Assembly: GCF_016865485.1 (NCBI RefSeq)
Contig: NZ_AP024452.1
Location: 4,734,501-4,798,500, forward strand
Source of the DNA: Luteitalea sp. TBR-22
Lineage (GTDB): Bacteria; Acidobacteriota; Vicinamibacteria; Vicinamibacterales; Vicinamibacteraceae
DNA: 64,000 bases
Direction of reading: 5' to 3'
In this document: piece after piece, positions 1 through 64,000 of the stretch
Layout of the letters: each line of letters begins with the position of its first letter
How positions within the stretch are numbered: the stretch's first letter is position 1
Translations under genes and position numbers: made by a program
The notes under the pieces: generated by a model
The model's input: only the letters and a program-made list of their open reading frames with translations
What the model was told of the DNA's origin: nothing
Databases searched by the model: none

Positions 1-45
1 GTCGAGGGTGACGCCTTCGACCACCGCATCGTCGCGCTCTCGTGA
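1..45 (+). CDS. C-terminal end of an unidentified protein (edge-truncated)
   Basis: Reading from base 1 gives 14 sense codons (VEGDAFDHRIVALS) and then TGA at 43-45. Nearly every third position is G or C, as in the real genes of this window, so this is probably the tail of a gene whose body lies left of the window. It is too short to identify the family. Confidence 0.35.
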   Translation, partial: VEGDAFDHRIVALS

Positions 46-135
46 CGAGATCACGGCAGGCCGAACCGACCTCCTGACCTTCGGGACGAAGTCGGTCCGG
101 CCGGCGCCGTGGATGCGGAGGCCCGGCGCCCGCGC

Positions 136-141
136 TATGCT
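136..141 (+). promoter_or_regulatory. -10-like box TATGCT upstream of the antiporter
   Basis: TATGCT lies 12 bases before the ATG at 154, which would leave a 5' leader of only about 6 bases. No -35 element is evident. Confidence 0.35.
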
Positions 142-153
142 GGCCTGCCGGCC

Positions 154-1575
154 ATGCTGCATCGTGCCTCCCGCGTCCTCGTCGAATATGCGTTGCTCGT
201 GGGCCTGCCCATCGCGGGGGTCCTGCTGGCGCTACAACTCGGGTCCGCGCTCGTGGCGCCGCCAGGGGCGGCGCACGACACGGTGAGGGCGGCGGCTCCG
301 GTCGGCGCGTTCAGCCTCCCGTGGCTGCTGCTGTCGGTCGCGGTGCTGGTGGCGTGCGCGCGCGTCGCGGGACTGGCGGCCCGTGCCATCGGCCAGCCCC
401 AGGTGGTGGGCGAGATGGCGATGGGCATCGCGCTCGGGCCGTCACTGCTCGGCTGGGCGGCGCCGGCCCTGTCGGCCACGCTGTTCCCTGCCGCCAACCA
501 CGCTCACCTGAACACGCTCAGCCAGCTCGGGCTACTGCTGTTCATGTTCCTGGTCGGCCTCGAGTTCGACCTCCGTCGCCTCCGACACCTCGGCCACACG
601 GCCGTGCTGGCCAGCCACGCGAGCATCACACTGCCCATGCTGCTCGGCGTGTCGCTGGCGCTCTACCTCTACCCGCGACTCTCGTCCGCCGACGTCCGCT
701 TCCACGAGTTCGCGCTGTTCATGGGCACGGCGATGAGCGTGACCGCCTTCCCCGTGCTCGCCCGAATCCTCCGCGAGCGCCGGCTCACCGACTCGCGGAT
801 CGGCACGGTGGCCATCGCCTGCGCCGCCGTCGACGACGTCACGGCGTGGTGCCTGCTGGCCGGCATCGTCGCGCTCGTGCGCGCGTCGCAGCACGCGCTG
901 CCGGTGCCCGTGATGGTCGGCGGCCTGGCCGCCTTCATCGCCGTCGTCGCGCTGCTGCGTCGGGCCGGACTCGGGGTGTTCCTCGCCAGCTTCGAGAAGC
1001 GGCGGCGCCTCAGCGAGGATTCGGTGGCGCTGCTGCTCACCGTCGTGATGCTGGCCTCGGTGACCACCGAGTGGCTGGGCCTGCACCTGCTGTTCGGGGC
1101 CTTCTTCGTCGGCGTGATGCTGCCCAAGACGGAGGCGTTCGTCGACGCCGTCACCGCCCGCTTCGAGCTCGTGGCGACGACGCTGCTGCTGCCCGTGTTC
1201 TTCGCCTACACGGGCCTGCGCACGCAGATCGGACTGGTGGTCGGCGCGCAGATGTGGTTCTACTGCGCCCTGATCCTGGTGCTCGCCATCGTCGGCAAGC
1301 TGGTGGGGTCTGCCGTCGCCGCCCGCGTGACGGGACTCAACACGCGCGATTCGCTCGCGTTGGGCGTGCTGATGAACACACGGGGGCTGATGGAACTGGT
1401 CGTGCTGAACCTGGGGCTCGATCTGGGCATCATCTCGCCGGCCCTGTTCTCGATGCTGGTGGTGATGGCGCTGGTGACGACGGTGATGACCACGCCGCTG
1501 CTGGCGCGCCTGTACCCGTCCGCAGCCGCGGGCGTCATCCCGGTGGCCCGCCCCGCATCCGCCGGCCACGCGTGA
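154..1575 (+). CDS. Cation/proton antiporter, CPA2 (KefB-like) membrane domain
   Basis: This 473-residue inner-membrane protein is almost entirely hydrophobic helices, about 12-13 segments. It has the CPA2 family landmarks: FLVGLEFDL near residue 130 and the paired acidic residues D227-D228 in AAVDDVTAW, expected to carry the exchanged proton. A late MNTRGLMELVVLN helix is also typical. It probably exchanges Na+ or K+ for H+. There is no C-terminal TrkA-N or TrkA-C domain, so it is the bare membrane module. I chose ATG 154 over the in-frame GTG at 109 because the first membrane helix follows directly and the extra 15 residues are Arg-rich and leader-like. The ion specificity cannot be read from the sequence. 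Confidence 0.9.
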   Translation: MLHRASRVLVEYALLVGLPIAGVLLALQLGSALVAPPGAAHDTVRAAAPVGAFSLPWLLLSVAVLVACARVAGLAARAIGQPQVVGEMAMGIALGPSLLGWAAPALSATLFPAANHAHLNTLSQLGLLLFMFLVGLEFDLRRLRHLGHTAVLASHASITLPMLLGVSLALYLYPRLSSADVRFHEFALFMGTAMSVTAFPVLARILRERRLTDSRIGTVAIACAAVDDVTAWCLLAGIVALVRASQHALPVPVMVGGLAAFIAVVALLRRAGLGVFLASFEKRRRLSEDSVALLLTVVMLASVTTEWLGLHLLFGAFFVGVMLPKTEAFVDAVTARFELVATTLLLPVFFAYTGLRTQIGLVVGAQMWFYCALILVLAIVGKLVGSAVAARVTGLNTRDSLALGVLMNTRGLMELVVLNLGLDLGIISPALFSMLVVMALVTTVMTTPLLARLYPSAAAGVIPVARPASAGHA

Positions 1576-1583
1576 GGTCTCCG

Positions 1584-1979
1584 ATGCCGCGCCCCTCCTT
1601 CGATTCCGTCGAGGCATACCTGGCGGCACTGCCCGACGACTCGCGCGCCGTCCTGGGGCGCGTGTTCGCGGCACTACGAAAGGGTGTACCTGGCGCCGAG
1701 CCGGTCATCTCGTACGGGATCCCGGCGCTGCGCGCGGGCGGACGCGTGGTCGTGTACTGCGCGGCCTTCACCGCGCACTACTCGGTCTATCCGGCGACCC
1801 GCGACCTGGTCGAGGCGCTCGGCGACGCGCTCGAGCCGTACGAGTACAACGGCAAGGGCACCATCCGCTTCCCCCTCGCCGGCAAGGTGCCCGTGGCGCT
1901 CCTGACGCGCATCGGGCGCCTGCGCGCCGCCGAGGACGCCGCGAGGGGTGTGCGTCGCCTCGCCGCGAAGAAGAAGTAG
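1584..1979 (+). CDS. DUF1801 / YdhG-like domain protein
   Basis: This 131-residue cytoplasmic protein starts 8 bases after the antiporter stop. The opening pattern (SVEAYLAALPDDSRAVLGRV) and the later EPVISYGIPALR and EYNGKGTIRFPL segments match the DUF1801 (YdhG-like) family, a small alpha/beta fold often described as iron-chaperone-like. The last residues are Lys/Arg-rich (RRLAAKKK). Co-transcription with the antiporter is likely from the spacing, but I infer no functional link. The biochemical role of the family is uncertain. Confidence 0.85.
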   Translation: MPRPSFDSVEAYLAALPDDSRAVLGRVFAALRKGVPGAEPVISYGIPALRAGGRVVVYCAAFTAHYSVYPATRDLVEALGDALEPYEYNGKGTIRFPLAGKVPVALLTRIGRLRAAEDAARGVRRLAAKKK

Positions 1980-1991
1980 CCGCCAGTCGCC

Positions 1992-3497
1992 TCAGCGCGT
2001 GGTCACGCCGGGAATGGGCAGCGGGAAGACGTCGTTGGGCGTCGACTCGCGACGCAGCACGTCCTGCGCCTGCCTGACGAGTTCCGGCCGGGTCGCCGCG
2101 AGGTCGCGCGACTCGCCAGGGTCGGCAGCCAGGTCGTACACCTCCCAGGCTCCGGGCGTATCGGTCAGCAGTCGCTGACGCACCACCTTGATGTCGCCGA
2201 TGCGCACGGCGACCTGCCCGCCGTACTCCGGGTACACCCACACCATCGGCCGGCGGGTCGGCACGGAGGTGGCGCCCCCGGTGAGGATCGGCCAGAGGCT
2301 CTCGCCGTCGAGGCCAGTCGGCGCCCGCAGGCCGGCGGCTGCGGCCAGGGTCGGGAACCAGTCGGGGAAGTAGCCGACGACGTCACTGACCGTGCCGGCG
2401 GGGATGCGGCCGGGCAGACGCGCAATCATCGGCACGCGGATGCCGCCCTCGTAGACGCTGCCCTTGTAGCCGCGCAGGCCGCGCGTGCTGTCGAAGAACG
2501 CCGCGTCGACGCCGCCGATGTGGAAGGCGGGATCCTTCTGGCCCGGGTGCGTGGTGCCGTTGTCGCTGGTGAAGACGACGAGCGTCCGATCGGCAAGGCC
2601 GGCGCGGTCGAGTGCCGCGAGCACGCGGCCGACGTGGTCGTCGAGTTCGGCGATCAGCGCGGCGTATGCGGCGCGCGGCCGCGGGTGCGGCAGGTAGCTG
2701 TTGCCACCCCGATACGGCACGGTGTCCCACTCGGCCGGGAAGCGCTGCACCTGCGCCTTCGGGGGATGCATGGCGACGTGCGGCTGGATGAACGGCAGGT
2801 ACAGGAAGAACGGGCGCCCGGCCTGCGCCGCGATGAACTGCTCGGCCTCGGCAATCATCAGCGACGGCGCGTACGTCTCGCCGATCCATGGGTCCATCGA
2901 CACGGGCCCATCCGGCTGCGTGGCATGCCCGGGCACCGGTCGCGCGTTGATGACGACCTTCTCCGTGTTGCGCCAGAGATGCGGCGGATAGTAACTGTGC
3001 GCGACGGCCTGGTCGTTGTAGCCGAAGAACAGGTCGAAGCCCTTGCGGTTGGGGTCGCCGGTGCTGCCGACCGGTCCCAGGCCCCACTTGCCCATGGCGC
3101 CCGTCGCATACCCGGCCGCGCGAAAGGCCTGCGCGATGGTGACGGCGCCCGCGCTCAGCGGGTACTGCCCCTCGGTGAACTGCGGCAAGCGCGTCTTCGC
3201 CTGGATGTTCCCCCGGATCTCGGCGTGGCCCATGTGGAGGCCGGTCATGAGCACCGCGCGGGCCGGCGCACACACCGGCGCCCCGGAATAGTGCCGGGTG
3301 AAGCGCATCCCCTGCGCCGCGAGCCTGTCGATGTTGGGCGTGGGGATCCTCGCCTGCCCGTAGACACCGACCTCCCCGAAGCCCAGGTCGTCGGCCAGGA
3401 TGAACACGACGTTGAGGCGCGGCGCCTGCGCGTGCAGTCCCGACAGCGCAAGGGCCACGACGACGACGAGCAGGGCGGCGAGGCGGGTCGGTATCAC
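1992..3497 (-). CDS. Secreted sulfatase (arylsulfatase family S1)
   Basis: This 501-residue hydrolase of the alkaline-phosphatase superfamily has a Sec signal peptide (hydrophobic core at residues 6-20, likely cleavage after LHA). The metal-binding pair is D36-D37 in ILADDLGFG. The formylglycine site is C76 in C-A-P-A-R, which fits C-x-P-x-R and would be matured by a formylglycine-generating enzyme. A VVFTSDNGTT motif supplies further metal ligands. It should cleave sulfate esters in the periplasm or outside the cell; the substrate is unknown. The start is GTG 3497, six bases after a TAGCGT -10-like hexamer. It is convergent with the DUF1801 gene. Confidence 0.93.
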   Translation of the reverse strand: MIPTRLAALLVVVVALALSGLHAQAPRLNVVFILADDLGFGEVGVYGQARIPTPNIDRLAAQGMRFTRHYSGAPVCAPARAVLMTGLHMGHAEIRGNIQAKTRLPQFTEGQYPLSAGAVTIAQAFRAAGYATGAMGKWGLGPVGSTGDPNRKGFDLFFGYNDQAVAHSYYPPHLWRNTEKVVINARPVPGHATQPDGPVSMDPWIGETYAPSLMIAEAEQFIAAQAGRPFFLYLPFIQPHVAMHPPKAQVQRFPAEWDTVPYRGGNSYLPHPRPRAAYAALIAELDDHVGRVLAALDRAGLADRTLVVFTSDNGTTHPGQKDPAFHIGGVDAAFFDSTRGLRGYKGSVYEGGIRVPMIARLPGRIPAGTVSDVVGYFPDWFPTLAAAAGLRAPTGLDGESLWPILTGGATSVPTRRPMVWVYPEYGGQVAVRIGDIKVVRQRLLTDTPGAWEVYDLAADPGESRDLAATRPELVRQAQDVLRRESTPNDVFPLPIPGVTTR

Positions 3498-3503
3498 GCC
3501 ACT

Positions 3504-3509
3504 ACGCTA
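3504..3509 (-). promoter_or_regulatory. -10-like box TAGCGT, leaderless layout, sulfatase
   Basis: TAGCGT on the minus strand ends six bases before the GTG at 3497, so transcription would begin at or next to the start codon. No Shine-Dalgarno and no -35 are visible. Confidence 0.35.
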
Positions 3510-3553
3510 CCGTACCGTCGCGCCACCCGTGCGCATACCATCGTCCAGGTCCC

Positions 3554-4474
3554 ATGCTGCTGACCCTCGCGTTCTGGCTCGTGATTCTCGCCGACCTCGC
3601 CGCGCTCGGACTCGTCTTCCTGCTCGGGCTCGCCGCGGGCCCGCCATCGCACACCGGTCCGATCGCCGTGGCCGGCGCCATCCTGGTCGTCCCCGGGTTG
3701 CTGATCATGGCGGCCGTGGCGCTGTTCCACTTCGCGCCGGTCTGGCCCCTGCGACTGCTCGCGTTCGGCGTGGCCGCCGCGCCGCTCCTGGTCGTCGCCC
3801 TCGCGCCGGTCGTCGCGGGCTATCGCATCGGTCAGTTCCGCGACGGATCGGGCGCGCCGACGAAGTTCCGGAGCGATGGCATGCAGGCACTCGAAAAGGC
3901 GATCGCGCGCGGCGACGCGACGACGGTGGCCACACTGGCCAGGGACGCCAACCTGCGGGAGCGCTCCATCGAGGGCACGTCGGTCGTGGTCGTCGCGCTG
4001 CGACACCTCCAGAAGCACCCCGGCTCGCCGGACGTGGTGCGCGCGCTGTTGGCCGCGGGCGCCAGCGCCGACGACGGGGGCACCGAACCGCCGCTGGTGG
4101 AAGCCATCCGCGTCGGCCCCGAGGCGGTGCGCGTGCTGCTCGATGCGGGCGCCGATCCCGACGCCCTCGGGCCGTTCGGCGCGCCCGTCTGGTGGGGCGC
4201 CACTGGCCGCAGGATCCATCCCGACATCCTGCCGCTGCTCCTCGACCGCGGCGCCGACGTGAACGCTCGCGCCAGGGACGGACGCACGGCGCTGTTCGAC
4301 GCGGTCAACGCGCAGAACTGGCCCGCGGTGACCGTGCTGCTCGACCACGGCGTCGACTGGCGCGCCTACCGCGACCTGCAGGGCCGGGATCTTCGTGCCA
4401 GGCTCGAGGCCGACCAGCGCCTCGACTTCGTGGACAAGGCGGCGGTTGCCGGCGTGCTCGCACGTTTGCGCTGA
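3554..4474 (+). CDS. Ankyrin-repeat protein with N-terminal membrane helices
   Basis: The protein has 306 residues. Residues 1-90 hold three hydrophobic segments. From about residue 105 to 290 there are ankyrin-type repeats (ALLAAGASADDGG, LLDAGADPDALG, LLDRGADVNARARDGRTALFDAV, LLDHGVDW). Ankyrin repeats bind proteins, so this is likely a membrane-anchored scaffold on the cytoplasmic face; the partner is unknown. It is divergent from the sulfatase and followed 22 bases later by the K+ channel gene. A TACCAT hexamer (3536-3541) lies 12 bases before the ATG. Confidence 0.87.
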   Translation: MLLTLAFWLVILADLAALGLVFLLGLAAGPPSHTGPIAVAGAILVVPGLLIMAAVALFHFAPVWPLRLLAFGVAAAPLLVVALAPVVAGYRIGQFRDGSGAPTKFRSDGMQALEKAIARGDATTVATLARDANLRERSIEGTSVVVVALRHLQKHPGSPDVVRALLAAGASADDGGTEPPLVEAIRVGPEAVRVLLDAGADPDALGPFGAPVWWGATGRRIHPDILPLLLDRGADVNARARDGRTALFDAVNAQNWPAVTVLLDHGVDWRAYRDLQGRDLRARLEADQRLDFVDKAAVAGVLARLR

Positions 4475-4484
4475 CCGGCGCGGA

Positions 4485-4490
4485 TACACT
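4485..4490 (+). promoter_or_regulatory. -10-like box TACACT, leaderless layout, K+ channel
   Basis: TACACT is followed by exactly six bases and then the GTG at 4497. No Shine-Dalgarno is visible. It lies between the ankyrin stop codon and the channel start, so the channel can have its own promoter. Confidence 0.5.
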
Positions 4491-4496
4491 GGTGCC

Positions 4497-5519
4497 GTGA
4501 ACGGCGCCTGGTCGCGGACGTCGGTGCAGGCCGTTGTCCTGCTGCTCACCCTCGTGCTGACCGGCACGTCGGGCTACATGCTGATCGAGGGCTGGTCGGC
4601 CTGGGACGCCCTGTACATGACGGTCATCTCGCTGACGACCGTCGGCTACAGGGAGGTCCACCCGCTGTCGCGGGCCGGCGAGGCGTTCACGATGCTGGTG
4701 CTGGTCGGCGGGGTCGGCACCGTCCTGTACTCCTTCACGCTGATCGGGGCCAGCGTGATCGAGAGCACGCTGCACAGCCCCTGGCAGCGCCGACGGATCT
4801 CCGCCATGCTCGATCGACTGGACCGCCACTTCATCGTCTGCGGGTACGGCCGCATCGGCGGCATCCTGGTCGACGAGTTCCGCCGACAGCGCGTGCCCTA
4901 CGTGGTCGTCGAGCGCGATCCGGAGCGCCTGCGGGCGCTCGCCGACGCCGGCCACCTCGCCGTCGAGGGCGACGCGAGTTCCGAGGACGTGCTCGCGAAG
5001 GCCGGCGTGTCGAGGGCCCGCGGGCTGATCGCCGCCCTGTCGAGCGACGCCGAGAACGTCTACACCATCCTCACCGCACGCCTGATGCAGCCGGGGCTCT
5101 ACATCATCGGCCGCGCGGAGAGCGACGATGCGACCCGCAAGATCAAGCGGGCCGGCGCCGACCGGGTGATCTCGCCGTACCAGATCGGCGGCCAGCACAT
5201 GGCGCAGCTCGCCCTCCGCCCTGCCGTGGTCGACTTCGTGCAGCTGGCCACCAGCTCCGAGTTCCTGGAACTCTCCATGGAACAGATCGAGATTCGAGCC
5301 GACGGGCCGCTCACCGGGCAGACGATCGTCGGCGCCAACCTGCGCCAGAAGTTCGGCGTGATCGTCGTCGGGATCAAGCGCGCCAGCGGCCAGATGGAGT
5401 TCAATCCGCCGCCGGAAGCCCGCATGGACGCCGGCGACCACCTGGTGCTGCTCGGACCGGCGAACCGGCTCACCGAACTGGCCGGCCACGCCGGGGTGGT
5501 GGCGGGGACCACGCCCTGA
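4497..5519 (+). CDS. Two-helix potassium channel with TrkA-N (RCK) and TrkA-C domains
   Basis: The protein has 340 residues. Two membrane helices (about 8-25 and 65-90) flank a pore loop with the filter T-V-G-Y-R (V49-R52). The cytoplasmic part is an RCK domain: Rossmann motif VCGYGRIGGILVDEF near residue 118, acidic strand end VVVERD, then a TrkA-C domain at about 255-335. It should gate K+ flow according to bound nucleotide or ion. The last filter residue is Arg where textbook K+ channels have Gly (TVGYG). I chose GTG 4497 because it places the first helix at the N-terminus and because a -10-like box sits six bases upstream; the frame is also open upstream of it, inside the ankyrin gene. 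Confidence 0.92.
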   Translation: MNGAWSRTSVQAVVLLLTLVLTGTSGYMLIEGWSAWDALYMTVISLTTVGYREVHPLSRAGEAFTMLVLVGGVGTVLYSFTLIGASVIESTLHSPWQRRRISAMLDRLDRHFIVCGYGRIGGILVDEFRRQRVPYVVVERDPERLRALADAGHLAVEGDASSEDVLAKAGVSRARGLIAALSSDAENVYTILTARLMQPGLYIIGRAESDDATRKIKRAGADRVISPYQIGGQHMAQLALRPAVVDFVQLATSSEFLELSMEQIEIRADGPLTGQTIVGANLRQKFGVIVVGIKRASGQMEFNPPPEARMDAGDHLVLLGPANRLTELAGHAGVVAGTTP

Positions 5520-5564
5520 CGGCAGCGGCGCGGCTGCACGATCGGCGCAGAGCTCATCAGGCAC

Positions 5565-5570
5565 TATGCT
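5565..5570 (+). promoter_or_regulatory. -10-like box TATGCT, leaderless layout, SBP56-like lipoprotein
   Basis: TATGCT is followed by six bases and then the GTG at 5577. There is no Shine-Dalgarno in between. Confidence 0.5.
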
Positions 5571-5576
5571 TGGCCC

Positions 5577-6815
5577 GTGCGCTCCTGCTGCGGTGCCGTC
5601 GTCGCTCTGCTCGTCGCCCTCGTTGGTTGCACGTCACGCACGCCTGATCCCGCGGCCCCGTCAGCCTCCACGTACCTGTACCTGTGGACGGCCGCGGCGG
5701 ACAAGGCGCAACCCGACTTCCTGGCGGTGCTCGACGTCACCGAGCGCGGCGACCGCTACGGGCGTCTCGTGACCACGCTGCCGGTGCCGGGACGCGAGAA
5801 CGTGCCGCACCACACCGAGCACGAGATGCCCGCCGACAAGCAGTTGTTCGCCAACGGCTTCGGCACCGGCCAGACCTTCGTCTTCGACCTCGCAGACGCG
5901 ACGCATCCGCGGATCACCCACCAGTTCGGCGACCTCGACGGCTACTCGCACCCGCACTCCTTCCTCCGCCTGCCGAACGGCAACGTGCTGGCCACCTTCC
6001 AGATGCGGCACGGGGCCGGCGGCATGACGCCCGGCGGCCTCGTGGAACTCACGCCGGCCGGCGTCCCGGTGCGCTCCAGTTCCGCCGACGGGCCCGGCGT
6101 CGATCCCGAGTTGCGGGTGTACAGCGGCGCCATCGTCGCGTCCCTCGACCGCGTGGTCACGACCACGACAGACATGGACAAGGACTTCAAGGCGTCGCGC
6201 AACCTCCAGGTGTGGCGCCTGTCGGACCTGAAGCTGCTCTCCACGTTCCCGCTGCCCGACGGCGCTGCGGGTGACGAGGGCCTGCTCACCGCGGAGCCGC
6301 GCCTGCTCGGCGACGGGCGCACGGTGCTCGTGTCGACCTTCAACTGCGGGCTGTACCTGATGCAGGGTCTCGAGGGCGATGCGCCGTCGGCTCGACTGGT
6401 GGCATCGTTCCCGAAGAAGAAGGGCACCAACTGCGCGATTCCGGTCATCGCCGGCAAGTACTACCTGGTGACCGTGCCGGCCTGGAGTGCGGTGGTGAGT
6501 CTCGACATCAGCGATCCGGCCAGGCCTCGGGAAGTGAGCCGCGTCACGCTCGGCCCCGACGATGTCCCGCACTGGATCTCCCTCTCGCCCGACCAGCGGC
6601 GTGTGGTCGTGACCGGCTACGAGGGCATGCAGCACCGCGTCGTCATCGCCCGGTTCGATCCCGCGACCGGCGCGCTGGCCTGGGACGAGCGCTTCCGCGA
6701 GGAGGGGGCGACGACGCCTGGCTTCCGCATGGACGACAAGACGTGGCCGCACGGCGGCAACGCGAAGGGCATCCCGCACGGCGCGGTGTTCAGCCGCCCC
6801 GTGGCGAGCAACTGA
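5577..6815 (+). CDS. Selenium-binding-protein (SBP56)-like beta-propeller lipoprotein
   Basis: This 412-residue exported protein has a lipobox (ALVGC, Cys18), so it should be a periplasmic or outer-membrane lipoprotein. The body looks like a seven-bladed propeller. The order YLYLWTAAADKAQPDFLAVLDV, VPHHTEHEMP, FVFDLADATHPRI, HPHSFLRLPNGNVLATFQ, ISLSPDQRRVVVTGYEG follows the SBP56/methanethiol-oxidase family. The family's CSSC-type cysteine motif after the HH pair is not present; EHEMP stands there instead. That argues against a simple methanethiol oxidase. The start codon is GTG. It appears monocistronic. Confidence 0.75.
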   Translation: MRSCCGAVVALLVALVGCTSRTPDPAAPSASTYLYLWTAAADKAQPDFLAVLDVTERGDRYGRLVTTLPVPGRENVPHHTEHEMPADKQLFANGFGTGQTFVFDLADATHPRITHQFGDLDGYSHPHSFLRLPNGNVLATFQMRHGAGGMTPGGLVELTPAGVPVRSSSADGPGVDPELRVYSGAIVASLDRVVTTTTDMDKDFKASRNLQVWRLSDLKLLSTFPLPDGAAGDEGLLTAEPRLLGDGRTVLVSTFNCGLYLMQGLEGDAPSARLVASFPKKKGTNCAIPVIAGKYYLVTVPAWSAVVSLDISDPARPREVSRVTLGPDDVPHWISLSPDQRRVVVTGYEGMQHRVVIARFDPATGALAWDERFREEGATTPGFRMDDKTWPHGGNAKGIPHGAVFSRPVASN

Positions 6816-7004
6816 CGACGCCGGCAAGCACGTCCGCGTCGGCCGCCCCAAGCGTGGAAGCAGGCCGGACCGGCAGGCGCCGCACGACGAGCGTCGTGAT
6901 GTCGCCACGTCGGTCCGGTGGGCACTTTCCCAGAGGTGCTGCGAAGAAATCCGGGCCGTCCGCCAGGACGCCGACGAGCGGGGCGCACCGCTGACGGTCT
7001 TCCC

Positions 7005-7020
7005 GGGATCGCACCTTGCA
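7005..7020 (+). promoter_or_regulatory. Possible sigma-54 (-24/-12) promoter
   Basis: GGGATCGCACCTTGCA has GG and GC separated by exactly ten bases and ends in TTGCA, as in sigma-54 promoters. The predicted start would be near 7031, about 35 bases before the ATG at 7066. A sigma-54 activator gene lies at 28563-29921. A chance match is quite possible. Nothing else is seen in the 250-base gap 6816-7065. Confidence 0.3.
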
Positions 7021-7065
7021 GTCGCCCCTCCCTGACGCAGGCACTGTCGCTGCGGGAGGAGGCGT

Positions 7066-9945
7066 ATGGCTACCCAGTGGCGCCACACCGGACTCACCTG
7101 GCTCGTCGCGGCCACGATCTCGGGGGTGTCAGCCGCGCCTTTCGCGGTCGCCCAGTCCGACGTCGCCGTCGAGGCGCTTCCTGCGCCCTCCGGCGCGGGG
7201 CTCGTCAACCCGTTGGTCCGGGCCGCCGATGGCACCCTGTTCGGCACGACCGTCTCAGGCGGCAAGAAGGGCCTTGGCACCGTCTTCAGCATCACCACCG
7301 ACGGCAGGCGCACCCGGCTCCACGACTTCTCGGGGCCTGAAGGCGCATCGCCGTTGGAGGGCCAGCCCCTGCTCGTCGCCGACGACGGCAACCTGTACGG
7401 CGTGACGCGCGGCGGCGGGCCTGGGTGGAGTCCGACGAGACCAGGCTGCGGCACCGTGTTCCGGCTCACCCCGTCCGGAGCGGTCACCAGGGTTCACGCC
7501 TTCGACTGCGACGCCTCGCCGAGCAGCGGGCTCACGCAGGATGGCGGCGACCTCTATGGCCTCACGACCGGCGGAGGGCTACGCGCGTGCGGGTCAGCCG
7601 GGCGCAGCCCGTGCGGAACGATCTATCGGCTGCGTCTCGACGGTTCGTTCTCGACGGTGCACCAGTTCCGAGCCGTCGACGGCTGGGCTCCGCGCGGCAC
7701 GCTGGTGCGGGTCGGCAGCGACTTGTACGGGGTCACGCGCCTCGGAGGAAACACCGGCTGCCTCGGTCTCGGTTGCGGCACCGTCTTCCGCCGGTCCATC
7801 GACGGCACCGTCACGACGCTGGTGACCTTCCCCGAAGTCCTCGGGGAGTTTCCCGAGCCCTCCGACCTCGTCTACCAGGAGGCCGATGCCGCGCTCTACG
7901 GCGTGATGCGCAGTGCGATCCCGTGCGTTCCCCTGCAGGCCGAACGCTTCGGCTACTCGGGATGCGGGGCGGTCTTCCGCCTCGACATGGTTGGCCACAT
8001 CGACACGCTCTTCAGTTTCAGCGGCAGCGCAGACGACGGTAACTGGCCCTCGGCGCTGGCGGCGGGTCGCGACGGGCACCTCTACGGGGTGACGCAGGTC
8101 GGCGGTGTCGAATGTCTCCCGGGTCATCGGTGCGGCACGGTATTCCGGCTGACCCTCCAGGGCAGCCGCACGACGCTTCATGCCTTCGAGGGCGGACGCC
8201 TGGGCATCTATCCCTACACACTGCTGCAGGCCGCCGATGGCGACCTCTACGGCACGATGCTGGAGTGCGCCAGTCTGGACGCAGCGTGCGACCAGGCCTT
8301 CAGAATCGCGCTGCTCGACGATGGCCCGCTGCCGAACCTGCGCGTGAAGGCCTTCCAGGCCCCGTCCAGGGCCGCGACCGGCGCGACGATCACGCTGCGC
8401 GACACGGTCGCCAACATCGGCGCGACAGCCTCGACGCCCTCCAGCACGACGTATGCCTGGTCGGCCTACGACAGCCTGCCTGACGCCACGCCTCTCACCA
8501 GCAGGAGCCTGCCATCCTTGCAGGCTGGAGCGACGAGCACGGGCGAGACCACTGCGGCGCTACCCGCCCAGCCTGGGGTCTACACCCTGTTTGCCTGGGC
8601 TGACGGCGAACACCTGGTCCGGGAGTCGCTGGAGTTCGACAACACGAAGCGACGCACGATCGTCGTCGGGCCCAACCTGGTGATCAAGAAACTCGGTGCG
8701 GTGGGTGGGACCGGGATCGAACTCGAGCCGACCGCGCCGACGTCGAGTACCCCGACCACCATTTCCGTCTACACCGCGAACACCGGCGGTGGCACGGCTG
8801 GCCCGTCGGTGACGCGTCTCTATCGATCGCAGCGGGGTGCGCTGAGCGACGCCGTCCTGCTGGCGGAGTTCGACATCGGTTCGCCCGACAGCCTGGAGCA
8901 CCATCACTCGTCGGCCACATTGCAGCTTCCCGCGGGTGACTACTTCCTGCTCGCACTTGCCGATGCCGACGGGCAGGTGACCGAGGCAAGCGAAGACAAC
9001 CTCTTCAAGCTGCGCGTGAGCGTGTCGCTGGGTCTCCAGAGCTACCTGGTACCCGCCAACGGCCACGTCTGGTCGCTGGCCGAAGGACCGGACGGCGCCG
9101 TGTGGTGCACCCTCTCGAGGTGCGAGGATCCAGGGTGCACGACCCTCATCCGCCGCGACGCCATCGGGCGCGTCGCGACCGACGGCACGATTACGGAGTT
9201 CCCCCTGCCGTCCAGCAACATCGCGGGCGGAGCCGGGACCTACGGGCTGACGACCGGCCCCGACAACGCGCTGTGGTTCACGCAGATCCGCGGCAACCGG
9301 ATCGGACGCATGACGACCGAAGGCGGCTTGACCATGTTCCGGCTGCCGGCCGATTCCAACCCGTACCTGATCACCAGTGGACCGGACGGAGCCCTGTGGT
9401 TCACCGAGTCCGGCGGGATTGGCCGCATCACGACAAGTGGCGACCTGAGCCACTACCGGTTGCCATCGGCCGCCAGCAACGACCCCACCGACATCGTCAC
9501 GGGCCCGGACGGGGCGTTGTGGTTCACGGCGGTCAATCGCAACACGATCGGCCGCATCACGACGGTCGGTGAGATCACGGAGCACACGATGCCCCCGTCC
9601 TGCGCGCCCCTGCGGATCGCCGCTGGAAAGAACCCGGCCCTCTGGTTCACCTGCCTGACCGGAAACACGGTTGGACGCCTCACGACCGACGGCGTCATCT
9701 CGACGTACCGCGTGCCGACGCGGGACGGCGGACCTGCGGATATCACGCTCGGAGGGGATGGCGCGCTGTGGTTCACCGAGACGTGGGCGAGGAAAATCGG
9801 CCGTCTCACGACGGATGGAGTCATCACCGAGGCGCCGGCAGGTCCGGGCTCCTCCCCCCACGACATCATCTCGGCCTCGGATGGCCTGTGGTTCACCGAC
9901 GCGGAGTACCTTGGCCACATCCGGCTCGGCGCCGGTCACCCGTAG
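7066..9945 (+). CDS. Large secreted protein: GloVer-type propeller repeats, CARDB domains, Vgb-like propeller
   Basis: The protein has 959 residues and a Sec signal peptide (cleavage near residue 29, AVAQ). Three parts follow. Residues 50-420 hold tandem repeats of the form GGxxxxGTVFRLTxxG, the 'GloVer' tandem repeat of bacterial surface proteins. Residues 422-655 are two CARDB-like adhesion domains starting PNLRVKAF and PNLVIKKL. Residues 660-955 are virginiamycin-B-lyase-like propeller repeats (GPDGALWFTE...IGRITTxG). No catalytic residues are evident, so I read it as a binding or surface scaffold. A strong Shine-Dalgarno (GGGAGGAGG) precedes the ATG. The stop is followed by a hairpin repeat at 9966. 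Confidence 0.85.
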   Translation: MATQWRHTGLTWLVAATISGVSAAPFAVAQSDVAVEALPAPSGAGLVNPLVRAADGTLFGTTVSGGKKGLGTVFSITTDGRRTRLHDFSGPEGASPLEGQPLLVADDGNLYGVTRGGGPGWSPTRPGCGTVFRLTPSGAVTRVHAFDCDASPSSGLTQDGGDLYGLTTGGGLRACGSAGRSPCGTIYRLRLDGSFSTVHQFRAVDGWAPRGTLVRVGSDLYGVTRLGGNTGCLGLGCGTVFRRSIDGTVTTLVTFPEVLGEFPEPSDLVYQEADAALYGVMRSAIPCVPLQAERFGYSGCGAVFRLDMVGHIDTLFSFSGSADDGNWPSALAAGRDGHLYGVTQVGGVECLPGHRCGTVFRLTLQGSRTTLHAFEGGRLGIYPYTLLQAADGDLYGTMLECASLDAACDQAFRIALLDDGPLPNLRVKAFQAPSRAATGATITLRDTVANIGATASTPSSTTYAWSAYDSLPDATPLTSRSLPSLQAGATSTGETTAALPAQPGVYTLFAWADGEHLVRESLEFDNTKRRTIVVGPNLVIKKLGAVGGTGIELEPTAPTSSTPTTISVYTANTGGGTAGPSVTRLYRSQRGALSDAVLLAEFDIGSPDSLEHHHSSATLQLPAGDYFLLALADADGQVTEASEDNLFKLRVSVSLGLQSYLVPANGHVWSLAEGPDGAVWCTLSRCEDPGCTTLIRRDAIGRVATDGTITEFPLPSSNIAGGAGTYGLTTGPDNALWFTQIRGNRIGRMTTEGGLTMFRLPADSNPYLITSGPDGALWFTESGGIGRITTSGDLSHYRLPSAASNDPTDIVTGPDGALWFTAVNRNTIGRITTVGEITEHTMPPSCAPLRIAAGKNPALWFTCLTGNTVGRLTTDGVISTYRVPTRDGGPADITLGGDGALWFTETWARKIGRLTTDGVITEAPAGPGSSPHDIISASDGLWFTDAEYLGHIRLGAGHP

Positions 9946-9965
9946 GAGGCTGCCTTGCGTCCTGA

Positions 9966-9992
9966 CGCGCGGCAGCACGACGCCGCCGCGCG
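9966..9992 (+). repeat. Hairpin repeat, copy 1 (8-bp stem)
   Basis: Arms CGCGCGGC (9966-9973) and GCCGCGCG (9985-9992) flank an 11-base loop. The core GCGCGGCAGCACGACGC recurs at 11317. It sits 20 bases after the stop of the large secreted protein and may serve as a terminator; there is no T-tract. Confidence 0.6.
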
Positions 9993-10051
9993 GCAGGCCG
10001 GCCGTGCAGGTCGCCGTTGCGGGCGGTGGCCTTGCCGGCACACGATGCGCC

Positions 10052-11302
10052 GTGCCCACCCTTCGTTCTGCCGTCGGCGGTCCGGTCGTCCTCGTTCTCG
10101 CTCTGGTGGCCAGTGGCGTCGCGAACGCCCAGGCGCCGACCTCGCCATCAAGGAAGCCACCCGATCTCGCCTTCATCGACACGGGCATCGAGAACGCCTC
10201 GCCGCTGTGGTACGAGCGTGGCGAGGACGACGCGTACCGGGTGCACCTGCTGTACGACCACGAGCGCGACTCGCCGAACAGGGCCGCCGGGCACATCCAC
10301 TTCCGACTGGTGGGGCGCCCCTCTGCTCGGATCACGCTGGAGTTCGTCAACCTCGACAACGTATGGAACGGGCAGCCGGGCTCGGTCGCGGGTGAGCTGA
10401 CGACGGTGGCGCTGTCACCCGACGGCCAGGCCTGGACGACCGTGCCCACCGACGCGTTGCCGGGCAACCGTGTGAGGGTGACGGTGACGCTGCCGCCCGG
10501 CGGCGCGCTGCACCTGGCGCGCATGCAGCCGTATCGCCTCTCGGACCTCGATCGCCTCCTGGCCAGCGCACGGCGGAGTCCGCACGCGGCGGTCACCACC
10601 ATCGGCAGCACGGTGCAGGGGCGCTCTCTCGAAGTGATCCGCATCGGCCGCGAGGACGCGCCGCGGCGCGTCTTCCTGCGCGCCCGCGCGCACCCGTGGG
10701 AAGCAGGCAGCAGTTGGGTGATGCACGGGCTCGTCGAGCGGTTGCTGCGCGACGACGCGGACGCCGCGCGGTGGCGTGGGCAGTACGCGGTCTACGTCCT
10801 GCCGATGGCCAACAAGGACGGCGTGGCCCGCGGCGGCACGCGCTTCAACGTGAACGGCAAGGACCTGAACCGCAACTGGGACAGGCCCGCGGATCCGGCC
10901 CTGGTGCCGGAGAACGCGGCGTTGGAGCACTGGCTCGAGGCGATGATCGCGCGTGGCCGCACGCCGGACCTCGCCATCGAATTGCACAACGACGGGCGCG
11001 GCCTGCTGCACCTCTCGCGACCACCGGTGCCGGGGCTCGACGCCTACCTGGCGCGGATGGCGCGCCTGGAGGCGCTCCTGCGCGCGCGCACGTGGTTCAC
11101 CGAGGGACACACCGAGGGGTCGTTCCGCAACTCGGGCACCCTCGGCGACGGGTGGCTCGAGCGCTATGGCATCGACGCCCTGGTGCACGAACTCAACGCC
11201 AACCGCGTCGAGGGTCGGCAGTCACCGACCTCGGCCGCCCTGTGGCAGGAGTACGGCGCCTCGTTGCCGGGCGTGTTCGAGGTGTACTTCAGGGATCGGT
11301 AA
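10052..11302 (+). CDS. Secreted M14 zinc carboxypeptidase
   Basis: The protein is 416 residues from GTG 10052. That start gives a clean signal peptide (hydrophobic core GGPVVLVLALVASG, cleavage after VANA), whereas the open frame upstream has none. Residues 30-165 form a beta-rich domain seen ahead of some M14 catalytic domains. The catalytic domain follows: zinc ligands H214 and E217 in RAHPWEAGSS, the M14 signature NVNGKDLNRNW, a third ligand His in AIELHNDG, and the catalytic Glu in ALVHELNANR. It should remove C-terminal residues from peptides outside the cytoplasm. The gene is bracketed by two near-identical hairpin repeats. Confidence 0.92.
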   Translation: MPTLRSAVGGPVVLVLALVASGVANAQAPTSPSRKPPDLAFIDTGIENASPLWYERGEDDAYRVHLLYDHERDSPNRAAGHIHFRLVGRPSARITLEFVNLDNVWNGQPGSVAGELTTVALSPDGQAWTTVPTDALPGNRVRVTVTLPPGGALHLARMQPYRLSDLDRLLASARRSPHAAVTTIGSTVQGRSLEVIRIGREDAPRRVFLRARAHPWEAGSSWVMHGLVERLLRDDADAARWRGQYAVYVLPMANKDGVARGGTRFNVNGKDLNRNWDRPADPALVPENAALEHWLEAMIARGRTPDLAIELHNDGRGLLHLSRPPVPGLDAYLARMARLEALLRARTWFTEGHTEGSFRNSGTLGDGWLERYGIDALVHELNANRVEGRQSPTSAALWQEYGASLPGVFEVYFRDR

Positions 11303-11315
11303 GGGGGACTCCGGG

Positions 11316-11342
11316 TGCGCGGCAGCACGACGCTGCCGCGCA
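11316..11342 (+). repeat. Hairpin repeat, copy 2 (11-bp perfect stem)
   Basis: Arms 11316-11326 and 11332-11342 pair perfectly around the loop ACGAC. The core matches copy 1 (9967-9991) at 24 of 25 bases. It lies between the convergent M14 and PEP-CTERM genes and is a good candidate bidirectional terminator. Confidence 0.7.
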
Positions 11343-11355
11343 GGGTCCAGCACTG

Positions 11356-12021
11356 TTACTTCGAACGGCGGCGCAAGCGCGCCACGGCCACGAGCCCGAG
11401 GCTGGCGAGGGCCAGGCTGGCCGGCTCAGGGACATCGTTGTTCGGCAGTTCCTGCACACCGACCGTGAAGCCGTGCCAGCCCTCGGTCGAGTCGGTGAAC
11501 GTGATCTGCGAGAACGTACCCGGCAGGCGAATCACGCCGTGTACCTCGCCATTGCCGAAGAAGCCCGTGCCGCCCGGATTCAGGATGGGCGTGCCGTTAC
11601 CGTAGAACCCGGCCCCGAAGCTGAGCACCTCGATGGGAACCCCGAAGTCCACCGTGTTGCCGTTCCAGCTCACGAGCGCGATGAGTGGATTCTTGACCGG
11701 CCGCGAGAACGCGATCGTCTTGGTCCCGCCCCGGTTGAGGCTGACGATGTCCGATGCTGGTGGGGCATTGTCGACGGTGGGGCTCAGGTACGGCGCCGAC
11801 GGATTCCAGTAATTGGTTCCGGGGCCCGTCGTGAGGAAGTTGAGCGGCCCGGTGAAGGTGACGCCGACGGCCGTGCCGTCGACGTTCATCGTCCCCTCGG
11901 CGCCTGTCGGCGTCATTCCCGTCCAGTCTGTCCAGTAAACCGGCGCCGCGTGGGCGGCACCAGCGGCAAGCGAAGTCACCATGAAAGCTGCCGCAACGAT
12001 CGTACGACGAACCACAGGCAT
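11356..12021 (-). CDS. PEP-CTERM sorting-domain protein
   Basis: This 221-residue exported protein has a Sec signal peptide (MPVVRRTIVAAAFMVTSLAA, cleavage after AHA). Its C-terminal sorting tail is DVPEPASLALASLGLVAVARLRRR, that is VPEP, a hydrophobic helix and an Arg cluster, as recognised by an exosortase/PEP-CTERM system. The middle is beta-rich with no known catalytic motif and a Ser/Thr/Gly/Asn-rich makeup usual for these surface proteins. I chose ATG 12021 because it starts the signal peptide and has GAGGG just upstream. No exosortase gene is in the window. Confidence 0.9.
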   Translation of the reverse strand: MPVVRRTIVAAAFMVTSLAAGAAHAAPVYWTDWTGMTPTGAEGTMNVDGTAVGVTFTGPLNFLTTGPGTNYWNPSAPYLSPTVDNAPPASDIVSLNRGGTKTIAFSRPVKNPLIALVSWNGNTVDFGVPIEVLSFGAGFYGNGTPILNPGGTGFFGNGEVHGVIRLPGTFSQITFTDSTEGWHGFTVGVQELPNNDVPEPASLALASLGLVAVARLRRRSK

Positions 12022-12237
12022 GTCCCTCGATGCCCCGCTTCTCAACGTGGCCCGGCGCACCGGCCTGGCGGAACCGTGTGGGGGGCGCGAGGCAAATCCC
12101 CCCCCACCGATGGCCAAACCCGACTTCCCAGCCAGTGAGATACGACAAGCGTACGAGTCGAAGGCTGGGGAGCCGCGGGGGTGCGACGAAATGACACATC
12201 GCGAGAAGACGTGGGGGCCGGCCCGAGAGTTCCCTGC
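12022..12237. other. Intergenic gap upstream of the PEP-CTERM gene
   Basis: This gap separates the start of the PEP-CTERM gene from the end of the sugar-isomerase operon. It contains a run of C (12097-12107) and no open frame I would call a gene. No clear promoter hexamer was found. Confidence 0.5.
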
Positions 12238-12264
12238 CTCGGGTCTCAGGAGCTGAGACCCGAG
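12238..12264 (-). terminator. 12-bp perfect hairpin ending the sugar-enzyme operon
   Basis: CTCGGGTCTCAG and CTGAGACCCGAG pair perfectly around a GAG loop. The hairpin begins 4 bases after the stop codon of the last gene of the minus-strand operon (12269). No T-run follows. Confidence 0.6.
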
Positions 12265-12268
12265 TCCA

Positions 12269-13225
12269 TCAGCCCTTCGACAGCTGATCCCGCGCCGCCT
12301 CGAGCTGCTGGCGCACCTCCCGGATGCTGTCCAGTTCACGGCCAGCCGCGCCGTGTTCGATGCCGCAGTAGCCGTGGTACCCGGCGTCGACGACGATCTT
12401 CATCATCCGGGGGTAGTCGAGCGGGCTCTGGTTGCCCTTGAAGTCCCACACCGTCGGCTTGACGCTGACGCCCTTGGCCAGCGGCATCATCTCCTGGACG
12501 CCGACGTACGAGTCGTAGCTCTCCACCTTCGCATCCGGGTTGGCCTGGGTCGGCCGCGAGATCGAGAAGTTGCCGAAGTCGGGCAGCGTGCCGGCGCGCT
12601 TGTGGTCGGCCAGCTTGATGGTCTGCATCAGCCACTTCGCATTGCTGCTCAGGCCGCCGTGGTTCTCGATGATCACGTTCAGTCCGTGGGTGTCGGCAAA
12701 CACGCAGAGCTTGTGCAGGCCGTCAGCCACCAGCTTCTGCTGCTCCTCGGGCGTGCCGCTGCTGTAGGCGTTGACACGGATGGAGTGGCACCCGAGGGTC
12801 TTGGCTGCCGTGACCCACTTGTAGTGGTTCTCGACCGCCTGTTGGCGCTTGGCCGCGTCGGGATCGCCGAGGTTGCCCTCGCGGTCGCACATGATCAGGA
12901 CCTGCGTGACGCCCTCGCCCTTCGCGCGGGTGTTCATCTCCGCGAGGTAGGCCGCGTCGGTCGCCTTGTCCATGAAGAACTGGTTGACGTACTCGATGGC
13001 GTCGACCCCGCACGACCTGGCGATCTTCGCGAAATCGAGGTGCTGCATCGTCTGCTTGCGCAGCGGCTGGTTGATGGACCACTCCGCCAGCGAGATCTTG
13101 TACAGCGGCGCCTTGCCCCTGGCCTGGGCCAGTGTCGGCACGGGTGCGGCGATGGCGCCGAGGGCCGCGGCAGCGGGCACGGCAACGGTGGACGCGAGGA
13201 ACTGACGACGCGACGACGTGTTCAC
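12269..13225 (-). CDS. Tat-exported sugar phosphate isomerase/epimerase-type TIM barrel
   Basis: This 318-residue protein is the third gene of its operon. The N-terminus carries a Tat signal (SSRRQFLAS plus an Ala-rich stretch, cleavage near LAQA). The body is a xylose-isomerase-like TIM barrel: ISLAEWSINQPL, GVDAIEYVNQFFMD, VIIENHGG (metal-binding Glu), DFGNF and GYCGIEHG. It probably isomerises or cleaves a sugar derivative in the periplasm. The start is GTG 13225, whose GTG overlaps the TGA of the upstream oxidoreductase by four bases (GTGA), so translation is probably coupled. Confidence 0.9.
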   Translation of the reverse strand: MNTSSRRQFLASTVAVPAAAALGAIAAPVPTLAQARGKAPLYKISLAEWSINQPLRKQTMQHLDFAKIARSCGVDAIEYVNQFFMDKATDAAYLAEMNTRAKGEGVTQVLIMCDREGNLGDPDAAKRQQAVENHYKWVTAAKTLGCHSIRVNAYSSGTPEEQQKLVADGLHKLCVFADTHGLNVIIENHGGLSSNAKWLMQTIKLADHKRAGTLPDFGNFSISRPTQANPDAKVESYDSYVGVQEMMPLAKGVSVKPTVWDFKGNQSPLDYPRMMKIVVDAGYHGYCGIEHGAAGRELDSIREVRQQLEAARDQLSKG

Positions 13226-14397
13226 GAGAGATCTCCTGCGATGCTCTTCCACTCGACGACCTTGCCGGTGGTGATGGCCTGGTGGCCCATGATGGCGGTG
13301 AGCGCGCCGGTCGCGCCCACGGTGATGTCGGCCGGGTTCTTCCCCGTGCCACGAATGCAGTCGTAGAAGGCCTGCATGTGCGCGCTCGGGTGCTCGTCCA
13401 CCTTGTCGGCCAGCATCGTCGGCGGCGTCTTGCCGTCGAGCGGGTACACATTGGTGTCGCCCATCAGGTCGCAGGCGCCCTTCTGGCCGTACACGTGCAC
13501 GAACTGCCCGCCGCCCGGCAGGCCCTTCGGGTGGAAGACCATCTGCGTGAAGTACAGCTTCACGCCGCCGGGATAGTCGTAGCTGAGGGTGTAGCCGTCC
13601 ATGATGGAGCGGCCCGGCGGGTCGTCCTTGTACAGCAGGATGCCGCCGAAGCCGGCGGCCTTGAGCGGCGTGGCGCCGACCGCCCAGTTGCACAGATCGA
13701 GGTTGTGGACCGACATCTCGATCAGGTAGCCGCCGGACTTCTCGACGTCGAAGAACCAGTCGGCCGACGACCCGGTGTGGCTCAGGTCGGACTCGGAGTG
13801 GCGCTGCGCCTTCACCATCAGCACGTCGCCAATCGCGCCACTGCGGATCTTGCCAACGGCGGCCTGCAGGCGCTTGTACGAGCGGAGCTGCTGCCCCGTC
13901 ACGAACACCTTGCCCGACGCCTTGACGGCCTTCACCACCGCCTGCACCGACGCGGGGGTGATCGCCACCGGCTTCTCGCAGTAGACGTGCTTGCCCGACT
14001 GCAGCGCCGCGACCGCCATCTCCGCGTGCAGGTGCGGCGGCGTCGCGATGACCACGGCCTCCACGTCCTTGCGGTCGATGACGCGCCGCCAGTCGCTGAC
14101 GGTCGTCGGGGTGTCGCGGGCCGCGAGCGTCGCGGCCGCCGAGAGCCGGTCGGCCTTGGTGTCGCAGAGCGCGACGACCTTGCCGAGTTCGAGCACCGAA
14201 CGCAGGTCCTGCGTGCCGCGTCCGCCGGTGCCGATGACGGCGGTGGGAATGGCGTTGGGCACGGGGGCCGCCGGGACGACGATCTGGGGTTGCGCGGCGA
14301 CACGGGACGCAAGCGCCGCAGACGTGGCAATCGAGGCGCCGGCCTCGAGCAGTTGGCGTCGGGTGAGGTCGTGGTTCACGGAAGTCCGGCCTTTCAC
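13222..14397 (-). CDS. Tat-exported Gfo/Idh/MocA-family oxidoreductase
   Basis: This 391-residue protein is the second gene of the operon. A Tat motif (LTRRQLLEAG) lies near residues 11-20. The Rossmann motif follows as AVIGTGGRGTQD, then the family's CEKPVAI motif (Lys likely catalytic) and a C-terminal alpha/beta domain with GGYLIEMSVHNLDLCNW. These enzymes use NAD(P) to oxidise or reduce sugars; some use a tightly bound NAD that can be carried through the Tat pathway already folded. The start is GTG 14397, overlapping the upstream TGA by four bases; a later GTG (14379) just before the Tat motif is an alternative. Confidence 0.92.
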   Translation of the reverse strand: MKGRTSVNHDLTRRQLLEAGASIATSAALASRVAAQPQIVVPAAPVPNAIPTAVIGTGGRGTQDLRSVLELGKVVALCDTKADRLSAAATLAARDTPTTVSDWRRVIDRKDVEAVVIATPPHLHAEMAVAALQSGKHVYCEKPVAITPASVQAVVKAVKASGKVFVTGQQLRSYKRLQAAVGKIRSGAIGDVLMVKAQRHSESDLSHTGSSADWFFDVEKSGGYLIEMSVHNLDLCNWAVGATPLKAAGFGGILLYKDDPPGRSIMDGYTLSYDYPGGVKLYFTQMVFHPKGLPGGGQFVHVYGQKGACDLMGDTNVYPLDGKTPPTMLADKVDEHPSAHMQAFYDCIRGTGKNPADITVGATGALTAIMGHQAITTGKVVEWKSIAGDLS

Positions 14398-15353
14398 GCG
14401 GGACGGGCCGCCTGCGCCTGCAGGCCGCCGATGACACTCTGCACGTACTCCCTGGCGCGGCGCGCCAGGGCGTCGATGCCCTCGGGCGTCGACGGGCGCG
14501 GCACCAGGGGCTCGAAGATGTTCTCGAAGACCAGCGGCATGGTCAGCCCGGTGCGCATGACGGGCTGCAACAGGCGGTAGTGATCGATCTCGCCGAAGCC
14601 GGGCCCGCAGTCCTCGTCCTTCGGCCAGTCGCGATGGTCCTTGATGGCGAAGGCGCGCACGTCGCCGACGCAGGTGGCGATGTCGGCAATCGGGTCGTGG
14701 CTCTCGTAGTCGAGCACGTTCCCGGCGTCATAGCACATCCGGACGCCCTCGTCACCGACCTCGCGGATGATCCGCGCGCACATCGCGCCGGTGGCGGTGT
14801 TGCCCCCATGCTGCTTGATGAGGACCGTCACGCCCGCCTTGCGCGCATCGGGGCCGATCGCCTTCAGGCAGGCGACGACGCGCTCGTACTCGCCGGGACG
14901 GGTGCGACCGAAGGTGAGCAGATAGGGGATACCCGCTGCCGCGGCCTGCGCGATGCGCCGGCGGTGGTCGTCGGTGGCGTTGGGTTCCTCGAGGAACACC
15001 GTCGAGAACATCATGACCGGCGTGAGCCCGAGGTCGCGGCAGCGACGCGCGAGCGCGGCGGCCTCCGACGGCGGCGCCGCGACGTCCATCGCCGGGCGCT
15101 GCTGGCCGCCCGTGTCCTTGTGCGTGACGCCCCACGCCACGTGGTCGTAGCCGGCCGCCCTGATGCCGGTGAGCGCGCGGTCGAGCGGGAAGGCCGCGTA
15201 CGGCAGCGTCATGCAGGCGTACTGGAAGCGCGTCGGTGCGCCGGCGGAGACGGCTGCAGCTGCCGCCGGTTGCTCGCCGACACGCGACCGCGCCTCGAGC
15301 CGCGACGCCAGACCCGACGCGGCGAGCGCGCCGAGGAACTCCCTCCTGTGCAT
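14394..15353 (-). CDS. Tat-exported sugar phosphate isomerase/epimerase-type TIM barrel, first gene of operon
   Basis: This 319-residue protein begins with a Tat motif directly at the N-terminus (MHRREFLGALAASG). The TIM-barrel body has GYDHVAWGVTHKD, VTVLIKQHGGNT, RMCYDAGNVLDYE and AIKDHRDWPKDEDCGPGFGEIDH, as in AP-endonuclease-2-like sugar isomerases and epimerases. I chose ATG 15353 over the GTG at 15362 because a TATCGT -10-like hexamer covers that GTG and lies seven bases upstream of the ATG. With the two downstream genes it forms a three-step periplasmic sugar pathway: two TIM-barrel enzymes and one dehydrogenase. The substrate is unknown. Confidence 0.9.
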   Translation of the reverse strand: MHRREFLGALAASGLASRLEARSRVGEQPAAAAAVSAGAPTRFQYACMTLPYAAFPLDRALTGIRAAGYDHVAWGVTHKDTGGQQRPAMDVAAPPSEAAALARRCRDLGLTPVMMFSTVFLEEPNATDDHRRRIAQAAAAGIPYLLTFGRTRPGEYERVVACLKAIGPDARKAGVTVLIKQHGGNTATGAMCARIIREVGDEGVRMCYDAGNVLDYESHDPIADIATCVGDVRAFAIKDHRDWPKDEDCGPGFGEIDHYRLLQPVMRTGLTMPLVFENIFEPLVPRPSTPEGIDALARRAREYVQSVIGGLQAQAARPA

Positions 15354-15360
15354 GGGCAGC

Positions 15361-15366
15361 ACGATA
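15361..15366 (-). promoter_or_regulatory. -10-like box TATCGT, leaderless layout, sugar-enzyme operon
   Basis: TATCGT (minus strand) is followed by seven bases and the ATG at 15353. It would drive the three-gene operon and decides between the two possible starts. Confidence 0.45.
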
Positions 15367-15377
15367 TCCGACGCGTC

Positions 15378-15507
15378 GGCAATTTGAAATTTGAAATTGG
15401 AAATTGATCGGCGGCCGGCCTCTCGGCCTCGCCGCTCGGGACATCTCGCCGGGGCTGCGGCGCAGCCGCGCCCTCGCGCATTTCAAATTTCGAACTTCAA
15501 ATTGCCA
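15378..15507. repeat. AT-rich 7-base arrays in inverted orientation filling an intergenic gap
   Basis: The left array is AATTTGA, AATTTGA, AATTGGA, AATTGAT (15381-15408). The right array is TTTCAAA, TTTCGAA, CTTCAAA (15481-15501), which is its imperfect reverse complement. The outer 11 bases of the two arms (GGCAATTTGAA) match exactly. Between them lies a GC-rich stretch with a GGCTGCG/CGCAGCC hairpin. The AT-rich arms are in sharp contrast to the surrounding DNA. Confidence 0.8.
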
Positions 15508-15509
15508 CC

Positions 15510-16667
15510 TCAGTAGCCGCGCGCGGGATCGACCACCGACAGCATCCGTCCGCCCGACACGTACCGCCGCAGGTTCTCGCGAACCAGGTGCCAGCGGATG
15601 TCCTCGTCGATCTCCGAGTCGGCCGCCACGTGCGGCGTCAGGATGACGTTGGGCATCGACCAGAGGGGATGCCCCGCCGGGAGTGGCTCCGGCGCAGTCA
15701 CGTCGAGGCCGGCGCCGCCGAGCCGCCCCTCCTGCAGCGCCTTGGTCATCGCCTCGGTGTCGACGGTGCCGCCGCGCCCGACGTTGACGAAGAACGCCCC
15801 CTTCTTCACCGCCGCGAAGAACGCCGCGCCCATCATCCCGCGCGTGTCGGCCGTCAGCGGCAGCGTGTCGACGATGACGTCGGCGTCACGGGCGAAGGCC
15901 AGCAGGTCGCCCGACAGTCCCATGCGCGACACCCCGTCCGGCAACGGCCCGGGCGTGTTCCGGATGGCAATCACCGTCATGCCGAAGGCGTGTGCCCGCC
16001 TGGCCACCTCGCTGCCGATGCCGCCGTACCCGACGACCAGCATCGTGCGTCCCGTGAGGGCCTGCGCGGGCTGGTCGCCGCCGGGGAGCGAGGGCAGGCC
16101 GGGCGTGCCCGGCGCGCCGCCGCGCGCCCACCGCCCCTCGCGCTGCGCGACGATGTAGCCCGGCAGGCCGCGGGCATGGGCCAGGACCAGCGCCATGACG
16201 TGCTCGGCCATCACCGGTCCGGCGATGCGCTGCATGTTGGTGAGCAGGATGCCGCGCTCACGGAAGATCGGGCTGGCCAGGCAACGCTCGACGCCGGCGT
16301 TGTAGGTCTGCACCCAGCGGATGCGCGGCCCGCCAGCCAGCACGTCGTCCTCGCAGAAGCCGAGCACGGCGTCGACCTCGCGCGCCGCGTCACGCGCTTC
16401 GGAGAACGAGCCGGCGCCCACCAGTTCCACGCCCGGCGCGGCAGGCTGCAGCCAGGCGCGTCGTTCGGGGGTGAGGTCCCGCACCAGGATGCGCCGCGGC
16501 GCGGTCCAGCCCGGCTGCGCGCTGAGCGGCTGCGCCGCCTCCCGCAACCCGAGTTCGGCCACCAGGCGGGCGACGCGTGCGTCGTCGGGCTGCGCCAGCA
16601 GCGGCACGACGAGGGCACAGGCGAGGGTCGGGCCGAGCAGCAGGCGGAACGGCAGCATCAAGGACAC
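15510..16667 (-). CDS. 2-hydroxyacid dehydrogenase with an N-terminal signal peptide
   Basis: The protein has 385 residues. The NAD domain has VVGYGGIGSEVARRA near residue 205. The catalytic set of the D-2-hydroxyacid dehydrogenase family is complete: Arg in FVNVGRGGTVD, Glu in TAPEPLP, His in LTPHVAAD. Such enzymes reduce 2-keto acids with NADH in the cytoplasm. Here the N-terminus reads MSLMLPFRLLLGPTLACALV followed by VPLLAQ, a convincing signal peptide, so export is predicted. The start is GTG 16667, with GGAGGT four bases upstream. The gene ends in the repeat-filled gap before the sugar-enzyme operon and may be related to it. Confidence 0.88.
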   Translation of the reverse strand: MSLMLPFRLLLGPTLACALVVPLLAQPDDARVARLVAELGLREAAQPLSAQPGWTAPRRILVRDLTPERRAWLQPAAPGVELVGAGSFSEARDAAREVDAVLGFCEDDVLAGGPRIRWVQTYNAGVERCLASPIFRERGILLTNMQRIAGPVMAEHVMALVLAHARGLPGYIVAQREGRWARGGAPGTPGLPSLPGGDQPAQALTGRTMLVVGYGGIGSEVARRAHAFGMTVIAIRNTPGPLPDGVSRMGLSGDLLAFARDADVIVDTLPLTADTRGMMGAAFFAAVKKGAFFVNVGRGGTVDTEAMTKALQEGRLGGAGLDVTAPEPLPAGHPLWSMPNVILTPHVAADSEIDEDIRWHLVRENLRRYVSGGRMLSVVDPARGY

Positions 16668-16701
16668 GGGGACCTCCGGTGGTCGGACGGGAGCCGCCAG
16701 T

Positions 16702-17838
16702 CTACTGCCGACCGCTCGGCGCGTCGTCGGCCCTCCATCCGAAGGCCTGCAGCATCACCCCGAAGATGTCGGTGTTGCGCATGTAGCCGCGCACGCGCTC
16801 GGCGCCGGGCCCGGTGGCCGCGACCATCACCGGCTCGCCCGTGTGCCCGTTGTCCATCCGGATCGTCGGGATGCGGATGTTGCGCCGCTTCTCCTCTTCC
16901 GCCCTGGCCTGCTCGGCCTCGAGGCCCTCGAGCAGCGGCGCACCGAGCCGGCCCGCGCGCAGCGCCAGGTCGAAGGAATGGTCGGCGGTGAAGACGAGCA
17001 GCGTGTCGCGCCCGATCACTTTCGAGAGGGCCGCGACGGCCTTGTCGAGGGCCACCATGCGGTCGAGGCCCTGACGCACGTTGTCGGTGTGCGTGTCGCC
17101 CTCGACCATGAGGAAGTACCCCTTCTTGTTGCGCGCGAGGATCTTCTGCGCGGCGAGCGCGGCCTCCTGGATGTCGAAGGCCGACGAGTCGAGCAGCACG
17201 ATGGCGCGACGGGCGTCGGCAGGCACCTCGGCCAGCGACCCGTGAATCGGCCGGCCGGCGCCGCTGGAGAGCGCCTCGAGACTGGTGCCGGCGGCCGCGA
17301 GCGACCTGGTGAGCGCCGCACGGCCGGGGCCGATCATCACGTCCACCCCGTCGCCGAACCGGGGCGCGAAGGCCTGCCTGAAGATGACGGCGCTCTGCGC
17401 GCGGTCGTTGGCGTGCGCGTAGAGCGCCGCGGGCGTCGCCCCGTACAACGAGTCGTTGGTGACCAGCCCCGTGGACAGCCCATGCTGCTCGGCGTACTCG
17501 AGGATGGTCTTGAGCGCGGTGCCGTCGGCCTGGCCCTTCACCGTGTCGGCCGCCTGCGAGATGACGCCGTTGTGCGTCTTCTGGCCGGTCACGATGGCGG
17601 TCATGCCGGCCGCCGAGTCGGTGACGATCTGCGAGGCCGTGGACGTGTCGGAGAGCCCGACGTGCGGCAGCGACTGGACGAACAGCCCCCGCGACGTCCC
17701 CGTCGCGTGCAGGCTGGCGGCCGTGAGGGTCCCGAGGCCACCGGCGTCGGCGATCACGAGGACGACGTTGCGCGCGCGCCCTTGTGCCGACACCAGCACG
17801 GGCACCACGAGCATCAGGAGGATGAGCGCCTTCTTCAT
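16702..17838 (-). CDS. Secreted alkaline phosphatase (PhoA family), short form
   Basis: This 378-residue protein has a Sec signal peptide (MKKALILLMLVVPVLVSA). Metal and active-site motifs are VLVIADAGG at the N-terminus, the nucleophile Ser in IVTDSAAGMTAIVTGQKT, FLMVEGDTHTDN, and VFTADHSFD near the end with GHTGEPV. It should release phosphate from monoesters in the periplasm. It is shorter than typical PhoA proteins (about 450-480 residues). ATG 17838 is fixed by the signal peptide and by a TATACT box seven bases upstream. It is divergent from a second PhoA-family gene 145 bases away. Confidence 0.92.
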   Translation of the reverse strand: MKKALILLMLVVPVLVSAQGRARNVVLVIADAGGLGTLTAASLHATGTSRGLFVQSLPHVGLSDTSTASQIVTDSAAGMTAIVTGQKTHNGVISQAADTVKGQADGTALKTILEYAEQHGLSTGLVTNDSLYGATPAALYAHANDRAQSAVIFRQAFAPRFGDGVDVMIGPGRAALTRSLAAAGTSLEALSSGAGRPIHGSLAEVPADARRAIVLLDSSAFDIQEAALAAQKILARNKKGYFLMVEGDTHTDNVRQGLDRMVALDKAVAALSKVIGRDTLLVFTADHSFDLALRAGRLGAPLLEGLEAEQARAEEEKRRNIRIPTIRMDNGHTGEPVMVAATGPGAERVRGYMRNTDIFGVMLQAFGWRADDAPSGRQ

Positions 17839-17845
17839 GGCGCCG

Positions 17846-17851
17846 AGTATA
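17846..17851 (-). promoter_or_regulatory. -10-like box TATACT, leaderless layout, short alkaline phosphatase
   Basis: TATACT, seven bases, then the ATG at 17838. No Shine-Dalgarno is visible. It lies in the 145-base divergent region shared with the second phosphatase. Confidence 0.55.
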
Positions 17852-17971
17852 CGAAGCCTCGGTGACGATCGCCTCTCGCGCGCGCGACGCCGCGAGGCCG
17901 GCGGCTCGGCCGTGACGGCCCGACAGCGGCGGGACCGAGCGGGCAACCGCGCGTCCCCGCCGACGCGCGGC

Positions 17972-17977
17972 TATGAT
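17972..17977 (+). promoter_or_regulatory. -10-like box TATGAT, leaderless layout, long alkaline phosphatase
   Basis: TATGAT, six bases, then the ATG at 17984. It is the mirror partner of the TATACT box at 17846 in the same divergent region. No obvious phosphate-regulator (Pho) box was recognised between them. Confidence 0.55.
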
Positions 17978-17983
17978 GCGGCC

Positions 17984-20032
17984 ATGCGACGCCTGCTCCT
18001 GCTCCTGTCCGTCCTGGCCGCAGCCTCGTCGGCGCACGCCGCGACGTCCATCCGCATCATGCCGCCCGACGGCAGCACGCTTGCGGCGGGCCAGTTGGTC
18101 GACATCCGGGTCGAGGCGACCGGCGACGGCACGGTCGCGCCCGCGGGCCTGCGCGTGTGGGTCGATGGCACGGAGTGGACCGGGCGCAACGATCCGAAGG
18201 CGCAGGACGGGGCCGCCGCAGGCACCACCAACTTCCTCGCCCGCCGGTTCAGCCGTAGCACGGCCGGGCCGCTGGTCATTCGCGCGACGACCGCCGACGG
18301 CGCGACCGCCGAGTCCCACGTGCGCGTCGAGGCCTGGGCAGGGCCAGTGCGCGCAGGACGGCCCCGGGCCCGCAACGTCATCCTCTTGCTCGGCGACGGC
18401 ATGGGGGCGGCGCACCGCACGGCGGCGCGCCTGGTGTCGCGCGGCTGGCGCAACGGCAAGGCCGGCGGCAGGCTCGCCATGGACACGCTGGACGTGACGG
18501 GCATGGTGATGACCGGATCGCTGAACGACGTCATCACCGACTCGTCGCCGGGGATGTCGAGCTACGTGACGGGCCAGAAGGCGTCCAACAACCAGGAAGG
18601 CGTGTTCCCCGACAACACGCCCGACCAGTTCGACAACCCGCGCATCGAGTACCTCGGCGAGATCCTGCGTCGCACCCGCGGTCCGGGCTTCAACGTCGGC
18701 ATCGTGACGACGGCCGACCTCACCGACTCGACACCTGCCGCCAACGCGGCGCACACGTCGAGCCGCTTTGCCGGTCCGGGCATCGCCGCGCAGTTCTTCG
18801 ACGAGCGCAGGACCAACGGCGTGTCGGTGCTGCTCGGCGGTGGCGCCGCACACTTCGCGCCGAAGGCGGGCGGCGGCTCACGCCCCGACGCCCGCAACCT
18901 CGTCGACGAGTTCGCCGCGGCTGGCTATCGCACCCTGCGCACCGGCGCCGACGTGAAGGCCGTGCTCGACCCGGCGACGCCGGCGCCGAAGGCCATGCTG
19001 GGCCTCTTCCACCAGTCCCACCTCGTCGTCGCCTTCGACAAGGTCGGCGCCGGGCGCTACAGCGACGAGCTCTCGCTCGAGAAGAACGCCGCGTATCGCG
19101 ACACGCCGATGCTGGAGGACATGACCAGGGCGGCGCTGAAGTCGCTGTCGGCGCACTCGCCCGCCGGCTTCTACCTCATGGTCGAGGGCGCCTCGATCGA
19201 CAAGCGCGCGCACGCCGCCGATCAGGAGCGCTCGATCTGGGACACCATCGAGTTCGACCGCGCGGTCGCCGTGGCGCTGGAGTTCGCGGCCAGGACCAAC
19301 GGCGACGCCAATCCCGACAACGACACGCTGGTGATCGTGACGGCCGATCACGAGTGCGGCGGCATGGCGATCATCGGCGTCGGCAACGAGCGGTACGCCC
19401 CGGCCAGGCTGGGCAAGGCGGTGCGTGACTACGCGGCCGTGTTCCGCTTCCTGCCCGAGCAGGTGCTCGACTTCAGCCCCAATTACGTGGTCGACGAGCG
19501 CGGCTTCCCCGTCGACCCGAACCCGTCGCGCAAGCTGCTGCTCGGATGGGCCGCGGCGCCGGACCATCACGAGAACTGGACGTCCGATCGCGTGCAGACC
19601 GAAGCCGCCGTGCTCGAGAAGAAGGACGACGGGCGACTGGTGTCGGTGGCCAACCCGGCGCGCGCCAAGGCGGGAGAGATGCCCGGGTTCCTGGTCGCCG
19701 GCACCATCGAGAACGGCGAGACGAGGTGTCCCGATCCGGCGGGCTGCCCGGCCGACACGGCGTCCAACGGCCACACGTTCGCCGGCCACACGGCCACCGA
19801 CGTGCCGCTGTCGGCCAGCGGGCCGGGCGCGTGGCAGTTCACGGGCGTGTACGAGAACACCGACGTGCTGCTCAAGATCCTGCGCGCCGCCGCGGGGACG
19901 TACCAGGCCGGGCCGGGCACCGCCACGCGGGCACCGGGCACCGGAAGGCGCAGCGCGACGCCTCGGGCGCCGGCTGCCGGGCACCGGGGTCCCGGGCCGC
20001 AGGAACCGCCGGTCGCACCGGGGGCGCCGTGA
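17984..20032 (+). CDS. Secreted alkaline phosphatase (PhoA family), long form
   Basis: This 682-residue protein has a signal peptide (MRRLLLLLSVLAAASSAHA). Residues 20-115 form an Ig-like domain. The phosphatase domain has VILLLGDGMGAAHR, the nucleophile Ser in VITDSSPGMSSYVTGQKA, FYLMVEGASIDKRAHAADQE, VIVTADHECGGM and a final NGHTFAGHTATDVPL. The last ~45 residues are Pro/Gly/Ala/Arg-rich low complexity, partly encoded by CGGGCAC repeats, and probably not structured. It is divergent from a shorter paralogue. The stop codon overlaps the GTG of the GNAT gene by four bases. Confidence 0.93.
   Translation: MRRLLLLLSVLAAASSAHAATSIRIMPPDGSTLAAGQLVDIRVEATGDGTVAPAGLRVWVDGTEWTGRNDPKAQDGAAAGTTNFLARRFSRSTAGPLVIRATTADGATAESHVRVEAWAGPVRAGRPRARNVILLLGDGMGAAHRTAARLVSRGWRNGKAGGRLAMDTLDVTGMVMTGSLNDVITDSSPGMSSYVTGQKASNNQEGVFPDNTPDQFDNPRIEYLGEILRRTRGPGFNVGIVTTADLTDSTPAANAAHTSSRFAGPGIAAQFFDERRTNGVSVLLGGGAAHFAPKAGGGSRPDARNLVDEFAAAGYRTLRTGADVKAVLDPATPAPKAMLGLFHQSHLVVAFDKVGAGRYSDELSLEKNAAYRDTPMLEDMTRAALKSLSAHSPAGFYLMVEGASIDKRAHAADQERSIWDTIEFDRAVAVALEFAARTNGDANPDNDTLVIVTADHECGGMAIIGVGNERYAPARLGKAVRDYAAVFRFLPEQVLDFSPNYVVDERGFPVDPNPSRKLLLGWAAAPDHHENWTSDRVQTEAAVLEKKDDGRLVSVANPARAKAGEMPGFLVAGTIENGETRCPDPAGCPADTASNGHTFAGHTATDVPLSASGPGAWQFTGVYENTDVLLKILRAAAGTYQAGPGTATRAPGTGRRSATPRAPAAGHRGPGPQEPPVAPGAP
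19914..19984 (+). repeat. CGGGCAC repeats inside the 3' end of the phosphatase gene
   Basis: CGGGCAC occurs at 19914, 19928, 19935 and 19978. The same 7-base unit forms the intergenic array at 46699-46737. Here it has no stop in frame and is translated into the low-complexity tail. Confidence 0.55.
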
Positions 20033-20541
20033 CGGCGATCATCCGTCCCACGACGGCCGACGACGTGGCGGCACTGCAGGCGCTGGTCGGGGCCGTGGCG
20101 CTGGAGCGGCGCTATCTCGGCGCCACGCAGCCGTTCACGCTGCAACAGACGCGCGACTACCTCGCGCACGTCGAGGCCGGTGGCGGCGTCGCCCTCGTCG
20201 CCGTGAGCGGCGAGCGGCTGGTCGGCTGGACCGACATCCTGCCCGGGCCCTTCGAGGGGCTGACGCACTACGGCCGCCTCGGCATGGGCGTGGCCGCGGA
20301 TGCACGTGGCCAGGGGATCGGCCCGGCGCTGCTGCAGGCCGCGCTGCGGCTCGGGTTCGAGCGATTCCAGCGCATCGAGCTCGAGGTGTTCGCGTCCAAC
20401 ACCCGGGCGCATCGGCTCTACCTGCGACTGGGGTTCGTCGAGGAAGGGCGACGCCGCGCCGCGCGCCTCATCGACGGCCAGGCCGACGACATCCTGATGA
20501 TGGGGATGCTGCGCGAGGAGTGGACGAAGACACAGACATAG
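20029..20541 (+). CDS. GNAT-family N-acetyltransferase
   Basis: This 170-residue cytoplasmic protein has the acetyl-CoA loop motif ADARGQGIGPALLQAAL near residue 90 and the C-terminal ELEVFASNTRAHRLYLRLGF, both typical of GNAT enzymes acting on amino groups. The acceptor is unknown. The start is GTG 20029, overlapping the phosphatase TGA in a GTGA junction, so it is probably translated by coupling. Its TAG stop is the first three bases of a palindromic repeat also found at the end of the metallo-hydrolase gene at 56339. Confidence 0.9.
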   Translation: MTAIIRPTTADDVAALQALVGAVALERRYLGATQPFTLQQTRDYLAHVEAGGGVALVAVSGERLVGWTDILPGPFEGLTHYGRLGMGVAADARGQGIGPALLQAALRLGFERFQRIELEVFASNTRAHRLYLRLGFVEEGRRRAARLIDGQADDILMMGMLREEWTKTQT

Positions 20542-20565
20542 GGCGGGGTGTCCCACCCCGCCGTT
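20539..20565 (+). repeat. Stop-codon-linked palindromic repeat, copy 1
   Basis: A perfect 9-bp inverted repeat (GGCGGGGTG, loop TCC, CACCCCGCC; 20542-20562) follows directly on the TAG stop of the GNAT gene. A 27-base block from the TAG to the GTT at 20563-20565 is identical to copy 2 read on the minus strand (56341 down to 56315). It probably acts as a transcription terminator or REP-like element. Confidence 0.75.
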
Positions 20566-20634
20566 GGCTCGACGCTGTGGCAACGCCGCCGCCTGCGCGG
20601 AGCGATCTCGAAGGAAGGACGCCCTGCCCGGCCC

Positions 20635-21822
20635 TCACTCCACCCGGACGTCGTCGGCCACGCCTGCGCCAGGGAACGCGATGACGCGCGTGCCGGGGGC
20701 GAGGCCCGATACGACCTCGGCAGCCACGCCGTTGCGGTGGCCGATGGTGACCGGCGTGCGCCGCGCGCGACCGTCGCGAATCACGAACACGATCCAGCCA
20801 TCCCCCTCTCGCACCAGGCATCCCACCGGCACGGTGACCACTCGCGGCGCCTCCCAGACGATCACGCGCACGTCGACCCGGTAGTGATCGCCGAGCACCA
20901 CGCCGGCCGGCAGCGGGTCGAGTGAGACCACCACGTTGACCCGCTGCTCCTCGACGCCCAGTGCGGAGACCTTGGTGAAGCCGCCGGGCTCGACGCGCCG
21001 GACGCGCCCCTGCAGCGGCGTCGCCCCGCCCCAGCCCTCGATCAGTGCCCGCTGTCCGGCGGCGATGTGCACGGCATCGGTCGAGAGGAAATCGGCCACG
21101 ACCTCCAGTTGCGTGACGTTGCCGATCTCGAGCAGCGGCTCGCCCTGCGGCACGACGGACTCGCTCTCGCGGAGCCGGCGCAGCACCAGGCCATCGACCG
21201 GGGCACGCACCTCGATGGCCCGGGCGGCGGCCGCGTTGGCGGGCGCCAGGGCAGCCCGCACCTGCCGCAGGTCGGCCTCCGCGCCGACCACGCGCTCGCG
21301 CGCCACCGCCATCGCCTGTCGCGCCGTGGCCGCGGCGACCTCGACGGCCTCGGCACGCTCACCCGACACGGCGCCTGCCGCGAGCAGCCGACGTACCCGC
21401 GCCAGTTCACGATCGGCCTGCTCGACCTGCACGCGCATGCGTGCCTCCTCGGCGCCCGCTGCCCGCACGGCCGCCTGCGCCGCGCCCAGTCGGGCGCCGA
21501 GCTCGGCGCGGGTCCGCTCGTCGAGCAGCGAGGCCGGCGCGGGCTGCAGCGTCGCGACGACGGCGCCCGCCCGCACGGGCTCACCCGGCTCGAGGCCGAT
21601 CCGCAGCACGCGGCCCGCAACCGGCGCCGACACCACGTAGCGGTCGCGCACGCGGGTCTCGCCATCCTCGTCGACCGTGACGACAAGTGGGCCGGTCGAC
21701 GCGATCGCGCTTTCCACGGGCAGCGGGCGCGGGCGCAGGCTCCACGCCGCCAGCGCCACCAGCAGCGTCGCGGCGAGGATCAACACCAGGCGACGAACGA
21801 GGCGGGCGCGGGGCACGGCCAT
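20635..21822 (-). CDS. HlyD/MacA-type periplasmic adaptor of an ABC exporter
   Basis: This 395-residue protein has an N-terminal membrane anchor (residues 10-28), then a split lipoyl/barrel-sandwich domain (VVSAPVAGRVLRIGLEPGEPV and IEVRAPVDGLVLR) separated by a long Ala/Arg/Glu-rich coiled-coil hairpin at about 95-190. A beta-barrel and membrane-proximal domain follow (VGCLVREGDGWIVFVIRDG). It would link the inner-membrane ABC pump to an outer-membrane channel. It is the last gene of a three-gene operon after the permease (9-base gap). No TolC-like gene is nearby. Confidence 0.92.
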   Translation of the reverse strand: MAVPRARLVRRLVLILAATLLVALAAWSLRPRPLPVESAIASTGPLVVTVDEDGETRVRDRYVVSAPVAGRVLRIGLEPGEPVRAGAVVATLQPAPASLLDERTRAELGARLGAAQAAVRAAGAEEARMRVQVEQADRELARVRRLLAAGAVSGERAEAVEVAAATARQAMAVARERVVGAEADLRQVRAALAPANAAAARAIEVRAPVDGLVLRRLRESESVVPQGEPLLEIGNVTQLEVVADFLSTDAVHIAAGQRALIEGWGGATPLQGRVRRVEPGGFTKVSALGVEEQRVNVVVSLDPLPAGVVLGDHYRVDVRVIVWEAPRVVTVPVGCLVREGDGWIVFVIRDGRARRTPVTIGHRNGVAAEVVSGLAPGTRVIAFPGAGVADDVRVE

Positions 21823-21831
21823 GTCGACACT

Positions 21832-24198
21832 CTACTCCCGGGTCTTGAGCACACCCACCAGGTCGAGGTGATCGAGTTGCCGACGCACGACGAGCCCCGA
21901 CAGCGCCGAGGCGGCGATTGCCACGGCGGCCGCGATCGCGAACGTGCGTGGGGCCACCGCCAGCGGGAAGCGATACATCTCGGTCTGGAACGCCGTCACC
22001 ACCACCCAGGCCAGTCCGTACCCGATCAGCAGGCCGATCGGCACGGCCAGCAGCGTCACGACCGCCAGCTCGCCGAGCAGGATGGCGGAGATCTCGCCGC
22101 GCGTGAAGCCGAGCACGCGCAAGCTCGCCAGCTCGCGGCTGCGCTCCGACAACGACACCCGCGCGGCGTTGTAGGCGACCCCGAACGCGATGATGCCGGC
22201 AAAGAGGACGTTGAAGGCGATCATCACGCCCATCGTCTCGCCCAGGGTCTTGTCGAAGCTCTCCACCATCGCCTCGGTGAGCGCCACGCCGGCAACGGCC
22301 GGCAGCACCTTGAGTCGGCGATGCAGGATCGCGGCCTGCTGCGGATCGACCCGCAGGTGCGCGCCGGAGACGACGGGCCCCTCGCCGGCGAGAGCGGCCA
22401 GCGCCTGCTGTGACATGTACGCCGAGAGGCCGAGATACTCGTCGACCACGCCGGCCACGGGGACGACGGCGCGCCGGCGGCGCCCCTCGAGCAGTTCCAC
22501 GTCGAGTCCATCGCCGGCACGCACCTGCAACGCGTCGGCGAGGGCTCGCGACAGCACCAGCCCGGCGACCGGCACCTGGCGCACGTGCCCCGACACGTCG
22601 ACCACCCGGTGGAGCATCGGGTCGGCAGGCAGCCCGGTGATGGCCACCTGCCGTGACCGCTGCGCCGCGTGCAGTCGTGCCGCCACGACGCGCATCGGCT
22701 CGAGGGCGACCACGCCAGGCAGGCGCGCGAGGTCGTGCAGCGCCTGCGCGCCGCGCGGCTCGACGAGCGCGACGGTGACGTCCTGCCGCTGCACGAGGTC
22801 GAACTGCACGCGGATCATCTCCGCCATCGCATCGACGAAGAACAGGCCGACGACCAGCAGGGCGGCCGAGAGGGCCACGCCGATGATGGAGGTGGCCGCG
22901 CGGAGCGGTTGCCGCTCCAGGTTGCGCACCACCATGCGCGCCGCGGGTCCGAGCCAGGCCCCCAGGCCGAGGCGTTCCACCAGGCTGGCCCGGTAGCGGG
23001 CCGGCGGCTCGGGTCGCATCGCCTCGGCCGGCGGCAGCCGCACTGCCCGCCTCACCGCGCCGAGGGCGCCGAGCGCCGAGGCCACGAGGCTGATGGCCAC
23101 GGCGGCCGCGGCCACCGCTGGCGGCATCCGGTACAGCAGAATCGGGAAGCGGAAGTAGTCGTTGTACATCCCGATGATGCCGCCGCCCATCCACGCGCCC
23201 GCCACCAGGCCCGTCACGCTGGCGCCGGCACCGACGACGAGGCTCCACGTCACGTAGTGCCAGCCGAGCGCGCCGCTCGAGTACCCCAGCGCCTTGAGCG
23301 CGGCGATCTGCTCGCGCTGCACCGCGACGATGCGCGTCAGCACCACGTTGAGCAGGAAGGCCGCCACCGCGAGGAATATCGCCGGCACGATCAGTCCGAA
23401 GCCGCGCAGCTGATCGAGCTCGTTGCTCAGCGACCAGTTCGAGATCTGGAGACGGCTCGGGATGGCGCCGAGCCCGCCCCACGGGCGCAGGATGTCGTCG
23501 ACGGCCGCCAGCACCGCCGGCTCGGAGGCGCCGGGAGCGAGCGCCATCGTCACGTCGTTGAACGCGCCTTCCATATCGAAGGCGGCGCCGAGGGCCTCGC
23601 GCGCCATCCAGATGATGCCGAAGCGCGATGCGTCGGGGATCACGTCACCGGGCCTGACCGTGTAGACGTACTCCGGAGACAGCGCCACGCCGACCACCTG
23701 CAGCGGCCGTCGACGGCCGTTGATCAGCGCCGGCACGATGCTGCCCGGACCGAGGCGGTGCGCCAGTGCGAAGCCCTCCGAGACGAGCACCTCGTCGGGC
23801 CTGCCGGGCTCCGGGTAGCGGCCCCGCCGCAGGAACACGTCGTCGAGCACCGGCACATGCGGCACGGGAATCGAGACGAGGCGTCCGGTGGCCGGCTCCA
23901 CGAGCGTCGGCAGGTCGAGCGTCACGTCGGCGACGACGCGCAGGTCGACGCGGGCCACGCCGGCAATCCCCTCGAGGCGGCTGCGCAGGCTCAGTGGCGC
24001 ACGGCGCACCGTCGCGAAGACGTCGGCGAAGCGATAACGCTCGTAGTAGGCCTGCTGGGTGAGCTGCAGCGAGGCGAAGGTCGAGAGGTACGCCACGAAC
24101 ATCGCCAGGCCGACCGCCATCACCGCGCCGATGGCGATCGCCTGGCCCCGCAGGCGCCAGAGATCCCGCAACAGCTTCCGGTCGAGGGCGCGCAGCAT
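21832..24198 (-). CDS. ABC transporter permease with two FtsX domains
   Basis: This 788-residue protein starts with a hydrophobic helix ([21 protein letters not shown]), then a large periplasmic domain at about 45-270. Three-helix FtsX units follow at about 275-380 and 660-785 ([30 protein letters not shown] is the typical FtsX loop), with a second periplasmic domain between them. The double FtsX layout matches the LolC/MacB-related long permeases that move lipids, lipoproteins or drugs by mechanotransmission. Operon position between an ATPase and an HlyD adaptor supports an export role; the cargo is unknown. Confidence 0.92.
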
Positions 24199-24204
24199 CG
24201 GCGG

Positions 24205-24927
24205 TCACCAGGAGAGGTCGCGTGGCGCGACCCGGGACGCCTGGACGCGGACGGACGTGACGCGGCCGTCGGCCAGCGACACCACGCGGTCGGCCATCGC
24301 CGCGACACCGGCGTTGTGCGTGATGACGGCGGTGGTCGTCCCCAACTCCCGGTTCACCCGATCGATGGCCTCGAGCACGAGCACGCCGGTGGCGCTGTCG
24401 AGGGCACCCGTCGGCTCGTCGCAGAGGAGCACCTCGGGGCGCTTGGCGATGGCGCGGGCGATCGCGACGCGCTGCTGCTCGCCTCCGGACAGCTGCGACG
24501 GGAAGTGATCCAGCCGCGCGCCGAGCCCGACGAGGCCGAGGGCGTCCTCCGGGGCCATCGGGTCGCGCGCGATGTCGGTGACCAGCGCGACGTTCTCGCG
24601 CGCGGTGAGGCTCGGGATCAGGTTGTAGAACTGGAAGACGAAGCCGACGTGATCGCGGCGATACTCGGTCAGCGCGCGGTCGTCGGCCGAGGTCAGGACG
24701 TGATCGCGGTACACGACTTCGCCCGACGAGGGCACGTCGAGGCCACCGAGGATGTTCAGCAGCGTCGACTTGCCGCTGCCCGACGGTCCGAGCAGCACCA
24801 GCAACTCGGACTCGTACAGATCGAGGTCGACGCCGGCCAGCGCCCGCACCTCGACCTCGCCCATGCGGTAGATCTTGGTGAGCCCGCGAGCGCGGAAGAC
24901 CACCGGGGGCTCCGGCGACGCCGCCAT
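24205..24927 (-). CDS. ABC transporter ATP-binding protein (LolD/MacB-type)
   Basis: This 240-residue cytoplasmic ATPase has Walker [10 protein letters not shown] near residue 45, Q-loop QFYNLIPSL, signature [14 protein letters not shown], Walker [13 protein letters not shown] and switch His in AVITHNAG. It matches the LolD/MacB subfamily that partners FtsX permeases. The permease follows after six bases. I chose ATG 24927 over the ATG at 24939 because the earlier codon lies inside a TATGCT -10-like hexamer that is seven bases from the later one. Confidence 0.95.
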
Positions 24928-24934
24928 ACGGCCC

Positions 24935-24940
24935 AGCATA
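24935..24940 (-). promoter_or_regulatory. -10-like box TATGCT, leaderless layout, ABC exporter operon
   Basis: TATGCT (minus strand), seven bases, then ATG 24927. It overlaps the alternative upstream ATG, which supports the shorter reading frame. Confidence 0.45.
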
Positions 24941-24980
24941 GTGCAGCACGGGCACCGTGGCGCGACGTTCGCGCTTCCCG

Positions 24981-25070
24981 CGTCCGGCGTCCGGCGTCCG
25001 GCGTCCGGCGTCCGGCGTCCGGCGTCCGGCGTCCGGCGTCAAACGTCAAACGTCAAACGTCAAACGTCAT
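24981..25070. repeat. 7-base tandem array: CGTCCGG x8 then CGTCAAA x4
   Basis: Eight perfect CGTCCGG units (24981-25036) switch without a break into four perfect CGTCAAA units (25037-25064) and then CGTCAT. On the minus strand the array begins inside the TGA stop codon of the DUF4410 gene and continues as TTTGACG units. It fills most of the gap to the ABC ATPase. Confidence 0.95.
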
Positions 25071-25696
25071 TTCAGCTTCCCCCCCGTGGCCCACGCGCTC
25101 ATGAACCTGGCGAGGTCCTCGCCGATGCTGCGCGAGTCGCTCATCAGCTTGCCCAGCGAGTCGCCGCCGCCCATGCCCATCGAGCCGATGCGCCGCTGCT
25201 GGAACGTCGCCAGCGTCTTGCCGGACGCGTCCTTCACCTCGCCGGCGACTTCCACCGCGGACTTGCCGGCGCCGAAGCCGGCGAAGTAGCGCTTGGCCCG
25301 GCTCCCGGGATCGAGCTTCAGGAAGCGACCACTCAACACCAACGCGCCGGCGGGCGGCGCCTCGCCGGCCTTCAGCGCCACGACGTCCTTGAAGCCGCCG
25401 CTCGCCTTCAGCGCCGCCACGAAGCGTTCGGCCAGCACGCGCGGGCCCTCCGACTGCATCGTCCGGGCCTCCTCCTGGCGGGCCTGCTTGCCGTCCTTGC
25501 CGCCGGTGCCGAGGTCGGTGGCCGACGTATCGAACGGCGCGATGGCGACCGTCGCGCCCGCGGCGCCCTCCGGCGCGGCGACGAACAACTCGATGCGGTC
25601 GAGCACCCCGTCCTCGACGACACGGACGGGAGCCTGGGCGGAGACCAGCGAGCCGGCGAGGGCCAGCGTGGCGACGGCGAGCGACCTGGTGGGCAT
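25067..25696 (-). CDS. DUF4410-like exported protein
   Basis: This 209-residue protein has a Sec signal peptide (MPTRSLAVATLALAGSLVSA). The body reads VVEDGVLDRIELFVAAP, VAIAPFDTSATDLG, VLSGRFLKLDPGSRAKRYFAGFGAGKSAVEVAGEV and a Met/Gly-rich C-terminus. The GSRAKRYFxGFGAGKS stretch is the hallmark of DUF4410 lipoprotein-like proteins; here there is no lipobox Cys. The function of the family is unknown. AGGGAGG lies about ten bases before the ATG. The stop codon is embedded in the heptamer array. Confidence 0.8.
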   Translation of the reverse strand: MPTRSLAVATLALAGSLVSAQAPVRVVEDGVLDRIELFVAAPEGAAGATVAIAPFDTSATDLGTGGKDGKQARQEEARTMQSEGPRVLAERFVAALKASGGFKDVVALKAGEAPPAGALVLSGRFLKLDPGSRAKRYFAGFGAGKSAVEVAGEVKDASGKTLATFQQRRIGSMGMGGGDSLGKLMSDSRSIGEDLARFMSAWATGGKLK

Positions 25697-25943
25697 GGAC
25701 AGCGCCTCCCTGATTGGCGGTACCTGGAGACAAGAACGTGGCGGCGTGACGGGGCGCACAGCCGGACAGCGGCGCCCGGGGGATGGCGGAGAATTCCGCA
25801 ACCCCTCGGGAACCCTTCCCCACTTATGTCGGGCACGCATGCATTCCATGCGGAATCGGCGGCTTCCGGCGCAAGCGCCCACGGCACGCGTGTTGCCATC
25901 AGGGGAGCGGAGCTTGCTCTTTCATTCCGCCGAGGTTCCCATC

Positions 25944-26561
25944 ATGACTTTCGCCATCACTCGTCCCAGGCTGCTCGCCACGCTGACCGTGACCGCCTTG
26001 CTGGTCGCCGGCCTCGCGTCCGCGCAGGAATCCCCCGTTGTCGTCTCCAGCGCCAAGGTGACGATCTCCGGCACGTCCACCGTCCTCGACTGGAGCGCCA
26101 CGACCAACGAGGCGCAGACCCGCAACGTGAAGGTCACCCGGGACCTCCCCGGTGGCGACTTCTTCTGGGTCGGCGTCATCCAGCCCGGGGCCGTCGAGTC
26201 CTTCGAGGTGGTGGTGCCCATCGCCGCCCTGAAGTCGGACCGCGACAACTTCACCGCCGACATGCACGTGGCGCTGAAGGCCGATCAGTACCCCGACATC
26301 GTGTTCACGCTGTCGCGCATGGAGAAGAAGCCCGGCGGCGCGAAGGCGTTCGGCATGCTCAAGGTGGCCGGCGTCGAGAAGGAAGTCATGCTGCCGCTGG
26401 TGACCAGCCTGCGCAACGGCAAGCTGCTGGTGCTGGGCAGCGTCGATCTGGACATGACCGACTTCGGGATCACCCCGCCGACCGCGATGATGGGCATGCT
26501 GAAGACCGACCCGAAGGTCACGATCAAGTTCGAGACCGTGCTCGCGAAGCCGACGACGTAG
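25944..26561 (+). CDS. YceI-family periplasmic protein
   Basis: This 205-residue protein has a signal peptide (RPRLLATLTVTALLVAGLASA). The body has the YceI lipocalin-like pattern: SAKVTISGTSTVLDWSATT, FEVVVPIAALKSD, NFTADMHVALKADQYPDIVFTL, LKVAGVEKEVMLPL and VDLDMTDFGITPP. YceI proteins bind isoprenoid-type lipids in the periplasm. GAGG nine bases before the ATG is a likely ribosome site. It is divergent from the DUF4410 gene across 247 bases in which I see no clear regulatory site. The stop codon is followed at once by a GGGTAGAA array. Confidence 0.9.
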   Translation: MTFAITRPRLLATLTVTALLVAGLASAQESPVVVSSAKVTISGTSTVLDWSATTNEAQTRNVKVTRDLPGGDFFWVGVIQPGAVESFEVVVPIAALKSDRDNFTADMHVALKADQYPDIVFTLSRMEKKPGGAKAFGMLKVAGVEKEVMLPLVTSLRNGKLLVLGSVDLDMTDFGITPPTAMMGMLKTDPKVTIKFETVLAKPTT

Positions 26562-26567
26562 GGGCAA

Positions 26568-26691
26568 GGGTAGAAGGGTAGAAGGGTAGAAGGGTAGAAG
26601 GCAGAGCGGGAAGGTAGAAGGAACAGAAGGTAGAAAAAGGTAGAAGGGTAGACGTCCTCACGTTCCGCCTTCGTCCTTCCCGCCCTGCCTT
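26568..26691. repeat. GGGTAGAA x4 array with inverted purine/pyrimidine arms
   Basis: Four perfect 8-base units GGGTAGAA (26568-26599) are followed by degenerate purine-rich repeats to about 26654. AAGGCAGAGCGGGAAGG (26598-26614) is complementary to 26675-26691 with one mismatch, so the region can fold back on itself. The right arm encodes the basic C-terminal tail of the histidine kinase. Confidence 0.85.
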
Positions 26692-28094
26692 CTGCTCTTC
26701 TGCTCTTCTCTCGGCAGCAGCAGCGTGAACACCGTGCCCCCCTCCGGCGGGCACGCCACCGTGAGTGCGCCGCCGTGCAGTTCCGCGGTGCGCTGCGCGA
26801 TCGGCAGCCCCAGCCCGCCGCCGCGGGCCTTGGTCGTGAAGAACGGCTCGAACACCTGCTCGCGGATCTCGGCCGGGATGCCGGGGCCCGTGTCGCGCAC
26901 CTGCACTTCCACCATGCCGCCGGGGCGCGCCGCTGTCGTCACCGTGATCCGGCCCGCGCCCTGCAGCGCCTGCGCCGCGTTCAGCACCAAATTGAGCAGC
27001 GTGGCCCGCGTCAGGTCGGGGTCGGCGTGCACGCTCAACGGCTCGCCCGCCGCCTCGAACGCGACCCCGCTGCCCGCCGGGTCCTGCGCAACGGTCGCGA
27101 ACACGTCGCGGATCACGGGCCCGAGTTCGAGCGTGGACGGGCGCGGCGGGCGCGGCCGGGCGAACAGCAGCAGGTCGTTCAGCAGGTCGTTGAGCGACTC
27201 GGTGCGGGTGAGGATTTCCTGCATCACGCCGCGCTCGGGATCGTCCTCCGCGCGCCGACGCATCAGCACCTGCATCGCGCCGCGGATCCCGGCCAGGGGA
27301 TTGCGCACCTCGTGCGCCAGGACTGCCGCCATCTGCCCGACGCGCGCCAGCGCGGCCTGGTGCGTGATGGTGTCCTCCGCGAGCTTGCGGGCCGTGATGT
27401 CGGCACGGATGGCGATGTACTGGTACGGCTTGCCCGCCTCGTTCATGAAGGGAACGATGGTCGTGTCGACCCAGTAGTAGTGCCCGTCCTTGGACCTGTT
27501 GCGGATCTCGCCGTTCCACACCGCGCCCCGCGCCACCGTCCGCCAGAGATTGCGGATGAACTCGGGCGGGTGATAGCCCGAGTTGATGATGCGGTGGTCC
27601 TGCCCGAGCAGTTCCTCGCGCGAGTAGCCGGAGATCTCGGTGAACTTGTCGTTCACGTAGGTGATCCGGCCCTGCACGTCGGTGATCGCCACGATCGCCG
27701 CGGCGTCGAGCGCGCGCTTGAAGTCGCCGAGTTGCTCGAGGTGCGCCTCGGCCTGCCGCTCGAGGATCACGAACCGGCGCACCACGATGGCCGTGATACC
27801 GAACACGAGGATCATCAGCGGGTGGTTGATCACCACGCCCGGAGGCACGTCGGCGCCCCACCCGGCGGCCAGGTCGAACAGCACCAGCAGGGACGCGCCC
27901 GCGGCCGCCACGAGCGGATAGGCCAGCCAGGGCGTCCACAACCCCAGCAGGATCACGCCGACGTACAGCATGCCGACCGCGGCGCCGACCGGCGCCTCGT
28001 AGTCGACGCTGAAGATGAGGGCCGCGAGCAGCAGGCCGAGCAGCGGCAGGGTGCTCGCACGCGAGGAGGTGAGGCGTCGGAAGGTGTTCGACAC
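26658..28094 (-). CDS. NtrB-type PAS sensor histidine kinase
   Basis: This 478-residue inner-membrane protein has about five hydrophobic segments in residues 14-120 and a PAS domain at about 125-245 (ITDVQGRITYVNDKFTEISGYSREELLG plus a PAC motif). HisKA has H261 in LAHEVRNPL; HATPase has NLVLNAAQAL, DTGPGIP and GGGLGLPI. The HisKA type and the sigma-54 regulator encoded upstream in the same direction suggest an NtrB/NtrC-like pair. Start GTG 28094 has a TAGCAT hexamer eight bases upstream. The C-terminal QKSRRQGGKDEGGT is encoded by the repeat region. Confidence 0.93.
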   Translation of the reverse strand: MSNTFRRLTSSRASTLPLLGLLLAALIFSVDYEAPVGAAVGMLYVGVILLGLWTPWLAYPLVAAAGASLLVLFDLAAGWGADVPPGVVINHPLMILVFGITAIVVRRFVILERQAEAHLEQLGDFKRALDAAAIVAITDVQGRITYVNDKFTEISGYSREELLGQDHRIINSGYHPPEFIRNLWRTVARGAVWNGEIRNRSKDGHYYWVDTTIVPFMNEAGKPYQYIAIRADITARKLAEDTITHQAALARVGQMAAVLAHEVRNPLAGIRGAMQVLMRRRAEDDPERGVMQEILTRTESLNDLLNDLLLFARPRPPRPSTLELGPVIRDVFATVAQDPAGSGVAFEAAGEPLSVHADPDLTRATLLNLVLNAAQALQGAGRITVTTAARPGGMVEVQVRDTGPGIPAEIREQVFEPFFTTKARGGGLGLPIAQRTAELHGGALTVACPPEGGTVFTLLLPREEQKSRRQGGKDEGGT

Positions 28095-28102
28095 GCGGGT
28101 CG

Positions 28103-28108
28103 ATGCTA
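28103..28108 (-). promoter_or_regulatory. -10-like box TAGCAT, near-leaderless, histidine kinase
   Basis: TAGCAT is followed by eight bases and the GTG at 28094. Weaker than the other examples because the spacing is longer. Confidence 0.3.
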
Positions 28109-28121
28109 ACCCAGGGCTTGC

Positions 28122-28176
28122 GGCTCGGGGTTCGGCCTCGGGCCTCGGGCCTCGCGGCTCAGGGCTCAGGGCTCAG
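28122..28176. repeat. 7-base array GGCTCGG/CCTCGGG/GCTCAGG
   Basis: The period is exactly seven from 28122 to 28176, while the unit drifts from GGCTCGG through CCTCGGG to GCTCAGG. The GGCTCAG unit also forms the array at 49230. It lies upstream of the kinase start and about 50 bases downstream of the zinc-ribbon stop. Confidence 0.85.
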
Positions 28177-28224
28177 AGAGCACGCGGGCAGAGCAGGACG
28201 GTCTCCGATCGCGCCGTAGGCCGC

Positions 28225-28431
28225 TCAGCGCGGCGACGAGGGGAGCGGGGCGTTGGTGGCGGGCGGGCTGGACACCGGGCGTCCGTCGCGCACGCGGGCC
28301 GACCAGAAATGGCCGCAATCGCACGCGTACCAGGCGATCGTGAGGGTGCTGCCGGCCAATGGCGGCACCCGCGACTGCCCGCACGACGGGCAGGGCATCG
28401 CGAGGCTGTCGAGGCGCTTGCCGGCACTCAT
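28225..28431 (-). CDS. Small zinc-ribbon protein
   Basis: This 68-residue protein has four cysteines in two knuckles, CPSCGQ near residue 14 and CDCGHFW near residue 37, with YACDCGHFWSARV between strands as in small zinc ribbons. It may be a DNA- or protein-binding accessory. It lies between the response regulator and histidine kinase genes on the same strand. The C-terminal tail is Pro/Ser-rich. No promoter was identified and I see no further gene in the 131-base gap 28432-28562. The two paired Cys knuckles support a real gene. Confidence 0.65.
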   Translation of the reverse strand: MSAGKRLDSLAMPCPSCGQSRVPPLAGSTLTIAWYACDCGHFWSARVRDGRPVSSPPATNAPLPSSPR

Positions 28432-28562
28432 GCCCGGACCCTGAGCAACACACGTGCCGACTGCCAGACGGCTGAAAACAGGCGCCGGGCGCGCGGAACG
28501 CTCCGACGCGGAGAGGGAGGCGCCGAACTCTCTCGCAGCGAGGTGGGGAAATCCCCGCGAGG

Positions 28563-29921
<1,359 letters not shown>

Positions 29922-29930
29922 GCACGGCGA

Positions 29931-29936
29931 AGTATA
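29931..29936 (-). promoter_or_regulatory. -10-like box TATACT upstream of the NtrC-type regulator
   Basis: TATACT is followed by nine bases and the ATG at 29921, leaving a leader of about three bases. It directly abuts the 7-base repeat array at 29938. Confidence 0.45.
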
Positions 29937-29937
29937 C

Positions 29938-29998
29938 CGGCCTTCGTCACCCGGCCTTCCGGCCTCGCGACATTCCGGCATCGCGGCATTGCCGCGCG
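29938..29998. repeat. Degenerate 7-base array CGGCCTT/CGTCACC
   Basis: CGGCCTT, CGTCACC, CGGCCTT (29938-29958) open the array and later units degrade. The first 21 bases match the array at 56234-56254 at 19 positions. It occupies most of the gap between the M1-M28 protease stop and the regulator promoter. Confidence 0.7.
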
Positions 29999-30003
29999 CC
30001 CGT

Positions 30004-33000
30004 TCAGCGCGCGGCCAGCGTCACCGTCGCGCTCACCTTCTTCCCCTCGTGCTCGAACACGATCGGCACCGCCTGGCCGGGCGCCAGCGTCTTGAGCACG
30101 TCGGAGTAGGCCGAGAGCGAGGCCAGCGGCTTGCCGGCCATCTCCACGAGCACGTCACCGGCCTTCATCCCGGCCTGCTCGGCGGGAGACCCGGGCACCA
30201 GGCCCGAGGCCTTGACGCCCGGACCGGCGAAGGCGAAGTCGGGGACGACGCCGAAGCCGGCCCGGCGGGGGCCCGCCGACGCGGGCGCCGCGGCCGTCGC
30301 CGGCGCCCCGGCAGTCGGAGTGATGGTGATCGTCAACGGCTCCGGGCGCTCGGCCAGGTAGGCCACCGCCTCACGCGCCACCGTCGCCACGCGCACCAGG
30401 CCGGGCACGTCGACCTTGTCGGCCGTGTCGCCAGGCCGGTGGTAGTCGACGTGCGGCGGCGTGAACAACTGCACGGCCGGAATGCCCCTGGCGATGAAGC
30501 TCGCCTGGTCCGACGACTCGAGGCCCTGCTGTGCCATCTGCGTCTGGATGCCCGTGACGAAACCGATGCCGCGGAACACGTGCGGCCACTCCGTCGCGGT
30601 GCCGCTGCCGATGACCCCGAGGGGCGTCGTGCCGAGCCGGCCGACGCTGTCGATGTTCAGCGCGGCCCGGATGCCTTCACGCGGGCGGACAGGGTGCTCG
30701 ACGTAGTGCTTCGATCCGAGCATGCCCGCCTCCTCTCCCGACACGGCCACGAACACGACCGTCCGGCGCGGCGCCCCGGCCGCCGCCATCACCTTGGCCA
30801 GTTCGATCAGCACCGCCACCCCGCTCGCGTTGTCGTCGGCGCCCGGATGCAGCCTGTTCTCGTCACCGGCGCGCGGATCCGGCCAGCCCATGCCGAGGTG
30901 GTCGTAGTGCGCCGTGACGACCACGGACTGGTCCTTCATGGCCGGATCGCTGCCGGCGAGCACGCCGATGATGTTGACCAGCGTCGCAGGCGCACCTGAT
31001 GGCGATCGCGCCGCCGAGAACGGCTGCCGGTAGCTGCCGTCGGACATCCCGGGCGACAGGCCCGCCGCCTTGAACTGCGCCTCGACGTACTCGGCGGCCT
31101 CGTCGAGGCCAGGCGTACCGATGCCACGCCCGGTGTACGCCGCGGACGCGAGCGTGTCGACGTGCCCCTTCAGCGCCGTCTCCGAGAACACCGCCGGCAG
31201 CGCCGCGAGCGGGGCACGCCCGAGCGACAGCGGCGGAACCGGCGCGGCCTTCGCGGCAGCGCCGCGGAGGTCGACCGACAGCGGCGAGTCCGACGCCTGC
31301 CACTGGCCCTTCAGCACGTTGGTGGGCTCGGCCCCTTCGAACCCGAGGTACGAGTACTTGCCATAGTGGGGCAGCTTGCGTCCCAGGCCGGGCATCGCGT
31401 CGACGCGATCGGCAACGATCCAGCCGAGCGCGTGGTTCGGGCTCGCCGGGTGGCGCCGCACGACGATGGCGGCGTGATCCCGGCCGGCCATCGTCTGGCC
31501 GTCGATCACGAACCGGGTGGCGTCGACGCGCACCGACTTGCCGTCGACCAGCGCCTTGGCGAACCGGTTGTCGCGCCCCAGCAGCCACACCGAGCGATCG
31601 GCGGGCAGCGCCTTGACCTCCGTGTCGAGCACGATGCGCGGGGCGTGGGCCGGGGCCTTCCAGCCCTCCACCATGGCGCGGTAGGCGGCGATGCGAGCCG
31701 CGGAGTCCTTCGCGGCAATCACGACCAGCGGCGCGGCGTCGCCGAAGATCTGTCCGAGCGAGGGCGGCGTCTCGCGCGCATCGAGACGGCGGAACAAATC
31801 AAAGGCGGGATCGACGTGCAGCGCGAGCGGCGTCGCCCCCATCTCGACGCGGAACGCGAAGTCCCTGCCCGTGACCGGCAGCGTCGTCTCGACGGGCTTG
31901 CCGTCGGTCTGGATGACGAGCGGCACGTCGAGCGCGAACGGCTCGCCCGGCTGCACCTGCGAGACACGCCCCTCGACGACGTGCGAGATGCCCTGACGGG
32001 TCACCTTCACGTCGCTGAGCGCGAGCGTCGGCGCACCGGTGCGCGCGGTCCAGTCCCCGAAGAACCGCGCCAGGTCGCGCCCGCTCACCGCCTCCATCGT
32101 CTTCCGCACATCGTCGAACGACGCGCGCTTGCCGCGGAAGTCGCGGTAGAAGCGCGCGAGGAAGGTGCGGAACTGCTCGTCGCCGACCAGGCGCCGCAGC
32201 ATGTGGAAGCCCATCATCGTGCGGCCGTAGCCGATGGCCTCGGTGGCGGCGCTGTGGCGGCCGCGGAACTGCGTGAGCGGAAAGTCCTGCGACGTCGAGA
32301 CGTAGTCGCGGTACTTCTGCAGCGTCGAGCGGCGGTAGGTGGCGTCCTCGCTCCGCTGTTCCTGCATCAGGTGGTCGGCGATGTAGGCGGTGAGGCCCTC
32401 GCACCAGTTGCCGCCCGTCTCGTCGACGAACACGGAGTTGCCCCACCAGTTGTGCAGGATCTCGTGCGGATACGACGAGGTCAGGATGAACGGGAACCTG
32501 ATGATCTGCGGCCCCAGCAGCGTGAAGGACGGCATGCCGTAGCCGGTCTCCCAGAAGTTCTCGACCAGCGCGAACTTGCCGTAGGGGTACGGGCCGATGA
32601 GGCCGCGGTACATCTCGAGGTACTGCGCGGTGGCCGCGAGGTACTTCTGCGCGAGCGCGTTGTCGTCCTCGTGCAGGTAGACCTGCGCCTCGACGGCGCC
32701 GGCCGCCTGCGTGGTGAGCCGGAGCGGGCCGCCCACCAGGTGCACCTGGTCCACCGGCGCCTTCGACGCCCAGCGGGCGCGGCCGTCGGCGTCGCGCGAG
32801 GTGCCTTCCCCCTCGGCCACGACGCGCCAGCCGTCGGGCTGCGCGATCACCGCCTCGAACGTGACCAGTGCCCTCCCGACCAGCGGGTACCAGCCGCTGG
32901 CGCCCGGCAGGTAGACCCCCTCCTTCGAGAGCAGCCCCGGCGTCGAGCGGAAGCCGCGCGTGTACTCCTCGCGCGCATCCGAGAGCGCGAAGTCGAACAC

Positions 33001-33384
33001 GCCCTCGTACTCGACGTGGAAGGCCGCGCCCGGCATCGGCAATTGCACGCGATACCGCTTGATCGCCGGCGCCTTCTGCATCTCCCCGCCCTCGATGTCG
33101 CCGAGCCAGGCGACGTCGCCGAGCGGCACCTCGACTGCCGCCGGTTCGGCCTTCGAGATGCGCAGACGGGCATGCAACAGGAACTCGACCTCGCGCCGGC
33201 CGCCATCGGCCGTGACGTCGGCGCGCACGGCGACCCGCCCGGTCGCCGGGTCGAGCGCGACGTCGAGCTTCTCGTGGACGCGCTCCTGGGCGGCGGCGGG
33301 TGCGGCCGCCCCACATACGGCGGCGAGGCTCAGGAGGACGCGGGACGTGAGGTGCGAAACGCCGGGCAATCGCATGCCCAGCAT
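30004..33384 (-). CDS. Secreted fusion protease: M1 aminopeptidase + M28 peptidase + PDZ
   Basis: This 1126-residue protein has a signal peptide (SRVLLSLAAVCGAAAPAAAQ). An M1-like gluzincin domain has H307-E-I-L-H311 in YPHEILHNWWGN and the third zinc ligand E329 in NWCEGLTAY, 18 residues after H311 as the family requires. A linker of about 250 residues leads to an M28 domain with a complete di-zinc set: VTAHYDHLG, PGADDNASG, VSGEEAGMLG, ALNIDSVGR and FTPPHVDYHRPGD. The last ~95 residues are a PDZ domain (GLVPGSPAEQAGMKAGDVLVEM). It should strip N-terminal residues from peptides in the periplasm. The gene is monocistronic and has a palindrome at its start codon. Confidence 0.93.
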   Translation of the reverse strand: MLGMRLPGVSHLTSRVLLSLAAVCGAAAPAAAQERVHEKLDVALDPATGRVAVRADVTADGGRREVEFLLHARLRISKAEPAAVEVPLGDVAWLGDIEGGEMQKAPAIKRYRVQLPMPGAAFHVEYEGVFDFALSDAREEYTRGFRSTPGLLSKEGVYLPGASGWYPLVGRALVTFEAVIAQPDGWRVVAEGEGTSRDADGRARWASKAPVDQVHLVGGPLRLTTQAAGAVEAQVYLHEDDNALAQKYLAATAQYLEMYRGLIGPYPYGKFALVENFWETGYGMPSFTLLGPQIIRFPFILTSSYPHEILHNWWGNSVFVDETGGNWCEGLTAYIADHLMQEQRSEDATYRRSTLQKYRDYVSTSQDFPLTQFRGRHSAATEAIGYGRTMMGFHMLRRLVGDEQFRTFLARFYRDFRGKRASFDDVRKTMEAVSGRDLARFFGDWTARTGAPTLALSDVKVTRQGISHVVEGRVSQVQPGEPFALDVPLVIQTDGKPVETTLPVTGRDFAFRVEMGATPLALHVDPAFDLFRRLDARETPPSLGQIFGDAAPLVVIAAKDSAARIAAYRAMVEGWKAPAHAPRIVLDTEVKALPADRSVWLLGRDNRFAKALVDGKSVRVDATRFVIDGQTMAGRDHAAIVVRRHPASPNHALGWIVADRVDAMPGLGRKLPHYGKYSYLGFEGAEPTNVLKGQWQASDSPLSVDLRGAAAKAAPVPPLSLGRAPLAALPAVFSETALKGHVDTLASAAYTGRGIGTPGLDEAAEYVEAQFKAAGLSPGMSDGSYRQPFSAARSPSGAPATLVNIIGVLAGSDPAMKDQSVVVTAHYDHLGMGWPDPRAGDENRLHPGADDNASGVAVLIELAKVMAAAGAPRRTVVFVAVSGEEAGMLGSKHYVEHPVRPREGIRAALNIDSVGRLGTTPLGVIGSGTATEWPHVFRGIGFVTGIQTQMAQQGLESSDQASFIARGIPAVQLFTPPHVDYHRPGDTADKVDVPGLVRVATVAREAVAYLAERPEPLTITITPTAGAPATAAAPASAGPRRAGFGVVPDFAFAGPGVKASGLVPGSPAEQAGMKAGDVLVEMAGKPLASLSAYSDVLKTLAPGQAVPIVFEHEGKKVSATVTLAAR

Positions 33385-33385
33385 G

Positions 33386-33397
33386 TTCGCATGCGAA
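33386..33397 (-). promoter_or_regulatory. 12-bp palindrome TTCGCATGCGAA at the protease start
   Basis: The perfect palindrome lies one base upstream of the ATG at 33384. Its position over the expected transcription start makes it a candidate repressor operator. No regulator gene is adjacent. Confidence 0.35.
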
Positions 33398-33457
33398 ACA
33401 CGGCAGTCGGGAGTGGGTCAGACGGCAGGCGGCCGGCTGCGGTCGGCAGGGCCTCTC

Positions 33458-34213
33458 CTAGCCCGCCTCGGCGGCGAACTCGGCGACGAGCGGGAAATGA
33501 TCGGAGCCGCGGGCAGCCGTGTCGCTGCTCACCACCTCGCACGCCGTGAGCGTCGCGACGCCCGGGGACGGCAGGAACACGTAATCGAGTCGGATGTGGG
33601 GCTGCCAGGTCGGGAAGGTGAACCCGGTCTCCCCGGGCCTGGCCACACGGTACCCGTCGGCGTAGCCGGCGTCGAGCACCTGCTGGATGGTCCGCCAGCG
33701 GATGTGGCCGCCACTCATCCAGATGAAGGGCCGCAGCCGCAGCGGCAGGCGCTGCACGTCGAGCCACTCGCCCGGGGCGAGCGTGTTGAAATCGCCAGCC
33801 AGGACGTGGAAACCGCTGGCGCGGGCCGCCACCGTCCGCAACAGCGCGCGCACCTCGTGCACGCGTCGCCGCTCGGTCCACGCGGCGTGGACGGCACTGA
33901 GGTGCACGCCGAAGAGGTGCGGGCCCCCACCGCCGGGCACCAGCTCGAGGAAGGCGTGGCGCGACACCCGTGGGCGGTGCCACGCCACTTCTCGCACCGG
34001 CACGCGGGCCAGGAAGCCGAGCGACTGGCGGTGCGACGTCCCCCACTGCACCATCCCGGTGCGGTGCGCGAGGTGCTCGACGACGACAGGGTCGGTGGCC
34101 TCCTGAAGGAGCACGACGTCGGCCTTCAGCGCCGCGAGCGTCGCGACGATGGCGTCCTCGCGCCCGCGGCCACCCTCGCGGATGTTCCATGTCACCAGCC
34201 GAAATGGCGTCAC
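33458..34213 (-). CDS. Endonuclease/exonuclease/phosphatase-family protein
   Basis: The 251-residue protein shows the DNase-I-like fold in order: VTWNIREGG, VLLQEATD (metal Glu), FGVHLSAVH, VLAGDFNTL (Asp-Asn), RLDYVFL and GSDHFPLVAEF (catalytic His). It lacks a signal peptide, so it should be a cytoplasmic phosphodiesterase or phosphatase. Substrate classes in the family include DNA, phosphoinositides and nucleotides, and the sequence alone does not decide. Its ATG overlaps the TGA of the upstream nucleotidyltransferase gene by four bases, so the two are co-translated. Confidence 0.9.
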   Translation of the reverse strand: MTPFRLVTWNIREGGRGREDAIVATLAALKADVVLLQEATDPVVVEHLAHRTGMVQWGTSHRQSLGFLARVPVREVAWHRPRVSRHAFLELVPGGGGPHLFGVHLSAVHAAWTERRRVHEVRALLRTVAARASGFHVLAGDFNTLAPGEWLDVQRLPLRLRPFIWMSGGHIRWRTIQQVLDAGYADGYRVARPGETGFTFPTWQPHIRLDYVFLPSPGVATLTACEVVSSDTAARGSDHFPLVAEFAAEAG

Positions 34214-34731
34214 GCCGGCGCCTCGTCGTCTCCGATGAGCGTGAGGTAGGGCTGCCCGATGAGTTCGCCACGCAGGTACAGCACCCAGTCCCTCGACGCC
34301 TGCACGTTCACCGGATGACCGGCCAGGTCCGTCAGCGCCTCGCGCAGGTCCTTGAGGGCCGGCGCGATGTCGGGATCTTCCTCCCCCATCGGCCGCGTGT
34401 GCACGCCAGGGACGTAGAAACCTGACAGGTTGTACGCCCCGAGGACGTCGGCCCCGACCAGCGTCAGGTCGACGTCGCTGGTGCCGGGCCCGTCGGCGTC
34501 GAAGGGCGCCTGGTCCTTCCAGCGGATGCCCGTGATGGCGCTGCCCCGGACCACCGCGCGGGTGCGGGGCGGGACCACGGCGAGGATGGCCTGTCGAAAG
34601 GCCTCGAACCGCTGCTCGTCGCCATCGAACACCAGCCTCACGAACGTCTCGCGCTTCTCGCTTTCGGTGAGCCCGCCCTGCGGACGGTCCAGTTCGGGGT
34701 TCTCTGCCGGATCGGGGCTATCGAAGGACAT
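34210..34731 (-). CDS. Nucleotidyltransferase-fold protein
   Basis: The 173-residue protein has [10 protein letters not shown] followed by [13 protein letters not shown], the GS...DxD pattern of the pol-beta nucleotidyltransferase superfamily, where the two Asp bind metal. The long insert between GS and DVD (about 20 residues) is unusual. Residues 1-25 are acidic and Pro-rich, probably disordered. It is the first gene of a two-gene unit with the EEP-family enzyme. It might transfer a nucleotide that its partner removes, but that is inference. No HEPN partner is adjacent. Confidence 0.7.
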
Positions 34732-34830
34732 GCCATGGCCTCAGCAAGGGCCGCGCCAGCCCGCCACGGCCTCGCAGGAGTCATGCCACTCCCCCACTTG
34801 CCGATAGCCCGACAGGAGGGAGTCCGCACC

Positions 34831-37599
34831 ATGCCCACGGTCGCCACGCTGTCGCTGATGATCCAGCGGCTGCGACAGTCGAGAAGCGGGGTCCTGGCCA
34901 CCGCCGTGGTTGCAGGGATGTGCGGACTGGTGGTCAGCCTGATGGCGGCCCGCTGGAACGCTGCCGCGATCGACGCGACCGCGCGGGCGCGCTTCGATCA
35001 GCTCGCCGAGCGGATCAGGACCGACGTCGCGCAGCGCTTCCGGCAGCCACTGTACGGGATGCAGGGCGCCGTCGCGGCCTTCGCGATGGCCGACCACGAG
35101 ATCGACCGCGGCGGGTTCCGGCGCTATGTCGCCGCGCACGACATGGCGGCAGAGTTCCCCGGCGTCCGCGGTTTCGGCTTCGTCGCCCGCGTGGAGCGGA
35201 GCCGCCTGCCAGCGTTCGTGGCGGCGCAACGCGCCGACAACGGCGAGGGCTTCGCGGTGCGGACCTCGGGACGCGCGGCCGACCTGCTGGTGATCATCCA
35301 CGTCGAGCCGTTCGAGGCGAATCGGGCAGCGTGGGGGTTCGACATCGGCAGCGAGCTGTTCCGTCGGCAGGCGGCCGAACGGGCGATCGACACCGGCGCG
35401 CCGGCCATGACCCAGCGCATCACGCTCGTGCAGGACGACTCCCGGGGACCCGGCTACCTGTTCCTGGTGCCGGTCTATCGCGGCCAGCCCACGACGGTGG
35501 CGGAACGCCGCCGGCAGTTGGTCGGCCTGGTGTATGCCCCGCTGGTCGCCCAGGAGCTGATGCACGGCGTGGCCGACAGCGCCGACGGGCTCATCGACTT
35601 CGAGCTGTTCGACGGCGAGTCACTGTCGGCCGAGTCGGTGGTGTACGACGCCAACCGGCGGCTTGCCGGCGTGACCGGCTACATCGACGACGCTCACTAC
35701 GCACAGAGCTGGTTCACGTCGGTCGAGCCGGTCGACGTCGGTGGACATCGCCTGATGGTGCGGACCAGCACCACGCCGGCCTTCGATGCCACCATCGGCC
35801 ACTCCGGCCCCTGGATCGTCGGCGTCGGCGGCCTGATCCTCAGCGGCTTCCTCGGCGCCACGATCTGGCTCCTCGGCATGGCCCGCGTGCGGGCGCAGTC
35901 GCTCGCCCACGCCATGACCGCGGAGCTGCGCGCCCAGACCGCCGTCGCCGAGGGCGCGCTGCGCGACGTCGAGAAGCAGACCGCCCTGGCCAACGAGATG
36001 GCGCACCGCGCCGAGCAGGCCAGTCGCGCCAAGAGCGAGTTCCTCGCCAACATGAGCCACGAGATCCGGACGCCGATGAACGGCGTCATCGGGATGACGC
36101 GGCTGCTGCTCGACTCGGACCTGCAACCCGAGCAGCGGCGCTTCGCCGAGGTCGTGCGCGGCAGCGGCGAGGCTCTGCTCGTCCTGCTCAACGACATCCT
36201 CGACTTCTCGAAGATCGAGGCCGGCCGGCTCGAGCTCGAGCACATCGCCTTCGACCTCGAGGATCTGCTCGACGACTTCGCCGCGGCGATGGGCGTGAAG
36301 GCCGAGGAGAAGCGCCTCGCGCTCATCCACGTGACCTCGCCCGACGTGCCGCGACGGGTGACCGGCGACCCGGGGCGCCTGCGGCAGGTGCTGACCAACT
36401 TCATGGGCAACGCCATCAAGTTCACGACCGAGGGCGAGGTGGTCCTGCGCACCACCGTCGACACGGCGGCCGACGGCTCGGTGCAGCTGCGCTTCAGCGT
36501 GCGCGACACCGGCATCGGCATTCCGGCCGACAAGATCGACCGGCTGTTCCACGTCTTCTCGCAGGTGGACGCCTCCACGACGCGTCGCTTCGGGGGCACG
36601 GGCCTCGGCCTGGCGATCTCGCGCCAGTTGGTCGAGCTGATGGGCGGCACGGTGGGGGTCCGGAGCACGCCGGGCGTCGGCTCGGAGTTCTGGTTCACGG
36701 CCCGCCTCGGCATGGAGGCGACCCAGCCGGCCCGCGACGACACGTCGCTCGACGGCCTGCGCGTGCTGGTGGCCGAAGGCAACGCGACCACGCGCCACGC
36801 CATCGCGGCGGTCCTGCAGGCTCGTGGAGCGCAGGTGGTCACGGCGAGCACGGCCGAGGCCTGCGCCGCCGCCATGGCGAGGACCACGCCGGTCCAGGTC
36901 GCCGTGGTCGACGCGCACCTGGCGCCAGAGGGCGACGTGATCGCGTTGACGCGACCCTTCGCCGAACTGGCGCTGCCCGTGGTGCTCGTGACGTCGATGG
37001 CCGAGCACGCCGAGGCGCGTCGCGCGCGCACGCCGGGGGTGTTCGAGTGGCTGACCCGCCCGTTGCGGACGCGTGAGCTGGTAACGGCGGTGGTCCGCGC
37101 GCGCGCCGGCGAGGCGGCAGCCCAGGGGCCCGAGGGGCGCGACGGCCGCGAGGGGCGCGAGGGGCGCGAATCGGGTGACCACCCGGCGACGCCCGCCGCC
37201 ACCGCGGGCCCCGCGCGCATCCTGCTGGCCGAAGACAACTTCGTGAACCAGAAGGTGGCGCTGGCGATGCTCACGCGCCTCGGGCTGACCGCCGACGTGG
37301 TCGGCACCGGCGCGGCGGCCATCGAGGCGCTGAAGGCCCGCCCCTACGAACTCGTGCTGATGGACATGCACATGCCGGAGCTCGACGGCCTGCAGGCGAC
37401 CATCCGGATCCGACAGGGACAAGCGGGCGACGTGCGGGCGGCGGTCCCGATCATCGCGATGACGGCCAGCGCGCTGCCGAGCGACCAGGCCCTGTGCCTC
37501 GAAGCCGGCATGAACGAGTTCGTCACCAAGCCGGTGGCGCTCGAGGCCCTGGCCCAGGTGCTGCGCCGCTGGCTCAGCGAGACACCAGCGGCGGCGTAG
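34831..37599 (+). CDS. CHASE-domain hybrid sensor histidine kinase with two receivers
   Basis: This 922-residue inner-membrane protein has TM1 at about 20-42, a periplasmic CHASE sensor at about 75-270 ([35 protein letters not shown]) and TM2 at about 325-350. HisKA follows with H408 in [12 protein letters not shown], then HATPase ([22 protein letters not shown]). Receiver 1 (about 642-760) is degenerate. Receiver 2 (about 795-915) is intact, with D842 in [13 protein letters not shown]. Between the receivers is a charged linker encoded by 9-base repeats. AGGAGGG lies about 11 bases before ATG 34831 and supports this start. No cognate output gene is adjacent. Confidence 0.95.
37127..37171 (+). 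repeat. In-frame 9-base repeats (GAGGGGCGC) in the hybrid kinase gene
   Basis: Three GAGGGGCGC units and one GACGGCCGC variant encode [12 protein letters not shown] in the linker between the two receivers. Because the period is a multiple of three, the reading frame is kept. Confidence 0.75.
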
Positions 37600-37605
37600 G
37601 ACGGC

Positions 37606-39357
37606 TCACGGCAGCGGGAAGTCCCGCGGGACGCGCACGACGACCGTGCCGGCGACCTTGTCGTGCCACGCCTGGCGGTACTCGTCGCGCAGGATCCACA
37701 GGGCGCCGAGTCCGAAGATCGCCAGCGAGAAGATCCCCACCAGCCCGCGTACCAGCGCGTCCACCAGGCGCAGCGGCGCGCCGTCGACGCGCGCCACGCG
37801 CACCTGGCAGATGATGCCGCCGACCGTCGTGGCCTTCCACGTCCAGAACGCCACGTGATAGGCCAGCAGGCAGGGCAGGAACACGTCGGAGTCGACGTGG
37901 AACATCGCCAGCGTCACCGCCACCAGCAGCACGTCGAGCGCGAAGGCCGCCGCCCGCTCGGCGAACGAGGCGCGGGGGTAGGCCAGCAGCGCGCGCCCAT
38001 CGGCGGAGGCGTCGACCGGCGCCGTCACGGGCGGCAGGCCACCCGCGAAGGCCGGCGCCGGCATGCCGAACGTGTCAGCCGGCGCTGACGAGTGCAGCGG
38101 CATGCCGAGGCCGTCGGCCGGTGCGTCGGCGCGCAACGAGGCCTCGGCCGGCGTCGGCGGCACCGCCGGAGGCGCCGTCGGCGGCACCACGGGCGGCACC
38201 GGGCGCGGCGCCTTCGGGGCCGCCGGGTTCTCGCGGCGGTAGGCCCGGACGAACGCCAGCATCGCCGCGCCGAGCCCGAGCACGCCGGTGAGGCCGAACA
38301 CGACCAGGCCGAGCAGCGGGATCATGTAGGCGATGGTGATCACCACGGCGCCGATCGCCAGCGACCGCGTCGCCTCGAGGCGGCTGTCGGGATCGTCCTG
38401 CGGGAACAGGCGGGTGCCGATCCAGCGCGCCACGGCGATGCGCCCGACAATCCAGGCGATCACCAGCCCGGCAAAGAGCACCGGCAGCGCCGCCAGCCCG
38501 ATGACGGTGACCGCGAGCAGCGTCGCAATCGGTCCGGTCAGCAGGAGCACGAGCACACCGGCGAGGAACGTGCTCACGGGACGCTCGGCGATCATGCCGG
38601 TCGCCGCGAGCGTCGCCTGCGGGAAGAGCAGGTTGAGGACCAGCTGCACGAAGAAGACCACGCCGACGACGACCCAGATCCACCAGAGGTCGGGCACGAT
38701 CAGGCGCCCGAGCAGCAGGCCGCGCGTGAGATAGGGCACCGCGCCGCGCAGCCGCTGGCCGATCAGCGGAACCCCGACCACGACCTTGCCGTCGCCCGGG
38801 TGGAAGTCCTGCGGGGCATCGAGCGTGCCACCGACGAGCACGAGTTCCCGTCCCACGACCGCGCCGGGCTCCACCGTCAGCGCGCCCCCGACCACCACGA
38901 GCGACCCGTCGATCCGGGCCGTGCTCGCCAGCCTGACGTCGCCGAGCGTGACCGACACGTCGTCGCACACATGGCCCTGGACCACCAGGTTGCCCATCAC
39001 CACCACGAACTCGTGGAACACGTCCTCGGGCCCGATGGCCTCGTCCTGGCCGAGCCGGAAGACCGGGTTGGACCCCAGGCCCTCGCACGGATCGAGCCCG
39101 GTGGTCGTGTCGGTGATGACGGCGCCCTCGGGGGACACCGTCGTGGCCGGCACGGCCGGCGGCGGCGCGGTGCGGGCGCGCGGGGCCCGGGTCGGGCGCG
39201 GCGCGGACTCGGTCGGGGCAGGTGCGGTCGTGGCAGGCGCCTGCGTCGCGGGCGCGTCGACGGCAGGCGTCGCAGCCACCTGCCCCCGTACCAGTGGCGT
39301 GCCGACGCCGAGCAGGCCCACGAGGCCGATGCCGGCCATTCGCAGCAGTGAGGTCAT
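37606..39357 (-). CDS. Bactofilin-like polymer domain and RDD-family membrane protein
   Basis: This 583-residue protein has a signal peptide and a Pro/Ala/Thr-rich stretch (30-80). A beta-helix-like region of about 90 residues follows (VVVMGNLVVQGHVCDDVSVT, RIDGSLVVVGGALTVEPGAV), resembling bactofilin-type repeats. Four to five membrane helices lie at about 220-390, then a Pro-rich linker, and an RDD membrane domain at about 465-575 (FAERAAAFALDVLLVA; TVGGIICQVRV; WHDKVAGTVVV). It is the third gene of an ATGA-coupled unit with an ECF sigma factor and a small membrane protein, so it is probably a target or sensor of that sigma system. Confidence 0.8.
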   Translation of the reverse strand: MTSLLRMAGIGLVGLLGVGTPLVRGQVAATPAVDAPATQAPATTAPAPTESAPRPTRAPRARTAPPPAVPATTVSPEGAVITDTTTGLDPCEGLGSNPVFRLGQDEAIGPEDVFHEFVVVMGNLVVQGHVCDDVSVTLGDVRLASTARIDGSLVVVGGALTVEPGAVVGRELVLVGGTLDAPQDFHPGDGKVVVGVPLIGQRLRGAVPYLTRGLLLGRLIVPDLWWIWVVVGVVFFVQLVLNLLFPQATLAATGMIAERPVSTFLAGVLVLLLTGPIATLLAVTVIGLAALPVLFAGLVIAWIVGRIAVARWIGTRLFPQDDPDSRLEATRSLAIGAVVITIAYMIPLLGLVVFGLTGVLGLGAAMLAFVRAYRRENPAAPKAPRPVPPVVPPTAPPAVPPTPAEASLRADAPADGLGMPLHSSAPADTFGMPAPAFAGGLPPVTAPVDASADGRALLAYPRASFAERAAAFALDVLLVAVTLAMFHVDSDVFLPCLLAYHVAFWTWKATTVGGIICQVRVARVDGAPLRLVDALVRGLVGIFSLAIFGLGALWILRDEYRQAWHDKVAGTVVVRVPRDFPLP

Positions 39358-39794
39358 GACTGGGATGCCCCTCCGAGGGCGACGCGGCTCAAGGCCGCCA
39401 GGCACACCGCGCAGGCGGTGCCCAACATCACGATGGTCAACAGGACGTACCAGGCGAGCGGCGCCACCACCGCGGTCCAGGTGAGGCGCAACACCTGCAC
39501 GACCGCGCCATTGGCCTCCGCGGTGGCCCGCAACACTCCGGTCCCGGGAATCGACGGCGACAGCTGCCCGATCAGCGACGGCCATGCCCAGGCGAGCACC
39601 AAGGCGACGAGGCAGGCCGCTGCGCCGGCACCCACCTGCATCGGCCACGGCCACGTGAACCACGGCCGCCCCGACGGCGGGGCCGCGACGGCGGCGCTGA
39701 CGCGCGCCCGCAGGGTGTGCGGCGCCCGCGGGCTCGGCAGCTCGCCGAGCGCCCGATCGACGAGGCGCTCGAGGGCGTCGTGATCGGGAGTCAT
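39354..39794 (-). CDS. Small two-helix membrane protein, probable anti-sigma factor
   Basis: The 146-residue protein has a cytoplasmic N-terminus (MTPDHDALERLVDRALGELPSPRAP) resembling the start of anti-sigma proteins, then membrane helices at about 49-70 and 113-135. I see no zinc-finger HxxxCxxC. Position is the main evidence: its ATG overlaps the stop of the ECF sigma gene by four bases, and its own stop overlaps the next gene's ATG. It could hold the sigma factor at the membrane. ATG 39794 is preferred over the codon at 39803 because of the ATGA overlap. Confidence 0.6.
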   Translation of the reverse strand: MTPDHDALERLVDRALGELPSPRAPHTLRARVSAAVAAPPSGRPWFTWPWPMQVGAGAAACLVALVLAWAWPSLIGQLSPSIPGTGVLRATAEANGAVVQVLRLTWTAVVAPLAWYVLLTIVMLGTACAVCLAALSRVALGGASQS

Positions 39795-40327
39795 GCGAGC
39801 CACCGCTTCAATGCGAGACGACCGCGGTGCATGTCGGTCTTCACCTTGCCGAGGGACACGCCGAGCAGGCGGGCGATGTCGTCGTAGCTGCGCTGCTCGA
39901 AGTGGAACAGGACCAGCGGCACGCGCTGGTGCGCCGGCAGGCCGAGCAGCGCCTCCTCGAGGCGCGCGCGCCGTTGATCGGCATCGAGCGCCTCGGCCGG
40001 GTCAGGGGCGTCCGACGGCGCGTCGAACGGCGGGTCGCCGGCCTTCCCGAGTTCGCTGAAGAGCCGCCAGCGCGAGCGATGCCGTTCGAGGTAATTCAGC
40101 GACAGGTGCGTGGCGACGGTGCGCAACCAGCCGGCAACCGTGACCGGGTCCAGGCGTCCGAACTGCTCGTACGCCCGCACGAAGGTCGCCTGGGCGACAT
40201 CCTCGGCATCGGCCTCGTTGGCCAGCAGGCGAAGGGCAACGGCGTAGACCATGTCCTGGTACTCGCGCACGAAGGCGTCGAAACTGGCTGCCCCTGGCGG
40301 GCCCGACGGGTCGCCCGGAGCGGCCAT
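39791..40327 (-). CDS. ECF-type RNA polymerase sigma factor (RpoE family)
   Basis: The 178-residue protein has region 2 as FDAFVREYQDMVYAVALRLL followed by NEADAEDVAQATFVRAYEQF and WLRTVATHLSLNYLERHR. Region 4 is LEEALLGLPAHQRVPLVLFHFEQRSYDDIARLLGVSLGKVKTDMHRGRLALKRWL. The linker between them is acidic and Pro-rich. It recruits polymerase to a small regulon, likely including its own operon. I chose ATG 40327 since a TATGTG box ends six bases upstream; a GTG (40336) and an ATG (40333) are also in frame. Confidence 0.94.
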   Translation of the reverse strand: MAAPGDPSGPPGAASFDAFVREYQDMVYAVALRLLANEADAEDVAQATFVRAYEQFGRLDPVTVAGWLRTVATHLSLNYLERHRSRWRLFSELGKAGDPPFDAPSDAPDPAEALDADQRRARLEEALLGLPAHQRVPLVLFHFEQRSYDDIARLLGVSLGKVKTDMHRGRLALKRWLA

Positions 40328-40333
40328 GTACAT

Positions 40334-40339
40334 CACATA
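40334..40339 (-). promoter_or_regulatory. -10-like box TATGTG, leaderless layout, ECF sigma operon
   Basis: TATGTG, six bases, then ATG 40327. The last base departs from TAnnnT, so this is weaker than most of the set. Confidence 0.3.
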
Positions 40340-40447
40340 CCCGGATGAGGGGGAAAAGTTTCACTGGGCACCACGCACTGGGGGCTGGGACGTGCCGATC
40401 AGGCAGGTGTCTCGCCGCGCGATCGGGCGATGACGACGGCGTGGAGC

Positions 40448-42469
40448 TCAGAAGCCGACGCGGAGGCCGCCGTTGACGACGCGGCCGTCGAGCGGCGCCC
40501 AGGCGCCCACCGTCCAGCGACCGTCGGGGAGCCGGGTCGGTCGGATGAGGGGCGCGTAGGTGGTCTGCCGCACGTCGAAGAGGTTCTCGGCGTTGACGAA
40601 CAGGCGCACGGCGCCGAAGCGTCGCTCGAACAGCGCGCCGAGGAGCAGGTAGCGACGACTGACGGTGCGGTACGGGTCGTCCTCGAGGGGTTGCTGGCCG
40701 ACGTAGTAGGCCTCGAGGCCGGCGCGTCCCCAGTGCGCGCCTTCCAGCATGGCGTTGAACGAGAGGGCGTGGCGCGGCGTGAGCGGGACGTCGCGGCGCG
40801 TGCCCTCGTCCACGTCGAGCTCGGTCGAACTGGTCCAGGCGTGCGTCGCCATCAGGACCAGAGCCCCACGCCGATACCGCGCGAGCAACTCGGTGCCCCA
40901 GGTGCGCGTCGGCGACGCGGCATTGACCAGCGCCACGGTGATGCCTGTCGACGATGGTGCCGCCAGTTGCGGCAGCGTCGCCAGTTGCACGGCGTGCGAC
41001 ACGCGCGAGGCGAAGCCGGTCGCCGTCACCTCGAACGGCCCGTGCGTCCACGTGAGGTCGGCGTTGAAGGACGCGGCCCGCTCGGCGCGCAGGCCCGCCA
41101 GCGGCGCGAGTCGCGACAGGCCGGTCTCGTCGGTCTCCTCGGTGAACGGCGTCGGCGCGAAGGCGCCGCCGCCCGCCGACACGCGAGTGGTCCAGGCCGG
41201 CGAGGGTCGCAGCAGCAGCGACACACGCGGACTGAACAGTGCCCCGTACTCGCTGTGCGCGTCTAGCCGCGCGCTGGCCGACAGGCTCGCCCGTGGGCCC
41301 ATGTCGACCTGGTCCTGCACGAAGACCGCCGGTACCGTGAACCGGTACGCCGCGCGCCTGACGTCACGCGGCGCGTAGCGGTCCTGCTGCAGCGCGCCGC
41401 CGACCACCCAACTCTGGCGGCCCCGTATGCCGGTGAGGGCGACTTCGCCGAAAGCCGTCTCGCGTGTCCCGCGCTCGCGCACCTCCCCGAATCGCCGGTC
41501 CTGCCCGTTGCGCGCCCACGACCCCCGCAGGCTGAGCACGCGGGCGCCGAGCACGCGGCGCCAGGCGCCGCCCACGTCGGCGCGGCGTGAGTCCAGACGT
41601 TCGGCGAAGGGCGACCCGTCGGGCGCCACGGCGGACCCGATCGTGCCCGCCTGCCGGTCCTCGGCGATCAGGCCGCCCGTCAGGAAGAGCGACGTCCCCG
41701 CGCCCGAGTCCCACGTGACCCGCGGACGCACCACGCCACGCGCGTAGCCCGCCACGTCGGTCCACCCATCGTCGTCCCGGTCGCGCCGCGATTGACCATG
41801 TGCGCCGCCGAGCAGCGTCCAGGCCCAGCCCGTCGACGAGGTCCTCGCGAGCCACATCGTGGCGTCGGCGCCACCGAGGGTGGTGACGTTGAGCAGCGCC
41901 TCGGTGCTCGCCGAGGCGGCCTGGCGCGACACGAGGTTGATCACGCCGCCGAGGGCTGCCGGCCCGTACAACGCCGAGGCAGCTCCCTTGATCACTTCCA
42001 CGCGCCCGAGGTCGAGGGGCGGCACCTGCAGCAGGCCCAGCGAGTCGCCTCCGGAGCCGTAGAGCGGCAACCCGTCAGCGAGCAGTTGCGCATAGCGGCC
42101 CCGCAGCCCCTGGATCCGCACGTTGGCCGCGCCGAGCGACGGCGCGGTCGCCTGGACCCTCAGGCCGGTCGTCTCGCCGAGGAGCATCGCGACCGAGCCG
42201 GGGGTCATCAGCGCCTTCTCCTCGATCTCGTCCTGATCGATGACCTCGACGCGCAGGGGTTCGTCCTGCAGGCGGCGCTCCGACCGGGTGGCGGAGACCA
42301 CCACCGTCTCCTCGACCTCCGGGATGTCGCCTTCATCGGCCTCTTCAGGCGGTCGGGGGGCTGGAGCGGGCGCCGCGGGCGGTTGGCTGGGGGCCGGTGG
42401 CTGTGCGCCAGCCGTGGAGAGGGGGCAGGTGCCGAGGAGGACCAGCAAGAGCCACGAGGCGCGCACCAT
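40448..42469 (-). CDS. TonB-dependent outer-membrane receptor
   Basis: This 673-residue protein has a signal peptide (MVRASWLLLVLLGTCPLSTAGA) and a Pro/Ala linker, then a TonB-box-like acidic region (DIPEVEETVVVSATRS). The plug domain has LLGETTGLRVQ, RIQGLRGRYAQLLADGLPLYG, LDLGRVEVIKGAASALYGPAALGGVINLVSR. The beta-barrel ends in FVNAENLFDVRQTTYAP and the terminal aromatic GLRVGF. It imports a ligand across the outer membrane using the proton motive force. Neighbouring glycosidases suggest an oligosaccharide, but vitamin or siderophore uptake is not excluded. A CATAAT box sits six bases before the in-frame GTG 42466, which may be the true start of a leaderless message. Confidence 0.94.
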   Translation of the reverse strand: MVRASWLLLVLLGTCPLSTAGAQPPAPSQPPAAPAPAPRPPEEADEGDIPEVEETVVVSATRSERRLQDEPLRVEVIDQDEIEEKALMTPGSVAMLLGETTGLRVQATAPSLGAANVRIQGLRGRYAQLLADGLPLYGSGGDSLGLLQVPPLDLGRVEVIKGAASALYGPAALGGVINLVSRQAASASTEALLNVTTLGGADATMWLARTSSTGWAWTLLGGAHGQSRRDRDDDGWTDVAGYARGVVRPRVTWDSGAGTSLFLTGGLIAEDRQAGTIGSAVAPDGSPFAERLDSRRADVGGAWRRVLGARVLSLRGSWARNGQDRRFGEVRERGTRETAFGEVALTGIRGRQSWVVGGALQQDRYAPRDVRRAAYRFTVPAVFVQDQVDMGPRASLSASARLDAHSEYGALFSPRVSLLLRPSPAWTTRVSAGGGAFAPTPFTEETDETGLSRLAPLAGLRAERAASFNADLTWTHGPFEVTATGFASRVSHAVQLATLPQLAAPSSTGITVALVNAASPTRTWGTELLARYRRGALVLMATHAWTSSTELDVDEGTRRDVPLTPRHALSFNAMLEGAHWGRAGLEAYYVGQQPLEDDPYRTVSRRYLLLGALFERRFGAVRLFVNAENLFDVRQTTYAPLIRPTRLPDGRWTVGAWAPLDGRVVNGGLRVGF

Positions 42470-42472
42470 CGG

Positions 42473-42478
42473 ATTATG
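42473..42478 (-). promoter_or_regulatory. -10-like box CATAAT, leaderless layout, TonB receptor
   Basis: CATAAT, six bases (CCGATG), then an in-frame GTG (42466). The preceding ATG (42469) would lie just upstream of the predicted transcription start. Confidence 0.4.
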
Positions 42479-42551
42479 GCCGGTCCGCCCCACCGGAGTG
42501 TGGCGAACCGACCCGCACCGACGCGACCCCGCCATGGGAGCCGGGTCGCAT
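42474..42551 (-). CDS. Possible 25-codon leader ORF upstream of the TonB receptor
   Basis: ATG 42551 opens a 25-codon frame ending in TAA within the CATAAT box of the receptor promoter. A TAGGAT hexamer (42559-42564) lies seven bases before this ATG, the same leaderless layout as at other genes here. The peptide (MRPGSHGGVASVRVGSPHSG plus five residues) resembles nothing I know. It may be chance. Confidence 0.2.
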   Translation of the reverse strand: MRPGSHGGVASVRVGSPHSGGADRP

Positions 42552-42572
42552 GGCGCCTATCCTAAACGACTT

Positions 42573-42589
42573 TGTCCCTTGTTGGGACA
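42573..42589 (-). terminator. Weak hairpin after the enolase-superfamily gene
   Basis: TGTCCC and GGGACA pair around a 5-base loop 12 bases downstream of the stop codon at 42601. The stem is short and there is no T-run. Confidence 0.3.
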
Positions 42590-42600
42590 TCCGGTCGCCA

Positions 42601-44091
42601 CTAGCCCTGAAGGTATGGGCCCGGTGGCACCGCCCCGAGCCCCGGGCCGGTGAGCTGCCCCGTGCGCATGACGCCGCCCCGGATCGTGAAGAGGCCGGGG
42701 AACTTCGGGTCCCACGCCGCGCTGGCCGCGGGGACGAACTGCCGCGCGTTGGCCTCGATGCCGGCGTTGCCCGGCACCCGCGCGGCGATGCCGGCCGAGT
42801 GGATCAGCGAGGCGCCCGGGCACGTGAGGTCCTGCACGCACAGGAACATGCCCGCCTGCTGCGCCGCCGCGGCGATCAGCAGCGCCTGGCTCTGCCCCTT
42901 GCACGCCTTGAGGGCGACACCCGTGTAGCCCATCGATCGCGCCAGGTGCAGCGACTCGACGTCGACCAGCCCCTCATCGACGACGACGGGGAGCAGCTTC
43001 GAGGCCTCGTGCATCACGTTGGCGCGGTCGCCGGCAAGGTCGCGCGAGGTGGGCTGCTCGACGTACTTGATGCGCGTGAAGCCGTCGGGCGTCGCCTCGC
43101 GCACCTTGCGCAGCAGCGCGAGCAGGTAGCCGACGTTGGGGCACCCTTCGTTGAAGTCGAGCAGGTAGTGCCAATCATCGACGCGACGCTTCCCCATCTC
43201 CTCGCGCACCACGCGGTCGATGCGCGTGATGCGGTCGAAGTCCTGCGCCTCGTTGCCGCCGTTCAGCTTGATCTTGAAGTGCGTCAGCCCGTCGCGCGCG
43301 ATCCACTCGGCCAGCGTGTTGGGCAGGCCATCGTCGAGCCGCACCTTCAGGTCGGCCGGCTCGATGGCATCGCTCGCGCCCACCGAGTGGAACACCGGCG
43401 TCACCGGCCTCGGGGCGAGCGAGACGAAGCGGTCGAGGTACTGGCCCTTGAACGACGGCCCGAGATCGCGCGACAGGTCGTGGCGCATGTGGCGCGACGA
43501 GTACGTGGCGTAGCTGCTCAGGCCGAACGCCTTGCCGTAGGCGTCGTGGATGGCCGCATCGAAGGCGCTCGCGACCACGAGGGTGCACAGCTTCGGGATC
43601 GGCGACGCCATCCCACGCGCCCGCCCGAGCGCCGCGGCCTCGCGCAGGTACGCCGGCTCGAGGACGCGCCAGAGATCGACGGGATGGCCCTGCTCGTCGC
43701 AGGCGGCGGTCGTGGCGCGGAAGGCGTCGGCGAGGGCCATCATCGCGCCGAGGCCCTCGTCCTGCGACACCTTCGGGAAGGACCACGCATTGCCCAGCGT
43801 CATCGACCCGAAACCGTAGGCCTCCCTGCCGTCGCCGGTGCGCACGCGGACCTGCACGTTGAGGATGGTCACGCGATCGACCGACCGCCCGCCGAACATG
43901 TAGGGCGCGCGATAGGTATGTCCCTCGAACGCGTGCGTCACGTCCGTCACGCGGATGTCGGCGGGACGCGCGGCGCGCACGGCGGGCGCGTGCCCGGCCG
44001 GCCCGGACACGCCCATCGAGGCGAAGGGCAGGGCGGCGCCGGCGGCGCGCAGGACGGCGCGACGGGTCGGCCGACGGGACCAGGACGTCAT
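42601..44091 (-). CDS. Tat-exported enolase-superfamily (mandelate racemase/muconate lactonizing-type) enzyme
   Basis: This 496-residue protein has a Tat-like signal PTRRAVLRAAGAALPFASMG. The barrel has the catalytic Lys pair in HFKIKLNGG, metal ligands in LLDFNEG, KYVEQPTSRD and VVDEGLVD, and a second Lys on strand six in GVALKACKGQS, as in the muconate-lactonizing subgroup. Such enzymes abstract a proton next to a carboxylate, for example in sugar-acid dehydration. Export of a member of this superfamily is unusual. The neighbours are a TonB receptor and two glycosidases, suggesting a sugar-acid substrate. ATG 44091 has a GATAAT box six bases upstream. Confidence 0.88.
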   Translation of the reverse strand: MTSWSRRPTRRAVLRAAGAALPFASMGVSGPAGHAPAVRAARPADIRVTDVTHAFEGHTYRAPYMFGGRSVDRVTILNVQVRVRTGDGREAYGFGSMTLGNAWSFPKVSQDEGLGAMMALADAFRATTAACDEQGHPVDLWRVLEPAYLREAAALGRARGMASPIPKLCTLVVASAFDAAIHDAYGKAFGLSSYATYSSRHMRHDLSRDLGPSFKGQYLDRFVSLAPRPVTPVFHSVGASDAIEPADLKVRLDDGLPNTLAEWIARDGLTHFKIKLNGGNEAQDFDRITRIDRVVREEMGKRRVDDWHYLLDFNEGCPNVGYLLALLRKVREATPDGFTRIKYVEQPTSRDLAGDRANVMHEASKLLPVVVDEGLVDVESLHLARSMGYTGVALKACKGQSQALLIAAAAQQAGMFLCVQDLTCPGASLIHSAGIAARVPGNAGIEANARQFVPAASAAWDPKFPGLFTIRGGVMRTGQLTGPGLGAVPPGPYLQG

Positions 44092-44097
44092 GGGCGC

Positions 44098-44103
44098 ATT
44101 ATC
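44098..44103 (-). promoter_or_regulatory. -10-like box GATAAT, leaderless layout, enolase-superfamily gene
   Basis: GATAAT, six bases, then ATG 44091. It overlaps the stop codon of the DUF167 gene (44099-44101). Confidence 0.5.
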
Positions 44104-44395
44104 CGCGCGAACCGGAGGCGGCGACCACCGCCGCGGCGCGGGCGCGCGTCAGGCCGTCGATCCGCACCCGCTTCTGCCTCGCCCGGTCACCCGCCACCAG
44201 GCTGACCTGCCGGCGCGGCACGCCGAACGCGTCGGCCAGGACCTCGATCAACTCGGCGTTGGCGGCCCCGTCCACCGGTGCCGCCGCCAGGCGGACGAGC
44301 ACGGCGTCCTCGCGTGTGCCCGCGAGGCCGGATCGCCCGGCGCGGGGCACCACGCGCACCGCGATCACGACGCCGCCGGGAACGTCGGTGATCAT
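44099..44395 (-). CDS. DUF167 (YggU-like) family protein
   Basis: The 98-residue cytoplasmic protein reads GVVIAVRVVPRAGRSGLAG, VLVRLAAAPVDGAANAELIEVLADAF and VSLVAGDRARQKRVRIDGL, the full DUF167 pattern including the conserved PVDGAAN and KRVRI segments. The function of the family is unknown. Its ATG overlaps the TGA of the GH42-like gene by four bases, so it is translationally coupled to a secreted glycosidase, although family members are normally found elsewhere. Confidence 0.93.
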   Translation of the reverse strand: MITDVPGGVVIAVRVVPRAGRSGLAGTREDAVLVRLAAAPVDGAANAELIEVLADAFGVPRRQVSLVAGDRARQKRVRIDGLTRARAAAVVAASGSRG

Positions 44396-46680
44396 CGGAT
44401 GCGCAGCACGCGCGCGTCCTCGGCAGGCACCTCGAGCTCGACGCTCACGCGCGCCCGGTCGATGCGCGCCTCGAGGGCTGTCCCCGTGGCCAGGTCGCTC
44501 ACCTGCGTGGCCCTGCCCTGGACGCCGACGACGACCGTGCCGCGGGCCGGCGCGCGGCCGTGATTGAGCACGAAGGCCAGGGTCTCGCTGCCGCGCGTGA
44601 GCAGGCGCACCTCGAAGGGGCCGCCGGTGACCTCCACGGGCGGCGTCACGCCGGCCCACGCCAGCAGGCCCGCATGGAAGCGCTCGGCCGCAGCCGTGGG
44701 CGTGCTCTGGTACGCGGCGCTCACGTACGAACCGAGGAGCAATGTCTTGCCTCGGCCGTGGGTCGACAACACCGCGCCGGCGGCGCCACCGGGCAAGGTC
44801 GCGACGACGCGGGCGCGACCGAAGAGCGGCTCCAGCGTCTCCTCGTACCAGCGCCCGGGCAGCACGTCGCCCGCCTGCAGGCCGGGCAGGTCGGAGGCCA
44901 GGCCCGACCAGGTGAGCTGCGTCTTGCCTCCCGTGGCGGTCTGCACCGCGACTTCGCGCGCGCCCATCACCTCCCACAGGCCCAGGCCCGGGATGCGGTC
45001 CGAGGCCACGCCCTTCTCGTTGCTCCACGCCAGGCGCGCCTCCGCGACGAGCGCCCCGCCCTGCTCCACGTACGCGCGCAGCGGCGCCGCCACCGAGTCG
45101 GGCGCCATCACGGGGTACGGGAAGATCACGAGCTTGTACGCCGAGAGCGACTCGGCGGTCACATGGTTCGCGTGCACGTAGTCGATGGGCACGTTCCGGC
45201 CGAAGAGCGCCCGGTAGGCGCCGAGCAGCGAGTCACGCTCGATGCCGACGACCTCGCCCTGTGGCCCGCCGTATGCCGCGGCACGCTGTCGCCCGCCGAC
45301 GAAGTGGGCCAGCGGGTTGTAGACGATCGCCACCTCCGCGCGCACGGGCCGCGCCTCGAGCAACAGGTCGGCATTGGCGGCCACGACCTTCGCGATGGCA
45401 CCAGCCGCCCTGGCGCGGTCGGTGATCGTGCCATCGAGCTGGTTCAGCCCGAACCCGCCGGCCTCGTAGCCCGTGCTCATCGGGTACCACGCGTAGTAGC
45501 TGATGCCCCTGGCGCCGCGCGCCAGCGCCGACCACGTCCAGATTCGCAGGTCGCCGGCGGTCACCGTGGGGCTGACGTTGACGCCGATCGTCCCGAAGCC
45601 GCCCTGCAGCTCGCCGATCCAGAAGCCCTGCCGGCCCTGGTCGTAGCCGAACGATCGGGTGAAGTCGAGCAATGCGCCCCGCCACTGGACATCCCGATCG
45701 ACCAGGGCCGAATGCTTCGGATAGAACGAGGTGCCGTAGTAGTCCACCTGCCGCGCCATCGTCCAGTCGTCGGCCTGTCCTTCCCAGTGGTGCGGCGAGG
45801 CGAACAGCCCGACGCCCGCCGCATGGCTCGTGATGACGACGCCAGGTGCAGCCTTGCGGACGGCGTCGGCGCGATCCTTCAGATCCTCGCCGAGCTTGTC
45901 GACGATGAAGGCCTTCCAGTCGAGATAGTCGGTGAACGAGAGAATCGTGCTGAGGCGACTCGGTTCGACCTCGTCGAAGCTCGTGAAGTGCCGATACCAG
46001 GCGCGATTGAGGGCCTCGACGCTGCCGTACTTGCGCTGCAGCCACGCCCGGAAGCGCGCCTTCGTGTGCACGCAGAAGCAGAACTCCGGATTGGCAATCC
46101 ACGTCGGCGTCGCCCAGTTGACGACGTGAGGCTCGCTCCAGAGGTCGAACCCGAGGAATGCCTTGCTGCGCGCGGCGCGACTGGCCAGCGCGGCGTAGAA
46201 GGCGACGTCGGCGTCGCGCACGCCATCATGGTCGCGACAGTAGCCGGGCGACGACTCCGGCGTGATCGCCTGGCCGTTGCTCGACACGAAGAGGCTGTCG
46301 GGGTGGCGCCTGCCGATCCAGCCCGGCGCCGAGTCCATGTAGACCTGCAGGACGAGCGTCAGCCCCTCCTCCTCGGCGAGTTCGAGCAGCACGTCGAGCG
46401 TCTCGAACTGGTACTGCCGCTCGACGGGCTCGCCGCTCGCCCAGTCGATCCAGGCGCGGATCGTGGTGAACCCCAGGGCCTTGATCTGCTGCACGTCGGC
46501 GCGCCACGCCTCCTTCTTCTGGCGGGCGTCGCGTTCGAGCATCGGCGCGCGGGCCTTGCCGCCGCCGTACCACACCGCCATGGGCAGCACTCGGGCGGGC
46601 GGCGCCGGCGTCCGGGCCGACGGCCGGAGGGTGAGCGTCATCACGCCCAGGGCCAGGCACAGGAGCAACACGCGGCGCAT
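44392..46680 (-). CDS. Secreted GH42-like beta-galactosidase
   Basis: The protein has 762 residues and a signal peptide (MRRVLLLCLALGVMTLTLRP). The TIM barrel has FTTIRAWIDWASGEP and the acid/base Glu in FLGFDLWSEPHVVNW, with the nucleophile Glu in GFWIGELQGGFG. This is followed by a trimerisation-like alpha/beta domain (YKLVIFPYPVMAPDSV) and a C-terminal beta domain. GH42 enzymes remove beta-galactosyl (or arabinosyl) units from oligosaccharides; here it acts outside the cytoplasm. It is divergent from the GH127-like gene with only 84 bases between. ATG 46680 is set by the signal peptide and by a TATCAT box six bases upstream. Confidence 0.9.
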   Translation of the reverse strand: MRRVLLLCLALGVMTLTLRPSARTPAPPARVLPMAVWYGGGKARAPMLERDARQKKEAWRADVQQIKALGFTTIRAWIDWASGEPVERQYQFETLDVLLELAEEEGLTLVLQVYMDSAPGWIGRRHPDSLFVSSNGQAITPESSPGYCRDHDGVRDADVAFYAALASRAARSKAFLGFDLWSEPHVVNWATPTWIANPEFCFCVHTKARFRAWLQRKYGSVEALNRAWYRHFTSFDEVEPSRLSTILSFTDYLDWKAFIVDKLGEDLKDRADAVRKAAPGVVITSHAAGVGLFASPHHWEGQADDWTMARQVDYYGTSFYPKHSALVDRDVQWRGALLDFTRSFGYDQGRQGFWIGELQGGFGTIGVNVSPTVTAGDLRIWTWSALARGARGISYYAWYPMSTGYEAGGFGLNQLDGTITDRARAAGAIAKVVAANADLLLEARPVRAEVAIVYNPLAHFVGGRQRAAAYGGPQGEVVGIERDSLLGAYRALFGRNVPIDYVHANHVTAESLSAYKLVIFPYPVMAPDSVAAPLRAYVEQGGALVAEARLAWSNEKGVASDRIPGLGLWEVMGAREVAVQTATGGKTQLTWSGLASDLPGLQAGDVLPGRWYEETLEPLFGRARVVATLPGGAAGAVLSTHGRGKTLLLGSYVSAAYQSTPTAAAERFHAGLLAWAGVTPPVEVTGGPFEVRLLTRGSETLAFVLNHGRAPARGTVVVGVQGRATQVSDLATGTALEARIDRARVSVELEVPAEDARVLRIR

Positions 46681-46686
46681 GGGGGA

Positions 46687-46692
46687 ATGATA
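46687..46692 (-). promoter_or_regulatory. -10-like box TATCAT, leaderless layout, GH42-like gene
   Basis: TATCAT, then six bases and ATG 46680. The upstream neighbour is the CGGGCAC array, which would occupy the -35 region. Confidence 0.5.
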
Positions 46693-46698
46693 CGGTTC

Positions 46699-46744
46699 CG
46701 GGCACCGGGCACACGCCGGGCACCGGGCACCGGGCACCGGACCC
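46699..46744. repeat. 7-base array CGGGCAC x5
   Basis: Units at 46699, 46706, 46717, 46724 and 46731, with one 4-base interruption after the second, then CGGACCC. It fills the short divergent promoter region between the GH42-like and GH127-like genes. Confidence 0.9.
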
Positions 46745-46764
46745 GGCCATCGAGGACGACACAC

Positions 46765-49221
46765 ATGTCACGCGCAACAGCAGTCATCGCCGGCATCGTG
46801 ACCTGCATCGCGGGCACCGTCGTCGCAAGCGGCGTGGTCGGAGTGGGCGCACAGGCGCCGCCGCCGCGCGACTACCCGGTGCAGCCGGTGCCCTTCACGG
46901 CGGTGACGCTCGACGACGAGTTCTGGGCGCCGCGGATCGAGCGCAACCGGACGGCGTCGATCCCGACGGCCTTGCAGCAGTGCGAGATCACCGGGCGGGT
47001 CGAGAACTTCCGCCGGGCGGCGCGCGTCCTGCGCGGCGAGCCGCTCGAGAACACGAAGCCGCCGGGCTACCCGTTCGACGACAGCGACCTCTACAAGGTC
47101 ATCGAGGGCGCCTCCTACGCCTTGAGCGTGACGCCCGACCCGAAGCTCGACGCCTACGTCGACGAGTTGATCGCGACCATCGCGGCAGCGCAGGAACGCG
47201 ACGGCTACCTGTACACGACGCGGACCATCAATCCTGCCGCCCCGCATCCGTGGGCCGGCACCGCACGCTGGGAACTGGAGCGCGACGACAGCCACGAGTT
47301 GTACAACCTCGGGCACCTGTTCGAGGCCGCCGCGGCGCATCATCAGGCCACCGGCAAGCGCACGCTGCTCGACGTCGCGGTGCGCGCCGCCGATCTCCTC
47401 GACCGCACGTTCGGCCCGGGCAAGGCGTCGATCTGGCCCGGACACCAGGTCACCGAGATGGGGCTCGTGCGCCTGTACCGCGTGACCGGAGAGGCACGCT
47501 ACCTCGCGCTGGCGAAGTTCCTGCTCGACGCGCGCGGCCCCAACGCCGGCGAGAAGACCAACCCTCGCGGACTCGAGTACAACCAGGCGCACCTGCGCGC
47601 CGTCGAGCAGACCGAGCCGGTCGGGCACGCCGTCCGCGCCATGTACATGTACGCGGGCATGGCCGATGTCGCCGCGATCACCGGCGACGTGGCTTACGCC
47701 AGGGCGCTGGATGCCATCTGGACGCACACGGTCGGCAGCAAGCTGTACGTCACCGGCGGCATCGGCGCGACCGGGGCGGGCGAGGCATTCGGCGCGCGGT
47801 ACGAGCTGCCGAACATGAGTGCGTACAACGAGACGTGCGCGTCGGTGGGCATGGATTTCTGGAACCACCGGCTCTTCCTGCTGCACGGCGACGGCAAGTA
47901 CGTCGACGTGCTCGAGCGCACGCTGTTCAACGCGCTGCTGTCGGGCGTTGCCCTCGACGGGCGCACGTACTTCTACCCGAACCCGCTCGAGTCCATCGGG
48001 CAGCACCAGCGCAGCCCCTGGTTCGGTGTCGCCTGCTGCCCGGGCAACATCACCCGGTTCCTGGCTTCGCTCCCCGGTTACCTGTACGCGCACCAGGGCG
48101 ACACGATCTTCGTCAACCTGTATGCGGCCGGCACGGCCCGCATCGACACCGATGGCGGCCACCGCGTCACCCTGCGCCAGCAGACCCGCTACCCGTGGGA
48201 CGGACGCGTCTCGGTGACCGTGACGCCGGAAGCCTCGCGCAGCTTCGCGCTCAAGCTGCGCATCCCGGGCTGGGCCCGCGAGCAACCCGTGCCGAGCGAC
48301 CTCTATCGCTTCGACGACGGGCCCGCGCCGGCGCCGACGCTGACGGTCAACGGCGCGGCCGTGCCGGTCGAGGTCGATCGCGGCTACGCGACGATCCGAC
48401 GCGCGTGGAACGCTGGCGACGTCGTGACGCTGGACCTGCCGATGCCGGCGCGCCGGGTGCGCGCCCATCCGTCGGTCGAAGCCGACCGCGACCGGGTCGC
48501 CGTGCAACGCGGCCCCATCGTCATGGCGGCCGAGTGGCCGGACAACGACGGCGACGTCCGCAACGTCGTCATCGCGGCGGACGCGCCGCTCGCGACGCGC
48601 TTCCGCGCCGACCTGCTCGGCGGCGTCCCGGTGGTCACGACGCGGGGCACGGCGCTGGCCCGCGCCCGCGACGGCAGCCTGACGCGACGCCCGCGCGAGG
48701 TCACGCTGATTCCGTATGCCACGTGGGCCAACAGGGGCGCCGGTCCGATGGCCGTGTGGCTCGCCACCAGCGACGCCGCCGCGAAGCCGCGCCCGTTCCC
48801 CACCGTATCGGTGCGCAGCACGGTGACGACGTCGCCGGCCCGGCGGAGCCCGCGCCCGATCAACGACGGCGAACTTCCCGCCTCGTCAGGGGACTCGACG
48901 GCGTACTTCGACTGGTGGCCCCGCAAGGGCGAGACGGCGTGGGTCGAGTACGCGCTGGCCGAGGCGGCCACCGTCGACCACGCGGCGGTGTACTGGTTCG
49001 ACGACACCGGCCGGGGCGAGGTGCGGGTCCCGGCGTCATGGCACATCGAGTACCGGCAGGGCGACAAGTGGATCCCCGTCCAGGCGACGGGCGCCTACGG
49101 CACGGCGAAGGACGCGATGAACCGCGTCGCCTTCGGCCCCGTTCGCACGACCGCGCTGCGCCTCGTCGTGGTGATGCAGCCCGGCTTCTCGGCGGGCCTC
49201 CAGGAGTGGAGCGTGGACTGA
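46765..49221 (+). CDS. Secreted GH127-like beta-L-arabinofuranosidase
   Basis: The protein has 818 residues and a signal peptide (cleavage near GVGAQA). The (alpha/alpha)6 barrel shows VTLDDEFWAPRIERNR, DDSHELYNLGHLFEAA and GHAVRAMYMYAGMADVA. The active-site set is ELPNMSAYNETCAS (Glu and Cys) and GVACCPGN, as in GH127, where a zinc-bound Cys is the nucleophile. Beta-sandwich domains follow (FALKLRIPGWA; DGELPASSGDSTAYFDWWP near 690). It should remove terminal beta-L-arabinofuranose from plant-wall glycans. GAGG lies about 12 bases before ATG 46765. The stop is followed by a GGCTCAG array. Confidence 0.92.
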   Translation: MSRATAVIAGIVTCIAGTVVASGVVGVGAQAPPPRDYPVQPVPFTAVTLDDEFWAPRIERNRTASIPTALQQCEITGRVENFRRAARVLRGEPLENTKPPGYPFDDSDLYKVIEGASYALSVTPDPKLDAYVDELIATIAAAQERDGYLYTTRTINPAAPHPWAGTARWELERDDSHELYNLGHLFEAAAAHHQATGKRTLLDVAVRAADLLDRTFGPGKASIWPGHQVTEMGLVRLYRVTGEARYLALAKFLLDARGPNAGEKTNPRGLEYNQAHLRAVEQTEPVGHAVRAMYMYAGMADVAAITGDVAYARALDAIWTHTVGSKLYVTGGIGATGAGEAFGARYELPNMSAYNETCASVGMDFWNHRLFLLHGDGKYVDVLERTLFNALLSGVALDGRTYFYPNPLESIGQHQRSPWFGVACCPGNITRFLASLPGYLYAHQGDTIFVNLYAAGTARIDTDGGHRVTLRQQTRYPWDGRVSVTVTPEASRSFALKLRIPGWAREQPVPSDLYRFDDGPAPAPTLTVNGAAVPVEVDRGYATIRRAWNAGDVVTLDLPMPARRVRAHPSVEADRDRVAVQRGPIVMAAEWPDNDGDVRNVVIAADAPLATRFRADLLGGVPVVTTRGTALARARDGSLTRRPREVTLIPYATWANRGAGPMAVWLATSDAAAKPRPFPTVSVRSTVTTSPARRSPRPINDGELPASSGDSTAYFDWWPRKGETAWVEYALAEAATVDHAAVYWFDDTGRGEVRVPASWHIEYRQGDKWIPVQATGAYGTAKDAMNRVAFGPVRTTALRLVVVMQPGFSAGLQEWSVD

Positions 49222-49229
49222 GCGCTGAC

Positions 49230-49388
49230 GGCTCTGGGCTCAGGGCTCAGGGCTCAGGGCTCAGACGGCATCTGACTGCGAGGGCTCTGACCCTCCGCCC
49301 TGCAGCAGCCAGCTCCGAATGCCCTCTGAGTCTTGAGCCTGAAGCCTTGAGCCATGGTGGTTCGGCGTTCGGCGTTCTGAACGTCAAA
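49230..49388. repeat. Paired inverted 7-base arrays GGCTCAG / CTGAGCC with a TTCGGCG-CGTCAAA tail
   Basis: GGCTCTG and four perfect GGCTCAG units (49230-49264) face CTGAGTC, TTGAGCC, TGAAGCC, TTGAGCC (49326-49353), the inverted array. Two TTCGGCG units (49361-49374) and CGTCAAA then run to the M28 gene. The TGA stop of that gene lies inside the final CGTCATG, exactly as the DUF4410 stop does at 25067. The array fills the gap between convergent genes. Confidence 0.9.
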
Positions 49389-49390
49389 CG

Positions 49391-50818
49391 TCATGGCTTC
49401 TTCCCCTCAATCCAGTCAGGTTTCTCGGTCGTGGTCGCCAGCCAGCGCACCGGTTCCACGAGGGACGCGACCGCGTCGCGCATGTGCGCCACGTTGACGT
49501 GCCGCAACTCGTCGGAGGGCTGGTGGTACTCCTTGTGCAGCCCGAAGCTCGACACGGTGTGGGCCACCACGCCGCGTCGCGCGAAGCGGATGTTGTCGGA
49601 CCGCTCGAAGAAGCGCTGGTCGGGATGCGGATCGGCGACCAGCCGGGCGCCGTGCTCGGCCAGCTTCGGTCCGAGCGTCGACCGCTCGTAGCCGGTGAGC
49701 CACAGCGTGCCGGCCGCCACCTTGTCGTCCGGCCTGCCGATCATCTCGATCTGCAGGTCGGCGACGATGTCCGAGAGCGGCACGACGGGCCGGTCCACGA
49801 AGTAGCCCGCGCCGTAGCCGCCGGCTTCCTCGCTGCCGAACAACGCGAACACGATGGGTCGGCGCGGGCGTGGCCCCGACGTCAACAGCCGCGCGAGTTC
49901 CAGCACCGCCGTCACGCCAGAGGCGTCGTCGTCGGCGCCGTTGTAGATGGCATCGGTGACCTCGCCGGCCCTCGCCTCGCGCGCGCCGATGTGATCGAGG
50001 TGCGCCGACAGGATGACCGCCTGCGAGGCGGCCGACGGATCGCTGCCCGCGAGGCGCCCCACGACGTTCCACGTGCGCGTGCGCTCCAGTGGCACCAGCT
50101 CGCTCTCGAGCCGCACCGGCGTGCCATCGGCCATTGCGGTGATGGCCTCGTGCGTGGCCGCGTCGAGCGTCAGCACCGTCGGGTTGGCCGGCGGCCCCGG
50201 CGGCACGCCCACCAGTTGCGAGGCGATGCGATCGGATGGCCCGCGGGCACGAGCCCCGGTCGGCGTCGCCGCCGCCTTGCGGAGGACCAGCACCGCCCCG
50301 CCGAGGGCGCCGAACGCAGAGGTCGGCGCGTCGGCCGGCAGGATGACCACCGCCCCTGGCGGCACCGGCGCGCCGGCCACGAAGTGACGCAGCGGCCCGG
50401 CCAGCCGCGGCCCCGACACCGAGTTCACGGTGAACGCCTCACCGCGCGTGAACGTGCGGTCGCCGGCCGTGAGCACCGGTGGCGCGGCGGCCTTGTAGTG
50501 CTGCACCTCCACCTGCTGCACGAACCAGCCGTCGTCGCCCATCGGCTCGAGGCCGAGTGCGGCGAGCTGCGCGCCGATGTAGGTGGCGGCAATCCACTCG
50601 TCGCGCGTGCCGCTGCCACGGCCGTTCAGCGCGTCGCTGGCAAGGAACCGCATGTGCGCGGCGATGCGCCGCTCGAGCAGCGCCGCGTCGACGGCCGGGG
50701 CGGCCGCGACGGCCCCCTTGTCCGGGGTGACCTCCGGCGCGGGCGTGCCGTTGCAGGCCACGGCAGCGGCCAGCAGGCTGGCGAGGGCAATCGGGCGGGA
50801 TGTGTGGGTGCGAAACAT
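49391..50818 (-). CDS. M28-family peptidase lipoprotein
   Basis: This 475-residue protein has the lipobox LAAAVAC (Cys22). A PA-type insert lies at about 125-235. The di-zinc peptidase motifs are LSAHLDHIG, NGADDDASGV, FGSEEAGGYG, IEMIGRP and GLHKEYHQPSDE. It would be a lipid-anchored aminopeptidase in the periplasm or outer membrane. It is separate from the M28 domain of the fusion at 30004 and diverged from it. ATG 50818 has a TACTTT box seven bases upstream. The stop codon merges into the repeat array. Confidence 0.93.
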   Translation of the reverse strand: MFRTHTSRPIALASLLAAAVACNGTPAPEVTPDKGAVAAAPAVDAALLERRIAAHMRFLASDALNGRGSGTRDEWIAATYIGAQLAALGLEPMGDDGWFVQQVEVQHYKAAAPPVLTAGDRTFTRGEAFTVNSVSGPRLAGPLRHFVAGAPVPPGAVVILPADAPTSAFGALGGAVLVLRKAAATPTGARARGPSDRIASQLVGVPPGPPANPTVLTLDAATHEAITAMADGTPVRLESELVPLERTRTWNVVGRLAGSDPSAASQAVILSAHLDHIGAREARAGEVTDAIYNGADDDASGVTAVLELARLLTSGPRPRRPIVFALFGSEEAGGYGAGYFVDRPVVPLSDIVADLQIEMIGRPDDKVAAGTLWLTGYERSTLGPKLAEHGARLVADPHPDQRFFERSDNIRFARRGVVAHTVSSFGLHKEYHQPSDELRHVNVAHMRDAVASLVEPVRWLATTTEKPDWIEGKKP

Positions 50819-50825
50819 CCCGCCG

Positions 50826-50831
50826 AAAGTA
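50826..50831 (-). promoter_or_regulatory. -10-like box TACTTT, leaderless layout, M28 lipoprotein
   Basis: TACTTT, seven bases, then ATG 50818. It lies within the 27-base gap after the serine hydrolase gene, so the M28 gene can be transcribed on its own. Confidence 0.45.
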
Positions 50832-50845
50832 GCATGACCAACGCG

Positions 50846-52291
50846 TCAGTACCGGTCGACGCGCTCCGACCACGTGTCGCCCAGGATCATCCGGGTCGGC
50901 CGGCCCGCCACTTCCTCGAACCGCACGATCTCGCCGACCGACTGGCCACCCCCGGGCGCCATGAGCCTGAAACGGCCGTCGCCGAGCGGCTCGAGCCTCA
51001 CACGGGACTCGGCCGCAGGCGCCTGGGCCTGCAAGAGCACCAGCTGCTTGTTCAGGAGCACCACCTGGATGATGTCGTCGGAAAGGGGACTGCGATAGAG
51101 ACCAGCAAAGCGGGCATAGGCGTCGTCCCACTGCGCGGTCGCCTTCGGCTGGGCCGCCTTCACCACGGCGGCCCCGACGGTGGCGAGCAGCTGGTCGGCG
51201 ATGGCGCCAGGATTCGAGTCGTTGGTGTTGGTGAGCACCACCACGCCGATCTTGTCGTCGATTTGCGCGCGGGTCATCGTCGTGTTGCCGGGATATCCAC
51301 CGCCGTGCCCCACGTAGGTGCGGCCCTTGACGCGCACGTGGTCGAAGCCCAGACCCGATCCGCTCTCCCAGTCCTCCTCCACCGACCGCACCCGCAGCGC
51401 CTCCCGCCAGGACCCGGCCGAAAGGACGTTGGCGCCGCCGGCCGGACCGCGCCTGAACTGGGCGGAGATGAACCTCGAGAGATCCGAGACGGTCGACGTC
51501 ATGCCGGCGGCCGCGGCCATCGCGTGTGCGTCGACGAACGGCAGGATGCGCCGTGTGCCGGAGGCCGTGCGGCTGGCGTAGGGCGTCGCCAGGCCGGGGT
51601 CCGGCGTGTCGATGCTCGAGGAGGTCATGCCGAGCGGCGCGAGAATCCTGGCCTGCACGTAGTCGGCCCACCGCTGGCCGGTGATCTGCTCGACGACCAT
51701 GCCGGCGATCGCGAACGCGAGATTGGAATACTTCCACCGCGTCTGCGGCGGGAACGTGGCCTTGCGGCCGGACATGAGCGCCCGCAACTCGGACTCGGTG
51801 GGAAAGCTGAGACTGGACCAGTGATCGCGGGCCTCACGCTGCAGGCCGCTGCTGTGCGACAGCAGCTGCTCGATGGTGATCGGGCCGTCGTCTGGCCCGG
51901 CCGGCGCCACGGCGAACCACGGCAGGTGCTTCACGACCGGGTCGTCGAGCCGCAGCTTGCCGGCCTCGCGCAGTTGCAGGATGGCGATGGCGGCAAAGAG
52001 CTTGGAGTTCGAGGCGATGCGGAAGCGCGTGTCGATGGTCATCGGCACCTGCTTCTCGACGTTCGCGAAGCCGTAGCCCTTCGACCACACGAGTTGCTGG
52101 TCGTGCACGACGCCCACCGCGACGCCCGGGAGTCCCCGATAAGCCATCTGGCCTTCCAGCCAGGCACTGAACAGGCGCACCGAGGCCTGCACGTCGGGGT
52201 TGTCGGCCAGGGACGTGGCTGGTGTGGCAGCCGGCTGGCCGAGTGCTGGTGCGGCCAGCAGCAGAATCAACGCGAAGGCGCGGTAAAGCAT
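50846..52291 (-). CDS. Secreted serine hydrolase (class C beta-lactamase fold)
   Basis: The protein has 481 residues and a signal peptide (MLYRAFALILLLAAPALG). The catalytic set is S94-N-S-K97 in RIASNSKLFAA, Tyr in KYSNLAF (Y-x-N) and HGG in GHGGGYPGNT. A C-terminal beta-barrel domain at about 370-475 is typical of D-aminopeptidase and esterase relatives. It may act on D-amino-acid peptides or esters; beta-lactamase activity cannot be assumed. GGGAG lies about six bases before ATG 52291. It precedes the M28 lipoprotein gene on the same strand. Confidence 0.9.
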   Translation of the reverse strand: MLYRAFALILLLAAPALGQPAATPATSLADNPDVQASVRLFSAWLEGQMAYRGLPGVAVGVVHDQQLVWSKGYGFANVEKQVPMTIDTRFRIASNSKLFAAIAILQLREAGKLRLDDPVVKHLPWFAVAPAGPDDGPITIEQLLSHSSGLQREARDHWSSLSFPTESELRALMSGRKATFPPQTRWKYSNLAFAIAGMVVEQITGQRWADYVQARILAPLGMTSSSIDTPDPGLATPYASRTASGTRRILPFVDAHAMAAAAGMTSTVSDLSRFISAQFRRGPAGGANVLSAGSWREALRVRSVEEDWESGSGLGFDHVRVKGRTYVGHGGGYPGNTTMTRAQIDDKIGVVVLTNTNDSNPGAIADQLLATVGAAVVKAAQPKATAQWDDAYARFAGLYRSPLSDDIIQVVLLNKQLVLLQAQAPAAESRVRLEPLGDGRFRLMAPGGGQSVGEIVRFEEVAGRPTRMILGDTWSERVDRY

Positions 52292-52343
52292 GTGGGTCTC
52301 CCTTGAATGGCTGAGCTTATCAGGAGACGCGTCTGCGGCCTGA

Positions 52344-52363
52344 CCGTCGCGCAAGCGCGACGG
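52344..52363. repeat. 9-bp perfect palindrome CCGTCGCGC-AA-GCGCGACGG
   Basis: The arms are 52344-52352 and 52355-52363. It lies in the divergent region between the serine hydrolase and the OmpR-type regulator, next to the 7-base array, and could be a REP-like element or operator. Confidence 0.55.
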
Positions 52364-52373
52364 CTACGTCCTT

Positions 52374-52489
52374 GGGCCGTGGGCCTTGGTCCTTGGGCCG
52401 TGGGCCGTGGGCCGTGGGCCGTGAGCCGTGAGCCGTAGGCGTCGGCCTTGGCCGACGCGCCGTAGGCCCTACCCCTCGAGCCCTGAGCC
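52374..52489. repeat. 7-base array GGGCCGT with central palindrome and inverted partner
   Basis: Ten 7-base units run from 52374 to 52443 (GGGCCGT, with GGGCCTT, GGTCCTT and GAGCCGT variants). A 9-bp palindrome GCGTCGGCC/GGCCGACGC follows (52439-52458). Then inverted units GTAGGCC, CTACCCC, TCGAGCC, CTGAGCC run from 52462 to 52489. The array ends 5 bases before the -10 box of the response regulator. Confidence 0.9.
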
Positions 52490-52494
52490 TGCAG

Positions 52495-52500
52495 TAGATT
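52495..52500 (+). promoter_or_regulatory. -10-like box TAGATT, leaderless layout, response regulator
   Basis: TAGATT, six bases, then ATG 52507. The 7-base array lies directly upstream, where a -35 element would be. Confidence 0.5.
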
Positions 52501-52506
52501 GATCCC

Positions 52507-53181
52507 ATGCGTGCGCTGCTGGTGGAGGACGACCCGCGGATCGCCGAGTTCGTCGCCAATGGGCTGCGCGAGGCGGGCTTCGTCGTCGACGTGGCGGCCG
52601 AGGGCGACACGGGACTGCGGCTGGCGACGACCGGGACGCACGACGTCGCGGTCATCGACCTGATGCTGCCGCACCTCGACGGCCTCGGCCTCATCCAGCA
52701 GATGCGGACCCGCGGCGTGCAGACGCCGGTGCTGATCCTGTCGGCCAGGCACTCGGTGGACGACCGCGTGACCGGCCTGACGGCCGGAGGCGACGATTAC
52801 CTCACCAAGCCGTTCGCGTTCCCCGAGCTGCTGGCGCGCGTCCACGCCCTGATCAGGCGCGCGACGCAGGCGCCGGTCACCACGCAGCTCGCGGTCGGCG
52901 ACCTGCGCCTCGACCTGGTGAGCCGCACGGCGACGCGCGACGGCCGCGTCATCGAGCTCCGCCCGCGCGAGTTCACCCTGCTCGAGTTCCTGATGCGCCA
53001 CGCCGGCCGTGTCGTCTCCAAGACGATGATCCTGTCGCACGTCTGGGACTACTCGTTCGATCCCGGGACCAACGTGGTCGACGTGCTCGTGTTCCGCCTC
53101 CGCGAGAAGGTCGACCGCGGCTTCGACACGAAGCTGATTCACACGGTGCGCGGGGTGGGCTATGTCCTCAAGGTGGCCTGA
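52507..53181 (+). CDS. OmpR-family response regulator
   Basis: The protein has 224 residues. The receiver has the acidic pair in LLVEDDPRI, the phospho-acceptor in VAVIDLMLPHLDG and Lys in YLTKPFAFPELLARV. The winged helix DNA-binding domain is VIELRPREFTLLEFLMRHAG followed by TNVVDVLVFRLREKVDRGF and VRGVGYVLK. It is the first gene of a two-component operon: its last 20 bases overlap the kinase gene. DegP follows, so envelope stress is a plausible input, though unproven. Confidence 0.96.
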   Translation: MRALLVEDDPRIAEFVANGLREAGFVVDVAAEGDTGLRLATTGTHDVAVIDLMLPHLDGLGLIQQMRTRGVQTPVLILSARHSVDDRVTGLTAGGDDYLTKPFAFPELLARVHALIRRATQAPVTTQLAVGDLRLDLVSRTATRDGRVIELRPREFTLLEFLMRHAGRVVSKTMILSHVWDYSFDPGTNVVDVLVFRLREKVDRGFDTKLIHTVRGVGYVLKVA

Positions 53182-54580
53182 CGCGCTGCGCGACGCCCTC
53201 GGCCTGCGCCTCGCGCTCTGGTACGCGGCCATCTTCGTCGCCAGCGCGCTGACGCTGGTGGCGCTCACCTACGTCCTGCTGTCGGCGTCGCTGCGCCGCT
53301 ACGACCGCGACACCATCGAGACCACCCTCGTGCAGTACGGGCGCGCCTACATGGTCGGCGGCGTGGAGGAACTGGCCCGCGAACTGCGCGAGGGCAATGT
53401 CGCGGCCACGCCAGGCCCGCTGTTGGTCCGGCTGATCGGACCCGGGCAGCAACTGACGTTCTTCAGCATGCCGCAGCAGTGGCGGCGATTCGACCTCTCG
53501 CAGCTGGACACGCCCCGCTTCAGCGGCGAGCAGACCTGGACCACGCTCGACCCGGGCGACGGCGGCGACGAGCTCGAGGTCGCGTCGGTGCGCCTGCCCG
53601 ACGGCACGCTCCTGCAGGTGGGTCGGAGCACCGATCGCCGGCGCGAGCTCCTCAGGCTGTTCCGCCTGGTGCTGCTGGTGGACGTGGCCGTGGTGCTGGT
53701 GACGGCCCTGGCCGGCGGCCTGCTGATCACCCGCTCCGGGCTGCAGCCGGTGCGCGCGTTGCGCGACACGGTGCGCGGCATCGTGGAGACGGGCCGCACG
53801 GATGCGCGCGTCCCGCCGTCGAAGGGCGGCGACACGCTCGGCGAGCTCGGCAGCCTCGTCAACGCGATGCTGGACCGCATCGATCGCGTCGTCGGCGGCA
53901 TGCGCGGCGCCCTCGACAACGTCGCCCACGACCTGCGGACGCCGCTCACGCGGCTGCGTGGCATCGCCGAGGAGGCGCTCGCGTCCGGGGACCCGGAGCG
54001 GCAGCGCATCGCCCTCGCCGAGTGCGTTGAGGAGGCCGATCGCGTCAACGCGATGCTGCACTCGCTCATGGACATCTCTGAGGCCGAGACCGGGACGATG
54101 GCGCTCAGGCGTGAGCCGGTGCCGCTGGCCGAGCTCGTGCGGCAGACGGTGGACATGTACGAGGACGCGGCCGAGGATGGCCGCATCGCCATCGCGACGC
54201 ACGTCGAGCCGGCGCTCGTGGTGCCGGTGGATCGCACGCGCATGCGCCAGGTGCTGGCCAACCTGCTCGACAACGCCATCAAGTACAGCCCCGAGGATGG
54301 CCACATCGTCATCCGCGCCTCCGAGGCCGACGGACGTGCGGTGCTGACGGTCGAGGACGACGGCCCGGGCATCCCCGCCGACGAACTGCCGCGCGTGTGG
54401 GAGCGCCTGTACCGCGGCGACCGCAGCCGCAGCACGCGTGGCCTCGGGCTCGGCCTCAGCCTCGTCAAGGCCATCGTCGAGGCACACGGCGGCAGCGTCG
54501 GCGTCGAGTCCGCGGTCGGTGCCGGCAGCCGCTTCGAGATCCGCCTGCCCCTCACGTCGTCGGCTGCGGCGAGATCCTGA
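53162..54580 (+). CDS. OmpR-partner sensor histidine kinase with HAMP domain
   Basis: The protein has 472 residues: TM1 at about 18-42, a periplasmic sensor of about 125 residues, TM2 at about 170-190, HAMP (about 195-245), HisKA with H256 in NVAHDLRTPLTRLR, and HATPase with NLLDNAIKYS, DDGPGIP and GLGLGLSLVKA. It phosphorylates the regulator encoded just upstream. ATG 53162 lies inside the regulator gene, a 20-base overlap that implies coupled translation. No later in-frame start would keep TM1. Confidence 0.95.
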   Translation: MSSRWPDALRDALGLRLALWYAAIFVASALTLVALTYVLLSASLRRYDRDTIETTLVQYGRAYMVGGVEELARELREGNVAATPGPLLVRLIGPGQQLTFFSMPQQWRRFDLSQLDTPRFSGEQTWTTLDPGDGGDELEVASVRLPDGTLLQVGRSTDRRRELLRLFRLVLLVDVAVVLVTALAGGLLITRSGLQPVRALRDTVRGIVETGRTDARVPPSKGGDTLGELGSLVNAMLDRIDRVVGGMRGALDNVAHDLRTPLTRLRGIAEEALASGDPERQRIALAECVEEADRVNAMLHSLMDISEAETGTMALRREPVPLAELVRQTVDMYEDAAEDGRIAIATHVEPALVVPVDRTRMRQVLANLLDNAIKYSPEDGHIVIRASEADGRAVLTVEDDGPGIPADELPRVWERLYRGDRSRSTRGLGLGLSLVKAIVEAHGGSVGVESAVGAGSRFEIRLPLTSSAAARS

Positions 54581-54749
54581 ACGTCCAGCGACCGGCCCCC
54601 AGCCCCGGTCGCGATCACCTTTCACCGATGTAATCGGCGTGTCAGGGTCGGGTAATCCGGCCGTCGTCTAACCGTGCAGGGGGACGCGGGATGCGTCCCT
54701 GTCGACGACATCCGCGGGCCCCCGGCTCGCGCACGGAGGACATACGACG

Positions 54750-56228
54750 ATGACTTCTGATTACGGCACCCTCGGCCGGAAGGGCGCGGCGGCTGGCGCC
54801 GTGCTGCTCACCGGCGTCCTTCTCGGTTACACGGCCGCCCCGGACGCCAAGGGCACCACACCTGCCCCGGTGGCGGCGGCCCGCGAGGCCGTCACGCGCA
54901 CGCTCGGCCCCGCCACCCACTCCTACGCCAACGTGGTCGAGGCGGTCACGCCTGCGGTCGTGACGGTGCGCTCGGAGCGACGCATCAGGCAGGTCAGCCA
55001 GCCGATGCCCGACGACTGGCTCCGCGACTTCTTCGGCGGGCGCGGGCCGATGCCGCAACGGCCGGCGCCGAGGGCCGGCGGCCTCGGCTCCGGCGTCATT
55101 GTCCGCGCCGACGGGTACGTGCTCACCAATCACCACGTGATCGACGGCGCCGAGCAGGTGACGGTGGAACTCACCGACGGCCGCAGCTTCAAGGCCGACG
55201 TCGTCGGGTCGGACGCGGCGAGCGACCTCGCGGTGCTCAAGATCGCCGGCGCGACCAACCTGCGGACGCTGCCGCTCGGCAACTCCGATGCGGTCGCCGT
55301 CGGCGACGTCGTGCTGGCCGTGGGCAACCCGCTCGGCGTCGGCCAGACCGTCACGATGGGCATCGTCAGCGCCAAGGGCCGTGCCACCGGTGGCACCAGC
55401 TACGAGGACTTCATCCAGACCGACGCGCCGATCAACCAGGGCAACTCGGGCGGCCCGCTGGTCAACGTCGACGGCGAACTGGTGGGCATCAACTCGCAGA
55501 TCCTGTCGCCCTCGGGCGGCAACATCGGCATCGGCTTCTCGATCCCGGCCAACATGGCGCGCAACGTCATGACGCAGTTGATCGAGACGGGCACGGTGCG
55601 GCGCGGCATGCTCGGCGTGACCATCCAGCCGGTCACCTCCGACATCGCGCGCAGCCTCGGCCTCGACACCGTCCGCGGCGCCCTCGTCAACGGCGTGCAG
55701 CCGGGCAGCCCGGCGGCGAAGGCGGGCCTGCGGCGCGGCGACGTGATCACGCGGGTGAACGGTGAGGACGTCAAGGACGGCAACGAGCTGCGCAACCGCG
55801 TCGCCCAGGTCCGCCCGGGCACGGCGCTGCCCCTCGAGGTGATCCGCGACGGCAAGCCGGCTTCGTACTCGGTGACCGTCGGCGAGTTGAAGACCACGAC
55901 GACGGATGAGGCGCGACCCGACGCCGACACCGGCGCCGAACCCGACACGACCGGTTACGGGATGGGCGTGCAGGCGCTCACGCCGGAGCAGGCGCGTGAG
56001 CTCGACCTGCCGCCCGGCCGCGGCGTGCTGGTCCGGTCGGTGAACCCCGACGGCCGCGCCGCGGCGGCGGGGCTTCGAGAAGGCGACGTCATCGAGGAGG
56101 TGGACGGCGCACCGGTGTCGAGCGTCGACGGCCTGCGCAGCCGCCTCGGCAAGGGCGAGAAGCCGGCGCTGCTCCTGGTGCACCGCGGCGAGGCGACGGT
56201 GTTCCTCACCATCGAGCGGCTGTCGTAG
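54750..56228 (+). CDS. Do/DegP-like serine protease with two PDZ domains
   Basis: The protein has 492 residues and an N-terminal hydrophobic segment (AAAGAVLLTGVLLGYTAA) that serves as signal or anchor. The trypsin-fold domain has catalytic H129 in TNHHVI, D159 in ASDLAVLKI and S233 in GNSGGPL. PDZ1 lies at about 285-375 (LGVTIQPVTSD; GLRRGDVITRVNGEDV) and PDZ2 at about 395-490 (GVLVRSVNPDGRAAAAGLREGDVIEEVDG). It degrades or refolds damaged envelope proteins. GGAGG about ten bases before ATG 54750 supports the start. It lies 169 bases after the two-component operon and ends at a strong hairpin. Confidence 0.96.
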   Translation: MTSDYGTLGRKGAAAGAVLLTGVLLGYTAAPDAKGTTPAPVAAAREAVTRTLGPATHSYANVVEAVTPAVVTVRSERRIRQVSQPMPDDWLRDFFGGRGPMPQRPAPRAGGLGSGVIVRADGYVLTNHHVIDGAEQVTVELTDGRSFKADVVGSDAASDLAVLKIAGATNLRTLPLGNSDAVAVGDVVLAVGNPLGVGQTVTMGIVSAKGRATGGTSYEDFIQTDAPINQGNSGGPLVNVDGELVGINSQILSPSGGNIGIGFSIPANMARNVMTQLIETGTVRRGMLGVTIQPVTSDIARSLGLDTVRGALVNGVQPGSPAAKAGLRRGDVITRVNGEDVKDGNELRNRVAQVRPGTALPLEVIRDGKPASYSVTVGELKTTTTDEARPDADTGAEPDTTGYGMGVQALTPEQARELDLPPGRGVLVRSVNPDGRAAAAGLREGDVIEEVDGAPVSSVDGLRSRLGKGEKPALLLVHRGEATVFLTIERLS

Positions 56229-56233
56229 GGGGC

Positions 56234-56268
56234 CGGCCTTCGTCATTCGGCCTTCGGCCGTCGTGAAG
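56234..56268. repeat. 7-base array CGGCCTT/CGTCATT after the DegP gene
   Basis: CGGCCTT, CGTCATT, CGGCCTT, CGGCCGT, CGTGAAG in perfect 7-base register. The first three units match the array at 29938 at 19 of 21 bases. The last unit runs into the terminator hairpin. Confidence 0.8.
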
Positions 56269-56294
56269 CCGGGCCGGGCAACCGGCCCGGCTTC
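56265..56294 (+). terminator. 13-bp perfect hairpin after the DegP-like gene
   Basis: GAAGCCGGGCCGG and CCGGCCCGGCTTC pair perfectly around a GCAA tetraloop. It begins 36 bases after the DegP stop. The GNRA-type loop and all-match stem make it very stable; there is no T-run. Confidence 0.75.
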
Positions 56295-56314
56295 ATGTGC
56301 TAACGCCACAGGCG

Positions 56315-56341
56315 AACGGCGGGGTGGGACACCCCGCCCTA
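56315..56341 (-). repeat. Stop-codon-linked palindromic repeat, copy 2
   Basis: Perfect inverted repeat GGCGGGGTG/CACCCCGCC with a 3-base loop (56318-56338). On the minus strand it begins with the TAG stop codon (56341-56339) of the metallo-hydrolase gene, just as copy 1 begins with the TAG of the GNAT gene. Confidence 0.75.
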
Positions 56342-57205
56342 CCTCTCGGCCGCGACCAGCTTCTCGAACGCGGCCTTCGACGCGATGGCGGTGCGCTTCA
56401 GCGCATCGCCATCGACCCATGCCGCGACGCCCTCGGTTGCCGACCGCGCCCGACGCTCGTGGAAGCCGAAGCCCTGCGCGTGCGCCCCCAGGAAGATGTC
56501 CACGGGCAGCGACTCGAGCAGCGCGAACGAGCGACGGTAGTCCGCTTCGATGCCCGGGTACGACGGGTTCTTCACCAGGCGCGTGCCCGGGTTCACGAAC
56601 GTGCTGCCGGCGAACGCGACGCGCAGCGATCGTCCCGCCTCGTTGACGGTCGTCGTCCACGTCGTGGTGCCCGGCGTGTGGCCGGGGGTGTGACGGGCGG
56701 TCAAGGACACATCCCCCAACCTGAGCACGTGCCCATCGCCGATCACCTCGTCGGCGGTAACCGGCGGGAACTGGTACGCCGCATCGCGTCCCATCAGGTA
56801 GTCGGTCCTGCCGCCGCTGGCGAGGATGCCCTCGTCGCCGCGCATCACGACGACGCGCGCGCCGGTCGCCTGCTTCAGGGCCGCGAGGGTGCCGACATGA
56901 TCGAAGTGCGCCTGTGTGGTGAGCAGCACCTTGACGTCGCGCGGCTTGAAGCCCAGGCGCTCGATGGACTGCAGGATGAGTCCCTCGTGCCCGGGCAGCC
57001 CGCCGTCGATGAGGATGTGCCCCTCGGGCGTGGCAAGCAGGTAGGACGCCAGTCCGAAGGTGCCGACGTAATGAATCGGCCCTGCGATGCGGACCGGCTC
57101 GGTGGGGCGCTTCCAGCCGTCGGGATCGTCCTGGGCGAACGCCGACGCGACACACGCGAACACGAGCACGCACCACCACAGCAGCGAAATCGAGCGACTC
57201 GGCAT
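56339..57205 (-). CDS. Metallo-beta-lactamase-fold hydrolase, subclass B3-like
   Basis: This 288-residue protein has a signal peptide (SISLLWWCVLVFACVASAFA). The zinc sites are Q98-A-H100-F-D102-H103 in LTTQAHFDHVG, H176 in RHTPGHTPGTTTW and H242 in FLGAHAQGFGFHER. The last motif, the loop spacing and DYRRSFALLESLPVDIFLGAH match subclass B3. The first ligand is Gln rather than His, as known for GOB-type enzymes. Activity on beta-lactams is possible but unproven; lactonase-like roles are alternatives. A TACAAT box lies six bases before ATG 57205. Confidence 0.9.
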   Translation of the reverse strand: MPSRSISLLWWCVLVFACVASAFAQDDPDGWKRPTEPVRIAGPIHYVGTFGLASYLLATPEGHILIDGGLPGHEGLILQSIERLGFKPRDVKVLLTTQAHFDHVGTLAALKQATGARVVVMRGDEGILASGGRTDYLMGRDAAYQFPPVTADEVIGDGHVLRLGDVSLTARHTPGHTPGTTTWTTTVNEAGRSLRVAFAGSTFVNPGTRLVKNPSYPGIEADYRRSFALLESLPVDIFLGAHAQGFGFHERRARSATEGVAAWVDGDALKRTAIASKAAFEKLVAAER

Positions 57206-57211
57206 CCGGTC

Positions 57212-57217
57212 ATTGTA
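57212..57217 (-). promoter_or_regulatory. -10-like box TACAAT, leaderless layout, B3-like hydrolase
   Basis: TACAAT is followed by six bases and ATG 57205. It is the closest to the TATAAT consensus in the set. No Shine-Dalgarno is visible. Confidence 0.6.
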
Positions 57218-57286
57218 CGAAGGCGCGGGTCGCGGACGAGCGGCAGGAGGCAGCCACCCCGGCCTTTTTGGTAACGTCACCCCGAC

Positions 57287-58288
57287 GTGGCCGACTCCCC
57301 TCCTCCCTCGCACCGCGACCGCCGGCAACGGTCCTGGCCGTGGGTGCTCGGAGTCGCCGCACGAGCCCTGCTGCTCTGCGCCCTCGTCCCGGGCGTCGCC
57401 CTGCTGCTCGGTGACCTCGCACCGGGCGACCCTCTCGCCGACGTCCGTCTCGACCCCTCCCTGAGCCCGGACGCGCTCGCCCGACTGCGCTCGACGTGGG
57501 GCATCGACGACCCGCTCCCCGTGCGCTACCTCCATTGGATCGGCGGCGCGTTCCAGGGCGATCTCGGCACGTCGTTCCGTCACCAGGCGCCGGTGTGGAC
57601 GCTCGTGCAGCCGCGCATGGCCAACACCTTGCGGCTCACCGTGCCGGCGACGCTGCTGGCCTGGGCCGTCGGCGTCCCCCTCGGCATCTGGAGTGCCGCC
57701 TCGCGGCGCGGCCGCGTCGATCGCATCATCGGCGGCGCGACGGTCGTGCTGCTCGCGACGCCGGAACTGCTCCTGGCTCTCGGCCTCGTGGCGCTGGCGC
57801 TGGTCACCGGGTGGCTGCCCGTCGCCGGCATGCGGAGCGTCGAGGGCGACGCCGGGCCCGCCGACGCGCTCGCGCACCTCGTGCTGCCGGTCACGGTGCT
57901 GGCACTCGGCCTGCTGCCCACCGTGACCCGCCACGTGCGGAGCGCGATGCAGGAGGCACTGGCGTCGCCGTCGCTGGTCGCCGCGCGGGCCCGCGGCCTC
58001 CCGGCACGACGCGTGCTGTGGCGACATGCGCTGCCACTGGCCAGCGCGCCGCTGGCCACGCTGCTCGGGCTCTCGGCCGCGACGATCCTGAGCGCGTCGC
58101 TGGCCGTGGAAGCCGTCTTCGACTGGCCCGGTATGGGCACCCTGCTGCTCGAGGCCACGCTCGCGCACGACGGTCCCGTCGTGGCCGCGGTCACCACCCT
58201 GTCGTCGCTGCTGCTGTCGGCAGGCGTGCTCGCCGGGCACGCGCTCGGCGCCCTTGTCGATCCGCGCCTTTCGCGCGAGGACGCGTGA
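57287..58288 (+). CDS. Peptide-type ABC transporter permease (DppB-like)
   Basis: The 333-residue inner-membrane protein has six helices. The N-terminal part LLLGDLAPGDPLADV and the exporter loop VAARARGLPARRVLWRHALPLA (the EAA-like ATPase contact) are typical of DppB/OppB permeases. LAVEAVFDWPGMGTLLLEA is the conserved late motif. It is the first gene of an operon with a DppC-like permease and a solute-binding protein. The start is GTG 57287. No ATPase gene is present in the operon. Confidence 0.93.
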   Translation: MADSPPPSHRDRRQRSWPWVLGVAARALLLCALVPGVALLLGDLAPGDPLADVRLDPSLSPDALARLRSTWGIDDPLPVRYLHWIGGAFQGDLGTSFRHQAPVWTLVQPRMANTLRLTVPATLLAWAVGVPLGIWSAASRRGRVDRIIGGATVVLLATPELLLALGLVALALVTGWLPVAGMRSVEGDAGPADALAHLVLPVTVLALGLLPTVTRHVRSAMQEALASPSLVAARARGLPARRVLWRHALPLASAPLATLLGLSAATILSASLAVEAVFDWPGMGTLLLEATLAHDGPVVAAVTTLSSLLLSAGVLAGHALGALVDPRLSREDA

Positions 58289-59304
58289 TGAGGCCCCGTC
58301 TGCGGCGTGCGGCATGGGCACTCGCCCTGGTGCACGCGCTTGCCCTGCTCGCCGGACCGCTGGCGCCACACACGCCCCAGGAACAGCATCGCGACCACCC
58401 GGAGGCGCCCCCGACCCGCCTTCACTTCCGTGATGACGCGGGCCGGTGGCACGCGCGCCCGTTCGTGCATCCCCTGACGATCGCCGGCGCCACGCCGGGC
58501 CACTACGTCGAGGACCGCTCGGTGTCACTGCCGGTGCAGCTCATGGTCGACGGCCCGGCCTACACGCTGCTCGGCCGCTCGTGGCGCACGCACCTGATCG
58601 GGATCGAGAGCGACGGACCGCTGTACCTGCTCGGCACCGACGCGCTCGGACGCGACGTGCTCTCGCGCCTCGTGCACGGCGCTGCCTGGTCGCTGACCTC
58701 CGCGATGCTCGCCGTGACGCTCACGCTCGCCATTGCCGCCGCGGTCGGGGCGGTGGCCGGCATGGCCGGAGGCTGGCTCGACGTGCTGCTGATGGGCGTG
58801 GCCGACCTGCTGGCGACACTGCCGTGGATCTACCTGCTGCTCGCGCTGCGCGCCGTCCTGCCGCTCGACGCGCGCCCCGTCGTGTCGGTGGGGGCCACGG
58901 TGCTCGCGCTCGCGCTCGTCGGCTGGGTGCGGCCGGCACGGCTGGTGCGCACCGTGGTGGCGCGCAGCCGCGGCGACCTGCACGTGATGGCCGCACGCGG
59001 ACTTGGCGCCTCCCGCCGACATGTCCTGCTGCGGCACGTGCTGCCGGCGACCGCCGGGGTCGTGCTGACACAGGCCGCCCTCCTCGCACCGCGCTTCATC
59101 GTCGCCGAGGTCACCCTGGCGTTCCTGGGCCTGGGTCCGGGTGAGCCGACGCCAAGCTGGGGCACCATGCTCGCCGACGCGCGCGCCACCGACCTCGCGG
59201 CGACCTGGTGGCTGCTCGCGCCGGCCGCGGCGCTGGTGCCCGTGTGCTACATCTACTACGCCCTCGCCGACGGCCTGCAGGCCCGGCTCGGCCGGATCGA
59301 GTAA
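58288..59304 (+). CDS. Peptide-type ABC transporter permease (DppC-like)
   Basis: The 338-residue protein has one N-terminal helix and then a large periplasmic insert of about 90 residues (35-125), longer than usual for DppC. It ends in YLLGTDALGRDVLSRLVHG, the characteristic DppC motif. Five further helices follow, with the ATPase-contact loop VMAARGLGASRRHVLLRHVLP. Its ATG follows the DppB TGA as TGATG; GTG 58285 is also in frame and would give a GTGA overlap. It pairs with the DppB-like protein to form the pore. Confidence 0.93.
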   Translation: MRPRLRRAAWALALVHALALLAGPLAPHTPQEQHRDHPEAPPTRLHFRDDAGRWHARPFVHPLTIAGATPGHYVEDRSVSLPVQLMVDGPAYTLLGRSWRTHLIGIESDGPLYLLGTDALGRDVLSRLVHGAAWSLTSAMLAVTLTLAIAAAVGAVAGMAGGWLDVLLMGVADLLATLPWIYLLLALRAVLPLDARPVVSVGATVLALALVGWVRPARLVRTVVARSRGDLHVMAARGLGASRRHVLLRHVLPATAGVVLTQAALLAPRFIVAEVTLAFLGLGPGEPTPSWGTMLADARATDLAATWWLLAPAAALVPVCYIYYALADGLQARLGRIE

Positions 59305-59306
59305 GC

Positions 59307-61058
59307 GTGTCCGCACTTCTCTCCCCGCCTTCGCTGCCGCGACGACTCGCCGCGACGGCCCTGCTGGCCCTGGCCAGCGGGCTCGCGCTCCTCGCGCAGC
59401 CCGCCACCCGAGGCGCGGCGAGGCCAGGCCGCAGCGGCGGCTCGCTGGTGGTCGCCCTGCGCGCCGAGCCCCGCACGTTCAACCCGGTGCTGGCCGTCGA
59501 CGGGCCGTCGAAGGAGATCGCCGGCCGCCTCCACGGCAGTCTGATTCGCATCAACCGCGCCACACTGCAGACCGAGCCCGAACTGGCGACCCGCTGGCGG
59601 ATGTCGCCCGACGGCCGCCGGTTCACCCTCACGCTGCGCACGGGCGTGCGCTTCTCGGATGGCGAGCCCTTCGGCGTCGACGATGTGCTGTTCTCGTTCC
59701 GGGTGTACCTCGATCCGGCCGTCGGCGCGCCGCAGCGCGACCTGCTGATCGTCGGCGGCAGGCCGATCACCGTGTCGAGGGTCGACGACACCACGGTGCA
59801 GTTCGACCTCGCGCAGCCCTACGCTGCGGCCGAGCGCCTCTTCGACGGGTTCGCGATGCTCCCGAGGCACCGGCTCGAGAAGGCCTGGAAGGAGGGCCGC
59901 TTCACGTCCGCCTGGGGCCTCGACACGCCGCCGGGGGACGTGGTCGGCCTGGGACCGTTCCGCGCCGTGTCGCGGCTGCCCGGCGAGCGCGTCGTTCTCG
60001 AGCGCAACCCGCACTACTGGAAGGTCGATGCGCGTGGCACGCGGTTGCCCTACCTCGATCGCCTGATCCTGCTGGCCGTGCCTGGCGAGGACGCGCAGGT
60101 GGCGCGCTTCCTCGCGGGCGACACCCACGTGGTGGCGCGGCTGGCCGGGGAGCAGTACGCCGCGCTGGAACGTGGCGCGGGACGTGGCTACGCCGTGTGG
60201 AACGCCGGCGCCGGCCTCGAGCACACCTTCCTCTTCTTCAACCTCAACGACGTCGATGCGACGACGCTGCCGGCGGTGGCCGCCCGCCAGCGCTGGTTCC
60301 GCGACGTGCGCTTCCGCCGGGCCGTGTCGATGGCCATCGACCGGCCGGCCATCGTCCGGCTCGCCTACCGAGGCCGCGCGACGGCCCTGTGGGGACCGAC
60401 GCCGCCCGGCTACGGCCCGTGGGTCAACGCGGCCATCCCGCAGCCGGCGCGATCGGCGCCCGAGGCGCAGCGCCTGCTCGCCGAGGCCGGCTTCCGCCGT
60501 GGCGCCAAAGGCGCCCTGGTGGACGGCAGCGGCACGCCCGTCACGTTCACCATCGCCACCAACACGTCCAACCCGCAGCGCGTGCGCATCGCCTCGCTGA
60601 TCCAGGAGGACCTCGCGGCGATCGGCATCGGCGTGCAGGTGGCGCCGCTGGAGTTCCGCGCGCTCATCGACCGACTGACGCGATCGTTCGACTACGACAC
60701 GGCCATCCTCAGCCTCGGCGGGTCGGACGCCGATCCGAACACGGAGGTGAACGTGTGGCTGTCGAGCGGGGCGAACCATCTCTGGCACCCGGCACAGGCC
60801 TCGCCCGCGACCCCGTGGGAGCGCGAGATCGACCGGCTGATGCGCCTGCAGGTGGGCACGCTCGATCGCCAGGCGCGCAAACGCGCGTTCGATCGCGTGC
60901 AGGCCATCGTGGCCGAGCAGTTGCCCCTCGTGCCACTGGCGAGTCCGCAGATCCTCGGCGCCACGCGGGCCGGACTGGCCAACGTGCGGCCCGCGGCCAT
61001 CGAGCCGCACGTGCTCTGGAACGTCGACGAGCTGTTCTGGGAGACGCCGCGCCCGTGA
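59307..61058 (+). CDS. Peptide ABC transporter substrate-binding protein (family 5)
   Basis: The protein has 583 residues. A signal peptide is read from GTG 59307 (RRLAATALLALASGLALLAQ). The SBP family 5 pattern is GGSLVVALRAEPRTFNPVLA, PELATRWRMSPDGRRFTLTLRTGVRFSDGEPFGVDDVLFSF, GLGPFRAVSRLPGERVVLERNPHYWK and FRRAVSMAIDRPAIV. It captures peptides or similar ligands in the periplasm for the two permeases encoded just before. The start lies two bases after the DppC-like stop. The operon ends here, without ATPase genes. Confidence 0.93.
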   Translation: MSALLSPPSLPRRLAATALLALASGLALLAQPATRGAARPGRSGGSLVVALRAEPRTFNPVLAVDGPSKEIAGRLHGSLIRINRATLQTEPELATRWRMSPDGRRFTLTLRTGVRFSDGEPFGVDDVLFSFRVYLDPAVGAPQRDLLIVGGRPITVSRVDDTTVQFDLAQPYAAAERLFDGFAMLPRHRLEKAWKEGRFTSAWGLDTPPGDVVGLGPFRAVSRLPGERVVLERNPHYWKVDARGTRLPYLDRLILLAVPGEDAQVARFLAGDTHVVARLAGEQYAALERGAGRGYAVWNAGAGLEHTFLFFNLNDVDATTLPAVAARQRWFRDVRFRRAVSMAIDRPAIVRLAYRGRATALWGPTPPGYGPWVNAAIPQPARSAPEAQRLLAEAGFRRGAKGALVDGSGTPVTFTIATNTSNPQRVRIASLIQEDLAAIGIGVQVAPLEFRALIDRLTRSFDYDTAILSLGGSDADPNTEVNVWLSSGANHLWHPAQASPATPWEREIDRLMRLQVGTLDRQARKRAFDRVQAIVAEQLPLVPLASPQILGATRAGLANVRPAAIEPHVLWNVDELFWETPRP

Positions 61059-61167
61059 GGATCGCGTCGACCTGGAGGCCGACGCCCACGAGTTCCGCGG
61101 CGATCGGTCCAGTCGTGGCGGCCGGCCGTCAGGCAGCCAGGTCAGCGACGCCCCTGCGTGCACCGGG

Positions 61168-62151
61168 TCAGAAGCGACGCGTGATCCCGAAGAGCGCCTG
61201 GTCGGCGGCGAAGTCACGGCGGACGTCGTTGGAGTCGCGGCTGTCGCGCGTGTAGCCGAGGCGCAGTTCCGTCATCGGGGTGATCGCGTGCCGCCACACG
61301 ATCGTCGGCGTCCATCGGTGATCGCGCCGCAGCACATCCTCGTCGTTGATCTCGACCGTGCGCGAGGTGTAGAGCACGCGCCGGTACTTCAGCTCCAGTT
61401 CGAGGCGGCCCCGCCGCCCGAGGGGGACCACGTACTCGCCGCCCCACGTGAAGCGATCCCAGTCGTAGCGATTGCTGGCGGCGTGGTTGCGCTCGACACG
61501 GGCCTCGATGGTCCACTCGCGGCCCTGCCCGCCGCGGTGGGAGAACTCCGTGCCGACGTAGCGGTTCGACGCATCGCGTGCCGCATCGTCGTAGCGCCGT
61601 TCCCGCCACGCGGCGAGCACCCGAAGGCGGTTGCGCCTGGACAGGCGCAGGTTGAGCCGAGGCGTCACGTTGGCCTGGTTGGAGAGCTCCCGCTCCTCGG
61701 TGGTGCCCTTCAGCGACAGCTCGCCGATCACGTCCAGCTTGGCCCAGCGCCATGGCAGATCCTGCGTGACCTGCCCGCGTGCGTAGTGGCTCACGCGGTT
61801 CCAGCGGTCGGTCCCACCATAGCGATGCAGGCCCGTCTCGTACGTGAACTGGACGGACGGATCGGACGGGTCGTCGACGTACTGCACGCCGGTGCCGAGA
61901 ATGACGCCGAACGCCTGATGGTTGGTCTCGTTCTGATCGATGTTGCTGTCGTAGGCGTTGCCGAAGCGGACCAGGCCGGACCACGACCGCGCCGTCGGCG
62001 GACGCTCCGGCGGACGGGGGCCCACCGGGCGTGCCGGTGCGCCTGCAACGGCGGGGCCGCGGTCGACGGGCTGGGCGCTGACGAGCGTGGGCAGCAACGC
62101 GAGGGCGAACGCGGCGGCGACCGCCGGCAGGTGGACACGAGTCGTCGTCAC
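61168..62151 (-). CDS. Exported outer-membrane beta-barrel protein
   Basis: This 327-residue protein has a signal peptide (VHLPAVAAAFALALLPTLVSA). After a Pro/Arg-rich linker it is made of alternating amphipathic strands (VQFTYETGLHRYGG; HYARGQVTQDLPWRWAKLDVIGEL; LELELKYRRVLYTSRTVEIND) and ends in the aromatic DQALFGITRRF typical of outer-membrane barrels. About 14-16 strands fit the length. The function is unknown; a porin or exporter channel is possible. The start is GTG 62151, a GTGA overlap with the tandem kinase gene, so the two are coupled. The 109-base gap 61059-61167 after it shows nothing notable. Confidence 0.85.
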   Translation of the reverse strand: MTTTRVHLPAVAAAFALALLPTLVSAQPVDRGPAVAGAPARPVGPRPPERPPTARSWSGLVRFGNAYDSNIDQNETNHQAFGVILGTGVQYVDDPSDPSVQFTYETGLHRYGGTDRWNRVSHYARGQVTQDLPWRWAKLDVIGELSLKGTTEERELSNQANVTPRLNLRLSRRNRLRVLAAWRERRYDDAARDASNRYVGTEFSHRGGQGREWTIEARVERNHAASNRYDWDRFTWGGEYVVPLGRRGRLELELKYRRVLYTSRTVEINDEDVLRRDHRWTPTIVWRHAITPMTELRLGYTRDSRDSNDVRRDFAADQALFGITRRF

Positions 62152-64000
62152 GGGTGGACCTCCAGCAGGCCAGGTGCGTCCTCGCCGAGGCGGCCTTCGC
62201 ACATGGCGACGAGGGTGTCTGTCGTGTGCCCGCGCCCGGGCAGTTCGACGCTGAGCGCCGCAAGGCGCGCCAACGCCGCGGTCGTCCACGTCTCGACCAC
62301 GGGCGCCGCCACGTCGGGCGCCTCTCGCAGGTAGCCGGCGACGAAGGCTTCCGCAGCCGACCGCAGCGATGACGGGTCGCCGGTGATGCGCAGGCCGAGT
62401 TCGAGCAGGTGCGCCGCGAGGTTGCCGACGTCGAGCCCGGCATCGCCGCGGGCGGCAAGATCGAAGTCGATCAGGTACATCCGATCGCCGTTCCAGATCA
62501 GGTGGTCGGGGTGCAGGTCGCGGTGCAGCAGCGCATCGGTCCGCGGCGGCAGTGCGAGCAGCCTGGTGGCGACCCTGGCGCGCACGGCCTCGAGTCGCGC
62601 CGCGAGGTCCGGCCGTGCCTGCGCGAGGCGCGCGAGGCGCGGCGCCAGGATGGCGATCTCGTCGGCCACGCCGTGGACACGCGGCACCGCGGCGCCGCTC
62701 GTGTGCAGGCGCCGCACCGAGGCGGCCGCGCGCTGCAGCCGCGGCGTCGCCTCGGCGTCGAAGGCCCACGTCGTCGCCGCCGTGCCCTCCACTCGCGCCT
62801 GCAGCCACAGGGACAGGTCGGGCAGGACGCCGATCGGTTGTGGCACCGACGCGCCGTGGTCGCTGCCGGGCCCGAACCCGTCACGCCAGAGGTGCGTCAT
62901 CAGCGAGGCCGTGGCGAGGTCGGCGCCGCGGGCGCGCAGCTTGCCGATCACCGTCACGACGTGGTCGGGGCGGGGGGGCACGCCGGCCAGGTCGTACTCG
63001 AGCAGGCAACGGCGACCCGCCTTGTGCCGCACCACGCGGATGTCGCAGACGCGCACGTAGCGCCACCCCTGGCCCAGGCTGGCGCCGATGGCGCGTTCGA
63101 CCGTGCGCGGCGTCATGGCAGGCGCCAGCGACGGCAGTTGCTCGTCGGCGATGCGACGCACCGGCACGGCGGGCGTGCGCGATCGCCACCTCGCCGCGTC
63201 GGCCCAGTGCCGCGCCAGCCGCAGGAGGGAGGCGGTCGCGCCGGGCCAGTCCTGGTGCCGGGTGCGGAACGGCTCCGGGGCGCGACGCAACAGGTGCGCA
63301 GCGGTCCACGCGTCGAGCGCCACCGGCACCTGCCCTGCCTCGCGGGCGTAGCCGTCCACCACGGCGTCACACAGCGCGTCGACGCCCGGCAGGGTGCCGG
63401 GCGACAGCGTGGCAGCGGCGAGGAGGCTCGCAAGGAAGGCGCCCAGGTCGGCGCCGGCGGCGCCGCGACATGCCTCGTCGAGATCCACGAAGGCGATGCC
63501 CGCAGGGCGGGCGAGGACCTGGGCCGCGTGAAGGTCGCCGTGCAGGGGCACCGACGGGACGGGCACCCGGAGCAACACGGCGAGTCGCGCCGCGAGGTCG
63601 CGAGCGGCCGGGCCGAGATCGGGAGCGAGCGCGCCCACCAGGCCCGCGGCCGCCTCGATGGCGGCCCGGTCATCGGGGAATCGGCGGTCCGGCAGCTGCG
63701 TGTCGTGCGAGCCGTGCCAGCGGGCGATCGTCCGTCCGACCTCACCGGCCAGGCCGGCCTCGAGACCGTCGGCCCACAGGCGGTCGAGCGGCACACCGTC
63801 GACCCAGGAGGTCACGCAGGCGCCCTGCGACGGCCGCGCCCCGAGCCGTGTCGGCACCGTCAGGCCGACCGGGGCGGCCAGGTGTACCGGCAGGGCCACG
63901 CCCCGCGCATGCAGGCGAAGCACCGCCGAGAGCCGGTCCCCTGATCGCAGCGCGGCCACGAAGCGTCGCTCGGGCTTGTAGGCCAGCGGCTCGAGGGAGG
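62148..64000 (-). CDS. Tandem aminoglycoside-phosphotransferase (APH)-fold kinase, N-terminus outside window
   Basis: The visible part has about 617 residues and the frame stays open to base 64000, so the true start is to the right. Two APH-type kinase units are present. Unit 1 has LAYKPERRFVAALR (N-lobe, at the window edge), then LHGDLHAAQVL (catalytic Asp) and AFVDLDEACRG (metal Asp). Unit 2 has VVRHKAGRRCLLEYDL, LHRDLHPDHLIW and YLIDFDLAARGD. Both sets of catalytic residues look intact. APH-fold kinases phosphorylate small alcohols such as choline, sugars or drugs. Coupling to an outer-membrane barrel gene suggests an envelope or surface-sugar role, which is inference. Confidence 0.85.
   Translation of the reverse strand, partial: SLEPLAYKPERRFVAALRSGDRLSAVLRLHARGVALPVHLAAPVGLTVPTRLGARPSQGACVTSWVDGVPLDRLWADGLEAGLAGEVGRTIARWHGSHDTQLPDRRFPDDRAAIEAAAGLVGALAPDLGPAARDLAARLAVLLRVPVPSVPLHGDLHAAQVLARPAGIAFVDLDEACRGAAGADLGAFLASLLAAATLSPGTLPGVDALCDAVVDGYAREAGQVPVALDAWTAAHLLRRAPEPFRTRHQDWPGATASLLRLARHWADAARWRSRTPAVPVRRIADEQLPSLAPAMTPRTVERAIGASLGQGWRYVRVCDIRVVRHKAGRRCLLEYDLAGVPPRPDHVVTVIGKLRARGADLATASLMTHLWRDGFGPGSDHGASVPQPIGVLPDLSLWLQARVEGTAATTWAFDAEATPRLQRAAASVRRLHTSGAAVPRVHGVADEIAILAPRLARLAQARPDLAARLEAVRARVATRLLALPPRTDALLHRDLHPDHLIWNGDRMYLIDFDLAARGDAGLDVGNLAAHLLELGLRITGDPSSLRSAAEAFVAGYLREAPDVAAPVVETWTTAALARLAALSVELPGRGHTTDTLVAMCEGRLGEDAPGLLEVHP

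Follow-up and report, generated by a model that had tools for sequence, protein, structure and literature searches.

The window, that is, the whole 64,000-nucleotide stretch of Luteitalea sp. TBR-22 DNA analysed here, carries on its minus strand a single ORF of 1126 aa that occupies exactly positions 30004-33384 and encodes, in one chain, a zinc domain of the M1 type, an M28 domain whose metal ligands are complete and a PDZ domain. This bears out the triple fusion recognised in a first-pass annotation made from the sequence alone: three Pfam domains score above their cut-offs, namely M1 (43 bits against 27.7; residues 307-445), M28 (148.5 bits against 21.3; residues 804-1006) and PDZ_6 (36.7 bits against 27; residues 1062-1109), and the G+C content at third codon positions is 0.94, the composition of a real gene. 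PDZ_2 also scored above its cut-off (29.7 bits against 27), and PF00595 fell just below (22.7 against 23.2). Among the NCBIfam models listed for the fusion protein, 25 in number, no model reached its cut-off. The full-chain structure prediction proposed in the annotation gave a confident AF2 model (mean pLDDT 88.2, pTM 0.84), built on a 54-row alignment; besides the window protein, this contained 53 complete fusions between 1090 and 1170 aa long, out of 56, since three near-copies had been removed by hand. The N-terminus is signal-like, with a short n-region, a hydrophobic stretch, modelled as a helix at residues 11-26, and an A-x-A end, and the chain is apparently exported, as had been proposed. 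The features of the locus are as follows.

30004..33384, minus strand: whole fusion gene, 1126 aa, a single ORF from ATG to stop (ORF list, translation, AF2 model)
33286..33384, minus strand: likely signal peptide, residues ~1-33, ending near APAAAQ (read from sequence and model)
32665..33282, minus strand: M1-type N-terminal beta domain, residues 35-240 (model strands; profile match to other M1s)
32035..32664, minus strand: M1-type zinc catalytic domain, residues 241-450 (Pfam M1; Foldseek)
32512..32562, minus strand: residues 275-291, ENFWETGYGMPSFTLLG, the GAMEN place of canonical M1s, with Glu and Asn missing (sequence, profile alignment)
32398..32466, minus strand: HEILH-X17-E zinc motif, residues 307-329 (sequence and relatives)
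32227..32229, minus strand: Tyr386 (IGYGR), at the position of the catalytic Tyr of M1 enzymes (sequence and relatives)
31813..32025, minus strand: beta-sandwich-like strands, residues 454-524, presumably at the place of M1 domain III, judging by M1 architecture (model strands)
31237..31779, minus strand: LINK alpha/beta domain, residues ~536-716, with a fold probably like that of the BcsB C-terminal domain (model, structure search)
30280..31236, minus strand: M28 domain, residues 717-1035, with a full ligand set (Pfam, alignment, structure match)
30007..30267, minus strand: PDZ domain, residues 1040-1126 (Pfam, model)

Structure and profile comparisons agree with the Pfam score in placing the first part of the chain in the M1 fold and family. 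Foldseek gave PepN (4qhp) as the top match (E 2e-23), with M1 aminopeptidases in all 50 rows listed, and a profile-profile alignment (hhalign) against 13 other M1s, taken from the same and related genomes, gave a probability of 99.96% (E 4e-39). The ligands and general base of the zinc site are H307, E308 and H311, in the HEILH of residues 307-311, and E329, which is the 18th residue past the second His, just as the annotation had counted, and thus corresponds to X17 spacing. For M1 enzymes, HEXXH-X18-E has been published as the consensus and HEXXHX3G[DENQ]X6WX6E as the signature (PMC2241622), and the sequence of the fusion does not match this signature. We found HEXXH-X17-E in all 110 relatives compared and X18 in none of them. 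These relatives comprise 30 from a whole-protein search and 80 from a pattern scan; because HE[ILV][LA]HN[WY]W was the pattern used to pick the 80, HEXXH is bound to occur in them, and the motif is tested by the 30 alone, all of which have HEXXH-X17-E. The catalytic Tyr is likewise kept in 110/110, in one case (L118) as GYDK.

The claim that both zinc sites are intact also held on alignment, since the M1 ligands are present in all 110 relatives and the M28 ligands H826, D850, E885, D912 and H982, together with the general base E884, are invariant in 54/54 aligned fusions; the roles of these M28 residues are assigned by the numbering of the Vibrio aminopeptidase. Among the matches listed by VIA-align, the nearest to the M28 domain was BSAP (6hc6_C; Z 32.8, rmsd 2.4, 262 residues aligned). 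The M28 half thus resembles the M28 aminopeptidases (BSAP 6hc6, Vibrio 1amp; PF04389) in fold, five ligands and general base, and fits an aminopeptidase, whereas it differs from them in its position behind the M1 and LINK domains and before a PDZ domain, and in that no Pfam match to a PA domain was found in the chain.

The '250-residue linker', which the annotation had left unassigned, can now be divided into the beta-sandwich (454-524) and the alpha/beta domain (~536-716), here called LINK, which was modelled confidently by itself (pLDDT 93.5). The LGRDNRFAK motif sits in LINK, although a stronger motif of this domain is KLPHYGKYSYL...N...KGQW...SPL. Its best structural match among those listed was the BcsB C-terminal domain (6yg8_B; Z 10.9, rmsd 3.5, 156 residues aligned), other families listed scoring Z 8.6 and below where Z 7-8 is usual for unrelated best matches, and Foldseek matched BcsB again (9fmt_E, E 4.7e-5). 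Pfam gave no family for the window copy of LINK at E 0.1; for the LINK of the 54 rows it gave seven families, each in one or two rows, and Pfam BcsB was matched weakly by 2/54 (best E 0.015). We therefore suggest with moderate confidence that LINK shares the fold of the C-terminal domain of this cellulose-synthase subunit, at an identity of ~15%; such a likeness implies no function. Compared with the M1 aminopeptidases (PepN, LTA4H; PF01433), then, the chain is alike in the fold of its first ~525 residues, HEXXH, the third-ligand Glu and the Tyr, but it has X17 for X18, no GAMEN Glu-Asn and an alpha/beta domain next. At this last place, M1 enzymes have the helical domain IV.

In the hhalign comparison the gap falls on the Glu-Asn of GAMEN, a search for GxME[NH] throughout the 110 relatives found it in 0/110, and the residue following GxG[M/I] at this place is Pro in 107 and Ala in three. 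The second amine-binding position of M1 domain I (Gln/Glu) aligns, weakly, to Phe145. In one HMMER alignment (5dll) the GAMEN Glu falls opposite the VE of VENFW; we rejected this assignment because in two M1s, L152 and L157, this VE is followed by a distinct GGMEN or GGTEH, and the profile gap lies on Glu-Asn. In M1 enzymes the GAMEN Glu contacts the N-terminal amine of the substrate and helps to hold the catalytic water (PMC3244404). With this Glu lost, the site may have become independent of a free N-terminus. Two precedents show, however, that the motif does not settle the matter: aminopeptidase O lacks GXMEN except for the Met and yet is an aminopeptidase in vitro (PMC2241622), and NosP and AplP are M1 enzymes with an intact GAMEN that can also act as endopeptidases (PMC13039773).

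We propose, with a probability of roughly one in two, that the chain is an exported endopeptidase and aminopeptidase in one. By sequence and model, this composite zinc peptidase joins an M1-fold gluzincin (beta domain, catalytic domain and beta-sandwich), an alpha/beta domain resembling BcsB, a co-catalytic dizinc peptidase of the M28 family and, at its C-terminus, a PDZ domain, and the catalytic residues are retained in the relatives compared. The M1-type site may cut peptides internally, or at least need no free amino end, as we infer from the missing Glu and Asn that serve the substrate N-terminus; the M28 site would then trim residues off the new N-termini, the PDZ domain would hold or recruit substrate tails, and LINK would position the two enzymes relative to one another. 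Such a chain would serve to clear or process peptides in the periplasm.

The annotation had instead described two exopeptidases. This description suits the M28 half, but for the M1 half it is weakened by the loss of GAMEN Glu/Asn in 110/110 relatives and by the X17 spacing, and the weak alignment of the domain-I Gln/Glu position to Phe145 tells in the same direction. It is not refuted, because aminopeptidase O is active although it has lost the motif except for the Met (PMC2241622). Two aminopeptidases of complementary specificity, with an M1 site that senses the free N-terminus in some other way, as aminopeptidase O must, would agree with the Pfam M1 score above cut-off, the M1 fold and the retained zinc ligands and Tyr; M1-LINK relatives in two plasmid records also carry the label 'M1 family aminopeptidase', though solely as an annotation. 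On balance we regard this alternative as somewhat doubtful.

The search for the same domain order, also proposed in the annotation, shows that the fusion is not peculiar to this genome. Within the phylum, it was found in one frame, without stops and spanning at least query residues 111-1113, in 24 of 297 genomes (the own genome included), and in a 25th (G030) it is split across two contigs. A profile of M1 plus LINK found at least 587 relatives in GTDB genomes. Among the best 80 of these, which were the ones analysed, 62 have the order M1-LINK-M28-PDZ, five M1-LINK-M28, 12 M1-LINK and one M1-LINK-PDZ, a fused share that is inflated because only the nearest 80 were taken. Contig ends account for part of the shorter forms: four of the five M1-LINK-M28 rows are ended by one, the fifth (L100) has a contig end at its start and terminates within M28, and two of the 12 M1-LINK rows (L055 and L072) are likewise ended. 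The 62 four-module fusions of the best 80 span nine named phyla (Pseudomonadota 25, Acidobacteriota 7, Planctomycetota 7, Ignavibacteriota 6, Calditrichota 4, Bacteroidota 4, Nitrospirota 2, Eiseniibacteriota 1, Thermodesulfobacteriota 1; no phylum rank 5), although single placements may be binning errors since most relatives are metagenome bins. We rejected an assembly artefact or a chance fusion because the same module order recurs in many phyla, all four modules being present in 86 of 109 tree rows. A viral relative was also sought, and seven pattern matches in viral contigs included none.

In a quick unrooted tree that includes 109 of the 110 rows, at least seven changes are required to explain which proteins are fused and which are not. 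Some of the unfused M1-LINK proteins make up outer groups (L045-L049; L077, L096, L123 and L125), and others lie inside the fused part of the tree (L084, L095 with L119, L099, L106 and L118); L105 lacks M28 and retains PDZ. The simplest reading of the inner cases is that M28 was lost and M1-LINK retained. Given that M1-LINK survives without M28 in several lineages, the M1 half would have a use of its own. This argues against a second alternative, in which the M1-like part is a catalytically silent module for substrate binding or scaffolding and only the M28 site works. The departure from both M1 signatures would agree with such a module, as would the presence among the profile matches of chains of TAF2, whose M1-like part is of this silent kind. 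However, all 30 rows that came from the search independent of the motif pattern conserve HEXXH, the third Glu and the Tyr, and we consider this alternative unlikely.

The genes beside the fusion were compared in 77 of the best 80 loci, each with at least 1 kb on one side, using search profiles seeded from these loci, so that the rows are not independent. ChaN/Tiki genes lie within 5 kb in 24/77 loci and are adjacent in 16 (12 on the same strand), not counting two downstream matches to the fusion's own PDZ (L052 and L064); PD40 propellers lie within 5 kb in 25 and are adjacent in 20 (16 on the same strand); and M16 peptidases lie within 5 kb in 12 and are adjacent in nine (eight on the same strand). 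At least one of the three is adjacent in 39/77 loci, in lineages other than that of the window. The PDZ profile was also matched by 19 of the 24 ChaN ORFs, and Pfam, run on hand-chosen neighbour ORFs (80 of 132), found ChaN in 12/40 upstream and PD40 in 12/40 downstream. ChaN is uncommon in the phylum of the window (18 matches in 40 genomes, with none in 24 of them), a base rate to be read with the fact that most loci with a ChaN neighbour belong to Pseudomonadota. In independently annotated records, a 'ChaN family lipoprotein' gene of Azoarcus sp. KH32C overlaps by 4 bp an M1-LINK gene called 'M1 family aminopeptidase', and Azospirillum thermophilum has M1-LINK with no adjoining ChaN.

The window itself differs from these loci. 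The one ChaN gene of its genome lies 1.5 Mb from the fusion and has a tail that reads as PDZ-like, and a ChaN partnership of this fusion is therefore only a candidate. The flanking genes (a 173-aa ORF, an EEP-family gene, a sigma-54 regulator and a histidine kinase) recur beside the fusion only in a genome of the same genus among eight regions compared; we therefore rejected a conserved operon in the window, and these genes say little about function.

Returning to the endopeptidase-plus-aminopeptidase reading, we suggest that in many lineages it may involve ChaN/Tiki, M16 or PD40 proteins encoded adjacently. More broadly, and only tentatively, the relatives could represent a branch of the M1 fold, widespread but without a name, that has become a zinc endopeptidase, marked by the deletion of the GAMEN Glu-Asn, X17 spacing and an alpha/beta domain of its own that replaces the helical domain IV, fused to M28 and PDZ in most of the members compared here, and acting as a periplasmic cut-then-trim machine with ChaN/Tiki-PDZ proteins of the same operon in many lineages. 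A dedicated job, namely the processing or protection of one particular partner, for example in a haem- or iron-related ChaN system, instead of peptide clearance, would fit the ChaN neighbours and the Azoarcus overlap, but it is improbable, even more so than a silent M1 module, since 53/77 loci have no ChaN match nearby (some flanks being short), PD40 neighbours are equally common and ChaN is distant in the genome of the window.

We found no description of an M1-M28-PDZ triple fusion in the open-access literature. The accessible part of a 2019 PDZ survey treats M28-PDZ ('ZEP') and ChaN-PDZ as separate uncharacterised families; the fusion shares with them the pairing of M28 with PDZ, and its neighbours that of ChaN with PDZ, and no M1-M28-PDZ chain is named in that part (PMC6411480). 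The combination of endopeptidase and aminopeptidase action proposed here is common to the bifunctional M1 leader peptidases AplP and NosP, but in those one M1 protease with a conserved GAMEN and X18 does both (PMC13039773), whereas the fusion has two predicted active sites per chain. The chain would be a new variant built of known kinds of protease, with predicted activities. If the proposed reading is right, the M1 fold includes a bacterial branch that has kept the zinc chemistry without the motif that marks exopeptidases, and this divergent branch is physically joined to a genuine aminopeptidase, so that it offers a natural test of the role of GAMEN. A large group of proteins, with relatives that bear the label 'M1 family aminopeptidase', would also gain a set of partners (ChaN/Tiki-PDZ, PD40 and M16).

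Two relatives beyond the 110 rows extend the comparison of the zinc motif. One (L171) again has X17, and the other (L170), which is plasmid-borne and more distant, has HEXXH-X16-E and GxGFP; the spacing of the zinc motif is therefore variable in the wider group.

Loss of the GAMEN motif of canonical M1 aminopeptidases is not confined to the M1-LINK-M28-PDZ fusion, because a second M1-type class, found at loci L141, L153, L154, L159-L161, L163-L165 and L167-L169, reads (G/A)GHSP at that place. This class includes a 908-residue frame from the Luteitalea sp. TBR-22 genome itself. The zinc motif was also read in a plasmid-borne M1-LINK relative from Azospirillum thermophilum (L170:4899-6875), which carries GxGFP. 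Given that its motif is HEXXH-X16-E, the spacing is more variable outside the fused group.

Genes of the M1-LINK type, with or without M28-PDZ, have a ChaN/Tiki-family gene directly before or near them at loci L057, L060, L065, L080, L095 and L119, among others, and at L171:3715-6977. PDZ is usual in these ChaN/Tiki reading frames (19 of 24), and the pairing looks like a conserved periplasmic operon.

Two features flank the fusion in the window:

26658-29981 (-), sigma-54-type response regulator together with a PAS histidine kinase, immediately downstream of the fusion and sharing its strand
34210-34731 (-), 173-aa reading frame, two genes upstream

The regulator-kinase pair, absent from all seven other regions compared, also occurs in the same-genus genome (response regulator 92% identical). 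That genome retains the 173-aa frame, at 76% identity; a Pfam search of this frame gave no match.

The window also encodes a GH127 protein, whose N-terminal ~780 residues had no Pfam match at 1e-5, and further proteases, listed here with genes near them:

44560-49221 (+), GH127 protein, 1553 aa
49391-50818 (-), separate M28 peptidase, 475 aa
50846-52354, beta-lactamase-fold gene adjoining the M28 peptidase gene
52507-54580, response regulator and histidine kinase pair, preceding the next gene
54750-56228 (+), HtrA-like trypsin-PDZ protease
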